Source: Spirosoma fluviale (GTDB taxonomy: Bacteria > Bacteroidota > Bacteroidia > Cytophagales > Spirosomataceae). Taken from it: 64,000 nt of DNA. Location: positions 1 through 64,000 of the forward strand of contig CAMCXW010000007.1 in NCBI GenBank assembly GCA_945883625.1, in the 5' to 3' direction. Below the pieces are notes generated by a model that made no database searches, was not told the DNA's origin, and was given only the letters and a program-made list of their open reading frames with translations. This document shows positions 1 through 64,000 of the stretch, one piece after another (within the stretch, counting starts at the first letter, position 1; every line of letters starts with the position of its first letter). Position numbers and translations under genes: made by a program.

Positions 1-1910
1 TGTGCGATTGGTACATTGCGTTCCTCTAACAAGGGAATGTTCTCTGCAATTTTGGCATTAACGATTTGTTCAATTTGTTGAATTTCTTCGTCGGTGACTT
101 TTTGAAAATGAGAAAAGTCAAAACGCAACAAGGCCTCATTGACGAGGGAGCCTTTTTGTGCCACGTGTTTACCTAATACTTCTTGTAAAGCAGCTTGTAG
201 TAAATGCGTTGCTGTGTGGTTTTGTGTAATTGTTCTTCTCCGATGAGTATTAATATGAGCGATCACCTCTGCATCTCCAGCTAATTGTTCAATGCGCGCA
301 TCACTTAAAAAATGGACGATCAAGTCGTTTTCTTTTTTAGTGTCAATTACCTGTAATGTGATCCCAGAAGGTTTGAACGTCAAGGTTCCTGTATCACCTA
401 TTTGTCCGCCTGATTCTGCATAGAATGGAGTTGTTTCTAGGACAACTTTATATTGTACACCACCTTTATTTTGAATCTTTTGATATTTTAAAACCTGTGT
501 GCTTGTTTGGGATTGATCGTAGCCAACAAATGAAACTTCTTCTCCTTCACGGACAATCATCCAATCCTCGGCACTTGCCCCTGCGTCTTTACGTGAGCGT
601 GCTTTTTGTTCTTGTAAAGCCTTGTTAAATCCAGCTTCGTCAATATCCATGCCTTTTTCACGCGCAATTAATGCCGTTAAATCTATCGGGAATCCGTAGG
701 TGTCATTTAGTTCGAACACGTCATCGCCTGAAAGAATTTTGCCGGAGCAGTCTTCCATTAATTTGTCAAGTCGAATTAGACCTGTGGATAAGGTACGCAA
801 GAAAGATACCTCCTCTTCGTAAATCACTTTGGCAACGAATGCTTCTTGGGCAATTAGTTCATCAAATACACCGGTGAATTGTTTAGCCAATAAAGGGACT
901 AATTCGTGCATAAATGGCTCTTTGAAGCCTAGATAGGTATATCCGTAACGAACAGCCCGACGTAATATACGACGGATAACATAGCCAGCCTTTGCATTAG
1001 ATGGCAACTGGCCATCAGCTATACAGAAAGCAATCGCTCGAATGTGGTCAGCAATGACGCGTAGTGCGATATCTGCCCATTTTTCATCCCCGTATTGCTT
1101 ACCTGCTTTTTGGGCTAAATATTGAATGGTTCCTTGGAACACATCGGTATCATAATTGGATTGCTTCCCTTGAATCGCCATGCAAAGGCGTTCAAATCCC
1201 ATTCCCGTGTCTACGTGTTTATTGGGTAGTGGAACTAATGAACCGTCCGACATACGCTCAAATTGCATGAATACATTGTTCCAAATCTCAACGACTTGCG
1301 GATGATCTGCATTGACTAATGATTTTCCGGAAACTTTGGCAGCCTCGTCTGCATTGCGTAAATCGATATGGATTTCTGAGCAAGGTCCGCATGGGCCTGT
1401 TTCGCCCATTTCCCAGAAGTTATCTTTTTTATTTCCGTAGATGATGCGGTCTTCACCTACGATCGCTTTCCAGATATCGAAAGCCTCCTGATCGAAAGGT
1501 ACACCATCTTTTTTATCACCTTCAAAAACGGATACATAGATACGGTCTTTAGGTAATTTGAATACTTCTGTCAGTAATTCCCAGGACCACGTAAGAGCCT
1601 CTTGCTTAAAATAATCACCAAATGACCAATTGCCAAGCATTTCAAACATGGTGTGGTGGTAGGTATCGAATCCTACATCTTCGAGGTCGTTGTGCTTTCC
1701 CGAAACACGAAGACATTTTTGCGTGTCTGCGATACGTTTCGACGGAGGAGTTCCATTACCCAAGAAAAAATCCTTGAATTGTGACATACCTGAATTATTA
1801 AATAATAGGGTAGGGTCATTCTTAGCTACCAATGGGGCTGAAGGAACAATTAAGTGACCTTTAGATTGAAAAAAATCTAAGAACTGTTGGCGGATCTCCG
1901 AAGAAGTCAT
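1..1910 (-). CDS. alaS: Alanine-tRNA ligase, 3' end cut off by window edge
   Basis: Charges tRNA-Ala with alanine in the cytoplasm. The reading frame runs open from the ATG at 1908-1910 to the window edge, giving about 636 residues of a protein usually near 870, so the C-terminal part lies outside. The N-terminus ([14 protein letters not shown]) is typical of class II AlaRS. Further in I read the motif 2/3 aminoacylation core ([25 protein letters not shown]) and, near the window edge, the editing-domain zinc motif HTATHLL. A -7 box lies at 1979-1986. It is divergent from the MerR-type gene. Nothing looks broken in the visible part, and identification is very secure. Confidence 0.97.
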
Positions 1911-1932
1911 TTGGGCTAATTTTGGTAATGGA

Positions 1933-1963
1933 TTGGTTTAATGCGTCATCTTGTTTATTTTTG
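1933..1963 (+). promoter_or_regulatory. Candidate promoter for the MerR-type gene
   Basis: A TTG at 1933-1935 and TATTTTTG at 1956-1963 are separated by 20 bases, fitting the Bacteroidota sigma-ABfr pattern TTG-N17-23-TAnnTTTG. Transcription would start near 1968-1970, about 50 bases before the ATG at 2018. Match to a short consensus in AT-rich DNA; inferred only. Confidence 0.4.
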
Positions 1964-1978
1964 TTTTGACAAGAATCG

Positions 1979-1986
1979 CAAAATTA
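1979..1986 (-). promoter_or_regulatory. Candidate -7 box for alaS
   Basis: On the minus strand the bases read TAATTTTG, a full match to TAnnTTTG, about 69 bases upstream of the alaS ATG. No convincing -33 TTG was found 17-23 bases further upstream, so support is partial. Confidence 0.35.
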
Positions 1987-2017
1987 GGTTTTTTTGTTGA
2001 TTTTATTGGTTCCTCGC

Positions 2018-2341
2018 ATGGATTTAGATAAGCAATATTATTCGATTTCTGAAGTAGCCAAGCTATTTAAAGTCAATACATCCAAGTTGCGGTATTGGGA
2101 AGCACAATTTCCGCACCTTTTACCAAAGCGTACAGGAACTGGAATACGTAAGTATACGCAGGTTGATATTGATAAAATCAAGGTGTTAGTGGACATGATC
2201 GATGTCAAAGGCCTGACTATTGAAGGAGCTAAACAAGCGCTAAATAACAAAGGAGCTGTTAAAAATCCCAATCAAGTTGTAATAAATCAGTTAACTGATA
2301 TTCGTGATTTTTTACAAGTTTTATCTCAGGAATTAGAATAG
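2018..2341 (+). CDS. MerR family transcriptional regulator
   Basis: Small (107 aa) DNA-binding protein of the MerR superfamily. The N-terminal winged helix-turn-helix is clear: residues near YYSISEVAKLFKVN form the HTH, followed by SKLRYWEAQF and a wing with RKYTQVDIDKI. There is no ligand-binding C-terminal domain, only a short tail, as in the single-domain MerR proteins common in Bacteroidota. I chose the ATG at 2018 because the family motif starts soon after; a longer form from TTG at 1994 is less likely. It is followed 31 bases later by dprA on the same strand, so the two may be co-transcribed. The target genes are unknown. Confidence 0.85.
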   Translation: MDLDKQYYSISEVAKLFKVNTSKLRYWEAQFPHLLPKRTGTGIRKYTQVDIDKIKVLVDMIDVKGLTIEGAKQALNNKGAVKNPNQVVINQLTDIRDFLQVLSQELE

Positions 2342-2372
2342 TCGGTGCGTAGTTTCGTGGAAATCCTAGTCC

Positions 2373-3476
2373 ATGCAATCGTCCGAAAAATTCTATCAAG
2401 TTGCTCTGTCGCGTATTCCGCAAATAGGTGTAGTCAATGCACGAAGGCTCGTTTCTTATGCGGGCTCTGCTTCTGCTATTTTTCAAGCTTCACGCATTGA
2501 CCTGCAAAAAATTCCTCATATAGGTCCTATTTTGGCTGAGTCTGTTTTTCAAAAGACATACTTACATGAAGCAGAATCGATTTTGCGGGCATGCGACTCA
2601 AGTCAAATTACCATCCTTTTTTATTTAGATGTATTATATCCGGATCGATTAAAACATATTTATGATGCGCCATTGGTCCTGTATTTTCAAGGAAGTTCTG
2701 ATTTAAATCAAGCGCGTAGCTTAGCGGTTGTGGGCACACGGAAGGCCACGGATTATGGAAAAAGGATGACTCAATCATTAATTGAACAATCAATTGGCTG
2801 TCCGGTCGTATTTGTGAGCGGGCTTGCTTATGGAATTGATATTGAAGTGCATAAGCATTGCATTGACTTAGGGCTAGAGAATATAGCTGTGTTGGCGGGT
2901 GGATTTAATTATGTGTATCCGGCTAAGCATAAGCGTTTTTTGGACCAAATGGTACAATGTGGTGGTGTATTATCAGAATATCCCTTACATCAAAAGCCTG
3001 ATCCGCGTTTTTTTCCATTGCGTAATCGAATCATAGCCGGGATGACAGATGCGACTGTAGTCGTTGAAGCAGCTGAAAAAGGAGGAGCCTTAATCACGGC
3101 AGATTATGCTAATAATTATCATCGAGAAGTTTTTGCTGTTCCAGGAAATTTGGAAAAAATATTTTCTGAAGGGTGTAATGCCTTAATTCAAAAACATAAA
3201 GCGACCATTTATACGAGTTGGGAAGCATTAGCCTTGCAGATGAATTGGGGAGAAGCAGGCGATCGAATTCAGCCGAAAAAACAGGTTTCCTGGAGCAGGT
3301 TGACGGATGACGAATCTCAAGTCATGGCAATTTTAGTCAAAGAAGGGGAATGCACGTTAGATCAACTTGCCTGGCGGGCACAAAAAAAGGTAACCGATTT
3401 GGCGATTACCTTATTAAATCTGGAGTTCCAAGGTTTGGTGAAAGCCTTACCTGGTTATATGTATCGGATAAAATAG
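2373..3476 (+). CDS. dprA: DNA-protecting protein DprA (DNA processing)
   Basis: Binds incoming single-stranded DNA during natural transformation and loads RecA. At 367 aa it is the usual length. An N-terminal helix-hairpin-helix region (about residues 1-70, IPQIGVVNARRL and IPHIGPILAESV) is followed by the Rossmann-like DNA_processg_A domain with VGTRKATDYG near 120, SGLAYGID at 149-156, and the C-terminal GGALITADYA segment. A winged-helix (DML1-like) tail ends the protein. It lies 31 bases after the MerR-type gene and ends one base before the convergent pyrE stop. Identification is secure; whether the cell is transformable cannot be told from this window. Confidence 0.95.
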   Translation: MQSSEKFYQVALSRIPQIGVVNARRLVSYAGSASAIFQASRIDLQKIPHIGPILAESVFQKTYLHEAESILRACDSSQITILFYLDVLYPDRLKHIYDAPLVLYFQGSSDLNQARSLAVVGTRKATDYGKRMTQSLIEQSIGCPVVFVSGLAYGIDIEVHKHCIDLGLENIAVLAGGFNYVYPAKHKRFLDQMVQCGGVLSEYPLHQKPDPRFFPLRNRIIAGMTDATVVVEAAEKGGALITADYANNYHREVFAVPGNLEKIFSEGCNALIQKHKATIYTSWEALALQMNWGEAGDRIQPKKQVSWSRLTDDESQVMAILVKEGECTLDQLAWRAQKKVTDLAITLLNLEFQGLVKALPGYMYRIK

Positions 3477-3477
3477 C

Positions 3478-4116
3478 TTATTTACGCCATTCGCTTGGGT
3501 TCACACGCCAATCTTGCAGGGTGACCAATTGTGTTTCTGAGATATAGTCTAATTTAACCGCTTCTTCTACAAGCACATCGTAGTTGCTGAGTGTATAAAA
3601 TGGGACACTCGCATGTTTGAAATTTTCAGAAGCAATTTCAAAACCGTAGGTAAAGATGGCAACCATACCGAGTACTTCGACACCTTCCGAACGTAATGCA
3701 TCTGCAGCTTTAAGGGAACTTCCACCGGTTGAAATTAGGTCTTCAATCAATACAGCTTTTTGACCTGGCTTGATACTTCCTTCAATTTGGTTTCCCATGC
3801 CATGTTTTTTGGGCTCTGGGCGTACATAGCAAAAAGGTAAGTCAAGCAAATCTGCCACTAAAGCGCCCTGTGCAATCCCCGCTGTGGCAACTCCTGCAAT
3901 GACATCAACGTCCTTGAAATAGCCTTTAATTGCTGCCGAAAGGCTGTTTTTGATGTAGGTTCTAGCCTCAGGATCTGAAAGTGAGATTCTATTGTCACAA
4001 TAAATAGGTGACTTCCAGCCTGATGCCCAAGTAAACGGTTGGTCTGGTCGTAACCGAATCGCTTGAATGCGTAAAAGATGATGTGCGACTTCTTGTGAAA
4101 TAGTTAAATTCTGCAT
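3478..4116 (-). CDS. pyrE: Orotate phosphoribosyltransferase
   Basis: Adds PRPP to orotate to form orotidine 5'-phosphate in de novo pyrimidine synthesis. The 212-residue protein has the typical N-terminus, the ASGWKSPIYCDNR orotate-site segment, and the PRPP motif VLIEDLISTGGSS near residues 123-135. The flexible catalytic loop carries RPEPKKHG. It is convergent with dprA (one-base gap, no terminator seen) and divergent from the NUDIX gene across 95 bases that hold a -7 box for each strand. Elsewhere in the window another pyrimidine-related gene is the degenerate dihydroorotase at 58795. Confidence 0.96.
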   Translation of the reverse strand: MQNLTISQEVAHHLLRIQAIRLRPDQPFTWASGWKSPIYCDNRISLSDPEARTYIKNSLSAAIKGYFKDVDVIAGVATAGIAQGALVADLLDLPFCYVRPEPKKHGMGNQIEGSIKPGQKAVLIEDLISTGGSSLKAADALRSEGVEVLGMVAIFTYGFEIASENFKHASVPFYTLSNYDVLVEEAVKLDYISETQLVTLQDWRVNPSEWRK

Positions 4117-4144
4117 GCTTTAGTTTCTTCAATAATTGATTTCA

Positions 4145-4152
4145 CAAAAATA
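4145..4152 (-). promoter_or_regulatory. Candidate -7 box for pyrE
   Basis: Reads TATTTTTG on the minus strand, 28 bases upstream of the pyrE start. No clear -33 partner. It lies back to back with a similar box for the divergent NUDIX gene. Confidence 0.4.
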
Positions 4153-4184
4153 AGTATTCAGATTATCTTATCAGTATTTAATTC

Positions 4185-4192
4185 TATTTTTG
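4185..4192 (+). promoter_or_regulatory. Candidate -7 box for the NUDIX gene
   Basis: Reads TATTTTTG, 19 bases before the ATG at 4212, which would leave a leader of only about 13-15 bases. No clear -33 TTG upstream, so support rests on the -7 match and its position. Confidence 0.4.
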
Positions 4193-4211
4193 CCAAAATT
4201 AAAATCCATTC

Positions 4212-4913
4212 ATGGTCATTTTTATCAACGATCGCCCCATACGCCTTATCAAGAAATCAAAAAATAGTTTGTATCCTCCCATGGAAGATTACGATGTGAT
4301 TTTAGATGTTCGTTTGAAGCCGATTAAAATTGCTGATTTCAAGGGGCACACATGCTTATTGAACGTGGGGCCAGACCAGATGGAAAAAATTATTACCGAG
4401 TTGCATGCCGACAAGCCTTTTGATTTTCATTCCTTATATATTTTGACGGATCAAAAAAAAGAGCTGCAGAAGCGGATTTGTTCACTTTATCAGGTTATTG
4501 AAGCAGCCGGTGGTGTCGTACTTAATCCGCAAAATCAGGTTCTTTGGATTTACCGCTTAGGTAAATGGGATTTGCCGAAAGGGAAATTGGAGAAAAATGA
4601 AAATTTTAGAAAAGCAGCGGTTCGTGAAGTTTTTGAAGAGTGTAATGTGGCAGCAGACCTAATTTCAAAGGTATGTACCACATATCATACCTATTCATTC
4701 AAGAATGAACGCATTTTGAAAAAAACAAAGTGGTATGTAATGGAATCCAAGCAGTCGGGAAAATTAAAGCCACAATTAGAGGAAAATATTGAACGTGTCG
4801 AATGGATTGCACAAGATAAAATGAATAAAGTCGTGTCGGATACGTATAGTTCGATCCGTTATGTAATCCAACAATTCATCGTAAATCAAGCTCAAATACC
4901 ATCTAAGGTATAA
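4212..4913 (+). CDS. NUDIX hydrolase with N-terminal extension
   Basis: Hydrolase of a nucleoside diphosphate linked to another moiety; substrate unknown. The 233-residue protein has about 95 residues of N-terminal domain without a motif I recognise, then a NUDIX domain. The Nudix box is intact around residues 122-144: GKLEKNENF followed by REVFEECNV, i.e. G-x5-E-x7-R-E-x2-E-E. DLPKG just before it is also typical. The 3' end overlaps the convergent coaD by 22 bases. Bacteroidota often keep this two-part NUDIX protein near pyrE and coaD, but I infer no functional link from that. Confidence 0.88.
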   Translation: MVIFINDRPIRLIKKSKNSLYPPMEDYDVILDVRLKPIKIADFKGHTCLLNVGPDQMEKIITELHADKPFDFHSLYILTDQKKELQKRICSLYQVIEAAGGVVLNPQNQVLWIYRLGKWDLPKGKLEKNENFRKAAVREVFEECNVAADLISKVCTTYHTYSFKNERILKKTKWYVMESKQSGKLKPQLEENIERVEWIAQDKMNKVVSDTYSSIRYVIQQFIVNQAQIPSKV

Positions 4914-5353
4914 GGTAAGTATTCCCCTATTTCACTTCCATATCGATGCAAATCACGTATAATCGTTGAGCTAATTGGCGCTAAGTGTGGTGATGTAATC
5001 AAGAATACAGTTTCTAATTCTTGGTTGATATGTCTGTTCACTTGTGAAATTGAGTTTTCATATTCGAAATCAGTTGTGTTTCGAAGTCCTCTGATGATAA
5101 ATTTAGCTCCCACTTCCTTCGCCACATTGGCCGTCAAGTTTTGATAGGTAACTACCCGAACTGGTTTATCTTTAAACGTAGTCTCGATGTAATGTTTCAT
5201 TTTGTCTAATGAAAAATAGCGTGACTTATTTGAATTTTGACCTATACCGATAACAACCTCATCAAATAAAGCCAAGGCTCTCAGGACAATATCTTCATGT
5301 CCTTTGGTAAATGGATCAAAAGATCCGGGAAAAAATGCTGTTTTTGGCATCAT
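4892..5353 (-). CDS. coaD: Pantetheine-phosphate adenylyltransferase
   Basis: Transfers AMP from ATP to 4'-phosphopantetheine, the penultimate step of coenzyme A synthesis. At 153 aa it has the usual length. Visible motifs are FPGSFDPFTKGHEDI (the T/HxGH nucleotidyltransferase motif), KFIIRGLRN and SPHLAPISSTIIRDL (ISSTxIR). Two ATG codons lie side by side at the start (5351-5353 and 5348-5350); the second gives the more typical MPKTAFFPG beginning. The upstream DUF3822 gene stops one base before it, so the pair is surely one transcript. The 3' end overlaps the NUDIX gene by 22 bases tail to tail. Confidence 0.96.
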   Translation of the reverse strand: MMPKTAFFPGSFDPFTKGHEDIVLRALALFDEVVIGIGQNSNKSRYFSLDKMKHYIETTFKDKPVRVVTYQNLTANVAKEVGAKFIIRGLRNTTDFEYENSISQVNRHINQELETVFLITSPHLAPISSTIIRDLHRYGSEIGEYLPYTLDGI

Positions 5354-5354
5354 A

Positions 5355-6077
5355 TTAAATTAATTCGATAGGAATCTCCAGCTCAATCAAGCTTTGTCTT
5401 AAAATTGAATTTGTGTGCTCAGGTCCACGTAATTGAAATGTTTCGATTGTCCACTGAATTTCATAAGCTTCTCGAATAGAGTGTAGATAAAATGCAAGTT
5501 CAGTTGGCGATTCGTATGGAAAAACATTAGCTAGTTGCAACTGGCCTTGTTGAATCAAAATCACTAGTACTGATTTTTCAAATAAATGTAGCTGTATTCG
5601 CGGATAAATATAAGCCTTTGTTTTAGCTAATTCATTAGCTAATAAATGTGAATAGTGAATTTGTGCTAGGGGGAAAGTCAACACTAAAAAATCTTTCCAA
5701 ACACTCGGGATTAAGAATAAAAGGTTCGCCTGAGCAAAATTTACAGCCTGTTCATGCACTTCATGGCCGTCGATTACACCTTCACCTAGTGCTTTTTCCA
5801 AGAAGCCAAGTCGGTAAATAGGTGAATCAAATTCCAAAGGCGTAAGTAAAAATAACTCGGTTGTTAGTTCAACAGAAATATGTTGAATCAATCGGATTTG
5901 AATTGATTGATCTAAAAGCCAATTTTTAATTGATACTTGTGTAGAATTCCAAGGAAACAAAGCATCATTTGAATCAATTTTGAAACGAAGACCTGCTTTC
6001 TCGAGTTGTATCGAAAGTGAAATGGGAGTTTTAGCTTGAACTGGAATTGTATTTCCTTTCACAGGTTGATTTTTCAA
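5355..6077 (-). CDS. DUF3822 family protein
   Basis: A 240-residue soluble protein that I place in DUF3822, a Bacteroidota-restricted family usually encoded just before coaD, exactly as here. Members are predicted to have a degenerate actin-like fold, but no activity is established. The sequence has no signal peptide, no membrane segment and no obvious catalytic motif. It has a stretch rich in Leu and Ile typical of a beta-alpha fold (FLLTPLEFDSPIYRLGFLE; LEIPIELI at the end). It precedes coaD with a one-base gap. Family assignment is from overall resemblance and gene order. Confidence 0.75.
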   Translation of the reverse strand: MKNQPVKGNTIPVQAKTPISLSIQLEKAGLRFKIDSNDALFPWNSTQVSIKNWLLDQSIQIRLIQHISVELTTELFLLTPLEFDSPIYRLGFLEKALGEGVIDGHEVHEQAVNFAQANLLFLIPSVWKDFLVLTFPLAQIHYSHLLANELAKTKAYIYPRIQLHLFEKSVLVILIQQGQLQLANVFPYESPTELAFYLHSIREAYEIQWTIETFQLRGPEHTNSILRQSLIELEIPIELI

Positions 6078-6147
6078 ATTGCCCGAAATTGCAAAAAAAA
6101 TAGCAATTAAGATATGATTTAGCCTTTTTTTCTAGGAACAAATTGAG

Positions 6148-6155
6148 TAATTTTG
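6148..6155 (+). promoter_or_regulatory. Candidate -7 box for the ABC-F gene
   Basis: Reads TAATTTTG, a full TAnnTTTG match, 22 bases before the ATG at 6178. No -33 TTG in the right window, so the promoter is only partly supported. Confidence 0.4.
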
Positions 6156-6177
6156 CGGCCTATTTAATCCATTCTTC

Positions 6178-7791
6178 ATGTTATCAGTGTCTAACGTATC
6201 CCTGCGCTTTGGGAAAAGAGTTTTATTTGAGGAAGTAAACATCAAGTTTACGGAAGGAAACTGTTATGGTCTTATTGGTGCAAATGGTGCAGGGAAATCC
6301 ACTTTCTTGAAAATTCTTTCAGGTGAAATTGAATCTCAAACTGGTAATATTAGTATGAATCCGGGAGAGCGAATGTCTATCCTGAAACAGAATCATTTCG
6401 AGTTTGAAGAATCTCCCGTATTACAAACTGTCATCATGGGAAATAAGCGCTTGTATGACCTCATGCTTGAAAAGGATGCCATTTACATGAAGGAGGACTT
6501 TTCTGAGGCAGATGGAAATAAAGCTGCAGATTTAGAGGCAGAGTTTGCTGAATTAAATGGCTGGGAAGCCGAATCGGAAGCAGCTACTTTATTGAGTGGC
6601 TTAGGTATTAAAGAAGACATTCATTACACTTTGTTGCGTGATTTAAATGGTTCTGAAAAGGTGAAAGTACTTTTAGCCCAAGCACTTTTTGGAAATCCTG
6701 ATATTTTATTATTGGATGAGCCAACTAACAACTTGGATATTGATTCCATTTTATGGTTAGAAGGCTTTTTGCAAAACTTCAAAAATACTGTTATTGTAGT
6801 TTCTCACGATCGTCATTTCTTGGATAATGTGTGTACACATATTGCCGACTTAGATTTCGGAAAGATTCAATTATATGGCGGTACGTATACATTTTGGTAC
6901 GAGTCCTCTCAGTTGGCCGCACGTCAACGGACCGATCAGAATAAAAAAACGGATGAGAAGCGAAAAGAATTGGAAGAATTTATTCGTCGGTTCTCTGCTA
7001 ATGTGGCGAAATCTAAGCAAGCGACTTCACGTCAAAAGATGTTAGAAAAGTTACAGGTGGATGATATAAAACCGTCTTCTCGTAAATATCCGTTCATCAA
7101 CTTTAAGCCAGAGCGTGAGGCGGGAGACCAGTTATTGAGTGTGGAAAAATTGTCGGCCACTACGGAGGAAGGCGTTCCTTTATTTACAAATCTTTCTTTT
7201 ACGATTAATAAAGGCGATAAAGTTGCTTTTTTAGCCAAAGATTCATTAGCCATTACTGCGCTATTTGATATTTTGATGGGTGAAGGTAAAGCGAGTTCTG
7301 GAGATTTTAAATGGGGAGTAACGACCACTCAGACCTATTTACCGAATGATAATGCCAACTACTTTAAGGATGATTCCATGAATTTAGTCGATTGGTTACG
7401 TCAATATTCAGTTGAAAAAGACGAGAGTTTTATTCGTGGATTTTTAGGCCGTATGTTGTTCTCTGGTGAAGAAGCCTTGAAAAAATGTACGGTGATATCA
7501 GGAGGAGAGAAGCAAAGGTGTATGTTTTCGCGAATGATGTTGTCCGGTGCCAATGTGCTTCTTTTCGATGAGCCTACAAATCACTTAGACCTAGAATCGA
7601 TAACTGCCTTAAATAATGGTATGGTTGAGTTCACTGGCACCATGTTATTTACATGTCATGATCATCAATTAACTAATACAGTGGCTAATCGAGTAATTGA
7701 GTTAGGCGCTAAATCAAATTTAGATAAGTTGATGACCTACGATGAATTCATCACAGACCCTGCGGTTAAAGTGCAGCGAGCTAATCTATAA
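6178..7791 (+). CDS. ABC-F family ATPase, YbiT type
   Basis: Cytosolic twin-ATPase protein of the ABC-F group, which acts on ribosomes; the sequence order and the linker (SANVAKSKQATSRQKML) fit the YbiT subfamily. First cassette: Walker A GANGAGKST at 34-42, degenerate signature LNGSE near 157, Walker B LLLDEPTNNLD. Second cassette: the expected Walker A at about 353-361 reads AKDSLAITA and has lost the glycines and the Lys-Ser/Thr, while its signature ISGGEKQ near 441 and Walker B LLFDEPTNHLD are intact. In an ABC dimer, only the composite site made of the first P-loop and the second signature would look fully functional. It is followed by a strong bidirectional terminator. Confidence 0.93.
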   Translation: MLSVSNVSLRFGKRVLFEEVNIKFTEGNCYGLIGANGAGKSTFLKILSGEIESQTGNISMNPGERMSILKQNHFEFEESPVLQTVIMGNKRLYDLMLEKDAIYMKEDFSEADGNKAADLEAEFAELNGWEAESEAATLLSGLGIKEDIHYTLLRDLNGSEKVKVLLAQALFGNPDILLLDEPTNNLDIDSILWLEGFLQNFKNTVIVVSHDRHFLDNVCTHIADLDFGKIQLYGGTYTFWYESSQLAARQRTDQNKKTDEKRKELEEFIRRFSANVAKSKQATSRQKMLEKLQVDDIKPSSRKYPFINFKPEREAGDQLLSVEKLSATTEEGVPLFTNLSFTINKGDKVAFLAKDSLAITALFDILMGEGKASSGDFKWGVTTTQTYLPNDNANYFKDDSMNLVDWLRQYSVEKDESFIRGFLGRMLFSGEEALKKCTVISGGEKQRCMFSRMMLSGANVLLFDEPTNHLDLESITALNNGMVEFTGTMLFTCHDHQLTNTVANRVIELGAKSNLDKLMTYDEFITDPAVKVQRANL

Positions 7792-7825
7792 AAAAAAAGC
7801 CCTTGAAATTTTCAAGGGCTTTTTT
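7792..7825. terminator. Bidirectional terminator between ABC-F gene and gapN-like gene
   Basis: Inverted repeat GCCCTTGAA (7799-7807) / TTCAAGGGC (7811-7819) with a 3-base loop, A-run on the left (7792-7798) and T-run on the right (7820-7825). It sits between two convergent genes and should serve both. Confidence 0.9.
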
Positions 7826-7842
7826 ATGTTTTACAGGTTAAG

Positions 7843-9474
7843 CTACAAGATAAATCGTGTCGATAAGAAATTTGATTGTTGGTTCTCAACAATTTGATTG
7901 ACAATATCTTTATTCAGTTGGTTCGCTTTCGTAGCCACCACCGTACGAATCGAGAACGATCGTAAGGCCGCTGTTACGGATAGTGTTCCTTCGGCGGAAT
8001 CCTTACGGCCCGTGAATGGGAATGAATCTGGTCCACGCTGACATTGTGCGTTTACATTTACGCGCGATACTTGATTGACTGTTTCGTCAATTAAAGCTGA
8101 AATTTGATTCACATCTGTACCGAAAATTGCGACTTGCTGGCCATGTGGTGACTCGTGAATGTAATCGATTGGGGTAGAAATATCTTCAAAAGGAACAACA
8201 GGTACCACTGGGCCAAATTGTTCTTCATGCCAAACTTTCATTTTACTGTTGACAGGATACAATAGAGCAGGGAAGAAGATTGACTTGAAGTTTTCTCCAC
8301 CATGTTTATTGATAACCGTGGCACCGTGTAATTTGGCATCTTCGATTAACTCCTTCAAATAGGCAGGTTTATTAGGTTCGGGTAGCGGTGTGATTTGTAC
8401 ACCAGGTTCCCACATCATCCCTAATTTTAGGGTTTCAATTTTTTCAGCTAATCCTTTGTTAAATGCTTCTGCCAATGATTTATGCACAAAGATAATTTTG
8501 ATCGCTGTGCACCGCTGACCATTGAATGATAATGACCCTAACAAACACTCATTGATGGCTACATCTAGTTGTGCGCTTTCGGTTACAATCGCGGCATTTT
8601 TCGCATCTAGACCTAAAATCGCACGCAGACGATTCACCTTTGGATGCATTTTCTTAAGCTTATCGGCAACTTTTGAAGATCCAATCAACGTCAAAACGTC
8701 AATTTTCCCAGATTCCATGAGTTGAGGTATGATGGAGTTTCCACGACCGTATAGTGTATTAATTACTCCGGCAGGGAAAGAATCTTTAAATGCTTCAAGT
8801 AATGGGTAATGCAATAAAGTGCCGTGTTTGGGGGGTTTAAATAAAACCGTATTACCCATTATTAGGGCTGGGATAAGCGTTGTAAATGTCTCGTTTAAGG
8901 GGTAATTAAATGGTCCCATACACAAAACTACGCCTAATGGTGAGCGTCTTACTTGGCCAATAATTCCTTCTTCAATTAAAAATGTTGAAGACGTACGATC
9001 AATATCTTTTAACGCACCGATGGTATCGTAAATATATTGAACTGTCCGATCAAATTCTTTTTGAGAGTCCGCCAGTGATTTGCCAATTTCCCACATGAGT
9101 AATTTGACAACTTCATCCCGTTTTTGGATCATCTTTTGCGTGAATTTCTCCACGCACTCGATTCGTTGGCTTACCGACATAGAAGGCCATTCACCCCGAC
9201 CATTGGAATAGGCTTTTACTCCTGCATACAACACCTCCATAGCATCTGTAGCATCTGTGATTGGATAAGATCCAATTCGTTTTTGCTCTAAACCTTTGTT
9301 GGTTTTGATATAAATAGGGGACCAAACATCTTGAGTCTTTCCTGACCATTGACGCATTTCACCATTGACTAAGTATTCACGTTGCTCAATGGGACTAGTT
9401 AGGTCAAATTCTTTTGGGATACTTGCTGCATCAGGAAACAGCTTTTCTAATTCACTTGCTTGCATTTGCTTCAT
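7843..9474 (-). CDS. GapN-like NADP-dependent glyceraldehyde-3-phosphate dehydrogenase (ALDH family)
   Basis: 543-residue aldehyde dehydrogenase most like the non-phosphorylating GapN branch, which oxidises glyceraldehyde 3-phosphate directly to 3-phosphoglycerate while making NADPH. The nucleotide-binding segment (GPFNYPLNETFTTLIPAL, about 187-204) and the catalytic Cys322 in FNGQRCTA are clear; GQRCTA matches GapN. The motif that normally reads ELGGK, carrying the general-base Glu, here reads GLDAK at 288-292, so the base is missing or shifted. It is 109 bases downstream of the small protein at 9583 and has its own candidate promoter. Substrate is inferred from family resemblance; another aldehyde is possible. 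Confidence 0.82.
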   Translation of the reverse strand: MKQMQASELEKLFPDAASIPKEFDLTSPIEQREYLVNGEMRQWSGKTQDVWSPIYIKTNKGLEQKRIGSYPITDATDAMEVLYAGVKAYSNGRGEWPSMSVSQRIECVEKFTQKMIQKRDEVVKLLMWEIGKSLADSQKEFDRTVQYIYDTIGALKDIDRTSSTFLIEEGIIGQVRRSPLGVVLCMGPFNYPLNETFTTLIPALIMGNTVLFKPPKHGTLLHYPLLEAFKDSFPAGVINTLYGRGNSIIPQLMESGKIDVLTLIGSSKVADKLKKMHPKVNRLRAILGLDAKNAAIVTESAQLDVAINECLLGSLSFNGQRCTAIKIIFVHKSLAEAFNKGLAEKIETLKLGMMWEPGVQITPLPEPNKPAYLKELIEDAKLHGATVINKHGGENFKSIFFPALLYPVNSKMKVWHEEQFGPVVPVVPFEDISTPIDYIHESPHGQQVAIFGTDVNQISALIDETVNQVSRVNVNAQCQRGPDSFPFTGRKDSAEGTLSVTAALRSFSIRTVVATKANQLNKDIVNQIVENQQSNFLSTRFIL

Positions 9475-9489
9475 CTTTTTTTTCTAATA

Positions 9490-9521
9490 CAAAGTTCTTC
9501 GCTTTGTACATTGCTTTCAAA
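9490..9521 (-). promoter_or_regulatory. Candidate promoter with inverted repeat before the gapN-like gene
   Basis: On the minus strand TTTG (9518-9521), 20 bases, then GAACTTTG (9490-9497), a near match to TAnnTTTG. The -7 box lies inside an inverted repeat TACAAAG (9488-9494) / CTTTGTA (9502-9508) with a 7-base spacer, which could be an operator. Inferred only. Confidence 0.35.
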
Positions 9522-9582
9522 TCAAACAAGTAAAAATTTTAATAGTTATATGATTTTTTAAAAATTTACTATTTTTTAACGT

Positions 9583-9768
9583 TTATTTTTCTGATATCAA
9601 TAGAAATTTGCGTCTAATCTGATTGATTTTAAATTTCTTTTGATCGGTAAAGCTACTTACACTTATTTGTTCAAATAGATTTTTCCATGCGTGAAAAGTG
9701 CTACTATCGTTAGCAGAAAAGCTTATTTCGTCGATTTTTTTAGATTGCAAATATTCGCTAAATGTCAT
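9583..9768 (-). CDS. Small conserved-looking hypothetical protein (61 aa)
   Basis: A 61-residue, soluble, basic protein with no signal peptide or membrane segment. It begins one base after the stop codon of the MFS transporter, which is strong evidence of translation as the last gene of the queA operon. The ending FKINQIRRKFLL and the aromatic-rich middle (FHAWKNLFEQ) resemble a short family I have seen beside Bacteroidota transporters, but I cannot name it or give a function. Confidence 0.65.
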   Translation of the reverse strand: MTFSEYLQSKKIDEISFSANDSSTFHAWKNLFEQISVSSFTDQKKFKINQIRRKFLLISEK

Positions 9769-9769
9769 T

Positions 9770-10939
9770 TTATGCCAGTTTGTGTCGGTATTTTAAAAGA
9801 GAAATAAAGGCGATAATAGCTAAAATTCCACTCATTAGAAATGGCAAAGGAATATTTTTAGCGAATCCTTGATATACTTGGCCAGCAAAAAGAGCCCCCA
9901 GCCCAATGCCTAACTCCAATGCAATATACATGGTAGCCATGGCTCTTCCTATGTGGTTTTTATTAGCTAAATCCGTAGTCCATGCTGCTAATGTAGGGGT
10001 GTTAAAGCCCCAAGCAAAACCGAAAAGAATAGCTGAGGTAATGACCGTCAAAGGACTAGGTGCTAAAACCATTAGAAACATGGCTGCCGCTAAAACGAGT
10101 GCAGAATAGAGCAGGACGGGAATACGGCCATATTTATCTGATGTTTTTGAAAAGAATATCCGGACTACGATGGATGAAATGGTATAGATGGTGAAATATA
10201 GTCCTTTATTGTGCCATCCAATTATTTTGGAAATGTCTGGCATTAAGGTAACTACAACACCAGATGAAAAGGAAACAAATAACATAATCCAAAAAACGGG
10301 TAATATAGTAGGTTCAAATACATCGCTCCAACCAATTTTAAATAGTTTACTTGATAATTTTGATTTCATGGATTTGGGAAGAGTTTCCTTCATGCGCAAT
10401 AGGATCAAAATTGATAACAAGGCAAAAACGGATGATATCCAGAACATCTCTCGGAGGCCTATTTGACTAGCTAAATAACTGCCTATTGCAGGGCCGATAG
10501 ACATGCCGGTAGCCGTAAATATCCCTAATCCTCCTTGCGCTTCTCCTCTTCTATTCTCAGGAATTATATCCGCAACATACGCTGCTGTCGCTGTTGGCTT
10601 TGTTCCCGTGGACATACCATGCAAAAATCGCAAAAATAGAAACCCTTGAACTGTATGGATAATTGGGTAGAGTCCGCCGCATAAAAAGCATACCAATGAA
10701 CCAAATGCCATAACGGGAATTCTCCCGATATGATCAGTCAATTTCCCTGAGAATGGCCTACTTAATGCTGCCGTCAGTGTAAATAATGCGATGATATATC
10801 CGATATACTCTTTCCCACCAAGGCCAGCTAAATAATCAGGTAATTCAGGAATAATCATTGAAAAACTAGCTGAGAACAAGAAATTACTTACACACAGAAG
10901 TACAAAATTCAACGTATAAATTGACGTAGGTTTTCCCAT
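9770..10939 (-). CDS. MFS transporter, drug/metabolite exporter type
   Basis: Inner-membrane transporter of the major facilitator superfamily, 389 aa, with about 12 hydrophobic segments. Between the second and third segments lies the MFS motif A variant GKLTDHIGRIPVM, and a related copy SKTSDKYGRIPVL occurs after the central loop, the usual two-fold repeat. The family resemblance is to DHA1-type proton-driven exporters. Its ATG overlaps the stop of the MMPL gene by one base (TAATG), so the two are translated in series. Substrate is unknown; the pairing with an RND/MMPL exporter suggests export of a lipid-like or toxic compound, but that is inference. Confidence 0.88.
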   Translation of the reverse strand: MGKPTSIYTLNFVLLCVSNFLFSASFSMIIPELPDYLAGLGGKEYIGYIIALFTLTAALSRPFSGKLTDHIGRIPVMAFGSLVCFLCGGLYPIIHTVQGFLFLRFLHGMSTGTKPTATAAYVADIIPENRRGEAQGGLGIFTATGMSIGPAIGSYLASQIGLREMFWISSVFALLSILILLRMKETLPKSMKSKLSSKLFKIGWSDVFEPTILPVFWIMLFVSFSSGVVVTLMPDISKIIGWHNKGLYFTIYTISSIVVRIFFSKTSDKYGRIPVLLYSALVLAAAMFLMVLAPSPLTVITSAILFGFAWGFNTPTLAAWTTDLANKNHIGRAMATMYIALELGIGLGALFAGQVYQGFAKNIPLPFLMSGILAIIAFISLLKYRHKLA

Positions 10940-13308
10940 TAAATTTCTTCGATGAAGGCCTTGGTCTCTTTTTTATTCATACCCATTAAAAAGGCTGGTA
11001 GCAAAATAAGGTTGCAAATCATAGCCATCAGTAGCGTGATGGAAACGAGAATTCCAAGTGCTTGTGTCCCTTTGAAGGTTGATGCAGTGAAAATAAAGAA
11101 CCCAAAAAACAAGATCATGGCTGTGTAGAACATGGAAACACCTGTTTTTTGAATGGTGATTTGTACTGCTTTGGCAACATTATTTGAATTTTTAAACCAC
11201 TCCTCCTTGTATCGCGTTAAAAAATATATGGTTCCATCGCTTGAAATACCAAAGGCAATAGAGAAAATTAGAATAGTACTTGGCTTTAATGCGATGTGAA
11301 AGAATCCCATCAACCCCGCCGTAATAAGTAAGGGTATTAAGGATGGGATGGTTGAAATAATGACCATTTTCCAGCTGCGGAATAAAAGTGCCATTAAAAT
11401 ACAAATTAGTATAATGGCCGTAATTGTGCTTTCTATCAGGTTTGTCTGCAAATAAGCTGTTTGGAATGCATAAATTACTGAGTTTCCTGTAATTTTTGCA
11501 TCATAGGCCCGCGCATCACTTGCAGGTAAGATATCACCTGATTCACTATCAGTTCGAAAAATAGTATCAATTTTTGGCTGAAGCTCATCGTACAGTTTTT
11601 GCGTACGGACAGTTCCAATATCGGCCATTTGAAAACTTATACGCGTAAATCGTTTTTCTTTATCTAAGAAACCTGCGAATAAATTTTGTTTCCCTTGTAA
11701 GCTACCTTGGAAATCTTTTAATTTTGAAAGTTCATCAATTCCCGGTAAGGTAAAATATTTGGGATCTCCACCCCGATAGACTTGATAAAGGTATTTTGTT
11801 GCCGTAACTAAAGAGAGACCCTGCGTAAATTCAGGGTGTTGACCTATTAGTTTTTCAGTTCGTTTAATTTTTGCCAAGATTTCTGGTGAAAGTGCTCGGT
11901 CTGATTCATGTGCATCGATTGAAATTTCGAATGGCATAACGCCTTTGAAGTGTGTTTCGATAAATTTCAAATCGGTATAAATAGCATTTTCTCTTGGTAA
12001 ATCGTCAACAATATAGCCTACAGCCTCTATTTTGCTTAAACCATACAGAGAAACAACAAGTAAAAAACCAATGATACTATAGATGACTTTCCGACGCTTA
12101 AATACCCAAAATTCAACGCGCGTTAGGAATCGATTAATTCTCTTACTTTCAAAATGAGCTAAATCTTTCGCCTTTGGTGGATTTAAATAACTAAAAAAGA
12201 TAGGAATCAATACCAAAGACAATAAGAATGTGAACATGACATTCAATGATGCGACTATGCCAAATTCCACCAGCAAGGCCGAACCCGTAAATGCAAATAC
12301 ACCAAATCCAATAGACGTAGTAATATTCGCTAAAAATAACGTTCGGCCCACAGTTGCTATACTCCCCAGCAGTGATGCTTCTTTATCGTTAGTTTCAGCA
12401 TAGTTTTCGTGGTATTTGTTCAGTAAAAAAATGACATTTGGTACGCCTATTACCACAATGAGTGGGGGGATTAATCCCGATAATAGAGTGATTTTAAATC
12501 CAAAAAGAACTATAGTTGCGAGTGAGGCTACGATGCCAATTAGAATTACGATTAGCGCGAAAAAGACAACTTGAATTGACCTGAAAAAATAAAATAAAAT
12601 GAGGGAAGTTACTGCGATTGCCAACAACAGAAATAGTACCAATTCATTCGTTACTTGTGACGTATATTCTGTGCGGATAAATGGCATTCCAGAGTAATGC
12701 AACTTATTTTTTGTATTAGCTGAATAGTTTTCACCAAGGGATTTGATTTTTTTAACTAGTGAAATTCTATTTTTATTGTTGATGGTCTTTTGATCAAGCG
12801 TAATTAACATCAAATGAACCCGGAGATCTTCTGTGAAAAGGAAATTTCGATAAATCGGTAATTTGTTGATTTTGGATTTTAATGAATCTAATTCAGCTTG
12901 CGAGCTATTTGTTGACCCCACATACAGAGGTCTTGTTTTAAAGATTTTTCTTGTCGTATCAATATAGACTTCAGGTAGATTGGGTAATGCTAACATGGAC
13001 TTGATGCCTGCCTCTTTTTTGATTTCGGTAAACAAGTTATTCCATGCATCAAACTCAGCTGGTTTAAACAAATTTGGATTTTCCAATCCGATGACCATTA
13101 CATTGCCATCCTCACCATATTTCTTCTTGAATGATTCGTACAACTGAAATTGTTCGTTCGATTGAGGAAGAATTTTAGCTAATTCATAGCTAAGTTGAAT
13201 TTGGCTAGCTGTGTATGCTAACCATATCGTCGTAAAAAATAAAACACCTAGAATGGCTAATTTGAATTTGAGGATTTGAGTCCCAATCCAATTCCATGAT
13301 TTATTCAT
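10939..13308 (-). CDS. RND/MMPL family exporter
   Basis: 789-residue inner-membrane protein of the RND superfamily, MMPL/patched-like branch. There are two similar halves, each with one N-terminal membrane helix (about 15-35 and 395-415), a large periplasmic loop, and a cluster of five helices; the first cluster contains the Asn/Glu-bearing stretch GVPNVIFLLNKYHENY and the second SSDGTIYFLTRYKEEW. Members move lipids, hopanoids or hydrophobic compounds across the inner membrane. It overlaps ispD by 8 bases upstream and the MFS gene by one base downstream. Its place behind ispD could hint at an isoprenoid-derived substrate, but that is a guess. Confidence 0.88.
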   Translation of the reverse strand: MNKSWNWIGTQILKFKLAILGVLFFTTIWLAYTASQIQLSYELAKILPQSNEQFQLYESFKKKYGEDGNVMVIGLENPNLFKPAEFDAWNNLFTEIKKEAGIKSMLALPNLPEVYIDTTRKIFKTRPLYVGSTNSSQAELDSLKSKINKLPIYRNFLFTEDLRVHLMLITLDQKTINNKNRISLVKKIKSLGENYSANTKNKLHYSGMPFIRTEYTSQVTNELVLFLLLAIAVTSLILFYFFRSIQVVFFALIVILIGIVASLATIVLFGFKITLLSGLIPPLIVVIGVPNVIFLLNKYHENYAETNDKEASLLGSIATVGRTLFLANITTSIGFGVFAFTGSALLVEFGIVASLNVMFTFLLSLVLIPIFFSYLNPPKAKDLAHFESKRINRFLTRVEFWVFKRRKVIYSIIGFLLVVSLYGLSKIEAVGYIVDDLPRENAIYTDLKFIETHFKGVMPFEISIDAHESDRALSPEILAKIKRTEKLIGQHPEFTQGLSLVTATKYLYQVYRGGDPKYFTLPGIDELSKLKDFQGSLQGKQNLFAGFLDKEKRFTRISFQMADIGTVRTQKLYDELQPKIDTIFRTDSESGDILPASDARAYDAKITGNSVIYAFQTAYLQTNLIESTITAIILICILMALLFRSWKMVIISTIPSLIPLLITAGLMGFFHIALKPSTILIFSIAFGISSDGTIYFLTRYKEEWFKNSNNVAKAVQITIQKTGVSMFYTAMILFFGFFIFTASTFKGTQALGILVSITLLMAMICNLILLPAFLMGMNKKETKAFIEEI

Positions 13309-13996
13309 TGACTTCTCCTTTTAATATTTCAGCCAACGCTAAATCTTCTGACGTTGTTATTTTAATATTGGCATATGTCCCTTCTACTACATGAATATGT
13401 TCTCCTATATTTTCAACAACACTCGCATCATCTGTAAAATGGGAATTATATCCATTTGCGTATGCTTTTCGTAGCGTGTTTAATTTAAAAACTTGAGGTG
13501 TTTGAATAACACGTATATCGGCACGATTTACAGCTATAAATGCTTTTTTTTCGTCGTTCCACATTCTAATTGAATCTTTTGATGGCATTGCAACGACCGC
13601 ATTGCCGTATTTGGATGCTTCCTCAAATGCGTGTTGGATCGTTTGTTTACTTATCAATGGACGCACGCCATCATGGATTGCAACTAAACATTCAGTCCCA
13701 TAGGTAATGGCTTGAATACCAGCTAAGCTCGAATGAAATCGGGTTTCTCCTCCGGCAACTAATTTGTGAGGAGTTTGTGTAAGAATTTCAGGATATTTCT
13801 TTCCTAGAGTGGCCCAATGATCAAATTGTTCTTGTGGTAAGACTAGAATTAATTCAATATCTGGAATGGCGGCTTTGAATGCTGCCAAGGTATGAAAAAG
13901 AATGGGTTTATTTTGAAGCAGTAAAAATTGCTTCGGTACCGACGAATTCATGCGTTGTCCGCTACCTCCCGCAACTATAATTGCTATTTTTTTCAA
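13301..13996 (-). CDS. ispD: 2-C-methyl-D-erythritol 4-phosphate cytidylyltransferase
   Basis: Third step of the MEP pathway to isoprenoid precursors: couples CTP to methylerythritol phosphate. The 231-residue protein shows the family's N-terminal nucleotide loop IVAGGSGQRMNSSVPKQFL, then the IHDGVRPL and TDDASVVE motifs, and ends with the usual ITTSEDLALAE. It lies 17 bases behind queA and overlaps the MMPL gene by 8 bases, so it is in the middle of a tight operon. Full length, no oddities. Confidence 0.96.
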   Translation of the reverse strand: MKKIAIIVAGGSGQRMNSSVPKQFLLLQNKPILFHTLAAFKAAIPDIELILVLPQEQFDHWATLGKKYPEILTQTPHKLVAGGETRFHSSLAGIQAITYGTECLVAIHDGVRPLISKQTIQHAFEEASKYGNAVVAMPSKDSIRMWNDEKKAFIAVNRADIRVIQTPQVFKLNTLRKAYANGYNSHFTDDASVVENIGEHIHVVEGTYANIKITTSEDLALAEILKGEVNE

Positions 13997-14013
13997 AATA
14001 AACCCATTTACAA

Positions 14014-15066
14014 TTAAATTATTAACATTACGTCGCCGTAACTGAAGAAGCGATATTTCTCCTTAATGGCTTGTTGGTATGCATCTTGAACCAAATCATA
14101 TCCACCAAAAGCACATGACATCATGTATAAAATAGATTCAGGTAAATGGAAATTTGTTAAAAGGGCAGTTGGTATTTTAAACTCGTACGGTGGGAAGATA
14201 AATTTATCTGTCCAAGAATCAATCGGTTTTAAGTGACCGCTAGCTGATACAGATGACTCCAAGGCTTTCATAACTGTAGTTCCTACGGCCAACACATGTT
14301 TTTTGCCATCAATAGCTTGATTGACATAATCACATGTATCTTGGTTAATCATAAAATGTTCTGAATCGGTTTTATGTTTTGTAAGATCTTCAACATCTAC
14401 TTGGCGAAAAGTTCCTAATCCGATATGAAGAGTAAGTGGCGTGAATTGGGTTCCATTTAACTCCATACGCTTCATGATAATTTTGGAGAAGTGTAATCCG
14501 GCAGTTGGTGCTGCTACCGCACCCACGTGCTCTGCATAAATTGTTTGAAAACGGTCACGATCTTCTTCTGTCGCCGCGCGCTTAAGACGAATCTCATCTG
14601 GAAGTGGCGTTTCACCTAATTCGTGAATTGCCGCCATGAGCGCTTCATGATCGCCATCGTATAAAAAACGAATCGTACGGCCACGCGATGTGGTATTATC
14701 AATAACCTCAGCTACTAAATCTGAATCGCCAAAATATAATTTATTTCCTACTCGAATTTTTCTTGCAGGGTCGACCAATACATCCCATAAACGGTGTTCG
14801 CGGTTTAATTCACGTAACAAAAAAACTTCGATTTGAGCGCCTGTTTTCTCTTTGTTTCCATAAAGACGGGCAGGGAAAACTTTGGTATTGTTCGTTACTA
14901 AAACATCTCCATCTCCAAAATAATCTACGATATCTGTAAATTTCTTATGCTCAATAGTTTTTTCCTTTCGGTTAATGACCATCATGCGAGCGTCTTCGCG
15001 ATTTTCTGTGGGGTTTAAAGCAATTAAGTTTTGTGGTAAATCAAATCTGAATTCAGATAATTTCAT
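14014..15066 (-). CDS. queA: S-adenosylmethionine:tRNA ribosyltransferase-isomerase
   Basis: Makes epoxyqueuosine in the wobble base of GUN-anticodon tRNAs by transferring ribose from SAM. From the ATG at 15066 the product is 350 aa, the family norm, and starts [16 protein letters not shown] as expected. A longer frame opens at 15132, but the predicted transcription start (about 15131, from the promoter at 15138-15169) would leave that ATG at or before the first base of the message, so I reject it. Motifs include [21 protein letters not shown] and [11 protein letters not shown]-like [11 protein letters not shown]. It is the first gene of the queA-ispD-MMPL-MFS-small protein operon. Confidence 0.96.
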
Positions 15067-15137
15067 TCGGATGGGGTTTGAAATGAATTTATGATTCCAA
15101 TTGCGTGCGCAATTGGTGCATAAAATTTGCAATTTTA

Positions 15138-15169
15138 CAAATATACACTTTTGAAGGGGGGCTTGTCAA
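15138..15169 (-). promoter_or_regulatory. Promoter for the queA operon
   Basis: On the minus strand TTG (15167-15169), 21 bases, then TATATTTG (15138-15145): a full match to the Bacteroidota TTG/TAnnTTTG promoter. It fixes the queA start at 15066 by placing +1 near 15131. Confidence 0.6.
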
Positions 15170-15225
15170 GGTATATTTTAAACAATTTGAAAAAAGTCAG
15201 GTTTTAAATTAGTAAGTACTATCCT

Positions 15226-16527
15226 ATGCAGTCAGTTTCTATTTTTTGGTTTCGGCGTGATTTACGAATTACGGATAATCATGGCCTTTGGGCAGCTCTG
15301 AAAAGAGAAAATCCCGTATTGCCACTATTTATTTTTGATCCCACTATTTTAGAACGGTTGGAAGATCACCGGGATGCCCGAGTTGAGTTTATTCATAATT
15401 CTTTATCTGAATTAAAATCGAATATTCAGAAACAAGGTGGAGATCTTTGTGTGTTACATGCGCAACCATTGGAGGCATTTAAGAATTTACAATCTCAGTA
15501 TACGATTCGTGCTATTTACACTAATCATGATTATGAGAAGTATGGGTGTGATCGCGATGATGTCATTATGCGTTGGGCTGAATCTCAGCAAATTAAATTT
15601 CATACCTATAAAGATCAAGCGATTTTTGAAAAAAATGAGGTTTTAAGCGGACAAGGGACTCCTTATACCGTATTTACTCCTTATTCGCGAAAATGGAAAG
15701 AGCGCCTTCGTGCAGAACCTATCGTTCAGTTTCCTTCTGAAGTACTTCAAAACTATTTATCAGCGAAATTTGATTTTTTGAGTTTAGAATCAATTGGATT
15801 TGAATCGACGGGATTGGCTTTTCCTAAGCCAACAGTTGCAGATGATTTAATTCGTAATTATGGAGAGCGTAGGGATTTTCCTGCATTACCGGGGACGAGT
15901 AGGTTATCTGTCCATTTGCGATTTGGTACAGTTTCGATTCGAAGTCTTGTTTTGCGAGCGATAGGAAAATCAGAAGTATGGTTGAATGAATTAATTTGGC
16001 GGGACTTTTATTTTAACATTTTACATCATTTTCCGCATATATCCACTGGTCATGCTTTTCGCAAAGAATATGATCGTATGGAATGGCGAAATAATGAAGA
16101 AGAGTTTGATGCTTGGAAGCAAGGCCAAACGGGTTATCCGATTGTAGATGCTGGAATGCGAGAATTGAATGCGACCGGATTTATGCATAATCGTGTTCGA
16201 ATGATTGTAGCGAGTTTTTTGGTCAAACATTTATTGATTGATTGGCGCTGGGGAGAAGCCTATTTTGCTGCCAAATTAGTAGATTTTGATTTTTCTGCCA
16301 ATAATGGTGGTTGGCAATGGGCAGCTGGTTCTGGTTGCGATGCGGCTCCTTATTTTCGCGTATTTAATCCCACTCTACAAACTAAAAAATTTGATGGTGA
16401 GTTGGCATACATTCGTAAATGGGTACCAGAATTTCAAGAGTTAAGTTATGCTAAACCTATTGTAAATCATGAAATGGCACGAGAGCGTGTTTTAGTGGCA
16501 TACAAAAAAGCACTAGCTAAAGCTTAG
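15226..16527 (+). CDS. phr: Deoxyribodipyrimidine photolyase / cryptochrome family
   Basis: Light-driven repair of cyclobutane pyrimidine dimers using FAD. The 433-residue protein has an N-terminal antenna-binding alpha/beta domain (starts SIFWFRRDLRITDNHGLW) and a C-terminal helical FAD domain with the LIWRDFYFNIL segment, the MRELNATGFMHNRVRM motif and DFDFSANNGGWQWAAGSGCDA, which hold the FAD and the tryptophans of electron transfer. Length and motifs fit class I CPD photolyases. Its stop overlaps the stop of the convergent DUF3108 gene by four bases. Confidence 0.95.
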   Translation: MQSVSIFWFRRDLRITDNHGLWAALKRENPVLPLFIFDPTILERLEDHRDARVEFIHNSLSELKSNIQKQGGDLCVLHAQPLEAFKNLQSQYTIRAIYTNHDYEKYGCDRDDVIMRWAESQQIKFHTYKDQAIFEKNEVLSGQGTPYTVFTPYSRKWKERLRAEPIVQFPSEVLQNYLSAKFDFLSLESIGFESTGLAFPKPTVADDLIRNYGERRDFPALPGTSRLSVHLRFGTVSIRSLVLRAIGKSEVWLNELIWRDFYFNILHHFPHISTGHAFRKEYDRMEWRNNEEEFDAWKQGQTGYPIVDAGMRELNATGFMHNRVRMIVASFLVKHLLIDWRWGEAYFAAKLVDFDFSANNGGWQWAAGSGCDAAPYFRVFNPTLQTKKFDGELAYIRKWVPEFQELSYAKPIVNHEMARERVLVAYKKALAKA

Positions 16528-17318
16528 TATACATTTTTATTTTCAATCGTATAGTCGGTTAAATCTATCGAAAGGAACCCGATTTTTAAGTTAACTTCCA
16601 TTTTGAAGGGTAACTGATATTTGTCATTGGTTATCCACAGTTGAATTGCATCCTCTTCTTTAAACATCTTGTTTTTTGGTAGCACTAAGGTGGTTCGTAT
16701 ACAATTTTTATTTCCCCAAGGACTTTCGATTTTTTCGAATCCTTTCACGATAAACCAAATTTCATAGATACTTCCGTCAACTAATATGTTGGCTTTCTGC
16801 TTTTGGCCTATCTTCATTTCACCTAAAGGTTTATCGCGTAAGAAAAAATAGCCCCCGATTAAATCCAAAGTTGATTTATTTATTGCTAAATTTTTGACTG
16901 TTGGCTTGTTTTGTGGTGAGTTTATTTTAGCTATTAAATTGGCGTGGTCGAATATGACTGTTTCTGTTTTTCGGTATCGACCTTCCTTTTTACGCATCTC
17001 TGTTTTAATTGGTAGATGGGAGTCGGTATCTAGGTAAGCAGACCAATAATCAACTACGGGCGATATGATATCTAGTATACCAACAGTTTTACCCGTTATT
17101 TCAATTTTTCGAGTTTCTTGGCCATTTACTTGTTGCGTTTGTCCACTTGTGTGAATTGTTGCTTCTGCGGCATTAATAAAACCGAGATGTATGCGGTATT
17201 TTAAATGTTCGTTAGCTAAAATACTGGAATTTTCTTGGCATATACTTGGGTGGATGGTAACCAATAATATGATAATTACATGTAAGTGTTTGCTGAAAAA
17301 AGATGGTTTGAATTGCAA
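16524..17318 (-). CDS. DUF3108 domain-containing exported protein
   Basis: A 264-residue protein with a cleavable N-terminal signal (hydrophobic core HVIIILLVTIHPSICQ, about residues 12-27). The mature part starts with the DUF3108 hallmark YRIHLGFINAAEATI and is mostly predicted beta strands. The family is periplasmic or outer-membrane linked in Bacteroidota; no activity is established. It is convergent with phr with a four-base overlap and divergent from recA. Confidence 0.8.
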   Translation of the reverse strand: MQFKPSFFSKHLHVIIILLVTIHPSICQENSSILANEHLKYRIHLGFINAAEATIHTSGQTQQVNGQETRKIEITGKTVGILDIISPVVDYWSAYLDTDSHLPIKTEMRKKEGRYRKTETVIFDHANLIAKINSPQNKPTVKNLAINKSTLDLIGGYFFLRDKPLGEMKIGQKQKANILVDGSIYEIWFIVKGFEKIESPWGNKNCIRTTLVLPKNKMFKEEDAIQLWITNDKYQLPFKMEVNLKIGFLSIDLTDYTIENKNVY

Positions 17319-17370
17319 GAGCTTGGTTTTAATTACAAAGGATTTATTTGACGACAGAATATCAATTTAT

Positions 17371-17404
17371 TTGTTTTTTCATTACGTGGTATTTCCTATT
17401 TTTG
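17371..17404 (+). promoter_or_regulatory. Candidate promoter for recA
   Basis: TTG (17371-17373), 23 bases, then TATTTTTG (17397-17404), giving a start near 17411 and a leader of about 57 bases. No LexA-type palindrome is seen around it. Spacing is at the long end of the usual range. Confidence 0.45.
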
Positions 17405-17467
17405 TTTGGATTTAGATGAAAGACATTAAATCTACAAGGAACATTCAAAATTATCAATAAATATAAC

Positions 17468-18529
17468 ATGGCAAAACAATCGGACAGCGCACAAGGTCTT
17501 GCAGCTGAGAAATTAAAGGCACTGCAGACTACTTTGGAAAAATTAGATAAGGCTTACGGGAAAGGGACTGTGATGCGTTTGTCAGATAGTAAAGTTATGG
17601 ATGTTCCCGTCATATCAACAGGTTCATTAGGTTTGGATTTAGCTTTAGGTATTGGTGGTGTACCGCGTGGTCGTGTAGTAGAAATTTATGGACCAGAATC
17701 CTCTGGTAAAACAACATTAACCTTACATTGTATTGCTGAGGCACAGAAAGCGGGTGGTTTAGCTGCTTTTATCGATGCAGAACATGCATTTGATCGATCT
17801 TATGCCGAAAAACTAGGTATTGATACGGAGAATTTATTGATTTCACAACCAGATAATGGCGAGCAAGCACTTGAGATTGCGGAGCATTTGATTAGTTCTG
17901 GTGCTATTGATATTATTGTTATTGATTCGGTTGCGGCATTAGTTCCTAAAGCTGAAATAGAAGGGGAGATGGGGGATTCAAAAATGGGTCTTCAGGCTCG
18001 ACTGATGTCACAGGCTTTACGTAAATTGACTGGTACAATTAACAAAACGGGTTGTTGCTGTATTTTCATCAATCAACTACGTGATAAGATTGGTGTTATG
18101 TTTGGAAGTCCAGAAACAACTACAGGGGGTAATGCTCTGAAATTTTATGCTTCTGTTCGTTTAGATATTCGTCGGGCTGGTCAAATCAAAGAAAGTGCTG
18201 ATTCCATTACAGGTAATCGTACGCGTGTAAAAGTTGTGAAAAATAAAATGGCTCCTCCTTTTAAAGTGGTTGAGTTTGATATTATGTATGGTGAAGGAAT
18301 TTCGAAAGCAGGTGAAGTGCTTGACTTGGGTGTAGATTTAGGTGTAGTTGATAAGTCGGGGTCTTGGTTTTCGTATAATGGGAATCGCTTAGGACAAGGC
18401 CGTGATGCCGTAAAAGATTTGATTAAGGATAATCCTGAATTGATGGATGAGCTTGAGCAAAAGATTAAGGAAAAGGTCAAAGGTGACGATAAAGCTTTAA
18501 TTGATAAAGATGTCGTTGTAGAAGAATAG
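17468..18529 (+). CDS. recA: Recombinase RecA
   Basis: Forms filaments on single-stranded DNA and catalyses strand exchange. The 353-residue sequence has the N-terminal polymerisation region with [13 protein letters not shown], Walker A GPESSGKT at 75-82, Walker [11 protein letters not shown], loop L1 and L2 segments ([38 protein letters not shown]-type), and a highly acidic C-terminal tail. It stands alone, followed by a strong terminator shared with convergent dnaA. DprA at 2373 is its usual loader in transformation. Confidence 0.98.
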
Positions 18530-18545
18530 ATTTATCTAGTAAACT

Positions 18546-18573
18546 AAAAAAAGAGGCCTAAGCCTCTTTTTTT
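18546..18573. terminator. Bidirectional terminator between recA and dnaA
   Basis: Perfect inverted repeat of 12 bases per arm: seven A plus GAGGC (18546-18557), loop CTAA, GCCTC plus seven T (18562-18573). Its right end overlaps the dnaA stop codon (18572-18574). Works in both directions. Confidence 0.92.
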
Positions 18574-19999
18574 AGTTTAATGCTATATTAAAGCGATTAA
18601 AGAGTTTTTTAACCGTTTTCTCTACATTCTTGTCGGATTCTATTGCCTCAGAAATAGATTGTACTGCATGAATAACCGTGCTATGGTCACGGCCCCCAAA
18701 ATGATAACCAATTGATTTTAAGGGTAGATTTGTAAGCTCCTTCAGCATGTACATGGCTACTTGTCTAGGAAAAACATTTTGTTTTTTTCTACATTTTCCT
18801 TTAAGCGTTTGCATATCTACATCAAAGTGTGTCGTAATTGCCTCCAAGATATTGTCGACACTAAGTTCTTTTTCTTGATCGTTGACAATCGATTTTAATG
18901 TTGACTTGGCTAATTCCAGATCAATTTCTTTTCTAGTTAAAGAGGCTTGCGCCATTAATGAGATGATGACGCCCTCCAACTCGCGTACATTCGTTTGGAT
19001 CGAATGCGCTAAGTACTCCAAAACATCAAAATTGATTTGAATTCCATCGTCCTGCAATTTCTTTTGTATAATAGCAATACGAGTTTCAAAATCAGGTTGT
19101 TGTAAATCAGCAGTCAAGCCCCATTTAAACCGACTTAATAAACGGTCTTCCATACCTGCCAAATCTCGAGGTGCGCGGTCAGAAGACAGAATTATTTGTT
19201 TTCCTGATTGATGTAAATGATTGAATATATTAAAGAACGTTTCTTGTGTTTTTTCTTTTCCAGAAAGAAATTGTACATCATCAATAATTAATACATCAAC
19301 CTGAAGGTAAAAGTTGGTAAATGTCTCAATTGAATTATTCCGAATCGCATTGACAAATTGATTTGTGAATTTTTCAGTTGATACATACAAGACAAATTTC
19401 TCTGGAAATTCTTCTTTAATCTGATTTCCGATTGCCTGAATTAAGTGTGTTTTACCTAATCCTACTCCTCCGTAAATCATCAGTGGGTTAAATGAAGTTA
19501 ATCCAGGTTTATTGGCCACAGCCATACCTGCCGCACGGCCTAATCGATTGCAATCTCCTTCAATAAACTTATCAAATGTATATTTTGGAATTAGATATGA
19601 ATCTAATGCCAATGAATCTAAATCTTTAAATTGAAATGGATTTCTTGTTGAAGTCTGTTGATCGTTTTGCTGGTTCGATAGGTTATTAGAACCTTGTGAT
19701 ACAGTCGGTAGATTAAACGTAATTGGTGGATTTTTTCGATCTCCTTTATCTATGACGATCGAATATTCTAACATACCACGTTTACCAATCGTCTGGTCAA
19801 TAGCTTTGCGTAAAACGGCAACATAGTTTTCTTCCAACCACTCATAGAAGAATTGGGAAGGAACTTGAATCGTTAATGTATTATGCTGAAATTTTAAAGG
19901 GACGATTGGTACAAACCAAGTTGAAAAACTTTGGCTAGAAACATCCTCTCGGATAATTTCCAAACATCGTAGCCATAAGTCTTTTAATTCAGTTTGCAT
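18572..19999 (-). CDS. dnaA: Chromosomal replication initiator DnaA
   Basis: Binds DnaA boxes at the origin and melts DNA to start replication. The 475-residue protein has domain I (about 1-80), a Gln/Asn-rich linker (about 100-120), the AAA+ domain with Walker A GGVGLGKT at 177-184 and Walker B VLIIDDVQFL, and the C-terminal DNA-binding domain with the signature GGRDHSTVIHAVQSI. The upstream 415 bases are gene-free and repeat-rich but without consensus DnaA boxes. The usual dnaN neighbour is absent, as is common in Bacteroidota. Confidence 0.98.
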   Translation of the reverse strand: MQTELKDLWLRCLEIIREDVSSQSFSTWFVPIVPLKFQHNTLTIQVPSQFFYEWLEENYVAVLRKAIDQTIGKRGMLEYSIVIDKGDRKNPPITFNLPTVSQGSNNLSNQQNDQQTSTRNPFQFKDLDSLALDSYLIPKYTFDKFIEGDCNRLGRAAGMAVANKPGLTSFNPLMIYGGVGLGKTHLIQAIGNQIKEEFPEKFVLYVSTEKFTNQFVNAIRNNSIETFTNFYLQVDVLIIDDVQFLSGKEKTQETFFNIFNHLHQSGKQIILSSDRAPRDLAGMEDRLLSRFKWGLTADLQQPDFETRIAIIQKKLQDDGIQINFDVLEYLAHSIQTNVRELEGVIISLMAQASLTRKEIDLELAKSTLKSIVNDQEKELSVDNILEAITTHFDVDMQTLKGKCRKKQNVFPRQVAMYMLKELTNLPLKSIGYHFGGRDHSTVIHAVQSISEAIESDKNVEKTVKKLFNRFNIALN

Positions 20000-20414
20000 T
20001 TATTTGTTTACGTATTTTTAGAGACAAAAATTCCATGCCAACTAATTAAAGGTTAACCTTCAAAAGTTGGTTTATTTATAACTTCAATGAAGTGGTTTTT
20101 TTACTACGAAAAACGAATTCGTTTTTTTAGCGGGGAGACAAAAATAGTAAAATTCGGGGGTCTTCCAAATTTCAAAAAATAAATAAATGTTGATTTTACT
20201 TGAATAAAATTGCCTAAAAATTTGGAACTAAAAAATGTCCAATAATATAGGCGCTTAATGGCTTTTCCCCTTTAAAAAATCAAATAAAAATAAATACATT
20301 TTTTTTGAATAAAAAACGTATTTATTATAGGTATGCGGAAATTTTTAGTCGAAATACTTTAATATAACTTATTGAAAATCAATGAATTGTAATTTAAATA
20401 CTAGTTTATTTTAA
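20000..20414. other. Gene-free AT-rich region upstream of dnaA with inverted repeats
   Basis: The only gap over 300 bases in the window. It contains a nested structure CCAACT (20038-20043) / AGTTGG (20065-20070) around the palindrome AAGGTTAACCTT (20049-20060), an 18-base perfect palindrome AAAAACGAATTCGTTTTT (20109-20126), and AATAAATAC (20289-20297) / GTATTTATT (20318-20326). No ORF over about 10 codons, no tRNA and no TTATNCACA box. It presumably carries the dnaA promoter, though no clear TAnnTTTG match for dnaA is visible. Confidence 0.6.
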
Positions 20415-21269
20415 CTAAATAATTATTTTTAAATTTTTTGCAAATATTTTTATTTTTATGATTTCATCTTCAGTTCGTAGGCCCTCTCCATCTAAGTGAA
20501 ATTTGGTGCCGATTGCTACACGTATTTCAAACGAATCTGTGCTGAAAATATCCACTATATGTTGCTTATTTATGGTTTTCAAAAATAGACTAATTCCAAG
20601 TTGGCCTATTTGCCAAATATTACCTTTTTTTATTTTAACTACTTCAAATTGAGCATCTTGTAAGTTGGAAAATGGCGAAATAAACGCATTGTTCCCATAT
20701 TGATTTGCGTTGGCAATTGTCAAGGAAAAAAGATCTGCCAATTCACCATTTGCAAGATTTAGTTTTGTCGACTGATAGGTCTTGAATGTTTGTAAGGTTG
20801 CTTTAATGTAATTTAATAGCCCACGACCATTTCCACGTGCAAATTTGGAGGCGACTTCCGCATCAAATCCAATTCCTGCTGTACAGAAGAATGGTTTATC
20901 ATTCCAACTTAATGTATCGATAAGATGTTCATTTCCTTGAAGAGCTTGTTTAAGTGCTTTGTTAAATTGCATTGAAATTCCCAAATGTCTGGCTAGTCCA
21001 TTTCCAGAACCGATTGGAATGATTCCTAGGGCTATATTGGTTCCCTGAACGCATGCACCTATTTCGTTGACAGTTCCATCTCCGCCTATAGCGACGATTC
21101 GAGTAGCTTTATGTTCGTTGATTAGTTTCTGAACAATTTCTTTAGCGTGTCCTGGATATTGCGTTATGTAGAGTTGGCTATTTGGAATCTTTTGTAGTTT
21201 TTCCAAAATCCCCATGCGATATCTATTACTTTTGTTTCCGGAATTGGGATTTAAAATAAAACAAATCAT
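20415..21269 (-). CDS. Diacylglycerol kinase family lipid kinase (YegS/BmrU type)
   Basis: Soluble or membrane-associated lipid kinase of the DAGK catalytic family, 284 aa, phosphorylating diacylglycerol, sphingoid bases or a related lipid. Visible are the N-terminal nucleotide-binding NPNSGNKS, the VAIGGDGTVNEIG catalytic glycine-rich motif near residues 60-72, GIIPIGSGNGLARHLGI, and the C-terminal FHLDGEGL metal-binding segment. A lone gene divergent from the MaoC-like hydratase. Because an alpha-oxoamine synthase lies close by (22133), a sphingolipid role is conceivable, but substrate cannot be read from sequence. Confidence 0.88.
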   Translation of the reverse strand: MICFILNPNSGNKSNRYRMGILEKLQKIPNSQLYITQYPGHAKEIVQKLINEHKATRIVAIGGDGTVNEIGACVQGTNIALGIIPIGSGNGLARHLGISMQFNKALKQALQGNEHLIDTLSWNDKPFFCTAGIGFDAEVASKFARGNGRGLLNYIKATLQTFKTYQSTKLNLANGELADLFSLTIANANQYGNNAFISPFSNLQDAQFEVVKIKKGNIWQIGQLGISLFLKTINKQHIVDIFSTDSFEIRVAIGTKFHLDGEGLRTEDEIIKIKIFAKNLKIII

Positions 21270-21286
21270 GTTTTTCGGTTTGTTTA

Positions 21287-21294
21287 CAAAGGTA
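21287..21294 (-). promoter_or_regulatory. Candidate -7 box for the lipid kinase gene
   Basis: Reads TACCTTTG on the minus strand, 18 bases upstream of the start. The same octamer recurs before the genes starting at 23380 and 36323. No -33 partner at the right distance. Confidence 0.35.
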
Positions 21295-21326
21295 CCCGCA
21301 TTTTATCAAATTTAATAGTTTACGAG

Positions 21327-21731
21327 ATGATCCAACTGGGAGCAAGTTTTGAAATTGAGTTTTCATTTACACAAGAGCAAGTAAATGATTTTTGTAAAAT
21401 ATCGGGAGACTTCAACCCTTTGCATTGGGACGAGTCATTTGCTGCTACTACGCCATTTAAGAAACCAATTATTCACGGAACATTAATCGCAAGTGTTTTC
21501 TCGAAAGTCATGGGAATGGATTTTCCGGGTTCCGGAAGTGTTTATTTAAAGCAGGTATCGGAATTCAAACGTCCTTTGTATGTAGGACAAACATATCGTG
21601 CCTTTTTTCAAGTAGTATCAATTAATGATATGAAGCACACGGCTGAACTAAGCACGCAAGTCTTTGAATTGGAACGAGGAAAAATAATGGTTGACGGCAT
21701 TGCTACTGTTATGCATGCAAACTTATTTTAG
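21327..21731 (+). CDS. MaoC-like dehydratase (R-specific enoyl-CoA hydratase type)
   Basis: Hot-dog fold protein of 134 aa. The MaoC/PhaJ hydratase motif is clear: DFNPLHWDESFAATTPFKKPIIHGTL (Asp and His of the catalytic pair, and the Ile-His-Gly loop at about residues 31-56). Members hydrate trans-2-enoyl-CoA or similar thioesters in fatty-acid or PHA metabolism. Single gene, divergent from the lipid kinase, ended by a strong terminator. The exact substrate is unknown. Confidence 0.9.
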   Translation: MIQLGASFEIEFSFTQEQVNDFCKISGDFNPLHWDESFAATTPFKKPIIHGTLIASVFSKVMGMDFPGSGSVYLKQVSEFKRPLYVGQTYRAFFQVVSINDMKHTAELSTQVFELERGKIMVDGIATVMHANLF

Positions 21732-21736
21732 GACAT

Positions 21737-21766
21737 AAAAAAAGCTCGATAAATCGAGCTTTTTTT
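21737..21766. terminator. Bidirectional terminator after the MaoC-like gene
   Basis: Near-perfect palindrome: A-run plus AGCTCGAT (21743-21750), two-base centre, ATCGAGCT plus T-run (21753-21766). Lies between convergent genes (MaoC-like and histone H1-like). Confidence 0.9.
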
Positions 21767-21789
21767 ACAGAGTAACGTTAAAGTAAAAA

Positions 21790-21969
21790 TTACTTTGTTG
21801 CGTTTTTCTTGTTTTGTACCTCAGTACGAATCTCTTGAGATAAAGTCTTCAATTGTTGCAAGCCACCTCTAACGCGTGTACCAGCTGCTTGATTTCCTTT
21901 GTCATAGAACTTTTCGAAATCTGACTCTAATGATAAAATTAGATCTTTCACTTGTGCAAATCTGCTCAT
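21790..21969 (-). CDS. Histone H1-like protein (Hc1 family)
   Basis: A 59-residue protein read directly from the minus strand (ATG at 21967-21969, TAA at 21790-21792). It begins MSRFAQVKDLILSLESDFE, continues KFYDKGNQAAGTRVRGG and ends in a Lys/Asn-rich tail, matching the short Hc1-like proteins kept across Bacteroidota that bind DNA. Unlike chlamydial Hc1 it lacks the long Lys-rich C-terminal tail. The whole protein is a likely coiled helix with mixed charge. It is a lone gene, convergent with the MaoC-like gene through the terminator at 21737-21766. Role in nucleoid structure is inferred from the family. Confidence 0.85.
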   Translation of the reverse strand: MSRFAQVKDLILSLESDFEKFYDKGNQAAGTRVRGGLQQLKTLSQEIRTEVQNKKNATK

Positions 21970-22132
21970 AATAAGTTGAATTTTGGTTGTAAAAAAATTA
22001 GATTGTCTTTATTCGCCGTTTGAAGCGCTTATAAGGCGAAATTTAGCAAAAAATGTATATCCTGCAAATTATTAAGCAAAAAAAAGCCAAAAAAAAGTTA
22101 AAAAAGTGAAAAAACTGCTTAAAATTTATCAA

Positions 22133-23380
22133 TTACTTAGTTAAATCACGATAATAACCCGCTTGGAGCCTTTTTTGAACCTCCGCAAAACACGTAGTCG
22201 TGTAATTGATATCTGCTATCGTATGAGAGGACGTTGGTATAATACGTAACATAATTTGACCTTTCGGGACAACTGGATAAACGACAATTGAACAGAAGAT
22301 TCCCATATTTTCACGTAAATCTCTAACTAAAGAGGTTACTGACGCTATATCATAATCACCATGCAAGAATACAGGTGTCACCGGTGAAGTTGTTTCCCCA
22401 ATATCAAATCCTTTTTCAATTAAACCTTTTTGCAACGCTTTCACATTGGCCCACAGTTGATCTCGAAGTTCAGGATGCTTTTTAATTAACTCCAAACGCT
22501 TCATTCCGCCAATTACATACGGCATAGGAAGTGCCTTTGCATAGGTTTGAGAACGCATATTGTATTTGAGGTACATAATAATGTCTTTTGGCGCAGCCAC
22601 AAATCCACCAATGGCCGCCATAGATTTAGCAAATGTGGAAAAATACAAATCAATACCTTCAGTACAATTTAAATGTTCGCCTACACCACGACCATTGGCA
22701 CCCATAGTGCCAAATCCATGTGCATCATCTACTAATAAACGGAAATTATAATCTGATTTAAGTTCAACAATTTTATCGAGTGATCCAACTTTGCCTGACA
22801 TACCAAATACTCCTTCAGTGATCACAAGAATACCTCCACCTGTTTCTTGTATGCGTTTCGTAGCTCTATCTAAGTTTTTACGCAATGAATCCATATCATT
22901 GTGATTAAACTTATAGTAATCACCCATTTTGGCTTTATGTAATCTAATTCCATCAATGATGCAGGCATGTGACTCTGCATCGTATACGATAACATCACGA
23001 TGGTCAACCATACATTCGATGACTGACATAATCCCCTGATATCCATAGTTTAGCAAGAAGGAGTCTTCTTTGCCAACAAACTCAGCTAATTGGCGCTCAA
23101 ATTCTTCATGTTCATCTGTATTTCCCGACATCATGCGTGCACCCATCGGATAGGCTAAACCGTATTTAGCTGCTGCATCTGCGTCTGCTTTTCTTACTTC
23201 TGGATGATTCGCTAAACCTAAATAGTTATTTAAAGACCAGTTTAACATTTCTTTTCCCATAAATGTCATGCGAGGCCCTAAGTCCCCCGTTAATTTTGGG
23301 AAAGAAAAATAATGATGTGAATAATGTGCATGGGCACCGATTGGCCCCATATTATTGACTACTTTTTCGAAAATATCCAC
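22133..23380 (-). CDS. PLP-dependent alpha-oxoamine synthase (serine palmitoyltransferase-like)
   Basis: Pyridoxal-phosphate enzyme of 415 aa that condenses an amino acid with an acyl-CoA and releases CO2. Motifs: NNYLGLANHPEV, the SHACIIDGIRLHKAK segment (cofactor-stacking His), VDDAHGFGTMG (Asp and His that hold PLP) and STFAKSMAAIGGF, whose Lys forms the Schiff base. The fold is shared by serine palmitoyltransferase, KBL and BioF. The RSQTYAKALPMP region and the absence of biotin genes nearby favour the Bacteroidota serine palmitoyltransferase-like branch (sphingolipid synthesis), but I cannot exclude another amino acid. A -7 box lies at 23421-23428. Confidence 0.8.
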   Translation of the reverse strand: MDIFEKVVNNMGPIGAHAHYSHHYFSFPKLTGDLGPRMTFMGKEMLNWSLNNYLGLANHPEVRKADADAAAKYGLAYPMGARMMSGNTDEHEEFERQLAEFVGKEDSFLLNYGYQGIMSVIECMVDHRDVIVYDAESHACIIDGIRLHKAKMGDYYKFNHNDMDSLRKNLDRATKRIQETGGGILVITEGVFGMSGKVGSLDKIVELKSDYNFRLLVDDAHGFGTMGANGRGVGEHLNCTEGIDLYFSTFAKSMAAIGGFVAAPKDIIMYLKYNMRSQTYAKALPMPYVIGGMKRLELIKKHPELRDQLWANVKALQKGLIEKGFDIGETTSPVTPVFLHGDYDIASVTSLVRDLRENMGIFCSIVVYPVVPKGQIMLRIIPTSSHTIADINYTTTCFAEVQKRLQAGYYRDLTK

Positions 23381-23420
23381 GTTAACTAATCGTTTTAATT
23401 AAAAATTTGGGTTATAGGCA

Positions 23421-23428
23421 CAAAGGTA
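23421..23428 (-). promoter_or_regulatory. Candidate -7 box for the alpha-oxoamine synthase gene
   Basis: Reads TACCTTTG on the minus strand, 41 bases upstream of the start codon. No -33 TTG at 17-23 bases. Confidence 0.35.
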
Positions 23429-23525
23429 ATTTATATTTTTCTTTTCTCGGCATACCTGAATTCACCAAACTTGTATTTTTATAACTAATTTTAAGCATTT
23501 ATTTCTTCATACCCTGAAACTTACT

Positions 23526-25211
23526 ATGTATCATAAATTAGTTGTTCTATTGTTCGTAAGCTTTACCGTTTGCGCACAAAGTACCCAGAAACCTTTGATT
23601 GAATCAAAAAATGGCATGGTTGTTTCTACACACCCTATTGCCAGTGAAATAGGCCTACAAATACTACAAAAAGGGGGAAATGCAATTGATGCAGCCGTGG
23701 CAGTAAATTTTGCTTTGGCCGTTTGTCACCCAGCTGCGGGTAATATAGGTGGTGGCGGTTTTTTAGTATATCGGACTGCCAAAGGTAAAGCATTCACGTT
23801 GGATTACAGGGAAAAAGCACCAGCAAAAGCTAGTCGTGATATGTATTTGGATTCCTCAGGTAATGTTATACCGGGTAAAAGTTTAATTGGAATCTTTGCA
23901 TCGGGAGTACCGGGAACGGTAAATGGGATGGTTGCCATGCATCGTAAGTTTGGAAGATTAGCTTGGGCAGAAGTTCTTCAGCCTGCCATTGATTTAGCCA
24001 TAAACGGTGTCGTATTAACCGAGAAAGAGGCGCGTGGATTAAATCGGAATCGGTTAGATTTTAGTAGAGAAAATCCAGATAAATCATATTTGATCTCCTT
24101 AGATGGGCACGAGTTTGTTAAAGGCCAACTCGTTAAACAGGCTGATTTAGGACAAACGCTTATTCGAATTGCTCAAGATAAAAACAAAGGATTTTATGCA
24201 GGAAAAACAGCAGATTTAATTGTGGAGGAAATGCGTAAACAAAATGGACTAATAACGCATCAAGATTTGCGGAAATACGAGGCAGTTTGGCGTAAACCTC
24301 TTATTTCTAATTATAAAAATTACCGAATTATTGGTATGCCACCTCCCTCTAGTGGCGGTATTGCCTTAGCGCAATTGATGAAAATGGTTGAATCATTTCC
24401 ATTATCTAAATGGGGCCCTAGTTCAGATTCTACGCTTCAAGTTATGATTGAGGCAGAAAGACGTGTCTATGCGGATCGTGCTTTATGGTTAGGTGATCCT
24501 GATTTTTTTAAGGTTCCTGTATCTGGATTATTGGATGCCGACTATGTAGCTAATCGAATGAAATCTTTGGATTTTACAAAGGCAACAAAAAGTTCAGACA
24601 TTCAAGCTGGTACTTTTGCTGGTTATGAAAGTCCCGAAACAACACATTATTCTATTGTAGATAAGGAAGGAAATGCTGTTTCAATTACAACAACGCTTAA
24701 CAATTCGTATGGAAGTAAAGTCTTCGTCGGAGGTGCAGGTTTTTTACTAAATGATGAAATGGATGATTTTAGCTCTAAACCTGGCGTTCCTAATATATTT
24801 GGATTAGTTGGTTCCAAAGCCAATGAAATCCAACCAGGAAAACGGATGTTGTCTAGTATGACGCCAACGATTATTGAAAGTAATGGCCAATTAAAGATGG
24901 TTATTGGCACTCCAGGTGGCTCAACCATCATTACAAGTGTTTTCCAAGTTGTTTTAAATACGCTAGAAATGGGGATGAATATGCAACAGGCAGTTGAATT
25001 TCCTCGTTTTCATCATCAGTGGTTACCAGATAATACACGCGTTGAAGCGAAGCGTTTTTCTGAGGAGCAAATGGTCAGGTTAAAAGCAAAAGGTTATGAA
25101 TTTGAGACCTCTGGTGGTATTGGATTAGTCGAAGGTATATTAGTCCTCCCAGATGGCCGATTACAAGGAGGCGCAGATTCAAGAGGAGATGATACGGTAA
25201 AGGCCTATTGA
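23526..25211 (+). CDS. ggt: Gamma-glutamyltransferase
   Basis: Exported Ntn-hydrolase that cleaves or transfers the gamma-glutamyl group of glutathione. The 561-residue precursor starts with a short signal peptide (about 1-17, ending VCAQ). It self-cleaves before the catalytic Thr of TTHYSIVD (Thr372), and the small subunit follows with GNAVSITTTLN, FLLNDEMDDF and TPGGSTIIT. The large subunit has NAIDAAVAVNFALAVCHP and GNIGGGGF. It ends seven bases inside the convergent VIT1-type gene. Complete and typical. Confidence 0.96.
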   Translation: MYHKLVVLLFVSFTVCAQSTQKPLIESKNGMVVSTHPIASEIGLQILQKGGNAIDAAVAVNFALAVCHPAAGNIGGGGFLVYRTAKGKAFTLDYREKAPAKASRDMYLDSSGNVIPGKSLIGIFASGVPGTVNGMVAMHRKFGRLAWAEVLQPAIDLAINGVVLTEKEARGLNRNRLDFSRENPDKSYLISLDGHEFVKGQLVKQADLGQTLIRIAQDKNKGFYAGKTADLIVEEMRKQNGLITHQDLRKYEAVWRKPLISNYKNYRIIGMPPPSSGGIALAQLMKMVESFPLSKWGPSSDSTLQVMIEAERRVYADRALWLGDPDFFKVPVSGLLDADYVANRMKSLDFTKATKSSDIQAGTFAGYESPETTHYSIVDKEGNAVSITTTLNNSYGSKVFVGGAGFLLNDEMDDFSSKPGVPNIFGLVGSKANEIQPGKRMLSSMTPTIIESNGQLKMVIGTPGGSTIITSVFQVVLNTLEMGMNMQQAVEFPRFHHQWLPDNTRVEAKRFSEEQMVRLKAKGYEFETSGGIGLVEGILVLPDGRLQGGADSRGDDTVKAY

Positions 25212-25906
25212 AAAAGTTTGGCAACCATAAACGCAGCTGCAGCCGCGGTGGCACCGATAGATGTAACTTTTAGTGAGCCAATAACCGGATTTTGTCCTGT
25301 TATTTTGCTTTTAAAATAGCCAAATACGAGTAGAGCCAGAATGGTTACACCTGCAGAATACTTTAATCCGTCTACAGGTTCTGATACGTAGAAATAAGGT
25401 GCCAAAGGAATAAATCCACCAATTATATACGAAATACCAATTGTTAAAGCAGAATTACGTGCCCGATTGGGATGTGGACGCTCTATACCTAGCTCAAAGC
25501 GCATCATGAAATCAACCCACTTATCTTTATCTTTTGAAATAGCTTCTACCACGATTTCTTGCGCCTCTGGACTCAAGCCATAATCTTCAAATACTTCTCT
25601 GATTTCATCTTTTTCGCGCTCAGGAACACGTTCCACCTCTTCATATTCGCGTTTTAATTCCGCTTCATAATGCTCATGTTCCGTTTGGCCAGCTAAAAAT
25701 CCACCGAGTCCCATTGCAATAGATCCAGCAACAATTTCAGCTACTCCGGCTGTTGTTACAATCGCAGCAGATTCTACAGCTCCTGATAAACCCGCTGCCA
25801 ACGCAAATGGTACCGTCAATCCATCTGACATCCCGATAACAATATCTGTGATGAAATCTGAACTTTTTAAATGTTTTTCGTGTAAATGGTGGTCATGTCC
25901 GTGCAT
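25205..25906 (-). CDS. VIT1/CCC1-type iron/manganese transporter
   Basis: Integral membrane protein (233 aa) of the vacuolar iron transporter family, which in bacteria moves Fe2+ or Mn2+ out of the cytoplasm. Membrane segment 1 carries the family motif DIVIGMSDGLTVPFALAAG, with the metal-site Met/Asp. A cytosolic Glu-rich domain between segments 2 and 3 (HEHYEAELKREYEEVERVPE, about 91-110) matches the metal-binding domain of VIT1. The His-rich start (MHGHDHHLHEKH) may bind metal. It stops seven bases inside ggt and follows the POT gene by four bases, so the pair is probably co-transcribed. Direction of transport is inferred from the family. Confidence 0.88.
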   Translation of the reverse strand: MHGHDHHLHEKHLKSSDFITDIVIGMSDGLTVPFALAAGLSGAVESAAIVTTAGVAEIVAGSIAMGLGGFLAGQTEHEHYEAELKREYEEVERVPEREKDEIREVFEDYGLSPEAQEIVVEAISKDKDKWVDFMMRFELGIERPHPNRARNSALTIGISYIIGGFIPLAPYFYVSEPVDGLKYSAGVTILALLVFGYFKSKITGQNPVIGSLKVTSIGATAAAAAFMVAKLFQ

Positions 25907-25910
25907 ATTC

Positions 25911-27488
25911 TTATTTGATGCCGTGCATCATTCGTTTTAAAGGCCCAGCGGCCAATACATATAGTAATATAGATGCTGCACCTGCTAAGGAAACAAACAC
26001 CATAAAAAATTCGTACAAATTGTGAATCTCGAAACCTAGGAAGCTAGGCATAGATGCTCCTGGTTCAATTGATGGTAATAATGCGCCTAATGTTCCTGCC
26101 AAGGCGTACCCTGCCGCATTAGCAATAAACCAAACACCCATAAGTAAGGAAGAAAAACGCTTGGGGGCTAATTTGGCCACTAACGAAAGGCCAATCGGCG
26201 ATAAACAAAGTTCCCCCATGGTATGAAATAAATACATACAAAATAACCAGGCAACCCCTAATTTTTCAGATCCCAAATCTTTCACTTGGGATGCAATGAT
26301 AAAATACCCAGTGGCTAACAATAATAAACCAATCGACTGTTTTGCAGGAGAATTTGGTTCAATTCCACGTTTCTGAAGCCATGTCCAAAGCCAACTGAAT
26401 GGGAATGCAAGAAGTACAATGAAGATCGAATTCGCATTTTGAACCGAACTTGGAGGTAAATCGATTCCTAAAAAATGTAGATCTGTTTGTTGGTCAGCAA
26501 TGAAAGTTAATGAGGATCCGGCTTGTTCGAATGCCGACCAGAAAAACATAACAAAGAAAGCAATGATATAAAGCACCCAAATGCGGTCGCGTTCAACCTT
26601 ACTTAAGGTTTTGTCCGACATAATTAAATAGGCTAAACTAAGACCGGAAGCATATATAATTGGATAAATCCAGTCTTTGATTGGGTTTGCCTCTGCTGTT
26701 GCAATAAATGAATGAAATATATAAACAAGTATGACGAACAGAATTGAAGCAATACTTATCGATTGAGTCGAAAACTCGGCTTTTTCTGATTCTTTCGTTA
26801 AATCATTTGCCGTGTTAAAGCTTGGTTTTAACCCCACAGCCTCACCCGTAGATGAGACAATATATTTGTTTTTTAAAAAGTAAAACAAAACAGTTCCGAT
26901 CATCATGGCTGCTCCAGCGGCTAAAAAGCCCCATTTGAAGGTTTCAACTACGCGTATGCCGTCAACTTTCACATCGCCTACCCACGGGCAAATAAGCATC
27001 CCTAAGAATGCGCCCGTATTTATACCCATGTAAAAAATGGTAAATGCCGCGTCTAGTTTTGTATCACCTTTGGCATATAATTGTCCCACCATGGAGGAGA
27101 TATTCGGCTTAAAGAATCCATTTCCGATAATCAGAAAAAATAAGCCCGACCACATAAGAATATTGGCCAAAGGTAGATTAGTGATAAACGTATTAGCAGA
27201 ACCGAATAGGAACAATTGACCTACTGCCATCACAAAACCTCCGAAAATGATGCAATTTCGATTGCCCAAATAGCGATCTGAAATATATCCGCCCAACATA
27301 GGAGTCAGGTAACTTAGGCCGAGAAAGCCACCATATAAAATGGAGGCTTCATTTTGTTTGAATGCAAGTGCGCTGACTAGAAATAATGATAATATGGCAC
27401 GCATGCCATAAAAATTAAATCTTTCCCACATTTCCGTGGTGAAAAGTACATAGAGTCCTTTTGGATGCGATGTAGAATTTTGCGTCAT
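25911..27488 (-). CDS. Proton-dependent oligopeptide transporter (POT/PTR family)
   Basis: Inner-membrane di/tripeptide importer driven by protons, 525 aa. The N-terminal signature EMWERFNFYGMRAIL (the ExxERFxYYG motif of POT proteins) is present at about residues 19-33, followed by GGYISDRYLGNRNCI (motif A of MFS). About 14 hydrophobic segments, as in bacterial POTs. First gene before the VIT1-type transporter (4-base gap) and divergent from parA. Confidence 0.93.
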   Translation of the reverse strand: MTQNSTSHPKGLYVLFTTEMWERFNFYGMRAILSLFLVSALAFKQNEASILYGGFLGLSYLTPMLGGYISDRYLGNRNCIIFGGFVMAVGQLFLFGSANTFITNLPLANILMWSGLFFLIIGNGFFKPNISSMVGQLYAKGDTKLDAAFTIFYMGINTGAFLGMLICPWVGDVKVDGIRVVETFKWGFLAAGAAMMIGTVLFYFLKNKYIVSSTGEAVGLKPSFNTANDLTKESEKAEFSTQSISIASILFVILVYIFHSFIATAEANPIKDWIYPIIYASGLSLAYLIMSDKTLSKVERDRIWVLYIIAFFVMFFWSAFEQAGSSLTFIADQQTDLHFLGIDLPPSSVQNANSIFIVLLAFPFSWLWTWLQKRGIEPNSPAKQSIGLLLLATGYFIIASQVKDLGSEKLGVAWLFCMYLFHTMGELCLSPIGLSLVAKLAPKRFSSLLMGVWFIANAAGYALAGTLGALLPSIEPGASMPSFLGFEIHNLYEFFMVFVSLAGAASILLYVLAAGPLKRMMHGIK

Positions 27489-27646
27489 AAAATAGGTTGT
27501 TGATAATCTTACGGCAAGTTAAAAGAGTTTGATTGAAAGTCTTTAAACTCATGAGATAAAATTTGGCCATGGATCGATTCATTTTTGAAAAAAGATGTGA
27601 AACCTTTTTCGTAATATTGTTGGTTCATTTCGTTAAAATAAAATTC

Positions 27647-28426
27647 ATGGGTAAGATTATCGCGATTGCAAATCAAAAGGGAGGAGTAGGCAAAACGACT
27701 ACGGCGATTAATTTAGCTGCAAGTCTTGCTGCCTTGGAATTTAAGACTCTTTTAATTGATGCGGACCCACAAGCAAATTCGACCTCTGGACTCGGTTTTA
27801 ATCCGAAGGAAGTTACCCGAAGTATTTACGAATGTATGGTTGGGATTGCCAAAGTGGGCGAGAGTATATTAGCAACAGAAGTGCCATTTTTAGATATTAT
27901 TCCTTCCCATATAGATTTAGTGGGAGCGGAAATTGAGATGATAAATTTGAAAAACCGGGAAGGTAAAATGAAGGATGCTTTAGTTTCGATCAAAGAGGAT
28001 TACGATTTTATCATCATGGATTGTTCGCCATCTTTAGGTTTGATTACGATTAATAGCCTTACAGCTGCTGATTCCGTAATAATTCCAGTTCAATGTGAAT
28101 ATTATGCATTAGAAGGTTTAGGTAAATTATTGAATACAATAAAGATTATTCAATCGCGCTTAAATCCTGAGTTAGTTATTGAAGGGATTTTATTAACCAT
28201 GTATGATTTGCGCTTGCGCTTATCTAATCAAGTTGTCAATGAAGTTAACGCCCATTTTAAAAATATGGTTTTTGAGACGATTATTCCTCGGAATATTAGA
28301 TTGTCAGAATCGCCTAGTTTTGGGATTCCTGCCATTTTACACGATGCAGATAGTAAAGGATCCATCAGTTATTTGAATTTAGCGAAGGAGATTATTCGCA
28401 AGAATGGTTTGCTTCAAACGGTATAA
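27647..28426 (+). CDS. parA: Chromosome-partitioning ATPase ParA (Soj)
   Basis: Deviant Walker ATPase that works with ParB to separate replicated origins. From the ATG at 27647 the product is 259 aa starting [20 protein letters not shown], which puts the deviant Walker A KGGVGKTT at 11-18 as in chromosomal Soj. A longer frame from 27563 adds 28 unconserved residues and is rejected. Further motifs: [12 protein letters not shown] and the switch [11 protein letters not shown]. parB follows after 10 bases. Confidence 0.96.
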
Positions 28427-28436
28427 GTTAGTCAAT

Positions 28437-29360
28437 ATGAGCATAAAGCAGGAGCATAATAAAAAGCGTACGGGTTTAGGACGTGGTCTTGGGGCTTTGT
28501 TGGAAGATTCTGAAAATCTTCAAAGTTCTGCCAGTCATTCAGGGTCAATAATGGGAGGTTTAGATGGTGTTAATCTGATGGAAGAGATTCCATTAGTTCA
28601 CATTGAAACAAACCCATACCAGCCGCGTGAATATTTTGAGCAATCGGCTTTGGAAGATTTAGCGGACTCTATTCGTGTTCATGGGATTATTCAACCTATT
28701 ACTGTTCGTAAGATCGGTGCGCGTAGTTTTCAATTAATTTCTGGTGAGCGTCGTTTGCAAGCGTCAAAACTTGCTGGTTTAACCCGTATTCCTGCGTATG
28801 TGCGGACGGCGGATGACCAACAAATGATTGAGATGGCTTTGATTGAGAACATTCAGCGGGAAAATTTAAATGCCATTGAAATTGCGTTGTCGTACAAGCG
28901 TTTGATGGAAGAATGCCATTTAAATCAAGAGGATTTAGGTGCTCGGGTAGGGAAGAATAGGTCAACAGTCACGAATTACATTCGTTTATTGAAATTGCCA
29001 GTACATATCCAATTGGCAATTCGTGAAAATCAACTATCCATGGGACATGCCCGTTGTCTTATTTCGTTGGAGAATCCTGCCTTACAGCAACAATTATTTA
29101 GTAAGACAATAGCCGAAGAATGGTCCGTTCGAAAGTTGGAAGATGCTGTTCGTCAGTCGGCAGCCGGTAAATCAGATGAACAACCTGGTGTATCTAAGTT
29201 AGTTAATGCAGAAGAAATGCGTCTTTGGCAACGCCAATTAGCGGATCATTTTAAGGTTCCTGTCTCTTTAAAAATGAATGCTGAAGGAAAAGGGGAAGTT
29301 AAGTTGCTACTTAAATCTTCTGCCGATCTAAAGCGCCTATTGGAATCGATCCAATCCTAG
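28437..29360 (+). CDS. parB: Chromosome-partitioning protein ParB (Spo0J)
   Basis: CTPase and parS-binding clamp protein, 307 aa from the ATG at 28437 (the earlier ATG at 28404 overlaps parA and gives an untypical start). The N-terminal KRTGLGRGLGALL is the ParA-stimulating peptide. The ParB/Srx domain has NPYQPR and the CTP-binding GERRLQASKLAGL, followed by the NIQRENLNAIEIA segment and the helix-turn-helix LNQEDLGARVGKNRSTVTNYIRL. The C-terminal part is a dimerisation domain. No parS was found in the window. Confidence 0.96.
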   Translation: MSIKQEHNKKRTGLGRGLGALLEDSENLQSSASHSGSIMGGLDGVNLMEEIPLVHIETNPYQPREYFEQSALEDLADSIRVHGIIQPITVRKIGARSFQLISGERRLQASKLAGLTRIPAYVRTADDQQMIEMALIENIQRENLNAIEIALSYKRLMEECHLNQEDLGARVGKNRSTVTNYIRLLKLPVHIQLAIRENQLSMGHARCLISLENPALQQQLFSKTIAEEWSVRKLEDAVRQSAAGKSDEQPGVSKLVNAEEMRLWQRQLADHFKVPVSLKMNAEGKGEVKLLLKSSADLKRLLESIQS

Positions 29361-29364
29361 ATTT

Positions 29365-29973
29365 ATGCGCTATTTTGTCGTTCCTTTTGTTGTTTTGTTT
29401 TGTTTATCTACTGAATTAATGGGGATACCGGTTGATTCAGTGTCGCAAAAGGATACAATTTTAGCTAAGTCTAAGCACAAGATTATTCCACGGGTTTCAA
29501 CAATCCGTTCATTAATTTTTCCTGGTTTGGGCCAAGCTTATAATAGACAGTATTGGAAATTACCTTTGGTAGCTGGTGCATTTGTTTCGCTGGGGATGAT
29601 TGCTAACTATAATCAGGTCAGATATCAAAAATACCGATCATTTTATTACATCGTTTCGCAGCGAGCTGATGATCCAAGTTACGTACCACCCCGAACTGTT
29701 TCGGTTGTTTATGAGGATGGATTAGCGCGTGATTTGGACGTGAATCAATTGAAGCGAATTAACGATGGATTTCGTCGGAATCGTGATTATACGTACATTG
29801 GGATGTTTGTGGCGTGGGCATTCAATGTTGTAGATGCAAATGTAAGTGCCCATTTGAAGACATTTGATGTCTCAGATGATATTAGTTTACGGGTAAAACC
29901 TATCCTTGATTTCGACCCTTTGTCAAAAGGTATCGTATCAAGTTTGACTTTATCCTTTAATTTTAAAAAATGA
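29365..29973 (+). CDS. DUF5683 domain-containing membrane protein
   Basis: A 202-residue protein with an N-terminal signal-like segment (VVPFVVLFCLSTELMG) and the family's core SLIFPGLGQAYNRQYWKLPLVAGA (about 48-71), whose second half is a membrane helix. A further hydrophobic stretch lies near YTYIGMFVAWAFNVVDA. Gene order parB-DUF5683-dapB-lepB is conserved in Bacteroidota. It sits four bases after parB and overlaps dapB by four bases. Function unknown. Confidence 0.82.
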   Translation: MRYFVVPFVVLFCLSTELMGIPVDSVSQKDTILAKSKHKIIPRVSTIRSLIFPGLGQAYNRQYWKLPLVAGAFVSLGMIANYNQVRYQKYRSFYYIVSQRADDPSYVPPRTVSVVYEDGLARDLDVNQLKRINDGFRRNRDYTYIGMFVAWAFNVVDANVSAHLKTFDVSDDISLRVKPILDFDPLSKGIVSSLTLSFNFKK

Positions 29974-30692
29974 AATCTATGCGAATTGTCCTAATTGGAT
30001 ACGGTAAGATGGGAAAAGAGATTGAACGCCTTGCGCTCGGTCGAGGTCATACAATTGTTGCGCGTATCGACGTTGATAATGCACATGATCTGATGAATTT
30101 AACTTCTAGCGAAGCAGACGTGGCGATTGAATTTTCAAATCCTGCATCTGCTTTTGCGAATATTTCTGCGTGTATTGAGAAACAAATCCCTATAGTTTGC
30201 GGAACGACTGGTTGGCTTGAAAAGAAAAGTGAAATTGAGCGCGCCACTGCTGCACATGATTCTACATTTTTTTATGCGTCCAACTATTCGATTGGGGTTA
30301 ATTTATTTTTTCAATTGAATCGCACGTTGGCAAAATTAATGGCTCCACATACAGCGTACGATATTTATACCAATGAGATTCATCATTTGGAGAAAAAGGA
30401 TTCGCCTTCAGGTACGGCCATTACGCTTGCAGAAGGAATTATTGATGCGTATGCAGACCGGACAAAATGGGTAAATAATGAAATTCCACAATCGAATGAA
30501 GTACCGATTTGGTCGCAACGGGAATCTACGATTCCAGGCACTCATACCGTTAAATATATTTCTAAAGTTGATCAAATAGAGATCACGCATGAGGCGTTTA
30601 GTCGGGAAGGATTTGCGCTTGGGGCTGTTATTGCTGCCGAATGGATTCAAGGTAAAAAAGGGATTTTGGGCATGGAGGACATGTTGAAATAA
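29970..30692 (+). CDS. dapB: 4-hydroxy-tetrahydrodipicolinate reductase
   Basis: NAD(P)H-dependent step of lysine and diaminopimelate synthesis, needed for peptidoglycan. The 240-residue protein has the Rossmann motif IVLIGYGKMGKEIE, CGTTGW, the catalytic EIHHLEKKDSPSGTAITLAEGI (His pair and Lys of the DHDP site) and a C-terminal tetramerisation part. The start at 29970 overlaps DUF5683 by four bases; a start at 29979 (Met4) would be equally typical. Confidence 0.96.
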   Translation: MKSMRIVLIGYGKMGKEIERLALGRGHTIVARIDVDNAHDLMNLTSSEADVAIEFSNPASAFANISACIEKQIPIVCGTTGWLEKKSEIERATAAHDSTFFYASNYSIGVNLFFQLNRTLAKLMAPHTAYDIYTNEIHHLEKKDSPSGTAITLAEGIIDAYADRTKWVNNEIPQSNEVPIWSQRESTIPGTHTVKYISKVDQIEITHEAFSREGFALGAVIAAEWIQGKKGILGMEDMLK

Positions 30693-30732
30693 TTGCATTT
30701 ACATTTATTGATTTAAATTTTATTAAATAGAC

Positions 30733-31878
30733 ATGAAGTCACCAGAAACAAAGAAACCAACTCAGAAATCTGCCTTTAGAGAATGGTTAGATTCAGTTAT
30801 GTTTGCCGTAGTCGCTGCAACATTAATTCGATTTTTCTTATTTGAAGCCTATACGATTCCTACTCCTTCGATGGAGAGCTCCTTAATGGTGGGTGATTTT
30901 TTATTCGTGAGCAAAATGCATTATGGTGTTCGTACACCTAAAACTCCGTTGCAATTACCACTCACACATCAAAAAATATGGTTCACAAATTTACCTTCTT
31001 ATTTGCGTTGGATCGAATTACCGGTGTATCGATTACCTGGATTTACGGAGGTAAAGAAAGGGGATGCTGTTGTGTTTAATGCACCCAATTTTGAGGAAGA
31101 TGGCGATGCGCCGCTAGATTTGCGAACTTTTTATGTGAAGCGTTGTGTAGGAACGCCGGGTGATGTTTTAGAGGTTAGGGACCAGCAAGTCTATATAAAT
31201 GGAAAAGCGATGGATAATCCTGAACGCATGCAACACCCTGTTTTCATGAAAACGAAGGAAAATTTGGACGAAACTTTTTTCGATACCTATGGTATTCGCA
31301 ATTCACCTGATGCTAGTTATGATTCGGCAGATTGGTTGCCTTTAGCGGATTCTACAAATCAGTTGGTTGGTTACAAAATGAATACATCCAAAAAGCATAT
31401 TGACGAAATCAAAGCGCTTTCATGGGCTAAGACATTTGATTTAGACTCCTTTAAAGATCCCAAAGGTGTTACTTTTCTTGATATTTTTCCACATGATACG
31501 GTACAGTTTAAGTTTAATCGTGACTGGTTTGGTCCGGTTAAAATACCTGCAAAAGGTATGACTGTTACGTTGGACTCAAAGAATGTTGCTTTTTATCAGG
31601 AAGCAATTCGTACGTATGAAGGAAATTCTGGAATTGAATTACAAGGAGGGAAGTTGGTGAAAGATGGTGAATTTTTGAAAACGTATACGTTCAAGCAAGA
31701 TTATTATTTCATGATGGGGGACAATCGGCATAATTCTGCTGATTCACGTTTTTGGGGTTTTGTCCCATCCGAAAATATCGTAGGCAAAGCAGTTTTTGTC
31801 TGGATGTCTTTAGATCCAAATAAAGGTTTGTTTTCTGGAAAGATTCGTTGGAGTCGAATTTTCCGTTTCGTAGACTAG
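30733..31878 (+). CDS. lepB: Signal peptidase I
   Basis: Inner-membrane Ser/Lys protease that removes signal peptides. 381 aa, with one membrane helix at about 21-38 and the catalytic Ser46 in PTPSMESSLMVGDFLFVSK and Lys136 in TFYVKRCVGTPGD. The C-terminal box GDNRHNSADSRFWGFVP is complete. Between boxes there is a long Bacteroidota-type insertion (about 150-300). It is the last gene of parA-parB-DUF5683-dapB-lepB and ends in a terminator. Confidence 0.95.
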   Translation: MKSPETKKPTQKSAFREWLDSVMFAVVAATLIRFFLFEAYTIPTPSMESSLMVGDFLFVSKMHYGVRTPKTPLQLPLTHQKIWFTNLPSYLRWIELPVYRLPGFTEVKKGDAVVFNAPNFEEDGDAPLDLRTFYVKRCVGTPGDVLEVRDQQVYINGKAMDNPERMQHPVFMKTKENLDETFFDTYGIRNSPDASYDSADWLPLADSTNQLVGYKMNTSKKHIDEIKALSWAKTFDLDSFKDPKGVTFLDIFPHDTVQFKFNRDWFGPVKIPAKGMTVTLDSKNVAFYQEAIRTYEGNSGIELQGGKLVKDGEFLKTYTFKQDYYFMMGDNRHNSADSRFWGFVPSENIVGKAVFVWMSLDPNKGLFSGKIRWSRIFRFVD

Positions 31879-31910
31879 TAAAAAAGGCTTCCTTTGGGAA
31901 GCCTTTTTTG
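31879..31910. terminator. Bidirectional terminator after lepB
   Basis: GGCTTCC (31886-31892) / GGAAGCC (31897-31903) with loop TTTG, A-run to the left and T-run to the right; convergent genes on both sides. Confidence 0.9.
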
Positions 31911-31911
31911 A

Positions 31912-33090
31912 TTACAATACCTTGAGGACAAATCCCTTTAAGTAATTACTTTCGGGATGAAAGAGATTGATGGGATGATCTGGCCCTTGGGTCATTTGAT
32001 GGATTACTTGAATTTCACGGCCAACGGCGATACCGGCGGCAACAAGCATGTTATAAAATAATTCGCGGGTGATGACTTGTGAGCAAGAATAGGTAAATAG
32101 AAGACCGTTTTTCTTGATTTTTCGTAACGCTAATTCATTTATTTTTTGATATCCTTGTAGCGCTTTATGCTTCGCGTTCATGGATTTGGCAAATGCGGGT
32201 GGGTCTAGTACGATTATGTCAAAATCTGTTTCACAATTCCGTAAATAGGGGAGAGTTTCGCCCAAAATGGCCTCATGATTTTTTGCCTCCATTTTATTGA
32301 TGCGAATATTCTCATGTACCAAATCAATTGCCTTAGCAGAAGCATCTAATGAAATCACTGAATTGGCACCTGCTTGTAGGGCATACATAGAAAAACCACC
32401 CGAGTAGCAGAACGTATTTAAAATGTCTTTTCCTTCTGCATAATGGGCTAACAATTTTCGATTGTCCCGTTGGTCCAAGAAAAAACCTGTTTTTTGCCCT
32501 GTAATCCAATTAATGGAAAATGATAGTCCGTTTTCTTGTACCGTGTAAGGAACTTTAAGCTCCCCAAAGACAAATGAATTTGTGCAATTTTGTGCATATT
32601 CTGGGGGTAGCGTCTCGCGCGATTTATCGTAAATGGCTTTTACTTTTTTACCTAGGGTATTTTTTATCGCTGCCACTATTTCATCGCGATCGCGGTGCAT
32701 TCCGATTGTGTGTGCTTGAAATACGATTACATCTTTGTAAAGATCCATAATCAACCCTGGGCATCCGTCACCTTCGCCATGAATTAGACGAAAAGCATTT
32801 GTTTTGGGTAAATTCAATAAAAGTCGTAGATCCCATGCATTTTGAATTCGGTTTTCCCAAAATTCAGCTTTATTCGTAATGGGGGCGAATGAACATATTT
32901 TGACAACGATACTACCGTTATGAAAATGTCCTGTACCTAAAAACTCATCTCGAGACGAAACAACATCGACCCAGTCGCCATCTTGCAAATTTGTACTTTG
33001 TTTTTGAATGGCTCCTGAAAATACCCAAGGATGAAATCGTTTAACAGGGGCGTCTTTGCCTGCTTTGAGTTGAATGAATTTTTCTGTCAT
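31912..33090 (-). CDS. Class I SAM-dependent rRNA methyltransferase (RlmI-like)
   Basis: 392 aa from the ATG at 33090 (MTEKFIQLKAGKD). A PUA-like RNA-binding domain comes first (RFHPWVFSGAIQ near 15-26), then the linker with TGQKTGFFLDQRDNR, and a Rossmann methyltransferase domain with NTFCYSGGFSMYAL (SAM site) and VLDPPAFAKS. That pattern is RlmI/YccW-type 23S rRNA cytosine-5 methylation. The extended frame to 33198 overlaps the upstream gene and is not family-like, so it was not used. It follows the phospholipase C-like gene by 19 bases. Confidence 0.9.
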   Translation of the reverse strand: MTEKFIQLKAGKDAPVKRFHPWVFSGAIQKQSTNLQDGDWVDVVSSRDEFLGTGHFHNGSIVVKICSFAPITNKAEFWENRIQNAWDLRLLLNLPKTNAFRLIHGEGDGCPGLIMDLYKDVIVFQAHTIGMHRDRDEIVAAIKNTLGKKVKAIYDKSRETLPPEYAQNCTNSFVFGELKVPYTVQENGLSFSINWITGQKTGFFLDQRDNRKLLAHYAEGKDILNTFCYSGGFSMYALQAGANSVISLDASAKAIDLVHENIRINKMEAKNHEAILGETLPYLRNCETDFDIIVLDPPAFAKSMNAKHKALQGYQKINELALRKIKKNGLLFTYSCSQVITRELFYNMLVAAGIAVGREIQVIHQMTQGPDHPINLFHPESNYLKGFVLKVL

Positions 33091-33109
33091 GCTGCAAAAT
33101 TGCACAAAA

Positions 33110-34003
33110 TTATTTAAAGTCGGGTTGGCCAGATTCCAGCCATGCTGAATACCAAACATTTCCGATATGCTGAACTGCTTGATTAAATTGATGTTCAATC
33201 TGCTTATTTAGTAATTTGTGATATTCTTTTGCATAAGCCGGAGCATAGGTTTTGTTAAGTATAGATCCCTTTTTTAGAAATACATATTTATTGACTGGCT
33301 TTGTTCGCGCGTTCAATTTAGTCTCAACCTGTAGTAATGTGCTTACATATGTATGCGCTTCTAGTATCCATTCCCACGTATTTTTTTGTAAATCTATGAT
33401 GTAGGTGGCCGGCATGGACCAAGCTTCTAGGTCTGCCTGTAGCATCTCGGGAATTCTGGATTCCCAAAAAGCATGGATACCCACTTGATTTGTTTGTTGG
33501 CCATCGTAATTAGATGTAGTGTGCAAGGGGACATGTGCATCCGCAATATAATGGCCAAGTTCAGCGGAAATTTTAATTATTTGAAGGGTGTCTCGGTTCA
33601 AAAAGGCCTGTTTTAGCCTTTTTTGCATCATCGGTATAATCCATGGAACGATGCCATGCTGTTGTAAACTATCTTGGGTATACATTAGAATTGCTTTATC
33701 ATAATGTAGATAGGCTAAGACTTTAAGTTCATATTTGTCTAAATCAATGTAATGGCGGGCGGCTTCCTCATCCATCGAATGTCTTCGTTGGTCTGGCAAT
33801 ACAGCCAAATTTTCAATCTCTCGTATATGCCGTTTATAAAGTCGATTCATTTCGGATGGAAGGGTAAATACCGCGAGGTGATTAATGCGTTTATGGGCAT
33901 AAAATCCCCATGAAAGAGCATTTGTCGCATAAAATAGGCATATTTGAAGCAGGAGTACCCTATTGAATAATTTTTTGAATGATATATTGTGATTTATAAT
34001 CAT
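33110..34003 (-). CDS. Zinc-dependent phospholipase C / S1-P1 nuclease-like exported protein
   Basis: 297-residue secreted protein. After an N-terminal signal peptide ending about residue 31, the mature protein would start at Trp (WGFYAHKRINHLAVF), the feature that ligates zinc in PLC and P1 nuclease families. The other zinc motifs are present: HYIDLD, HYIADAHVPLHTTSNYDGQ and HAFWESRIPEML, with His and Asp at expected places. Substrate (phospholipid or nucleic acid) cannot be decided. It is upstream of the RlmI-like gene and divergent from rpsT. Confidence 0.85.
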   Translation of the reverse strand: MIINHNISFKKLFNRVLLLQICLFYATNALSWGFYAHKRINHLAVFTLPSEMNRLYKRHIREIENLAVLPDQRRHSMDEEAARHYIDLDKYELKVLAYLHYDKAILMYTQDSLQQHGIVPWIIPMMQKRLKQAFLNRDTLQIIKISAELGHYIADAHVPLHTTSNYDGQQTNQVGIHAFWESRIPEMLQADLEAWSMPATYIIDLQKNTWEWILEAHTYVSTLLQVETKLNARTKPVNKYVFLKKGSILNKTYAPAYAKEYHKLLNKQIEHQFNQAVQHIGNVWYSAWLESGQPDFK

Positions 34004-34017
34004 TTTGTTTAATTTTG
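33987..34017 (+). promoter_or_regulatory. Promoter for rpsT
   Basis: TTG (33987-33989), 20 bases, TAATTTTG (34010-34017), a full TTG/TAnnTTTG match. Start near 34023, leader about 30 bases. The -33 part lies inside the 5' end of the divergent gene. Confidence 0.6.
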
Positions 34018-34053
34018 CAATTCAATTTTACAGAAAAGAGAATTTTTTAGAAG

Positions 34054-34311
34054 ATGGCAAATCATAAATCAGCATTAAAGCGTATCCGTGCAAATGAATC
34101 AAAGCGTTTGCGTAACCGTTATCAACATAAATCAACACGTACGTTGGTGAAGAAATTAAGACTTACAACGGATAAAGCGTTGGTTTCAGACTTATTCAAG
34201 CAAGTATCTTCTGCATTAGATAAGTTAGCAAAGAAGAATATCATCCATAAGAATAAAGCAGCTAATCAAAAATCTAAATTAGCTAAGTTGGCAAACAAAT
34301 TAGCCGCCTAA
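34054..34311 (+). CDS. rpsT: 30S ribosomal protein S20
   Basis: Small-subunit protein that binds 16S rRNA. 85 residues, almost all helical and very basic, with the canonical start ANHKSALKRIRANESKR and NRYQHKSTRTLVKKLR. Its end KAANQKSKLAKLANKLAA is typical. A lone gene with its own promoter and terminator. Confidence 0.97.
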   Translation: MANHKSALKRIRANESKRLRNRYQHKSTRTLVKKLRLTTDKALVSDLFKQVSSALDKLAKKNIIHKNKAANQKSKLAKLANKLAA

Positions 34312-34333
34312 GACTTTATTATCAAGTACTTGG

Positions 34334-34364
34334 AAAACCTCGCAACTCGCGGGGTTTTCTTATT
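34334..34364 (+). terminator. Terminator after rpsT
   Basis: AAAACCTCGC (34334-34343) pairs with GCGGGGTTTT (34349-34358) with one T-G wobble, loop AACTC, then a T-rich tail. It lies just before radC on the same strand. Confidence 0.85.
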
Positions 34365-34384
34365 TATGCCTGTTACCTTCGGGC

Positions 34385-35074
34385 ATGTATTCAACCAAAA
34401 TTTCTGCATTGCGTGTGGAGGATCGTCCTCGCGAAATATTAGCCAGCCAAGGCAAAGAATTTCTTCGTTTGGAGGAGTTGCTTGCAATATTAATTGGTTC
34501 TGGCATTCCAAGCCTTTCTGCGTTAGGTATTGCGCAATCAATTCTTGAGACTATTGATTTTGATTTAAATCGATTGGGCCAATTTACCACGTCGGATTTT
34601 ATGAATTTTCGAGGTATTGGTGTTGCGCGGGCTTCTATTTTAATAGCTGCACTCGAACTTGGACGTAGGCGTGCTGCATTTCATTTACCAACCGACATAC
34701 CTTTTGTTCGAAGTTCTAAAGATGCATTTGACTTATTTCAGCCCAAATTTTTAGACCTGGGGCATGAGGAATTTTGGGTGATCCATTTAAATCGAGCTGC
34801 TCGTTTACTTAAAATAGAGCGAATAAGTACGGGAGGAATTGCTGGAACGGTTGTTGATGTTAAAATGATATTTAAGTCGGCAATAGGCCAACAAGCATCT
34901 TCGTTGATTTTAGCACATAATCATCCTTCTGGGCAGAAGAAGCCAAGTCAGGCAGATCGAGATATCACAAAAAAGATAGTAGAGGCTGGAAGGCTCTTTG
35001 AAATTGCGGTTGCTGATCATTTGATCATGGTCGGCAACACATACGTCAGCTTTGCTGATGAAGGATGGATGTAA
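34385..35074 (+). CDS. radC: RadC family protein (JAB1/MPN metalloprotease fold)
   Basis: 229 aa. An N-terminal helix-hairpin-helix region (FMNFRGIGVARASILIAALELGRR, about 73-96) is followed by an MPN+ domain with the JAMM zinc motif HNHPSGQKKPSQADRD near residues 178-193. The family is named for a claimed role in repair, but the true function is unknown. The start at 34385 is preceded by no strong ribosome site; the message may be read from the rpsT side only if the terminator leaks. Confidence 0.93.
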   Translation: MYSTKISALRVEDRPREILASQGKEFLRLEELLAILIGSGIPSLSALGIAQSILETIDFDLNRLGQFTTSDFMNFRGIGVARASILIAALELGRRRAAFHLPTDIPFVRSSKDAFDLFQPKFLDLGHEEFWVIHLNRAARLLKIERISTGGIAGTVVDVKMIFKSAIGQQASSLILAHNHPSGQKKPSQADRDITKKIVEAGRLFEIAVADHLIMVGNTYVSFADEGWM

Positions 35075-35076
35075 AA

Positions 35077-35100
35077 AAAGAGGCGATTATTTGCCTCTTT
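35077..35100. terminator. Terminator after radC
   Basis: AAAGAGGC (35077-35084) / GCCTCTTT (35093-35100) with 8-base loop. It also contains the stop codon of the tiny minus-strand ORF at 35087-35185. Confidence 0.75.
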
Positions 35101-35185
35101 CCTTATAGATTTTTTGAAGTTTCGATCCCACAAATACTGAAATCGCGAACAAAATGATGAAAAATGCTGCTCCTGAATAACCCAT
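35087..35185 (-). CDS. Putative 32-residue single-pass membrane microprotein
   Basis: An ORF of 32 codons plus stop, too short for normal gene finders. It encodes a short neutral start (MGYSGA), one hydrophobic helix of about 17 residues (AAFFIILFAISVFVGS) and a basic tail (KLQKIYKERGK), the layout of a type of small inner-membrane protein with positive-inside tail. A full TAnnTTTG box at 35205-35212 lies 19 bases upstream, and a terminator hairpin covers its stop. It is convergent with radC. Homology unknown to me. Confidence 0.5.
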   Translation of the reverse strand: MGYSGAAFFIILFAISVFVGSKLQKIYKERGK

Positions 35186-35204
35186 AGTGTTTTTAATATT
35201 TATG

Positions 35205-35212
35205 CAAAAATA
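35205..35212 (-). promoter_or_regulatory. Candidate -7 box for the 32-residue ORF
   Basis: Reads TATTTTTG on the minus strand, 19 bases before the ATG at 35185. No -33 TTG in range; it lies between this ORF and the end of hisB. Confidence 0.4.
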
Positions 35213-35222
35213 ATCAATTTGT

Positions 35223-36323
35223 TTAAAGTAATCCCTTTGTACTTGGTAAAGAATTTAAATTTTTCACGTCACGCTCCACGGCCATGCGAATCGTTTTCGC
35301 AAAGGCTTTGAAAATGGCTTCAATTTTGTGGTGCTCATTTTCTCCGGATGCTTGAATATTTATATTGCATTTGGCAGCATCTGAAAATGATTTAAAAAAA
35401 TGCGAAAACATCTCCGTAGGCATTTCACCAATCATTTCTCGTTTGAACGAAGCTTCCCAAACAAGCCAATTTCTTCCTGAGAAATCAATGGCTACCTGAG
35501 CTAAACATTCATCCATAGGTAAAAGGAATCCATACCGGTTTATGCCTCTTTTGTCGCCTAATGCCAATGAAAAAGCTTCACCCAAGGCGATTCCTGTGTC
35601 TTCAATGGTATGGTGTTCGTCTATGTGTAAATCACCTTGAACACGGACAGCGAGATCTATATTAGCATGTTTTGCGATTTGGTCTAACATGTGATCAAAA
35701 AATCCAAGCCCAGTTTGGTTATTTGCTTTCCCTGATCCATCTAAATTTAACTCGATGGCAATTTTGGTTTCATGCGTATTGCGTTCGTGTGTAACGCTGC
35801 GTGCAGGTAATTTTAAAAATGTATAAATGTCATCCCAATGCGTACATTGCAAGGCTACCGAATCCTTCAATGTGCCATTTCCAATATATATGGCTTGGGC
35901 ACCTAGATTTTTAGCTAATTGAATATCTGTTTCGCGATCACCCAATACATAGGAATTTGCTAAGTCGTATTCGGAAGTGAAATAGTTTGACAACATCCCT
36001 ATTCCGGGTTTACGAGTAGGTAGATTATCTGCTGGAAAACTACGGTCGATGTGTATGTTTGAAAAATGGATGCCTTCTCCCGCAAGAATTGCCAACAGTT
36101 TATTGTGGACTGGCCAAAATGTTTCCTCTGGAAACAAAGCAGTTCCTAAACCATCTTGATTTGTCACCATGACCAATTCGAAATCAAATTCATCATTGAT
36201 TTTCTTCAAATTCGAAATAGCATGTGGTAGAAATTCGAGTTTTTCGAAACTGTCAACTTGTTGGTCTATCACGGGTTCAACGATCAATGTTCCATCGCGA
36301 TCGATAAATAAAACTTTTTTCAT
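35223..36323 (-). CDS. hisB: Bifunctional histidinol-phosphatase / imidazoleglycerol-phosphate dehydratase
   Basis: Two steps of histidine synthesis in one 366-residue protein. The N-terminal half is a HAD phosphatase with [12 protein letters not shown] (DxDGT nucleophile) and [14 protein letters not shown]; the C-terminal half, from about residue 175, is the IGP dehydratase with [28 protein letters not shown] and [13 protein letters not shown], giving the Mn-binding histidines. A -7 box (TACCTTTG, 36328-36335) sits only four bases before the ATG, so a leaderless message is likely. Confidence 0.96.
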
Positions 36324-36327
36324 AACG

Positions 36328-36335
36328 CAAAGGTA
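36328..36335 (-). promoter_or_regulatory. Candidate -7 box for hisB, possible leaderless transcript
   Basis: TACCTTTG on the minus strand, four bases from the ATG at 36323. Transcription would begin at or within a few bases of the start codon. No -33 partner seen. Confidence 0.35.
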
Positions 36336-36402
36336 AATGATTGTACTTATTTACGAGGATAAAAAATAAAAATAAGGTAATTTCGCATCTGAAATTAATC
36401 AT

Positions 36403-37656
36403 ATGACCCATTTATTTAGTGTACTGTCGGCGGAAGAAAAACTGCGAATCCAGAAAAGGGTTGCAGTTATGTTACAAGAGACCGAAGAAAAAGTCGCTGA
36501 ATTATTTCCGGTTTGGGAGGCAATTATTTTGGGAGGATTATTGAAATTGGTACGCAATCGCATACGATACAATGCATTGTATAATTTCATTTTACAAAAA
36601 CCAATCCCTATTGAATCGATAGAGGGGTATGTTGGCGATTCTGAAGCTAAGTTTGATTTAGATGAAATTATGCATTTTGGCGAAGGCATGATGAGTATTT
36701 TAATTCCAGATAAAAAAAGTGCGATTGCGATGTTGTTATCACGCGATCTTGGTTGCAAGAGTTCATCTGTACTAAAAGGGTTAACCTTATTTTTTGGATT
36801 ATATGGGTATAAATTGAAGCAAACAGATTATCCAGCACTAAAAGATTGGAAGGCATATAGCGCCTTCTTTTTGGCTAAGAAGTCGGATTTTAATGCGTTG
36901 TGTTCAGGTAAAATTCAATATGCGATATCAGATATTTTATTGCTTTCAGACATATTGAAGGTTGATCCCATGGTTGTATTGGCGTATTCGGATGAAAGTG
37001 AAACGCATGCAGATACTTCAACGGGTTTAATGCAGCGGATTACCTTACCCATGTTACTTTCAGTGGTTGCTGTCGTTTTAGTGGGCGCTTTCGCAATTTG
37101 GTATACGACATTTCGAAGTGATAATGATGCAGAAAATGTAACAGAAACGGAAGAAATTATTCCATTGGACAGTTTGAGTAAATTAAACGACAGTTTAACT
37201 CAGGCCGTTTTAGATTCGAATCGGTTAAAATCCGATTCTTTAATTACGTTAGTATGGCCAAGTGGTAAGCCATTCGATATATCTAAGTCGTCAGTACTTG
37301 TGTCCATACATCAGTATTTAATCGATTCAACTCAACTTGAATCTGCTGAATTCAGTTTGAAAGAATTGCAATTTGATAATCAAACTGATCTACTTTTAGC
37401 TTCTAATGACCTTGTTTTTAAGCGGTTAGCTGAAGGCTTATATGCGTTCAAAGATGTGCATGTGAAATTGGTGGTCAAATCAAGTAAAAATGAACGCTCG
37501 TCCCTTAAAAGAGGCTTTGTCTTGAAAAACCGATTGGTAGGTGAGGGGGTAGTTCCTGTACGAATCGAGGTCAAATCGGATGATCCTTCCGTTACTTTTT
37601 CGGATAGTGATTCCGACGTTTATATGGTGCTCACCAAAAAGCCTTTATTAAAATAG
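36403..37656 (+). CDS. Single-pass membrane protein with DUF937-like cytosolic region
   Basis: 417-residue protein I cannot name. The first 200 residues are cytosolic and helical with a stretch resembling DUF937 (GEGMMSILIPDKKSAIAML and LKGLTLFFGLYGYKL). One membrane helix lies at about 214-235 (LPMLLSVVAVVLVGAFAIW), and the following 180 residues are outside with acidic then Ser/Thr/Lys-rich sequence ending in a beta-rich part. No signal peptide, no enzyme motif. It may sense or anchor something at the envelope. It is divergent from hisB and precedes the helicase leader. Confidence 0.6.
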   Translation: MTHLFSVLSAEEKLRIQKRVAVMLQETEEKVAELFPVWEAIILGGLLKLVRNRIRYNALYNFILQKPIPIESIEGYVGDSEAKFDLDEIMHFGEGMMSILIPDKKSAIAMLLSRDLGCKSSSVLKGLTLFFGLYGYKLKQTDYPALKDWKAYSAFFLAKKSDFNALCSGKIQYAISDILLLSDILKVDPMVVLAYSDESETHADTSTGLMQRITLPMLLSVVAVVLVGAFAIWYTTFRSDNDAENVTETEEIIPLDSLSKLNDSLTQAVLDSNRLKSDSLITLVWPSGKPFDISKSSVLVSIHQYLIDSTQLESAEFSLKELQFDNQTDLLLASNDLVFKRLAEGLYAFKDVHVKLVVKSSKNERSSLKRGFVLKNRLVGEGVVPVRIEVKSDDPSVTFSDSDSDVYMVLTKKPLLK

Positions 37657-37665
37657 TGCAATTCA

Positions 37666-37697
37666 TTTGCTTTCTGTAGTAAGTATGCGTACTTTTG
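37666..37697 (+). promoter_or_regulatory. Promoter for the DEAD-box helicase
   Basis: TTTG (37666-37669), 20 bases, TACTTTTG (37690-37697): one of the best TTTG/TAnnTTTG matches in the window. Start near 37703, leaving an unusually long leader of about 123 bases. Confidence 0.65.
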
Positions 37698-37703
37698 TGG
37701 CTT

Positions 37704-37826
37704 ATTAGTACAAATGCATCCGCATAAATCGATTACAAGAGATTGTAAAACCCTGTCTTATATGACTAGAGGGCTATTAGGTTTAATTACGGATGTGTGA
37801 GGGCATCATAGTTAAACAAAAAAATC
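37704..37826 (+). promoter_or_regulatory. Structured 5' leader of the DEAD-box helicase mRNA
   Basis: The leader can fold into a closed multi-branched shape. P1: CATCCG (37717-37722) with CGGATG (37790-37795), extendable with G-U pairs. P2: TTACAA (37733-37738) / TTGTAA (37743-37748) capped by GAGA, a GNRA tetraloop. P3: CCCTGTC (37751-37757) with GAC (37764-37766) and AGGG (37770-37773), 3-base bulge. No ORF over a few codons inside. Function (cold-shock or protein control of helicase) is inference. Confidence 0.45.
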
Positions 37827-39629
37827 ATGAGTGAAAAAATTCGCTTTGATAGTCTTCCTTTGTCGGAAGGTATCCAAGAAGCAGTAAAAGAAATGGGGTT
37901 TGAATTCGCTTCTCCCATCCAATCAGAAGCTATACCCTTCGTTTTAGAAGGTCGCGATGTCATTGGACAAGCACAAACAGGTACGGGTAAAACCGCAGCC
38001 TTCGGTATTCCGATGATTGAGCACATTGTTCCTTTTGAAAAATTCGTACAAGCAATAATTTTATGTCCAACACGTGAGTTGGCTGTTCAAGTTTCTGAAG
38101 AAATGAAGAAATTGGCCAAATTCACAAAAGGTGTTTGGGTGACTACCGTTTATGGCGGTGATTCAATAGATCGTCAAATTAAATCGTTGAAGGCGGGTGC
38201 AAACATTGTTGTTGGTACTCCAGGTCGTGTGATTGACCTAATTGAGCGTCGTGCTTTGAAGTTGCAGCAAGCATCTATGATCGTTTTAGATGAGGCAGAC
38301 GAAATGTTAGATATGGGATTCCGCGAGGATATTGAAAGTATCTTGCAAGAAATGCCTAATGAGCGCCAAACTGTTTTATTCTCTGCGACGATGTCTAAGC
38401 CTATTTTGGCGTTAACTAGTCGTTATTTAACTGATCCTAAATTAGTTAAGGTCGTTAAGAATGAGATGACGAATGTGAACATCGAGCAATTGTATTTTGA
38501 TGTTAAGGGTCGCGCTAAAATGGAAGTAACAACCCGTTTGATTGATTTTTATGCGTTGAAATTGATGCTAATTTTTTGTAATCAAAAGAAACGTGTTGAT
38601 GAGGTTGTTGAGGAATTAGTCGCTCGTGGCTATTCTGCAGAAGGTTTGCATGGTGATTTACGTCAAAGCCAACGGACCCAAGTAATGAATCGTTTCCGTA
38701 ATGGAAATGTTAGTATTTTGGTTGCTACGGATGTAGCTGCGCGTGGTTTGGATGTTGATAATGTGGACGCTGTAATTAATTACGATATCCCATTAGATGA
38801 AGAATATTACGTACACCGTATTGGTCGTACAGGTCGTGCCGGAAAATTCGGTAAAGCATTTACCTTGGTAGTGGGTTCTGAGCGCAATCGTTTGCGTGAA
38901 ATTATGAATTTCACCAAAGTTAAAATTGACAAAGGAGTGATTCCATCATTCACTGATGTAGTAGGCATTAAAAAAGGCATGTTTATCGAACGTGTCGCTG
39001 CTACCATCAATGAGGGTGACTTGGAGGTATTTGCTGATTCATTGGAGAGTTTACAGCATGCAGGTTTTTCTACGGAGCAAATTGTTGCTGCCTTAGTTAA
39101 AATGAACATGGGTATCCAAAAGAATGAATTTGGTGATGAAAATCTAGAAGGCGAATTCGAACGTCAATCACGTAAGTTTGGTCGCGAGGAGCGTGGCGGA
39201 GGATTCCGTGATCGTGATTCGCGTGGTGGTGAACGTCGTGGTGGTGGTCGTTTTGATCGTGAATCACGTGGTGGTTATGGAGACCGTGGTGGAGATCGTG
39301 GCGGTCGTTTTGAAAGAGGTTCTGAACGCGGCAGTGGCCCACGTGGACCACGCGTTGACCGGGAAGGAAAACCTTACAAAACTGACGAAAATATGGTACG
39401 TATGTTCGTGAATATTGGCTTTAATGAGAAAATTTCCCCTTCCAATATCGTTGGCGCTTTTGCTGGCGAAACAGGAATTCCAGGAAATGTGTTAGGGCAA
39501 ATTCAAATTGAGAATAAGCATACCTACGTGGATGTTCCAAAAGAATATGCTAATCAGGTAATTGATAAAATGGTAGGCGCGCAGATTAAAGGAAAGCGTG
39601 TATTTGTTGAAATTGCTAAGCCAGTTTAA
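37827..39629 (+). CDS. DEAD-box ATP-dependent RNA helicase with RGG-rich tail and RNA-binding domain
   Basis: ATP-driven RNA unwinding, likely in ribosome assembly and cold growth; 600 aa, closest to DeaD/CsdA. Motifs in order: Q motif (SPIQSEAIP), I AQTGTGKT, Ia PTRELA, II DEAD, III SAT, IV-VI with RGLDVD and HRIGRTGRAGK. Residues about 445-520 are a low-complexity Arg/Gly segment with many RGG and RG repeats, and the last 75 residues form a DbpA-type RRM-like RNA-binding domain. The transcript has a long structured leader (37704-37826). It ends in a terminator. Confidence 0.93.
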   Translation: MSEKIRFDSLPLSEGIQEAVKEMGFEFASPIQSEAIPFVLEGRDVIGQAQTGTGKTAAFGIPMIEHIVPFEKFVQAIILCPTRELAVQVSEEMKKLAKFTKGVWVTTVYGGDSIDRQIKSLKAGANIVVGTPGRVIDLIERRALKLQQASMIVLDEADEMLDMGFREDIESILQEMPNERQTVLFSATMSKPILALTSRYLTDPKLVKVVKNEMTNVNIEQLYFDVKGRAKMEVTTRLIDFYALKLMLIFCNQKKRVDEVVEELVARGYSAEGLHGDLRQSQRTQVMNRFRNGNVSILVATDVAARGLDVDNVDAVINYDIPLDEEYYVHRIGRTGRAGKFGKAFTLVVGSERNRLREIMNFTKVKIDKGVIPSFTDVVGIKKGMFIERVAATINEGDLEVFADSLESLQHAGFSTEQIVAALVKMNMGIQKNEFGDENLEGEFERQSRKFGREERGGGFRDRDSRGGERRGGGRFDRESRGGYGDRGGDRGGRFERGSERGSGPRGPRVDREGKPYKTDENMVRMFVNIGFNEKISPSNIVGAFAGETGIPGNVLGQIQIENKHTYVDVPKEYANQVIDKMVGAQIKGKRVFVEIAKPV

Positions 39630-39644
39630 GTCTATTTTTTTTTT

Positions 39645-39675
39645 GAGGGGCAGCCGAATGGTTGCTCCTTTTTTT
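39645..39675. terminator. Terminator after the DEAD-box helicase
   Basis: Stem GGGGCAGCC (39647-39655) / GGTTGCTCC (39660-39668) with wobbles, loop GAAT, flanked by T-runs on both sides. It serves the helicase; on the minus strand it would overlap the end of the shortened methyltransferase-like gene at 39674. Confidence 0.85.
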
Positions 39676-40093
39676 ATGACTTTTTTAGCCAAAAGTGTTG
39701 TTTCGGAGCAGTCGGATTTAAACTAATAATTCCCATTTCGAATAGTTCGATTGAATGAATAACTAATTTGTTTTGGTAAAATTTTTGCCATTTTAAATAC
39801 GTTTGCGCATTTGCATGTGGATTTAAGCAAATGATTACGTTATCCGTACTTTCAAACAAGCTTTCGATTGCTTCCAATTCGATCTCTTGAATTCGACTTA
39901 AATCGATGACGTGCAATTTTCCTTTCGCTAACTTTAAATAGCTTCCTATCCCATGAATAAGTTTTTCTACCAAGTTTACATTGGATTGTTGGTAGATCGG
40001 ATTAATTACCGACACGTATAAATCATAGACAAATGGTGAGTGTAGTCCATGTGCCGTTTGTGCTTTCCAGTTAAAACGTAGTCGTGCGAACAT
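39674..40093 (-). CDS. Shortened methyltransferase-like protein
   Basis: 139-residue protein. The N-terminal stretch AQTAHGLHSPFVYDLYVSV and the ending GIISLNPTAPKQHFWLKK match the start and finish of a roughly 250-residue Bacteroidota class I SAM-methyltransferase family, but the central part with the glycine-rich SAM motif is missing; instead a short Rossmann-like remnant (KLHVIDLSRIQEIELEAIESLF) remains. It overlaps the apaG stop by one base (TAATG), so it is translated with apaG. It may be a non-catalytic remnant or a new role. The gene is intact as an ORF. Confidence 0.6.
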   Translation of the reverse strand: MFARLRFNWKAQTAHGLHSPFVYDLYVSVINPIYQQSNVNLVEKLIHGIGSYLKLAKGKLHVIDLSRIQEIELEAIESLFESTDNVIICLNPHANAQTYLKWQKFYQNKLVIHSIELFEMGIISLNPTAPKQHFWLKKS

Positions 40094-40479
40094 TAATTTA
40101 AACTGTAATTAGTAACTAATTCAAATGCAGGTGTATTTACCTGAAATGTTTGTTGGTCAACTAAATTTAAGAAGGTAAAATAGCCACTCATTTGTCCAAT
40201 CTCTGAGACAATGGGACAAGCAGATGTATATGTAAATGATTCTCCTGATTCAATAATAGGTTGCAGGCCCACGACGCCTAATCCCTTTACATATTCAGGC
40301 GCTTGGCTTCCGTCGATGATTTTCCAAAATCGGCTTACCAATTGCGCGGGTTGATTTCCAGTATTTTTGATTGTAATTTGGTACGAGAAAAAGTGTTTAT
40401 AGGGTGCCTGTAATTCATAATCAGGCATATGAGTCACTTTTACAGTTATCTTAAATCCTTTTTCAGTGGATTGAGGCAT
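40093..40479 (-). CDS. apaG: ApaG domain protein
   Basis: 128-residue soluble protein of the ApaG family, a fibronectin-type beta fold. Hallmarks: FFSYQITIKNTGNQPAQLVSRFW, IIDGSQAPEYVKGLGVVGLQP and GYFTFLNLVDQQTFQVNTPAFELV. Family links to magnesium/cobalt resistance and Ap4A are old and not mechanistically explained. It is divergent from ung by 15 bases and leads the methyltransferase-like gene. Confidence 0.94.
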   Translation of the reverse strand: MPQSTEKGFKITVKVTHMPDYELQAPYKHFFSYQITIKNTGNQPAQLVSRFWKIIDGSQAPEYVKGLGVVGLQPIIESGESFTYTSACPIVSEIGQMSGYFTFLNLVDQQTFQVNTPAFELVTNYSLN

Positions 40480-40494
40480 ATCAAAATTTATTTA

Positions 40495-41178
40495 ATGACT
40501 AAGGACCTAAATTTACGGGATTTAATACAAAATGATTGGAATTTAATTTTGAAATCTCATTTCGATCAAGCTTGGATGGAGGCTTTGGCGGCTCGGCTTA
40601 GGGATGAATATGAGAGCCAACATGTTTTTCCGGAGTTTTTAAAAGTATTTCGGGCTTTGGAACTAACAGCTTATACAGATGTTAGCGTTGTGATTTTGGG
40701 CCAAGATCCGTACCATGGAGAAGGGGAGGCGCAAGGATTTAGTTTTTCTGTACCCAATGGGATTAAAATCCCACCCTCCTTGCGAAATATTTTTAAAGAA
40801 TTAACTGCCGATTTAGGTGTTCAAAGATCTCAAACCGATCTAACAGATTGGGCCAATCAAGGTGTTTTGTTATTGAATTCGGTGCTTACGGTTCGGGCGA
40901 ATCAACCAGGCTCCCACGTAAAGATCGGTTGGCAAACTTTCACCTCTTCAATTCTAGCCTCCTTAAACTCGCGTGAAAGACCTCTGGTTTTTATGCTGTG
41001 GGGTAACTATGCCCAACAAGTTGGCAAGCACATAGATGAAACAAAACACCTCGTCATTCGATGTGCACATCCTTCTCCGCTATCTGCTAATCGTGGCGGA
41101 TGGTTTGGAACAAAACCTTTTTCGCGTGCGAATGATTTTTTAAAGAAAACAGGCTCTGAACCGATAAATTGGACCTAG
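40495..41178 (+). CDS. ung: Uracil-DNA glycosylase, family 1
   Basis: Removes uracil from DNA. From the ATG at 40495 the product is 227 aa, normal for Ung; the open frame to 40429 overlaps apaG and adds 22 unlike residues. Motifs: VILGQDPYHGEGEAQGFSF (catalytic Asp), VLLLNSVLTVR and HPSPLSANRGGWFG (catalytic His). It stops with a TAG shared in palindrome CTAG with the convergent DUF4286 gene. Confidence 0.96.
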   Translation: MTKDLNLRDLIQNDWNLILKSHFDQAWMEALAARLRDEYESQHVFPEFLKVFRALELTAYTDVSVVILGQDPYHGEGEAQGFSFSVPNGIKIPPSLRNIFKELTADLGVQRSQTDLTDWANQGVLLLNSVLTVRANQPGSHVKIGWQTFTSSILASLNSRERPLVFMLWGNYAQQVGKHIDETKHLVIRCAHPSPLSANRGGWFGTKPFSRANDFLKKTGSEPINWT

Positions 41179-41471
41179 ATTCGCTTTAACTGGCTCGGGA
41201 AATACACGAATTGATTTGGAAATTCCTGTGCAAAAAATTCGGAAATCAATGTTTCAATGGCCTCTTTACGTCGTTCTTCCGTGGTAGGAATAAGGCATTG
41301 GATCGAAAAACCTTTAGAATCAGGCTCTTGATGTGAACTAATTTCAAATGCATGCGCCTGCTCAACAAAATCCCATTCATTTAATTCTGGAATAATATGC
41401 TGAGTCAATGCCTTTATCGCTTGTGTCTCAATGGCATTTTCCACAAAAATGGAAATATTGAATTGGATCAT
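41175..41471 (-). CDS. DUF4286 family protein
   Basis: 98-residue soluble protein of the alpha/beta ferredoxin-like DUF4286 family, found mainly in Bacteroidota; function unknown. Visible are the first strand FNISIFVENAI and the FFAQEFPNQFVYFP segment near the end. It overlaps the FAD/Fe-S gene start by four bases and its stop is shared with ung across CTAG. Confidence 0.72.
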   Translation of the reverse strand: MIQFNISIFVENAIETQAIKALTQHIIPELNEWDFVEQAHAFEISSHQEPDSKGFSIQCLIPTTEERRKEAIETLISEFFAQEFPNQFVYFPSQLKRI

Positions 41472-44425
41472 GACTTTATTGTTTTTTTGGCTAAAGCATC
41501 ATACATGATTTCTGCAAGATGCTTTCCCTCTTTGTCGATGCCATCTTTTATTTGATGCCGACAAGAAGTTCCATTACTAGCGATAATGGTGCTGCTTTTG
41601 GTACTTAGTAGGCGAGGGAACAGTACTAATTTGGCAATTTGTTGGGATAATTCGTAGTGCTTATTTTCATAGCCAAATGACCCTGCCATGCCGCAACAGC
41701 CAGTTGGCAATAATTCAACCTCAAAATTTTCTGGAAAACTTAACACCTGACGCGTAACACTCAACCCGGCGATGGATTTTTGATGACAATGGCCGTGTAA
41801 AACGATTTTTTGTTTACCAGTTGAAAATTTGGATTTTTCAATCCGCTTAGTCTTAATTTCTTGGGCTAAAAATTCATCAATCAGTAAGCAATTTTCTTTT
41901 AGTTCATTCGCTTGTTCCCGTAAATCTGCTGAAACTAGCTGCGGTATCTCATCACGAAAACTCAATAAGGCACTTGGTTCAATACCGATCAACGGTTTTG
42001 ATTTTGTGATGATTGGTGCGAGTTTACGTACGTTTTTGTTGGCCAAGTTTTGCGCAATGGCCAACATCCCTTTGGAGATATAACTTCGTCCGCTGATGAT
42101 ATCAGAGGGGATTTCTACACCGTATCCTAGTTCATTTAAGAGTAGGATCGTTTTTTTACCAAGCTCTACATCGTTGTAATTGGTAAATTCATCAGCAAAT
42201 AGATAAACTTGTCCTTGCTTGAATTCGCCTTGGTTAATACGCTTACTGTAGCGTTTAAACCAACTTTCAAGTGATGTGAAATGTACTTCTGGAATGCTGC
42301 GATTCCAAGAGAAACCCATCAGTGTCTTGATAATAATACTTGTCCCTGGAAATGCGACAAGCATATTGTACACTGGTGCGATGTAACTTGCTAATGCTTG
42401 TAGCTTGGGAAAATGCCCAATTAATTGCGTGCGAAATGGAGTTCCTTTTTGGAGGTAATGTTGTTGTAATGTCTCTGCTTTTAGCTTACCCATGTCTACA
42501 CCGGACGGGCATTCTGTTTGGCATCCTTTACAAGAAAGGCACAAGTCTAAGACTTCGAGTAATTCAGGATTGTTATAGGCTTGATCACCTTCTGAGGTGA
42601 TTAATTGACGCAGCATGTTTGCCCGCGCGCGTGTGCTGTCTTTTTCATTTTGCGTCGCCATGAAACTTGGGCACATCGTACCTCCGCTTATCGATGATTT
42701 TTTGCAATCACCGGAGCCTGAACATTTTTCAGCCAGTGCCAAAGGGCCCGCTAAATCCCCGTAATGAAAGAACGTTGGTAAATTTGCCTGTGAAACACGT
42801 GGTCGAAATGCTTCATCCATCGGTGGTGTATTGACAATTTTACCCGGATTTAATAGGTTATGTGGGTCAAAAACATGCTTAATCTCTTTAAACAATTGAT
42901 ATATTTCTTGGCCCATCAAGGCAGGAATAAATTCACCTCGAAGCCGTCCGTCTCCATGTTCACCACTTAGGGAGCCTCGGTATTTTTTCAGAATCTCAAC
43001 TGTTTCCGATAAAAGAGACCTAAATAAAGATTTACCTTCGGGGGTATGGATGTCGATAAAGGGCTCAATATGTAATTCTCCTGCACCAGCATGTGCATAA
43101 TATGCAGCTTGGACGTGGTTTTTTGCTAACAAAGCTTGAATTTCAGCCACATAAGCAGGTAAATCTACCGGCGCCACCGCGCAATCCTCAATCAAATTTA
43201 CGGGCTGTTTCTTACCTGGTAGGTTGCGAATTAAACCTAATCCAGCTTTACGAATATCCCAACCTTTCGAAATATCTTCATTTACTAACGTAGGATACGC
43301 ATAACCAAGGTGCGCTTCTTTTAATTTTTGAATGCAGTTGTCTACTTTCTCATGTAGTAGTTCTTCTGTATCAGCACGGAATTCAACCATCAAAATAGCC
43401 TCTGGTTTACCTTCAATAAATTTACGGTCCTCGATGAAATTTGGATGATTTTCAGTAAATGATAGAATGAAATTGTCAACTAATTCTGAGGCAGTTGGCT
43501 GACACGATAAGGCCATTAGATTTGCCTGAAGTGATTCTTGTAACGTGTGGCAGTGTATGCAAATAAGGCCAACGTGCCTACTAGGTAGGTCAAGTAAGTT
43601 GATTTTCATACCATGTACAACAGCCAACGTTCCTTCTGAGCCTGCCATTAAGGCCGAAAGGTTAAATGGTTTTCCTGCAGGATTGAAAGGCTGCATACTT
43701 ACAAGTGCATCGAGCGCATACCCTGTGTTTCTGCGGGTGATGACTGGATTTGGAAAATTATCCTGAATGAGTTGTTGGACCGCTGGATTATTCAACATGC
43801 GATGAATTTCCGTGTAAATTTTCCCTTCTAGATTGGGTAGGGACGTTTTTTTGTAAAACTCTTCTGTGCTTAACGGATGGGTGTAAATCTCAGAACCATC
43901 TGAAAGAATCGCTCGTGTTTCCAACAGGTGATCGCGAACATTTCCCCAAACAATAGAATGTAATCCGCATGAATTGTTTCCCAGCATTCCTCCCAAAAGT
44001 GCACGGTTTGCTGTCGAAGTTTCAGGGCCAAAAAATAAACCAGAAGGCTCTAATTGTTTGTTTAAATCATCCCGAATGATACCAGGTTCAATCCAGGCAG
44101 TCTTCTCTTTAATATTTAATTGAATCACTTTGGACATGGGTGCCGCAATTTCCATGATAATTCCATCGCCTACTACTTGGCCGGCGAGTGACGTTCCGGC
44201 TCCTCTGGGTATGACGCTTGTTCGGTGGTTTTCGGCGAACTGAACTAGTCTTTTGATATCTTTTGAGCTAGCGGGTTTAGCGACGGCAATGGGCTGTACT
44301 TCATATACAGATGCGTCAGTGGCATATATTTTTCTAGCGATGTCTGATTGAAGGTCATTTTTAAAATGCAATTCTCCTTCAAAATGAATGGCTAGATTTT
44401 CGGCATCGTGTTTACTCCAAGACAT
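41468..44425 (-). CDS. FAD/Fe-S oxidoreductase, D-lactate dehydrogenase-like (YdiJ type)
   Basis: 985-residue membrane-associated oxidoreductase, probably oxidising D-lactate or another 2-hydroxyacid into the quinone pool. Domains in order: FAD_binding_4 (about 45-225, with PRGAGTSLAGQVVGDGIIM), FAD-oxidase C (about 250-540, ending with HVFDPHNLLNPGKI), a two-cluster 4Fe-4S part (CSGSGDCKK, CLSCKGCQTECPSGVDM) and two CCG cysteine-rich domains (GIEPSALLSFRDE, HGHCHQKS, LLPTGCCGMAGSFGYE). This order matches YdiJ rather than classical Dld. It is upstream of the DUF4286 gene with a four-base overlap, so the two are co-transcribed. Confidence 0.88.
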   Translation of the reverse strand: MSWSKHDAENLAIHFEGELHFKNDLQSDIARKIYATDASVYEVQPIAVAKPASSKDIKRLVQFAENHRTSVIPRGAGTSLAGQVVGDGIIMEIAAPMSKVIQLNIKEKTAWIEPGIIRDDLNKQLEPSGLFFGPETSTANRALLGGMLGNNSCGLHSIVWGNVRDHLLETRAILSDGSEIYTHPLSTEEFYKKTSLPNLEGKIYTEIHRMLNNPAVQQLIQDNFPNPVITRRNTGYALDALVSMQPFNPAGKPFNLSALMAGSEGTLAVVHGMKINLLDLPSRHVGLICIHCHTLQESLQANLMALSCQPTASELVDNFILSFTENHPNFIEDRKFIEGKPEAILMVEFRADTEELLHEKVDNCIQKLKEAHLGYAYPTLVNEDISKGWDIRKAGLGLIRNLPGKKQPVNLIEDCAVAPVDLPAYVAEIQALLAKNHVQAAYYAHAGAGELHIEPFIDIHTPEGKSLFRSLLSETVEILKKYRGSLSGEHGDGRLRGEFIPALMGQEIYQLFKEIKHVFDPHNLLNPGKIVNTPPMDEAFRPRVSQANLPTFFHYGDLAGPLALAEKCSGSGDCKKSSISGGTMCPSFMATQNEKDSTRARANMLRQLITSEGDQAYNNPELLEVLDLCLSCKGCQTECPSGVDMGKLKAETLQQHYLQKGTPFRTQLIGHFPKLQALASYIAPVYNMLVAFPGTSIIIKTLMGFSWNRSIPEVHFTSLESWFKRYSKRINQGEFKQGQVYLFADEFTNYNDVELGKKTILLLNELGYGVEIPSDIISGRSYISKGMLAIAQNLANKNVRKLAPIITKSKPLIGIEPSALLSFRDEIPQLVSADLREQANELKENCLLIDEFLAQEIKTKRIEKSKFSTGKQKIVLHGHCHQKSIAGLSVTRQVLSFPENFEVELLPTGCCGMAGSFGYENKHYELSQQIAKLVLFPRLLSTKSSTIIASNGTSCRHQIKDGIDKEGKHLAEIMYDALAKKTIKS

Positions 44426-44565
44426 GATTTACGCTATTGAATTTTAAATTTACGAAATCCAATCTTAATGCCATATGACCATTCAAAAGTTTATATTTTC
44501 TATTCATCCTTTCATGTCAAGAACTTTCACAATTAACTAGTAAATTCGGCATCTATTTAAAATTT

Positions 44566-45810
44566 ATGATTTTTCTCCGTCAAGTTTTTGAGAGTTTGGT
44601 GTTTGCTTATCAAGCATTGCGCTCCAATATATTGCGAACGACCTTATCGCTACTTGGCGTGAGCGTCGGGATATTTGCTATCGTGGCTGTTTTTACCGCA
44701 GTAGATTCCTTGAAAGGTAAAATTCGTACGGAGATTGATTCATTTGCTGGTTCAGGTGTGATGTATGTGGGTAAATGGCCTTGGGTTATGTCAAGTAGTT
44801 ATCCTTGGTGGAAATATTTGAATCGGCCAGAAATGAAATATGCTGAGTATAAATATTTAAAAGAAAATTTAAAAATGGCTCAGACTGTTGCCATTATGGA
44901 TGGTGGACGTACGGCTTCAATTACACGTGGAAGCAATAGTATTGATGCGAATATGACTGGTGCGAGTTATGAGTATAATCAAATTACAAGTACTCCGATT
45001 TCCGATGGGCGTTATTTCCTTCCAATCGAATCCGATAATGGTATTTATGTATGTATTATTGGCGCGAAAGTCGCCGAAGCCTTAGTTGATGGGAAGTCGG
45101 CCGTAGGCGAAATCATCAAAATTAATGGCATTAAATTTTCTGTAATAGGTGTTATTGAGAAAAAGGGAAATGATATGTTGAGTTTTGGAGGAACACCTGA
45201 CGAAAAAGTTATTATCCCATATACGACCTATTCGGCCATTTTTCAAAAGGATAAACCAGCTCCAGATATTGCTATTAAGGCTTTTGACTCAGATATAGGC
45301 CAAGTGGAATTGGAAGGGGAGGTTACGGGCATGATGCGCAGTTTGCGTTCGATTAAACCAAAGCAGGAAGATAGTTTTACGGTTAATCGTCTGGATGGCT
45401 TGAACCAGTTTTTTGACGGAATTTTTACGGCCTTGAATATTGCTGGCGCATTAATTGCTGGATTTTCACTGTTAGTTGGTGGTTTTGGAATTGCCAATAT
45501 CATGTTTGTTTCGGTCAAGGAGCGAACCAATATCATTGGAATTCAAAAGTCTTTAGGAGCAAAAAATTATTTTATTCTGTTCCAGTTTCTATTTGAGGCG
45601 GTCTTTTTGAGTTTAATTGGTGGGATTGTTGGCATCACACTCGTCATAGGGATTACCTATATACCGCAAGATGCACTACCATTAACACTGACCGCAAATA
45701 ATATATTTAGTGGTTTATTAATTTCGAGTTTTATTGGGATTTTATCTGGAATTATTCCTGCCTGGGTAGCGGCTAAGATGGATCCAGTTATTGCCATCCG
45801 CTCTAAATAA
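44566..45810 (+). CDS. ABC transporter permease, MacB/FtsX type
   Basis: 414-residue inner-membrane permease. One N-terminal membrane helix (about 22-42, LSLLGVSVGIFAIVAVF), a large MacB-type periplasmic domain, and three C-terminal helices of the FtsX fold starting with NIAGALIAGFSLLVGGFGIANIMFVSVKER. The partner ATPase is not beside it; it may be encoded elsewhere, as Bacteroidota often separate them. Likely a mechanotransmission exporter or lipoprotein-type extractor; the substrate is unknown. Followed by a strong terminator. Confidence 0.88.
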   Translation: MIFLRQVFESLVFAYQALRSNILRTTLSLLGVSVGIFAIVAVFTAVDSLKGKIRTEIDSFAGSGVMYVGKWPWVMSSSYPWWKYLNRPEMKYAEYKYLKENLKMAQTVAIMDGGRTASITRGSNSIDANMTGASYEYNQITSTPISDGRYFLPIESDNGIYVCIIGAKVAEALVDGKSAVGEIIKINGIKFSVIGVIEKKGNDMLSFGGTPDEKVIIPYTTYSAIFQKDKPAPDIAIKAFDSDIGQVELEGEVTGMMRSLRSIKPKQEDSFTVNRLDGLNQFFDGIFTALNIAGALIAGFSLLVGGFGIANIMFVSVKERTNIIGIQKSLGAKNYFILFQFLFEAVFLSLIGGIVGITLVIGITYIPQDALPLTLTANNIFSGLLISSFIGILSGIIPAWVAAKMDPVIAIRSK

Positions 45811-45848
45811 AAAAAAGGGCCATCTGTCGGTTGACGAATGGCCCTTTT
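45811..45848. terminator. Bidirectional terminator after the MacB-type permease
   Basis: AAAAGGGCCAT (45813-45823) / ATGGCCCTTTT (45838-45848); an inner GTC/GAC hairpin (45826-45835) lies inside. Between two convergent genes. Confidence 0.88.
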
Positions 45849-45866
45849 ACACTTTTGAATATTAGA

Positions 45867-46802
45867 TTAGATAGACAAAGTCGCTAATACTGAATTCATA
45901 TTACGAACAGCTTCAGCTGATTTATTGAAAGCAGCTTTTTCTTCTTCTGTTAATTTATAATCGACAATTTTCTCCCAACCGTTTTTGCCAAGTACTACGG
46001 GTACACCTAGGCAAATGTCTGATTGGCCATATTCGCCTTCCAGTGATACGCAACACGCCATGATTTTTTTCTCATCACGAACAATCGCCTCAACTAAAGC
46101 AGCACCAGCTGCACCAGGAGCATACCATGCTGAAGTACCTAATAATCCGGTTAATGTTGCTCCGCCTACCATCGTGTCAGCCGCTACTTTGTCTAAAGTC
46201 TCTGCATCTAAAAATTGGCTTACTGGAACGCCATTATAGGTTGCCAAACGCTTTAAAGGAATCATGGTTGTATCTCCATGACCACCGATTACCGTTCCGT
46301 GAATATCATTGATGGAAGCGTCCATCGCTTTAGCTAAATAACATTTGAAACGAGCTGAGTCTAAGGTTCCACCCATACCGATGATGCGGTGTTTGTCTAA
46401 GCCAGTTATCGATTTTGTCAAATAAGTCATTGTATCCATGGGGTTAGAAATGATTACAATGATTGGATTTTTAGAGAATTTTAAAATGTTTTCAACAACA
46501 CTTTTTACAATTCCTGCATTTACGCCGATTAGCTCTTCGCGTGTCATACCTGGTTTCCGTGGCAAACCGGATGTGATTACAACAACATCTGAATTGGCTG
46601 TTTTTGAATAATCATTGGTTGAACCAACTAATTTAGTGTCAAAACCAAATAAGGATGCAGTTTGAAACATATCAAGCGTTTTGCCTTCCGCAATACCTTC
46701 TTTGATATCTAATAATACTAATTCATCTGCTAATTCTTTTCTAGCGATGTTGTCAGCGCAAGTTGCACCTACGGCACCAGCTCCTACTACGGTAATTTTC
46801 AT
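45867..46802 (-). CDS. mdh: Malate dehydrogenase
   Basis: NAD-dependent interconversion of malate and oxaloacetate in the TCA cycle. 311 aa, LDH-like clade. Motifs: Rossmann VVGAGAVGATCADNIA at 5-20, the substrate arginine loop GLPRKPGMTREEL, IISNPMDTMTYL and the catalytic GGHGDTTMIPL. Two TAnnTTTG boxes on the minus strand upstream (46842-46849 and 46862-46869) suggest tandem starts. A lone gene. Confidence 0.96.
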   Translation of the reverse strand: MKITVVGAGAVGATCADNIARKELADELVLLDIKEGIAEGKTLDMFQTASLFGFDTKLVGSTNDYSKTANSDVVVITSGLPRKPGMTREELIGVNAGIVKSVVENILKFSKNPIIVIISNPMDTMTYLTKSITGLDKHRIIGMGGTLDSARFKCYLAKAMDASINDIHGTVIGGHGDTTMIPLKRLATYNGVPVSQFLDAETLDKVAADTMVGGATLTGLLGTSAWYAPGAAGAALVEAIVRDEKKIMACCVSLEGEYGQSDICLGVPVVLGKNGWEKIVDYKLTEEEKAAFNKSAEAVRNMNSVLATLSI

Positions 46803-46841
46803 TGTGTTTATATTTTAGGAAAGATTGATTCAAAAACACCG

Positions 46842-46869
46842 CAAAAATAAGACATAATCGTCAAATGTA
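46842..46869 (-). promoter_or_regulatory. Two tandem candidate -7 boxes for mdh
   Basis: TATTTTTG at 46842-46849 and TACATTTG at 46862-46869, both on the minus strand, 40 and 60 bases before the ATG. No good -33 element for either. Confidence 0.35.
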
Positions 46870-46957
46870 GTATCTATTTTAAAAATGAATTGAATTAAGG
46901 ATAAGTCTGCTTCATTTTAAGGTTGATTTTAGTATATTTAAAAATTAATTTTATAAA

Positions 46958-47383
46958 ATGTCTAAACAATCCAATTTTATTGACCGCATCGTTTCATCTT
47001 CTTTTTTTGAAAAAGCGTTAGAGAAAGCTGAATCTGCCATGGCACAAGATAAATTAAGTTTGTTGCGCATTGTTCAGCAATCCTTAAAAAAAGTCAGTGA
47101 ATTAGCCGCCCAAAGTAATTTGACTGTGGTCAGATTGTTAAATCATTACGTTTTGTTGTTCAGTGAAATGATTAAAGCGTATGTTCAAGGACGATACAAG
47201 AAATTGCCAGCTATTACGTTAGTAAAAATTGTAGCAGTTTTGTTTTACTTTGTTTCTCCGTTTGATTTTATCCCGGATGTACTTCCTTTTATAGGATTTA
47301 CAGATGATTTAGCCCTTGTATTATGGGTAGGTAAGTCAATCAAAAAGGAGCTAGATGAATTTGAAAAACATGCGAATGTTTGA
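46958..47383 (+). CDS. YkvA family membrane protein (DUF1232)
   Basis: 141-residue protein whose second half holds the DUF1232 motif SPFDFIPDVLPFIGFTDDLALVLW (about 104-127) inside two close membrane segments. The N-terminal part is helical and charged. YkvA proteins are widespread and uncharacterised. Stands alone 61 bases before tatA; the two may share a transcript. Confidence 0.85.
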   Translation: MSKQSNFIDRIVSSSFFEKALEKAESAMAQDKLSLLRIVQQSLKKVSELAAQSNLTVVRLLNHYVLLFSEMIKAYVQGRYKKLPAITLVKIVAVLFYFVSPFDFIPDVLPFIGFTDDLALVLWVGKSIKKELDEFEKHANV

Positions 47384-47444
47384 GCCTTATTAAAGGATTT
47401 TTAACGACTATTGAATATATTTACAAAATTAAAAAATTGACACA

Positions 47445-47651
47445 ATGAACATCTCAAGTATATTACTATTTTTAAATGGATTAGGTGGTGGTGAATTATT
47501 ACTTATCGGCTTAGCCATTCTTTTGTTTTTTGGAGGTAAAAAATTACCTGAATTGATGCGTGGACTTGGAAAAGGTATCCGCGAATTCCAAGATGCCAAA
47601 AATGAAGTAAAAGATCAAATCAATAAAGAACTAGACGAAACGAAGAAGTAA
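47445..47651 (+). CDS. tatA: Twin-arginine translocase subunit TatA
   Basis: Pore component for folded-protein export across the inner membrane. 68 aa: an N-terminal membrane helix (ELLLIGLAILLFFGGKKLPEL, 17-37) then the amphipathic helix LMRGLGKGIREFQDAKNE with the hinge FGGKKLPEL, and an acidic-basic tail. The remaining Tat components are outside the window. Confidence 0.92.
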   Translation: MNISSILLFLNGLGGGELLLIGLAILLFFGGKKLPELMRGLGKGIREFQDAKNEVKDQINKELDETKK

Positions 47652-47674
47652 TCTTTCGATTTTAGTTTTAAAAT

Positions 47675-47712
47675 GCATAGTTGGTGTTTACGCCAACTAT
47701 GCTTTTGTGTTT
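47675..47712 (+). terminator. Terminator after tatA
   Basis: GCATAGTTGG (47675-47684) / CCAACTATGC (47693-47702), 8-base loop, then TTTTGTGTTTT. Confidence 0.85.
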
Positions 47713-47730
47713 TAATGAATCCCCTTTTTA

Positions 47731-49140
47731 ATGAATCAATTGCCCCTCCCATATTCGGAAATTCGTAGGCAGTTAAATGCAGGTGAGCAAACGTGCGTTG
47801 GCTTAATTCAAAATCATTTAGCCCAAATAGATGCGCATAATAATAAGCTGAATGCATTTTTAGCTGTTTACCGAGATGAGGCATTAGCGCGCGCCGAGGT
47901 AATTGATCAAAAAATAGCCGCGGGACAAGCCGGCTCATTAGCAGGTTTAGTTGTGGGTATTAAAGATTTACTTTGCTACGAATCGCACGGGTCCCAAGCA
48001 GGAAGTCAAATATTAAATGGGTTTGAATCTACTTTTTCTGCTACCGCAGTTCAGCGTTTATTGGATGCGGATGCGATTATCATAGGCCGACAAAACTGCG
48101 ATGAGTTTGGGATGGGATCTACGAATGAAAATTCGTCTTTTGGTCCCGTTTTAAATTTTGCGAATACGGCTCATGTGGCAGGTGGAAGCTCAGGCGGTTC
48201 AGCCGTAGCCGTTCAAGCCGGCATGTGTCAGGTCTCACTTGGGACAGATACGGGTGGCTCAATCCGCATGCCAGCTGCTTTTTGTGGAGTTTTGGGGTTG
48301 AAGCCAACTTATGGTCGTGTGTCACGCTGGGGTTTAATCGCTTATGCATCATCGTTTGATTCCATTGGACCTATGGCACATCATTTAGAAGATTTGTCCT
48401 TGGTTTTAGCGTGCATTGAGGGAGAAGACGGCTATGATAGTACGTTGACCGAGGTGCCAAATATGGCATATCAGCCGAAAAAGCGTATTGCCTATATTAA
48501 AGAAATCGTCGAACACCCAAGTTTACAAAGTGAAATACGAGATGCCTTTTTTACGCAAGTGGAAGCTATCGAATCAACTGGTGTTGAGGTAGTTAGCGTT
48601 GATTTTGCGTATTTAGACCAAATGCTCCCCACCTATTATGTTTTAACTACAGCTGAGGCGAGCTCTAATTTAGCGCGATTCGATGGCATTAAATTTGGTC
48701 ATCGGACTGAAAATGCGCGCGATCTGATGGAATTGTACAAAAAGACAAGGGAAGAGGCTTTCGGTGAAGAAGTTAAACGTAGGATTATGTTGGGCACTTT
48801 TGTGTTAAGTGCTGATTATTATGATGCTTATTATACGAAAGCACAGCAGGTTCGGAGGCTAATTCAAGAGCGTACTTTGGCTATTTTGGCTGATGTAGAT
48901 TATATTATTTCGCCTACCACTTCTTCTACGGCTTACCGTTTGGGAGAAAAAACGGTAGACCCATTGCAAATGTATTTAGGTGATTTATTTACTGTTCAGG
49001 CCAATGTGACGGGATTGCCTGCCTTATCTATTCCGATGGGCGTGGATTCAAATCAATTGCCGATGGGTTTCCAAGTCATGGGAAGGTCATTTGATGAAGC
49101 GGGATTATTGAACTTTGCGAAAATGATTCAAGCATCATGA
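47731..49140 (+). CDS. gatA: Asp/Glu-tRNA amidotransferase subunit A
   Basis: Glutaminase subunit that makes ammonia to turn Glu-tRNA(Gln) or Asp-tRNA(Asn) into the amides. 469 aa. The amidase Ser-cisSer-Lys triad is clear: Lys78 in VVGIKDLLC, Ser153/Ser154 in AGGSSGGSA and nucleophile Ser177 in TDTGGSIRMPAAFCG. It starts 18 bases after the tatA terminator and its last four bases overlap the transglycosylase gene. Confidence 0.95.
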   Translation: MNQLPLPYSEIRRQLNAGEQTCVGLIQNHLAQIDAHNNKLNAFLAVYRDEALARAEVIDQKIAAGQAGSLAGLVVGIKDLLCYESHGSQAGSQILNGFESTFSATAVQRLLDADAIIIGRQNCDEFGMGSTNENSSFGPVLNFANTAHVAGGSSGGSAVAVQAGMCQVSLGTDTGGSIRMPAAFCGVLGLKPTYGRVSRWGLIAYASSFDSIGPMAHHLEDLSLVLACIEGEDGYDSTLTEVPNMAYQPKKRIAYIKEIVEHPSLQSEIRDAFFTQVEAIESTGVEVVSVDFAYLDQMLPTYYVLTTAEASSNLARFDGIKFGHRTENARDLMELYKKTREEAFGEEVKRRIMLGTFVLSADYYDAYYTKAQQVRRLIQERTLAILADVDYIISPTTSSTAYRLGEKTVDPLQMYLGDLFTVQANVTGLPALSIPMGVDSNQLPMGFQVMGRSFDEAGLLNFAKMIQAS

Positions 49141-50579
49141 AACAACTTGGTTTAGTCGTTCTATTTTGTCTTTTTGCTTTGCGTATTTCTGCGCAAATAA
49201 CAGCCTCTACGCCATATCCGCAGGAAGTAAATGTGGGTAAATCTTATTTTCCAAACGATGAATTGAATTTTGCTGATTCGTTAGCGAATGTAGAACAGGG
49301 ATTGCCTACGGCATTAATGATTGATCCGCTATTAGTGCAAAAGCGTTTAGCTTCGTTGCAACAACGAATCCCACTTAATTATAATCTTCAAACGCATCAA
49401 TTTGTTGAATATTTTGCCTTTAAAAAAGCGGAGTTTACGAAACGGATGTTGGAGAAACGCGATACGTATTTTCCGATTTACGAAAAATACCTAAAGCAGT
49501 ATAATCTTCCTGACGAGTTAAAATATCTATCATTAATTGAATCAGGTTTAGAACCGAAAGCACTTTCCAATAAAGGAGCCGCGGGTTTGTGGCAATTTAT
49601 GCCCTATACGGCACGTGGTGATTTTGGTATGCGCGTTGACTCGTTTGTAGATGAGCGCTTTGATGTTGAGAAAGCGACAGAGGCTGCGTGTAAATATTTA
49701 AGCCAATTACACCGGATTTTTGGAGACTGGCACATGGCATTAGCGGCTTATAACACGGGTCCTGGCAATGTAAAACGTGCGATTCGAAAATGTGGGAAAA
49801 GTGATTTTTGGGGAATTTATAACTGTTTACCCAAACAAACACGTGCCTATGTTCCGCAATTTATTGCCATGACCTACATGATGAATTACAATTGGGATCA
49901 TGCAATTCAGGCTGAAAAATATCATCAAGTTATTCCTTCGGATACGATTCATGTGAAGGGATATTTAAATTTGGCTTTACTAAATCGGTTAGCATCGATC
50001 TCTAATGATACATTTCGCGTATTAAATCCACATGTTTTAGCTGCGATTTTACCAGCGGATGTGCGAAAAATTATCATTCGAATTCCTAAAGATAAAGTTG
50101 CCTATTTTCAGGCCAACCGCCTTGCTATCTTAGATTCGGCAGGATATGTCAGTCGTTCAGATAGTTTGGCTTTTCAATTTGTGGACCGATTAGTTAAGAA
50201 AACTATCACTGTAAAGCGCGGTCAAAGCATATATGACATTTCGCGGATTGTAGGGGTTTCAGTATTTGAATTAAAGCGCGTAAATCACTTGCGCTCCAAT
50301 CGGTTAAAGAAAGGAAAGCGTATTGCGTATTATACGCGTATTCGTGAAAAAGTAAATTTGGCATCATCTAGTTTTGATATACCTGCTGACTCTATTCCAG
50401 TAGTTACTCGTAAACCTGCGACTAAAAAGTATATTAAATACTACAAAGTAAGGTCTGGAGATACCTTGTCTGATATTGCCGAACGGCATAACGGATTGAC
50501 CGTTGAGAAATTAAAAAAATTAAATCATTTGCGTTCAAAGGCTATTTTACGCCCGGGAATGCGCTTACGAATTTCCTAA
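49137..50579 (+). CDS. Lytic transglycosylase with two LysM domains (MltD-like)
   Basis: Exported peptidoglycan lytic enzyme, 480 aa. Signal peptide about 1-19 (ending ISAQ). SLT domain about 105-260 with catalytic Glu135 in SLIESGLEPKALS, then AAGLWQFMPYTAR and AYNTGPGNVKRAI. Two LysM repeats lie at about 355-398 (VKRGQSIYDISRIVGVS) and 436-479 (VRSGDTLSDIAERHNGL), for glycan binding. It overlaps gatA by four bases and is followed by ruvA after one base. Confidence 0.93.
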   Translation: MKQLGLVVLFCLFALRISAQITASTPYPQEVNVGKSYFPNDELNFADSLANVEQGLPTALMIDPLLVQKRLASLQQRIPLNYNLQTHQFVEYFAFKKAEFTKRMLEKRDTYFPIYEKYLKQYNLPDELKYLSLIESGLEPKALSNKGAAGLWQFMPYTARGDFGMRVDSFVDERFDVEKATEAACKYLSQLHRIFGDWHMALAAYNTGPGNVKRAIRKCGKSDFWGIYNCLPKQTRAYVPQFIAMTYMMNYNWDHAIQAEKYHQVIPSDTIHVKGYLNLALLNRLASISNDTFRVLNPHVLAAILPADVRKIIIRIPKDKVAYFQANRLAILDSAGYVSRSDSLAFQFVDRLVKKTITVKRGQSIYDISRIVGVSVFELKRVNHLRSNRLKKGKRIAYYTRIREKVNLASSSFDIPADSIPVVTRKPATKKYIKYYKVRSGDTLSDIAERHNGLTVEKLKKLNHLRSKAILRPGMRLRIS

Positions 50580-50580
50580 T

Positions 50581-51168
50581 ATGATCGCTTATTTAAAAGG
50601 TAAACTGGCGCACAAAGACCGGACGCATGTCATCATCGATGTGCAAGGTGTGGGTTATGAGGTTAAGATCTCGCTTCAAACATATGACGCTTTAGCTGAT
50701 GGCAGTGAGCTTTGTCATTTATTTACGCATTTACAAATTAAGGAAGACTCTCATACCTTGGTTGGCTTTCATTCCATGGATGAAAAATATCTTTTTTTAG
50801 ATCTAATTAGTGTTTCTGGTATTGGTTTGAGTACTGCCTTGGTAATGCTTTCTTCCTTTTCGTCCGGAGAAATCCGGTCTGCAATTATGAATGAGAATCT
50901 CGGTCTGATTCAGTCAATAAAAGGAATTGGCTCGAAAACTGCCCAGCGCGTTATTCTGGAATTAAAAGATAAATGTAAGAAAGATATCTTGTTTGTGGAT
51001 GCAGGTGCTGCTTCGCATGACAAGAGTTTTGGCGTAAAACATGAAGCTTTAGCTGCCTTAGTGACGTTAGGTCTTCCTAGAATTGCCGCTGAAAAAAGTT
51101 TGGATCAGTTATTAAAAGCAAATCCAGATGCTTCGATTGAGCAATTAATTAAGCTTGCATTACGTTAA
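50581..51168 (+). CDS. ruvA: Holliday junction helicase subunit RuvA
   Basis: Binds four-way DNA junctions and loads RuvB. 195 aa with OB-fold domain I (MIAYLKGKLAHKD, VQGVGYEVKISLQTY), tandem helix-hairpin-helix domain II (ISVSGIGLSTALVML; SIKGIGSKTAQRVILELK) and domain III (HEALAALVTLGLPRIAAEKSL). One base after the transglycosylase and 18 bases before sprA in the same frame. Confidence 0.96.
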   Translation: MIAYLKGKLAHKDRTHVIIDVQGVGYEVKISLQTYDALADGSELCHLFTHLQIKEDSHTLVGFHSMDEKYLFLDLISVSGIGLSTALVMLSSFSSGEIRSAIMNENLGLIQSIKGIGSKTAQRVILELKDKCKKDILFVDAGAASHDKSFGVKHEALAALVTLGLPRIAAEKSLDQLLKANPDASIEQLIKLALR

Positions 51169-51186
51169 TCGTTTTTAATTAGATTC

Positions 51187-54100
51187 GTGCAAATTAGTCA
51201 TAGACAACATTGGATTTCAAAAGCGCAGCAGTTCTTGTTGGTGATGAGTCTTTGTTTTTCAACTAATCTAGTAGCCCAAGAATTAGCGATTGATTCGAGT
51301 AAAATTTTAGAAAAAAGTGGCAGAAAGCCACGTTATATTCTCAAAAAGACCCCTTTATCAAGCTACAGTACCTCAACGAGTCGTTCTCCATTTTCGATCT
51401 ATTCCGTGAAAGGGGCGAGGACTTTGACTGAAATTGCCAACGGCCAAATTATTCAAAAAGATCAGGTCGGAAATCTAACCGTTAATCCAACGCGTACTTT
51501 TTCATTGGAGAATTATTATCAGCGACAAAATACCCAAGTAAATCGAAGTTTTTGGACCGATTATGCGAAAGGCATTGATGGGAATAATTCCATCCAAAGC
51601 CGCGGACTTTTTCCCAAAATTGAATTACCACCTTCGATTGATCGAATTTTTGGTGGATCTGAAATTTACTTTAAACCGAACGGGAGTTTATTGTTGGACA
51701 TTGGGTATATGGGCCAGTTTGTTGATAATCCCTCGATTCCTGTACAATTGCGCTATGTGGGCAATTTGTTTTTCAACGAACAAGCACAAATAAATTTTCA
51801 GGGTAAAATTGGGGATAAGTTGAATTTGAATACAAACTTTGATACGAAGGCCAGTTTCAATTTTCAGAATCAATTGAAATTGAATTGGAAGACGCAAGAA
51901 GAAGATATTTTACAAAATATTGAGGCAGGAAATACGTCTTGGACGCTTAATTCACAGTTAATTCCGGGGGTTCAGAATTTATTTGGCTTAAAGACATTGA
52001 TGCGTTTTGGGAATTTGGATGTGACGGTTGTTGCCGCGCAGCAGCGTTCCAAGCAGGATTGCATTACTCTAAAAGGAGGTACGCAAGGACGCTCCTTTGA
52101 AATTAGGGCTGATCAATATGATGAAAATAGGCATTTCTTTTTATCAACCTATTTTCGAAATAATTACGAACGTGCATTGCGAAATATGCCTGTGATAGTG
52201 AGCGGTATAACGGTTACACGTGTTGAGGTCTATGTTACAAACCGTACTCAGAGTACAGAAACTTTACGAAATTTAGTTGCTTTGAGCGATTTGGCAGAAC
52301 CTAAGCCCTATAATCCGCGCGTTCAAGTCAATGCTGGATCTACGTATGTAGATAATAATGCAAATACGTTATTCCAAAAATTGACTAATGACGCGCAAAT
52401 TCGTCGGTCTGATCAAGCTTCTTTTGAGTTGGAATCTACGTACGGTTTTACCCGCGGAACAGACTTTGACATGTTAAAAGGTGCCAAAAGACTAAATGAG
52501 CGTGAGTTTAAATTCAACTCGCAGTTGGGTTACATCTCATTAGTAGCTCCTTTACGAAACGATGAGGTACTCGCGGTCGCGTATGAATATACGTTGAATG
52601 GCCGCCGGTATAAGGTAGGAGAGCTAACTGAAGATTATCAGATTCGTCAGGACAATGAGGTTTTAGTTTTAAAAATGTTAAAATCATCTACTGTGCGGAA
52701 CCATTTGGAACATCCAATGTGGGATTTGATGATGAAGAATATTTACACCTTGAATACAAGTGCGCTATCCAAACAAAATTTTCAGTTGCGCATTGTGTAT
52801 AAAGATGATGCAACCGGCATTGATAATTCCAATATTATTGAAGGAAATGCCCCAATCAAGGATACGCCTTATGTGAATTTATTAGGCTTAGATAAATTGA
52901 ACTATGCGGGTGATCCCCAGCCAGACGGTAATTTTGATTATGTGGAAGATATAACCATTGACTCAAAAAATGGTCGGATTATTTTTCCTGTTTTGGAGCC
53001 ATTTGGTTCAAGTTTGGCTGAAAAATTAAAGTCGGATCCGAGTCTGCTTGATAAATACATCTTCACGGATTTATATAAAAAGACGCTTACCGACGCACAG
53101 CAGTTGGCAACAAAAAACAAATTTTTCTTAAAAGGGTCATTTCAAGCTGGTGCTGGAGGTGATATTAATTTGCCTTTTGGTGTGGAACCTAAATCGGTTA
53201 CTGTATCTGCAGGGGGCCAACTCCTCAGTCCGGGATCTGATTTTATTGTGGAAGGGCAATCGGGAAAAGTTAAAATTATCAATGAAGGGGTATTTAATTC
53301 GGGCCGCGAATTGAAGATTTGTTATGAGAAACCGGATTTGTTTACGAATCAAGTGCGTTCATTACTGGGTACACGACTCGATTATAATTTAGGAAAGGAT
53401 ATACATTTGGGTGCAACTGTCCAGCGAATGAGTGAAACGCCACCTGCCTTTTTGCGTCGTGTAGCCATAGGGAATGAGCCGGTAAATAATACGTTGTTAG
53501 GTTTTGATGTATCACTTTTGAAGAAATCAAATGGCTTAACGCGAATGCTGGATGCGCTTCCATTCATTTCGACCAAGGAAACTTCAGTTGTTGATTTTCA
53601 GGGAGAAGCGGCAAAATTACTACCTAACGTAAATGATCGCGTACAGGGAAATGCCTTTATTGACGATTTTGAGTCTGCTCGGGTGGTTTATTCGATGAGT
53701 AGCCAGCCTACCATGTGGAAACCTGGATCTGTGCCAGTAGACTTTGCCGCAGGTACGAATCCGCGTGAACTAGCTTCTAATTTTAAACGAGCAAAGATTT
53801 CAGCGTATACAGTTGATGCCAGTTTGTATGGTCAGGGAGGCTTTGCACTAGATGTTCCTGGACTAGATGCGGCGGAGATTAACGCGTATGCCTATGAGCG
53901 GGTAGTTACACCAAAGGGTTTGTTTCCTAATAAAGATTTTGCAAACAATATTACGAATTTGCCCATTGGCGTGTTGGATGTGGCCTATTTCCCAGCAGAA
54001 CGTGGAATTTATAATTTTAATCCAAATTTGTCGGCCGACGGGCTACTCATAAATCCAAAAACGAATTTTGGGGCAATAACACGTGCCATTTTAGCGGATA

Positions 54101-57100
54101 CTGATTTCGATAATGCGAATGTGGAGCAGATTGAATTTTGGCTAATGAATCCATTTGTGGAAGGAGAAACAGGAAAGATTCGTGATGGAATTTTCAATAA
54201 AAATAATACCAAGGGTGGAAAATTAATGTTCCATTTAGGGGATGTATCAGAGGATTTTGTGCCTGATGGATATTCAAATTTTGAGAATGGAATTCCAGCG
54301 GGGGAGAAGATTATCGATGCGGTTCGAGGTAATGTGGAGAAGACAAATTACGGTATTGCACCCAAGCGCCAGTTTGTCATTAATGCATTTGATAATCAGG
54401 GTGGCCGTGCGCAGCAAGATGTTGGTTTAGACGGTTTGCCAAACGTGACCACTGAGGCAGGTAACCTATCCGAAACGACCTACTTTAGCAATTATTTAAA
54501 TCAGACGCGGACGAAAGTTACCAATAGCGCAGCACTAGCGGCCATTCAAAAAGATCCTGCGGGAGATGATTTTGTCCATTATTTGAGCGACTCATATCAA
54601 ACTACGCCAAGTATTATTCAGCGGTATAAGCAGTATATGGGTTTAGAGAATAATTCACCTAATACGGATAATCCAACAAACGCGATTATTACGGAAGCGA
54701 ATAGCATGATGCCTGATCGGGAGGATTTGAATAATGATAATACAATTAATGAAGTTGAATCATATTTTGAATATGAGGTTGATTTGAAAAAAGGCATGCA
54801 AGTTGGCCAAAACTTCATTGTCGATAAAATCACAGAGGGTGGTGTCGACTGGTATTTGTTCCGAATTCCGATCAAAGACAAGAGTAAGTATAAAGCTGTC
54901 AATGGCATTACGGGTTTTAAATCGATTCGATTTTTCCGGATGATGTTGAAGGAGTTTGAAGAGCCTGTCGTATTACGTTTTGCTCAATTACAGTTGTCGG
55001 GCTATTCATATCGTAAGTTTATTGGCCAATTAGACCAAAGAAATGGACAGGATATTCCGGAAACACCGGGCACTGAATTACGTGTGACAAGTGTAAATAT
55101 TGAAGAAAATGGTCCCGCGTCTAAGGGTGTGAATACGATTCCGTATGTTGTGCCTCCAGGATTTGTCCGTGATCAGGATGTGACTACCATCAATAATGCC
55201 CGGTTGAATGAGCAGTCGATGAGTTTATGTGTCGATAATCTTCGTCCAGGTGATGCACGCGGTGTATTTAAAAACACAATGTTCGACTTTATTAACTATA
55301 AGCGTTTGCGCATGTTTGTTTCGATGCAAAGTCAAGATGCGAATGTGGGTAATGTGGCTGCCTTTATGCGCATAGGAACGGACTTGACTGACAATTACTA
55401 TGAGGTTGAAAATGCGAATTTGATTCAGACACAAAAGGGGCAGAGTTTGGACTTAGAGATTTGGCCTATGGAGAATGAGTTTGATGTTGATTTTGATTTA
55501 TTGAAGCAAGTAAAAATTGAGCGTGACCGACAAGGGAAATCGTTGGATAAGCGATTTAGCCTGATTATGACAAGCTCGACGGGTAAGAAATATAAGATTA
55601 CAGTGATGGGTCGGCCTGATCAGAGTGCCAGCATGACCCTGATGATTGGGGTGCGGAATCCGGGTGAAAATACACAGAATAAATCATTCTGTGTTTGGGT
55701 GAATGAGTTGCGGGCATCAGGTTTTGATCAAACTTCAGGCTCGGCGGCATTGGGAAAAATGGCGGTTAAATTGGCCGATTTAGGTCAAGTGACATTTAAT
55801 GGGGCATTTAAAAATTATGGTTTCGGCGGTGTTCAGTCCAAAATATCGGAACGTTCGCGTGATAACATGATGGAATATGGGATTACAGCTAATTTAAATT
55901 TGGAGAAATTTTTGCCTGCTAAATGGGGTTTCCGTATTCCGTTCTTTATTACCTATGATAATCGGGCCATCTCCCCCCAATTTGATCCACTAGATCCGGA
56001 CATATTCTTGTCGGATAAACCTTTGGGGGATGATTACCGACGTTTGGTGGAAGATCGTTCTACCCGACAAGGTTTCAATTTCACCAACGTACGTAAGGTT
56101 CGGTCTACGTTGGCGAAGCATGCCTATTTATGGGATTTCTCAAATTTCTCCTTCTCGTATGCGCAAGCTGAAATGGTACGATCAAGTGTGTTGATTGATA
56201 CCTATCGACAGCTTAGTCAGCGGGGAAGTGTCCAATATACGTATGCTGCCAATTCTATTTTCTGGGAGCCATTCGGAAAAACGAATTGGAATTCGCAATG
56301 GGTGAGTTTGTTAAAAGATTTTAATATTAATTTAATTCCATCCTCAATTGCTATACGGGCGGAAATGGACAGATCATTTGTCAAGACCCAATTGCGTAAT
56401 TCAGATTTCTCTACGCTGGGTGTGACTCCTTTATTTGAAAAATACTGGTTTTTCAACCGACAGTACGCGGTCAACTGGAATTTGACGAAGAGTATGGTGC
56501 TGAATTATAACACGCGGGTTAATGCGATTATTGATGAACCTCTTGGTGATATCATTGTGCCGGGTTACGATGATTATGTAATTACAAATATCAAGGCCTT
56601 GGGTCGGGCAAAGGAGTTTGACCAACAAGCAGGAATGATTTGGCGCTTACCATTGCAGAAGTTGCCTTTAACTGACTGGATGAATGCGGATTATACGCAT
56701 CGCGTGGGGTATAATTACTATGCAAATTCATTGAATATTAGTGATGACGATGGAATAGCTTTTGGTGATATCATTAAAAATACGCGTGAGCGAGGTATTT
56801 CGGGTAAGGTAGATTTTGTTTCGTTATATAACCGCATTCGAGCGTTGCGCTGGGCAAATACACCTTCGACTGACAGCAAGAATGTGGCGCGTAACCCAGG
56901 TGATGAGGATAATATTTACATCGCCCCTAAAAATGCTTTACGTTCTGTGACGCGTTTATTACTGACTTTACGCGGTATTCAAGTGAATTATTCGATTAAT
57001 GAATCAACGACCCTGCCGGGATTCTTGTTGCCTCCCGGGAAATTTGGAATGAATGGAAATTTTGGAGCACCTGGTTTTGATTTTATTAGTGGTGGCCAAA

Positions 57101-58302
57101 GCGATGCCATTCGTTTTAAAGCAGCTGAAAATGGCTGGCTTTCTAAAAGTACGTATCAAAATATACCTTTTACCCAGTTACGTAACCAGCGGTTTACATA
57201 TACGACGCAGCTGGAGCCCAACAAAGATTTCCGTGTGACGTTAGATGGAAATTATACCAAAGGCGATAATTACCAGGAATTTTATAGACCAGCAGTTTTG
57301 GGCGGACCATTCAGGAGTGAGAGTCCATTGCGATCAGGGAATTATTCGATGTCCTTTCTTTCATTTGTTACTGCGTTTAAAAACGCGGAAAGTGTTTTTG
57401 AATCGTTTCGGACGAACCGACAAGTCATCTTGGATCGGTTAAATCGTGCGAATTTTGGAGAGGGAGGGGCCTATAATAAAAATTCCCAAGATGTATTGAT
57501 TCCTGCTTTTTTTGCGGCTTATTCTGGCGTTCCTGCGGACAAGGTCAAATTCTCACCTTTCTATAATTTGCCATTGCCTAACTGGAAAGTGGATTATAAT
57601 GGCTTGAATTTATTACCATGGATCACGAAGAAATTCAGTTCATTTACCATTACACACATGTATTCAAGCACGTATAGTGTGGGTAATTTTGTGTCTTCAT
57701 TGGAATATGGTCAATTTGAGAATGACTTCCGGAATTTGACATTGAATAGTTTATTGTATCCATTATCATCTCGATTTGATCCGGTAACTAATAATTTAAT
57801 TCCAGTTTATGTGATGAGTACGATTTCATTTACGGAACGTTTCTCACCATTAATCGGCGTAAATGCGATTACGAAAAGTCGGGTTACCCTACGTTTGGAA
57901 TATAATCAAGACCGGAATGTGGGATTGAATTTAGCCAACTCGCAAGTTGCTGAATTGTCCAATAAAGATTTGACCTTTTCGATCGGGTTCACGCGAGCCA
58001 ATATGTTAATTCCTTTTAAAATTAATGGTCGGTCCGTTCGTTTACCAAACGATTTGCGATTCAATATGAATTTAACCATTCGTGATACGCGAACCTTACA
58101 ACGAAAATTAGATGCGGAGACGATTGTGACGCAAGGATTTATCAATTTCCAATTCCGTCCTCAATTAAGTTATGCGGTTAGTGATAAATTATCGGTTACA
58201 GCATATTTTGACCGCATGATGAATAACCCATTAGTTTCCAATGCTTTTTTCCGATCAACAGCCGCAGGTGGTTTCCAAATCCGATATAGTTTAAGTGAAT
58301 AA
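51187..58302 (+). CDS. sprA: T9SS outer-membrane translocon SprA
   Basis: The giant outer-membrane beta barrel through which type IX secretion substrates cross, also needed for gliding in motile Bacteroidota. 2371 aa, in the expected 2300-2500 range. A signal peptide ends near residue 32 (FSTNLVAQ). The N-terminal region has the SprA_N type sequence (FKPNGSLLLDIGYMGQFVDNP). The rest is repeated beta strands with periodic aromatic residues, ending in RSTAAGGFQIRYSLSE with a C-terminal outer-membrane-like strand. The start is a GTG at 51187, in frame with ruvA 18 bases upstream. Secretion substrates are not in this window. Confidence 0.95.
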   Translation: MQISHRQHWISKAQQFLLVMSLCFSTNLVAQELAIDSSKILEKSGRKPRYILKKTPLSSYSTSTSRSPFSIYSVKGARTLTEIANGQIIQKDQVGNLTVNPTRTFSLENYYQRQNTQVNRSFWTDYAKGIDGNNSIQSRGLFPKIELPPSIDRIFGGSEIYFKPNGSLLLDIGYMGQFVDNPSIPVQLRYVGNLFFNEQAQINFQGKIGDKLNLNTNFDTKASFNFQNQLKLNWKTQEEDILQNIEAGNTSWTLNSQLIPGVQNLFGLKTLMRFGNLDVTVVAAQQRSKQDCITLKGGTQGRSFEIRADQYDENRHFFLSTYFRNNYERALRNMPVIVSGITVTRVEVYVTNRTQSTETLRNLVALSDLAEPKPYNPRVQVNAGSTYVDNNANTLFQKLTNDAQIRRSDQASFELESTYGFTRGTDFDMLKGAKRLNEREFKFNSQLGYISLVAPLRNDEVLAVAYEYTLNGRRYKVGELTEDYQIRQDNEVLVLKMLKSSTVRNHLEHPMWDLMMKNIYTLNTSALSKQNFQLRIVYKDDATGIDNSNIIEGNAPIKDTPYVNLLGLDKLNYAGDPQPDGNFDYVEDITIDSKNGRIIFPVLEPFGSSLAEKLKSDPSLLDKYIFTDLYKKTLTDAQQLATKNKFFLKGSFQAGAGGDINLPFGVEPKSVTVSAGGQLLSPGSDFIVEGQSGKVKIINEGVFNSGRELKICYEKPDLFTNQVRSLLGTRLDYNLGKDIHLGATVQRMSETPPAFLRRVAIGNEPVNNTLLGFDVSLLKKSNGLTRMLDALPFISTKETSVVDFQGEAAKLLPNVNDRVQGNAFIDDFESARVVYSMSSQPTMWKPGSVPVDFAAGTNPRELASNFKRAKISAYTVDASLYGQGGFALDVPGLDAAEINAYAYERVVTPKGLFPNKDFANNITNLPIGVLDVAYFPAERGIYNFNPNLSADGLLINPKTNFGAITRAILADTDFDNANVEQIEFWLMNPFVEGETGKIRDGIFNKNNTKGGKLMFHLGDVSEDFVPDGYSNFENGIPAGEKIIDAVRGNVEKTNYGIAPKRQFVINAFDNQGGRAQQDVGLDGLPNVTTEAGNLSETTYFSNYLNQTRTKVTNSAALAAIQKDPAGDDFVHYLSDSYQTTPSIIQRYKQYMGLENNSPNTDNPTNAIITEANSMMPDREDLNNDNTINEVESYFEYEVDLKKGMQVGQNFIVDKITEGGVDWYLFRIPIKDKSKYKAVNGITGFKSIRFFRMMLKEFEEPVVLRFAQLQLSGYSYRKFIGQLDQRNGQDIPETPGTELRVTSVNIEENGPASKGVNTIPYVVPPGFVRDQDVTTINNARLNEQSMSLCVDNLRPGDARGVFKNTMFDFINYKRLRMFVSMQSQDANVGNVAAFMRIGTDLTDNYYEVENANLIQTQKGQSLDLEIWPMENEFDVDFDLLKQVKIERDRQGKSLDKRFSLIMTSSTGKKYKITVMGRPDQSASMTLMIGVRNPGENTQNKSFCVWVNELRASGFDQTSGSAALGKMAVKLADLGQVTFNGAFKNYGFGGVQSKISERSRDNMMEYGITANLNLEKFLPAKWGFRIPFFITYDNRAISPQFDPLDPDIFLSDKPLGDDYRRLVEDRSTRQGFNFTNVRKVRSTLAKHAYLWDFSNFSFSYAQAEMVRSSVLIDTYRQLSQRGSVQYTYAANSIFWEPFGKTNWNSQWVSLLKDFNINLIPSSIAIRAEMDRSFVKTQLRNSDFSTLGVTPLFEKYWFFNRQYAVNWNLTKSMVLNYNTRVNAIIDEPLGDIIVPGYDDYVITNIKALGRAKEFDQQAGMIWRLPLQKLPLTDWMNADYTHRVGYNYYANSLNISDDDGIAFGDIIKNTRERGISGKVDFVSLYNRIRALRWANTPSTDSKNVARNPGDEDNIYIAPKNALRSVTRLLLTLRGIQVNYSINESTTLPGFLLPPGKFGMNGNFGAPGFDFISGGQSDAIRFKAAENGWLSKSTYQNIPFTQLRNQRFTYTTQLEPNKDFRVTLDGNYTKGDNYQEFYRPAVLGGPFRSESPLRSGNYSMSFLSFVTAFKNAESVFESFRTNRQVILDRLNRANFGEGGAYNKNSQDVLIPAFFAAYSGVPADKVKFSPFYNLPLPNWKVDYNGLNLLPWITKKFSSFTITHMYSSTYSVGNFVSSLEYGQFENDFRNLTLNSLLYPLSSRFDPVTNNLIPVYVMSTISFTERFSPLIGVNAITKSRVTLRLEYNQDRNVGLNLANSQVAELSNKDLTFSIGFTRANMLIPFKINGRSVRLPNDLRFNMNLTIRDTRTLQRKLDAETIVTQGFINFQFRPQLSYAVSDKLSVTAYFDRMMNNPLVSNAFFRSTAAGGFQIRYSLSE

Positions 58303-58315
58303 TTAGAAAAAACTA

Positions 58316-58346
58316 TTGCATTCACGCGTGATTTTCGTGACCTTTG
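58316..58346 (+). promoter_or_regulatory. Candidate promoter for gcvH
   Basis: TTG (58316-58318), 20 bases, GACCTTTG (58339-58346), a near match to TAnnTTTG, giving +1 near 58352 and a leader of about 15 bases to the ATG at 58367. Confidence 0.4.
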
Positions 58347-58366
58347 CAAGCAAAAATACAGTACAT

Positions 58367-58747
58367 ATGAATTTTCCAGCAGAACTAAAGTATACGCAAG
58401 AGCACGAGTGGATTAGATTAGAAGGTGATATTGCGATTGTGGGTATTACCGATTTCGCTCAAGGTGAATTAGGTGATATCGTTTTTATCGAAGTAGAATC
58501 AGTAAGTAAATCGGTCGCTAAAGATGCCGTTTTCGGTTCAGTAGAAGCGGTGAAAACAGTTTCTGATTTATTCTCACCTGTCGCTGGTGAAGTGGTTGAG
58601 TTTAACACCGAATTAAACAATAGCCCAGAATTAGTAAATTCTGATCCCTACGGTGCTGGTTGGATTATTAAATTAAAGCCAAGTGATTTAGGCGACTTAG
58701 ATTCCTTAATGGACGTAGCAACCTATCAAGCATTTGTAGCTCATTGA
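58367..58747 (+). CDS. gcvH: Glycine cleavage system H protein
   Basis: Lipoyl carrier of the glycine cleavage system; shuttles the aminomethyl group between P, T and L proteins. From the ATG at 58367 it is 126 aa with the lipoylated Lys63 in [17 protein letters not shown]; the longer frame from 58316 adds 17 residues unlike the family and overlaps the predicted promoter. No other gcv gene is near. Terminator follows. Confidence 0.95.
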
Positions 58748-58753
58748 TATTTT

Positions 58754-58780
58754 AAACCCTGATTTTCAGGGTTTTTTTTT
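58754..58780 (+). terminator. Terminator after gcvH
   Basis: AAACCCTGA (58754-58762) / TCAGGGTTT (58766-58774), 3-base loop, followed by T-run to 58780. Confidence 0.9.
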
Positions 58781-58794
58781 AGTTTAGAAACGAC

Positions 58795-60069
58795 ATGCGG
58801 ATATTAATTAAGCAAGTTACCATTCAAGATAGTCGCTCCGAATTTTTCGGTAAGCGCATGGACCTATTGGCTGAAAATGGGCAGTGGATTGAGATTTCTA
58901 CCTCGATTCAAGCTTCGGCGGATGTTGTGATTGAGGAAAAGAATGCCTCTTGGTCTCCTTCCGTAGTTGATTTGCGCGTTCACCATACCTTACCGGGTGG
59001 TGAGTTTCGGGAGGATTGGTCCACATTGCAAGCGGCAGCTTTGCAGGGTGGTGTTTTGGATATGGTTTTATTGCCAACGGGTGAGCCGGTGGCGCAAACG
59101 GCTGAATCGATTCAGTTTATTAGGCAAAAGGGTTTCCATGCCATGGCTCCGCTTACCTTGGATAATAAAGGCGAAAATTTTGCGGATTTATTTGATCTAT
59201 ATCAATCAGGAGCGTCGTGGTTTGGCCATGGGGCTGGTTCGTTGCAGCATGTGGATTTGATGGCTAAGTGTCTGCAGTACTTGCAAACCTTACCGGTAAC
59301 GGTGGTTTCTCGTCCAGATACCGTTTCTCTGTCAATGTATGGTCAAATTCATGAAGGACTTCAGTCAACACTCCAAGGTTTAAAAGGAATCCCTGTTTTA
59401 GCGGAAACACTAAGCATCAAACGCGATTTGGATTTACTGAGATATGTGCGCACCCATGACTTTGGTGGGGCCTCTAGCTCGTTTAAATTACATTTCTCTT
59501 GCTTATCATCGGCTGAATCTGTTGAATTAATTCGAGAAGCGAAAGCAGAAGGTTTGCCAGTTACTTCGGATGTTGCGGTGCACCAACTGGTTTTTACGGA
59601 AGCTGCGGTTGCTGATTTTGATACTAATAAAAAAGTTTTCCCTCCCTTCAGAACGGAGGCAGATTTGGAAGGTTTGTGGAATGGAATTAAAACGGGCGTG
59701 ATTGATGCCGTTGTTTCTGATCATCATCCGATTGAGTTTGAATCAAAAGCGGTGGAATTTGATCATGCATCATTTGGAACGATTGGCCTTGAAACGCTAT
59801 TTGTCGCTTTTGCGCAAGCTGCGATGGATCGTAAGATTAAACATGCACTCGATTTTATAAGTCTGAAACCTGCTCAATTACTTGGAATTCAGATACCTGA
59901 ACTCAAAGTAGGTGCGACTTGTCAAGGTCTGGTCTTTACTGAAGAATCTCAAGAACCATATGCAGAGTCGATGATCAAGAGTAAATCCAAGAATAGCTGT
60001 TTTCTAGGACATACCTTCGCACATCAAATACATTGTGTCATTCAAGGTGACTCGTTGACCAAAAACTAA
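58795..60069 (+). CDS. Degenerate dihydroorotase-family protein (pseudo-DHOase)
   Basis: 424-residue amidohydrolase-fold protein of the dihydroorotase family, but the metal-site motif D-x-H-x-H-x-R is altered: Asp59-Leu-Arg61-Val-His63-His-Thr65, so the first His and the Arg are gone. The second histidine pair is VAVHQL instead of the usual VxxHHL, and another site His is replaced in SRPDTV. Only the last Asp (SDHHP) and the fold motifs KVFPPFRTEADL are kept. Bacteroidota are known to have such pDHO proteins. It may stabilise aspartate transcarbamoylase rather than catalyse; that is inference. It starts 15 bases after the gcvH terminator. Confidence 0.82.
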   Translation: MRILIKQVTIQDSRSEFFGKRMDLLAENGQWIEISTSIQASADVVIEEKNASWSPSVVDLRVHHTLPGGEFREDWSTLQAAALQGGVLDMVLLPTGEPVAQTAESIQFIRQKGFHAMAPLTLDNKGENFADLFDLYQSGASWFGHGAGSLQHVDLMAKCLQYLQTLPVTVVSRPDTVSLSMYGQIHEGLQSTLQGLKGIPVLAETLSIKRDLDLLRYVRTHDFGGASSSFKLHFSCLSSAESVELIREAKAEGLPVTSDVAVHQLVFTEAAVADFDTNKKVFPPFRTEADLEGLWNGIKTGVIDAVVSDHHPIEFESKAVEFDHASFGTIGLETLFVAFAQAAMDRKIKHALDFISLKPAQLLGIQIPELKVGATCQGLVFTEESQEPYAESMIKSKSKNSCFLGHTFAHQIHCVIQGDSLTKN

Positions 60070-60070
60070 G

Positions 60071-60589
60071 ATGAAAGATTTTGTTTCTCAATTGCCTCGC
60101 TTGGTTCTAGTTGCCATAGTTACTCTATTTTCATTAATCGCCTATTGTTATATTGTACATGAAAATGGCATTATCCCGTTAGGCGGAAAGAAGGCACCTA
60201 ATTATGTGTTCATTTTATGCGGACAGGTGATATTAGCGAAATTATTTGTGGGTAAAAACCGCGGTAGTTCCGTTCACTTTTTGAAGTTGTTTGGTTTTCA
60301 ATATATATATGTAGTATTTACGGCCGCCTTATCAGCTTCACTTTTGTATTTCTTTTATCAAAGTCCAATTGGTATTTCATGGTTACAGGATTATATTGGT
60401 GGTAGTTTACACGAGTTGGTTCAGTATCAGAAGGAAATCATCCAACAGGAAGGAGCGGCCTATTACACGCAATTGCAAGAAGGTATTCGCGGAATTGATG
60501 CGTATAGTATTGCCAAAGATGATTTTAGCCAAAAGTTGGCCTTAGCTTTTTTACCTAATCTATTAATTTCATTATACTTTAAACAATAA
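60071..60589 (+). CDS. Membrane protein, DUF4199-like
   Basis: 172-residue membrane protein with N-terminal helix about 10-28 (RLVLVAIVTLFSLIAYCY), further helices about 44-58 and 71-92, and a hydrophobic C-terminus. It has a stalk of about 40 residues with many Gln and Glu. Overall shape resembles the next gene (DUF4199) but similarity is weak. It begins one base after the pseudo-DHOase and ends five bases before the DUF4199 gene, so all three are in one operon. Function unknown. Confidence 0.65.
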   Translation: MKDFVSQLPRLVLVAIVTLFSLIAYCYIVHENGIIPLGGKKAPNYVFILCGQVILAKLFVGKNRGSSVHFLKLFGFQYIYVVFTAALSASLLYFFYQSPIGISWLQDYIGGSLHELVQYQKEIIQQEGAAYYTQLQEGIRGIDAYSIAKDDFSQKLALAFLPNLLISLYFKQ

Positions 60590-60594
60590 ATACC

Positions 60595-61134
60595 ATGGAT
60601 ACTCAAAGATCGTCAACAAGTATAATCTTGTTAAAATGGGGCGCTATAGGCGGATTATTGAGCTTTATTTTTACACTTATAACTAAATATAGTGGGTTGG
60701 AGGATGACTTTTCGGAAACCTTAGGTTGGGTTACCACAATTGTCACGCTTGTCATTAATGTAACAATTTTAGTTTTGGCTTTGCGGGAGGTGCGTGCTGA
60801 AAATGATGGGTTTATGAGTTATGGGCAAGGTTTAGGTGCATCTGCTTTATTGGGGGCTATCTGGGGGCTAATTGCAGGGGCATTTAATTACATCTATTTA
60901 CAATTTATTGATAATGGGGTAGTTCAAAAGCAACTTGATTTAGCGCGGGAGCGATTGGAAGAACAAGGCTTAACGAATAGTCAGATTGAGGATGCAGAGA
61001 AAATCACGAAGATGATGATGGGGCCTGGGGTTCAATTTGTGATTATTGTATTCGTAACTATTTTGTTTATGTTTATTTTAGGTTTGATTGTTTCAGGTGT
61101 ATTGAAGCGCGAAAAATCTGTTTTCGACGAATAG
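60595..61134 (+). CDS. DUF4199 domain-containing membrane protein
   Basis: 179-residue membrane protein with four hydrophobic segments (GAIGGLLSFIFTLIT, VTTIVTLVINVTILVLAL, ALLGAIWGLIAGAFNYIYLQ, VIIVFVTILFMFILGLIV) and the DUF4199 hallmark MSYGQGLGASALLGAIW. An acidic cytosolic or periplasmic hairpin (ARERLEEQGLTNSQIEDAE) sits between segments 3 and 4. Common in Bacteroidota, function unknown. Two bases upstream of the gldF-like permease. Confidence 0.85.
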   Translation: MDTQRSSTSIILLKWGAIGGLLSFIFTLITKYSGLEDDFSETLGWVTTIVTLVINVTILVLALREVRAENDGFMSYGQGLGASALLGAIWGLIAGAFNYIYLQFIDNGVVQKQLDLARERLEEQGLTNSQIEDAEKITKMMMGPGVQFVIIVFVTILFMFILGLIVSGVLKREKSVFDE

Positions 61135-61136
61135 GT

Positions 61137-61832
61137 ATGTGGGTTATTATTCAAAAAGAATTTAAGGCATTTTTCAGTTCGTTCATTGGCTTAGGCGTCA
61201 TGGTGGCTTTTTATGTGCTATTGAGTCTGTATGTTTGGTATCTGACTGGAAATATTTTGGAGTTTGGTTTTGCAGAACTAACCGTATTTTTCGATTTGAA
61301 TCCCTGGTTCTTTTTGTTTTTTATTCCTGCTTTAGCCATGCGTTCTTTTGCGGAGGAGTTCGAGTTAAAAACATTTGATTTATTGCGCAGCTTGCCTATT
61401 TCGATGGAATCGATCACCTTAGGTAAATTGTTTGGATTATTTTTCGTGGTGATCGTTGTTCTATTACCTACGGCAGTTTTTGTTTATTCGATAGGCCAAC
61501 TGGGCAATCCGTTAGGCAATTATGATGCTTCGTTAGTTGCAGGTGGCTATATCAGTATTCTCCTACTTTGTTTTTCATTTATATCGCTTAGCTGTTTAGC
61601 GTCTGCTTTAGTTGAAAAACAAGCACTCGCATTTGTGCTCGGTGTATTTTTTAATTTTGTTTGTTGGCAAGTCCCTCAAGAACTCCCTTCCCTCGAATCC
61701 ATTTCTCTTTTTGAACATTACCGTGTGATCAGTAAAGGAGTACTAGAATTAGGTAGTATAAGCTTTTTTGTTGGTTTTAACCTAGTTGTTTTTGCGCTGA
61801 TTCAGTTGCGCTTGAAGTTGAAATTTCGTTAA
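61137..61832 (+). CDS. ABC-2 permease, GldF-like
   Basis: 231-residue integral membrane protein of the ABC-2 type; best match in sequence and length is the gliding protein GldF. About six hydrophobic segments. The loop MRSFAEEFELKTFDLLRSLP (about 63-82) matches the conserved MRxFAEE element of that family, and GNPLGNYDA is also typical. gldG, which usually follows gldF, is absent; the next gene, on the opposite strand, is an ABC ATPase (four-base stop overlap). It is the last gene of the pseudo-DHOase operon. Name is tentative; a generic ABC-2 permease is possible. Confidence 0.78.
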   Translation: MWVIIQKEFKAFFSSFIGLGVMVAFYVLLSLYVWYLTGNILEFGFAELTVFFDLNPWFFLFFIPALAMRSFAEEFELKTFDLLRSLPISMESITLGKLFGLFFVVIVVLLPTAVFVYSIGQLGNPLGNYDASLVAGGYISILLLCFSFISLSCLASALVEKQALAFVLGVFFNFVCWQVPQELPSLESISLFEHYRVISKGVLELGSISFFVGFNLVVFALIQLRLKLKFR

Positions 61833-62449
61833 TTTTTAAAATCAACGATGGCTATCTGGTGATCACATAGCCCAATTTCTAAGGCTTCATTCGAAGCGAT
61901 GAATATCAATTTAGATCTATTTTCAGAGAGTTTGGCGATAAACCATTTTTTGGCTTGTTCGTCTAGATTTGAGGTTGGTTCGTCTAGGCAAAGAATTGGT
62001 CGTGGAGAAAGGAGTGCACAGGCCAATTTAATTTTTTGCCGCATGCCTGATGAATAATTTTTGATCAATTTTCCCTTTCCTGGGCTTAATTCCATGTATT
62101 TTTCGAAGCTGAGTAGGTCTAGTTCGGCAGGTATGAATCCGAGATTTTGAAGAAAAACGATTAATTCATTTAGCGTGTACTCTTCGATAACGTCCACATA
62201 GGGAGCTGCAAAGGCAATATATTGATGTGCCTTATCTGTTGGAATGCTCGTTCCATCAGTTTGAAAAAACTCAACTTTCCCGTGGGTAGGTAATGAAAAT
62301 TGGGCTAAAATCTTTAATAAGGTGCTTTTTCCGGTGCCATTGGGCCCTACTAGCGCATAAGACTTACCTGAGGAATATGTCCCATGTAGTTTTTTGAAGA
62401 TCCATTCTTTGCGGAATTTTTTCTCAACACCAGTTGCAATGATCTTCAT
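61829..62449 (-). CDS. ABC transporter ATP-binding protein
   Basis: 206-residue ATPase subunit with all motifs: Walker A GPNGTGKST at 35-43, Q-loop, signature YSSGMRQK near 132 and Walker B PILCLDEPTSNLDEQ. Short for an ABC ATPase and lacking obvious extras; the fold resembles CcmA/heme-exporter-like ATPases. It lies seven bases after lpxA and overlaps the convergent GldF-like permease by four bases (palindromic TTAA stop overlap). Whether it pairs with that permease is unknown. Confidence 0.88.
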   Translation of the reverse strand: MKIIATGVEKKFRKEWIFKKLHGTYSSGKSYALVGPNGTGKSTLLKILAQFSLPTHGKVEFFQTDGTSIPTDKAHQYIAFAAPYVDVIEEYTLNELIVFLQNLGFIPAELDLLSFEKYMELSPGKGKLIKNYSSGMRQKIKLACALLSPRPILCLDEPTSNLDEQAKKWFIAKLSENRSKLIFIASNEALEIGLCDHQIAIVDFKN

Positions 62450-62456
62450 AGGCTAT

Positions 62457-63224
62457 TTACCCTTTCATGATACCACGTTCGGAATCGCGAACGAAATTGA
62501 TTATTTCATCGCGGTAGGCCGATGCGGGAATATGTTCTTCGATTTGCGTAAGTGCTTCTTGGTTGTTTAATCCCTTTTGATAAATGTAGCGATAGGTTTC
62601 TTGGATCTCAGCAACTTGCTCATCGCTAAATTCACGTCTACGTAACCCAATGGAATTGATTCCTGCATAGGAAAGTGGTTCACGCCCAGCTTTCGTAAAT
62701 GGTGGTACATCTTTGCGGACTAAAGATCCGCCTGAAATCATGACATGCCGACCAATATGTGCGAATTGGTGTACAGCTGAAGAGCCACCAATGATTGCAT
62801 AATCACCCATAATTACATGGCCAGCTAATTGCACGGCATTTGCTAAAATACAGTGATTGCCGATTTGGCAATCATGAGCTACATGGACATAAGCCATGAT
62901 TAGGCAGTTTTGACCGATCACCGTTTTAAGTTTGTCGGCCGTTCCTCGATTAACCGTTACGCATTCACGAATGGTTGTGTTATCGCCAATCTCAGCAGTT
63001 GTCGTTTCGCCACCAAATTTTAAATCCTGTGGTATCGCTGATATAACGGCACCTGGGAAAATGCGCACATTTTTACCGATTCGGGCTCCTGGATAGATGG
63101 TTACATTGGAACCAATCCACGTTCCGTCTCCTATTTCAACATCAGCATGAATGACTGAAAAAGGCTCAATGGTTACATTGGTGCCAATTTTAGCTTCTGG
63201 ATGGATGACAGAAAGTGTTTGCAT
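62457..63224 (-). CDS. lpxA: UDP-N-acetylglucosamine acyltransferase
   Basis: First committed acyl transfer of lipid A synthesis. 255 aa, a left-handed beta helix of hexapeptide repeats (IGDGTWIGSNVTIYPGA and further) with the catalytic His in YVHVAHDCQIGNH (His117), and a helical C-terminal domain with SIGLRRREFSDEQVAEI. It follows lpxC-fabZ by nine bases and is followed by the ABC ATPase by seven. Confidence 0.96.
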   Translation of the reverse strand: MQTLSVIHPEAKIGTNVTIEPFSVIHADVEIGDGTWIGSNVTIYPGARIGKNVRIFPGAVISAIPQDLKFGGETTTAEIGDNTTIRECVTVNRGTADKLKTVIGQNCLIMAYVHVAHDCQIGNHCILANAVQLAGHVIMGDYAIIGGSSAVHQFAHIGRHVMISGGSLVRKDVPPFTKAGREPLSYAGINSIGLRRREFSDEQVAEIQETYRYIYQKGLNNQEALTQIEEHIPASAYRDEIINFVRDSERGIMKG

Positions 63225-63233
63225 ATAATTTAC

Positions 63234-64000
63234 CTAAGATTTTTTAACAAGACTTGCTGTCATTTCAGCCTCGCATACTACTTGGCCAGAAACGTATGCT
63301 TTACCCATCATTTTGGCAATACCTCGACGAATCGGTGCCGTTAATTCACATTTAAAGATGACGGTATCACCGGGAATGACTGATTTTCGGAATCGGCAGT
63401 TTTCGATGCCAACTAAATAAGGCCAGTAATTTTCGGGATCTGGTACGGAACTTAATACTAAAATACCACCTGTTTGCGCCATCGCCTCGATTTGCATAAC
63501 GCCTGGCATGACCGGATTATTGGGAAAGTGTCCCATGAAATAATTCTCATTCATGGTTACATTTTTCACGCCGATTACACTATTGTCGTCCAAATAAATG
63601 ATTTTATCAATCATTTGAAAAGGATAACGATGGGGGAGTAATTCGTAGATTCGCTGATGTGAGAAGATCGGAGGTTGCTTTTGATCGTAAACAGGAACAT
63701 TATTTTTCTCCGCTTCTAACATTAATTTCTTAATCTTTTTAGCCAATTCTATATTGGATGCATGACCTGGACGGGACGCTAAAATCTGCGCTTTGATCGG
63801 TCGGCCTACTAATGCCAAATCTCCCATCACATCCAATAATTTATGGCGTGCCATTTCATTTGAGTAATGCAAACTGGTATTGTTCATGATACCGGCATCT
63901 TTTGAAATGGAAACTTGTGGTTTGCCTAGAACTTTGGAAATATGACCTAATTCTGCTTCGGTGTAATCGCGATCTGCGATGACAATGGCGTTATTTAAAT
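63234..64000 (-). CDS. lpxC-fabZ: Fused UDP-3-O-acyl-GlcNAc deacetylase / 3-hydroxyacyl-ACP dehydratase, 5' end outside window
   Basis: Bifunctional enzyme of lipid A and fatty-acid synthesis, a fusion typical of Bacteroidota. The frame stays open from the stop at 63234-63236 to the window edge. Visible first is the C-terminal part of LpxC (ARHKLLDVMGDLALVG with the zinc His and catalytic Asp; RPGHASNIELAKKI with the second catalytic His), then FabZ with LPHRYPFQMIDKI, GHFPNNPVMPGVMQIEAMAQTGG (active-site His and Glu). An internal Met at 63885-63887 is not the real start. Followed by lpxA. Confidence 0.95.
   Translation of the reverse strand, partial: LNNAIVIADRDYTEAELGHISKVLGKPQVSISKDAGIMNNTSLHYSNEMARHKLLDVMGDLALVGRPIKAQILASRPGHASNIELAKKIKKLMLEAEKNNVPVYDQKQPPIFSHQRIYELLPHRYPFQMIDKIIYLDDNSVIGVKNVTMNENYFMGHFPNNPVMPGVMQIEAMAQTGGILVLSSVPDPENYWPYLVGIENCRFRKSVIPGDTVIFKCELTAPIRRGIAKMMGKAYVSGQVVCEAEMTASLVKKS

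Follow-up and report, generated by a model that had tools for sequence, protein, structure and literature searches.

A candidate bistable cis-regulatory leader of a DEAD-box RNA helicase mRNA in Spirosomataceae

In the 64,000-nucleotide stretch of DNA analysed here (the window), from an assembly named Spirosoma fluviale, in the Spirosomataceae of fresh water and soil, the gene of a DEAD-box RNA helicase follows an untranslated region that a first-pass annotation of the sequence had taken for a structured, riboswitch-like leader. The locus therefore raises the question of whether these bases are a conserved element acting on the helicase mRNA and, if they are, how such an element would work. 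The answer favoured here, at a probability of about 0.55, is that the leader is a new bistable cis-regulatory switch of deaD-type helicase mRNA, with the helicase itself as the likeliest trigger. A cis-regulatory switch is the best reading because the leader is conserved, covaries, belongs to one gene and has two competing folds. In what follows the genus of the window is treated as Aquirufa, and the labels Spirosoma (g24) and Runella-like (g23) were assigned to other groups from their likeness to named loci.

The helicase is a DEAD-box protein that carries a DeaD dimerisation domain and, at its C-terminus, a DbpA RNA-binding domain. The promoter that the first-pass annotation had placed at 37666-37697 is found there, with TTTG at 37666-37669 and TACTTTTG at 37690-37697 separated by a 20-base spacer, and it matches the Bacteroidota -33/-7 consensus TTTG/TANNTTTG (PMC6847099). 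As the -7 box and the transcription start are given as commonly 4-5 nt apart (PMC6847099), the 5' end is predicted at about 37702-37703; transcription would thus start at about 37702 and leave about 125 untranslated bases before the helicase start at 37827. For F. johnsoniae leaders a mean of 33 nt is given (PMC6847099). A scan for E. coli-type promoters was uninformative, this type of consensus not covering Bacteroidota promoters. The upstream neighbour (36403-37656) encodes a 417-aa protein with no Pfam or NCBIfam match; a protein like it precedes the leader in L135 (g29), and a different gene is found in that place in g35 (L136). The features of the locus are as follows.

37666-37697, plus strand: Bacteroidota-type promoter, TTTG-N20-TACTTTTG (from the sequence and the published consensus).
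37714-37722, plus strand: P1 5' strand, ATGCATCCG, pairing with 37790-37798 (individual folds, family table).
37725-37730, plus strand: P2 5' strand, TAAATC here and CTCTG in most loci of the family (folds, compensatory changes).
37733-37748, plus strand: P3, hairpin TTACAA-GAGA-TTGTAA (sequence, comparison among clades).
37751-37773, plus strand: P4, bulged hairpin CCCTGTC..GAC-TAG-AGGG, then CTATTA (folds, relatives).
37780-37785, plus strand: P2 3' strand, GGTTTA (folds, compensatory changes).
37781-37817, plus strand: hairpin T, GTTTAATTA-CG-GATGT-loop-GCATC-A-TAGTTAAAC, ending 9 nt before the start codon (folds, relatives).
37790-37798, plus strand: P1 3' strand, CGGATGTGT, common to hairpin T (folds).
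37827-39629, plus strand: DEAD-box RNA helicase, DeaD/CsdA-like, 600 aa (domain matches).

The helix CATCCG/CGGATG, the hairpin TTACAA-GAGA-TTGTAA and the bulged hairpin at 37751-37773 had all been drawn in the first-pass annotation and are all present; P2 and hairpin T (37781-37817), and with them the bistability, had been absent from it. Hairpin T and P1 are mutually exclusive, as the same strand is used by both. An AUG at 37793-37795 lies inside this shared strand (GGAUGU) and is kept in near relatives, its reading frame not being conserved. The best fold of the 123-nt leader stretch has hairpin T and is without the closing helix P1, and the best fold of the shorter stretch 37712-37816 has P1. 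When compared with shuffled sequences, the 123-nt stretch gave a z-score of -2.4 (3 of 200 shuffles fold as well), the shorter stretch was less striking (z -1.55, 17 of 200 as good), and the relative L003 was not striking (z -0.69, 43 of 200 as good). Eight Aquirufa sequences were folded, with z-scores from -0.7 to -2.9; P1 and P2 are common to their best folds, and P3 and P4 vary by clade.

The element precedes the helicase in all 33 of the Aquirufa leaders examined (26 distinct), and a covariance model gave a single strong match in each of 34 of the 38 Aquirufa genomes; three of the other four have no helicase match (E 1e-120), and in the fourth the helicase is represented by its later part alone. 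Eight genera of the family have the element according to models R1-R3 (g1, g29, g35, g37, g130, g134, g135 and g139), and it stands before the helicase wherever the downstream gene is readable; the contigs of G423 and G426 (g130) end too early to show the helicase motif, and in two of the eight g130 genomes the element was missed by the model and recognised by eye. This conservation, together with compensatory changes in P1, supports the proposal that a structured, cis-acting element precedes the helicase.

The three helices first drawn differ in how widely they are kept: P1 is general and P4 recurs in near relatives, where it is trailed by CTATYGGC or similar (CTATTA in the window), but the GNRA-capped P3 was seen only in the window's own Aquirufa clade, other loops or no P3 being found elsewhere. 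P3 with a GNRA loop was accordingly rejected as a general feature, since Aquirufa clades III and V and g29 are without it. In the window's clade (37733-37748; L003, L004, L005, L006, L115 and L144) the P3 tetraloop is GAGA, GCAA or GTGA, and variation only within the GNRA rule hints at a real GNRA loop in this clade.

Conservation of the AUG in GGAUGU also allows a reading in which it starts a short regulatory reading frame. It is present in 42 of 42 near-relative elements, for which GGATGT was itself a search condition, but the frame and peptide differ between clades and genera and the P1 3' strands of g32, g33 and g38 have no AUG, so that such a role for the AUG is hardly credible.

Covariation was examined in an alignment of P1 from 62 loci of the family, seven of the 69 scored loci being left out as the pairing did not fit. 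Double changes were seen at four P1 pairs (C-G/U-A/A-U, A-U/C-G, U-A/C-G and C-G/U-A) and occur in g30, g136, g32, g33, g38 and g34, two of them resting on a single locus each. In g35, g37 and g134 both partners of a U.G pair of P1 have been lost together. In the family table four of five P2 pairs are doubly changed, the fifth counting only with the window's own P2 (AAATC), where the register is doubtful, and L226 and L234 being poor; among near relatives, where the registers of P2 in g37 and in Aquirufa groups II and V were set by hand, double changes fall on four of seven pairs. In the outer stem of T, five double changes separate g37 from Aquirufa and a sixth (C-G to U-A) is found in g134. 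Conservation and covariation in relatives had been proposed as the check on the first-drawn helices, and P1 passes it, as do P2 and T. Shuffle tests on the near relatives, which offer few distinct rows, were modest, with pairing as good in 303 of 2000 shuffles for P1, 34 of 2000 for P2, 125 of 2000 for the outer and 2000 of 2000 for the inner part of T.

In most other genera a simpler core is found, consisting of a TAnnTTTG box followed by P1, P2 (mostly CTCTG/CAGAG) and P1'. In well-scoring loci of the family P1 starts 18-28 nt downstream of the box, counted from its first base, and the P2 loop measures 25-170 nt. A detector for this core, which was written, and its P2 words picked, after inspection of the data, scored 60 of 76 helicase loci at 6.4 or above (27 of 34 genera), with 69 loci giving any score. 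The window's leader scored 7.6; a single one of the 93 other boxes in the window reached 6.4, at 7.15, and so did 4.6% of 1380 leaders with shuffled 3' parts, these shuffles keeping single-base composition only. Nine of the 69 scored loci fell below 6.4 (L211, L212, L217, L218, L226, L229, L234, L236 and L243, the last by rounding only), and in L226 the detector chose a wrong pairing although the P1 strands are present. The detector gave nothing at seven loci: L225 (g137), L213 (g142), L216 (g23), L214 and L235 (g27), and L219 and L220 (g39). The Runella-like g23 keeps CTCTG after the box and has a different P1.

An exact pattern of one form of the element was run on 222 genomes and found a single place in each of 29 (four genomes were read on both strands), and in all 21 of these 29 genomes with helicase coordinates the place lies no more than 1 kb upstream of the helicase; the reversed control of this pattern gave no match. 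Among the helicase genes of many Dyadobacter (g26) genomes, a number of the matches contain one in-frame TAA within the alignment. A class-wide search of 395 genomes with R3 found nothing beyond chance level, and R3 also misses distant forms within the family: with filters it missed the Spirosoma and Dyadobacter forms that a later scan found. Four class-wide R3 matches (E 0.08-0.29, these model E-values being rough) came from genomes without a helicase match at 1e-140. Four matches with no helicase downstream, of R2 in G318 (L161) and G474 (L162) and of R3 in G525 and G529 (L180, L181), were set aside as chance; in G318 and G529 the core does precede the real helicase (L194, L192). Other Cytophagales families gave no match to the element. 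The helicase leaders of Hymenobacter (L067-L083) and Cyclobacteriaceae (L044-L090) can form long 5'-end structures after a TAnnTTTG box, with sequences that are conserved yet different from the element; in those of Cyclobacteriaceae, UUCCUUACU has as its pairing partner AGUAAGGAA, closer to the start. A GCATCCG/CGGATGT pair in L113 is unsupported.

Like an autoregulatory leader, the element lies 5' of one gene, is conserved, covaries and occurs in one copy per genome, copy number having been checked in Aquirufa and, for a single exact form, in 29 genomes. This distribution bears on the term riboswitch-like, of which the structured cis element is supported and the sensing of a ligand is not. 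In a metabolite or ion riboswitch, P2-P4 with CUAUYGGC would be the aptamer and P1/T the expression platform, and both the computed competition of the closing helix with a downstream hairpin in near relatives and a conserved unpaired stretch in Aquirufa and near relatives would fit. However, at the places checked the only gene to follow the element is this helicase, with one place per genome, no Rfam family matches it, and it lacks a conserved core, as CUAUYGGC is not kept in distant forms (by eye) and the P2 loop varies as described above; a riboswitch is thus very improbable.

The hairpin at the T place, with the 3' side folded alone, was compared with dinucleotide shuffles and gave a mean z of -2.0 over 68 loci, with 31 genus means averaging -2.2; for the 61 well-scored loci (27 genera) the mean was -2.1 and the average of genus means -2.4. 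In the local T-side folds of these 61 loci 62% of the P1 3' strand is paired on average. At this place Spirosoma (g24, mean z -0.5), g36 (+0.2), g131 (-0.6), g146 (-0.7), g31 (+0.7) and g23 (-0.3) have a hairpin that is weak or no more stable than expected by chance. Across the family T has no conserved sequence: in g30, g28 and g40 its 3' arm is a repeat of the P1 5' strand, in g32, g33 and g38 this arm is ACGG/CCGU, and the P2 3' strand and part of the P1 3' strand are taken up by the hairpin in Dyadobacter, g132, g141 and g145. Since T-place hairpins persist with differing sequences, the competition for pairing is retained in many genera as its letters are replaced.

Two alternatives in which switching plays no part can be weighed against these results. 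In the first, the DbpA domain, or a ribosomal or cold-shock protein, would recognise P1/P2, perhaps as an rRNA look-alike, and the bound protein would block translation or alter decay, T being a by-product. Most loci strongly conserve the P1/P2 sequence (CATCCG, CTCTG/CAGAG), which is in keeping with this direct binding, as are the DbpA domain of the helicase and the portion GAUGU..CGG..CAUCA of T (37792-37808, several genera), which we take to resemble the 23S rRNA segment near 2502-2514. Nevertheless, compensatory changes maintain T in near relatives, its stability exceeds chance in most genera, and clade I, g29, Spirosoma and Dyadobacter are without the rRNA-like loop, which makes direct binding as the whole explanation rather unlikely. 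In the second, P1 would protect the 5' end as an mRNA-stability or processing element. Its position, about 6-16 nt from the expected 5' end, would suit this, but the repeated re-creation of the competing hairpin and the energy balance would be left unexplained, and we consider it improbable. T was also considered as an intrinsic terminator and rejected, as by eye no U-run directly follows the stem; in Flectobacillus (g37) UUUU is found two or three bases after T.

In short leaders T ends 8-11 nt before the start codon, and in g35, g37, g130, g134, g135 and g139 it ends at least 100 bases before it; because of these six genera, start-site blocking is not general. The long leaders of g35, g37, g130, g135 and g139 (not g134) have a GAUGCC(C) stretch about 50-110 nt after T, often in a hairpin of its own (GCAUC..GAUGC) and complementary to the T 3' arm GGGCAUC (L136, L163-L167, L172-L179). 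Pairing of this stretch with the T 3' arm is a possible third alternative.

The balance of the two folds was computed for 14 sequences as ensemble energies, each state being obtained by blocking a few bases of one partner. At 37 degrees the P1 and T folds differ by no more than 3.2 kcal/mol in 13 of the 14; the exception is L004, in which T is favoured by 5.0 kcal/mol and the blocked 'P1 state' is without P1. Across 17 short leaders the region from -20 to -1 has a mean computed unpaired fraction of 0.85 in the P1 state versus 0.47 in the T state, and in Aquirufa the computed P1 fold leaves the start region open and T closes it. Translation in Bacteroidota depends on structure at the start region (PMC6847099), and because of this P1 would correspond to expression on and T to expression off in the short-leader genera.

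The first-pass annotation had pointed to long leaders of E. coli cold-shock and helicase mRNAs that serve temperature or self-control. When cooling from 37 to 10 degrees was computed, 12 of the 14 sequences moved towards T, by 0.1-2.8 kcal/mol, with no shift in one and the opposite direction in one. A thermometer or cold-shock element, in which temperature alone shifts the P1/T balance and helicase output, could draw on the near-equal fold energies, on this largely one-way movement and on the link of DEAD-box helicases to cold in other bacteria (PMC3485376). The shift is small, however, and goes towards the fold that closes the Aquirufa start region, the wrong way for cold induction, and a thermometer is distinctly unlikely.

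For the favoured reading of a switch with the helicase as trigger, the following course can be proposed. P1 would be made first, as RNA polymerase moves on, by pairing of the ACAUCCG-type 5' strand with the CGGAUGU-type strand, and would stack on P2 and enclose one or more hairpins. In the second fold the CGGAUGU strand would be pulled into the downstream hairpin T. In Aquirufa the P1 fold would keep the 20 bases before the start codon open, with expression on, and in the T fold about half of them would be paired, with expression off. With so little energy separating the folds, some factor has to decide between them, and autoregulation by the helicase is probably the likeliest trigger because of the gene on which the leader sits, the RNA-binding domain of the protein and the energy balance. 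By binding or remodelling its own leader the helicase would speed the exchange to T and so limit its own synthesis. It is possible, more tentatively, that the leader represents an RNA class that senses RNA-remodelling activity, in which the exchange of two near-equal folds would be catalysed by the encoded helicase and RNA-chaperone capacity held constant.

The suggestion of a possibly new RNA motif agrees with the absence of an Rfam family match. With Rfam 15 at the gathering threshold there were no matches in the whole window and none in 18 relative loci (three from other families); at E<=10 the segment 37500-38000 gave one lncRNA model (E 1.1, below its gathering score), and 14 loci gave none at E<=2.

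Several known systems are similar in part. In E. coli, csdA and cspA have long structured leaders before cold-linked genes, that of cspA with alternative folds. A long structured leader before a cold-linked type of gene is shared with them; in contrast, the present element has no Rfam match, belongs to another phylum and promoter type, and favours its closed fold on cooling. In translational riboswitches a closing helix competes with a downstream sequestering hairpin, and in both a strand near the start codon can join either of two pairings that exclude each other; the element differs in having one target gene at the places checked, a highly variable enclosed part and, in many genera, a distant start codon. 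Expression of the Synechocystis DEAD-box helicase gene crhR likewise depends on its own product, and on temperature, but in the accessible text the directness and mechanism are left open and no conserved bistable leader is described (PMC3485376). Ribosomal-protein autoregulatory leaders, as presented in the accessible text of PMC7247131, are similar in that one leader precedes the gene of an RNA-binding protein, whereas the target here is a helicase and binding is hypothesised. In H. pylori, RhpA-dependent feedback is described as acting on the rnj 5' region (PMC5874925).

The word helicase is absent from the main text of a 2010 survey (PMC2864571), and the accessible text of two genome-scale surveys has it in other contexts only, with no word beginning Bacteroid- or Cytophag- (PMC11109978, PMC8632094). 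In the open-licence literature nothing on this leader was found by title or the start of the abstract. A 2017 survey reportedly lists 224 candidate RNAs. Within Rfam and the open-licence papers searched, this may be the first helicase-linked RNA family in Bacteroidota.

How the level of RNA helicase is matched to demand in bacteria is poorly understood, and a compact leader with two competing, evolutionarily kept folds provides a concrete object to mutate. If the reading as a sensor of RNA remodelling is true, the leader would be a self-reporting substrate of the helicase, kept across much of the family despite repeated replacement of the letters in its competing hairpin.
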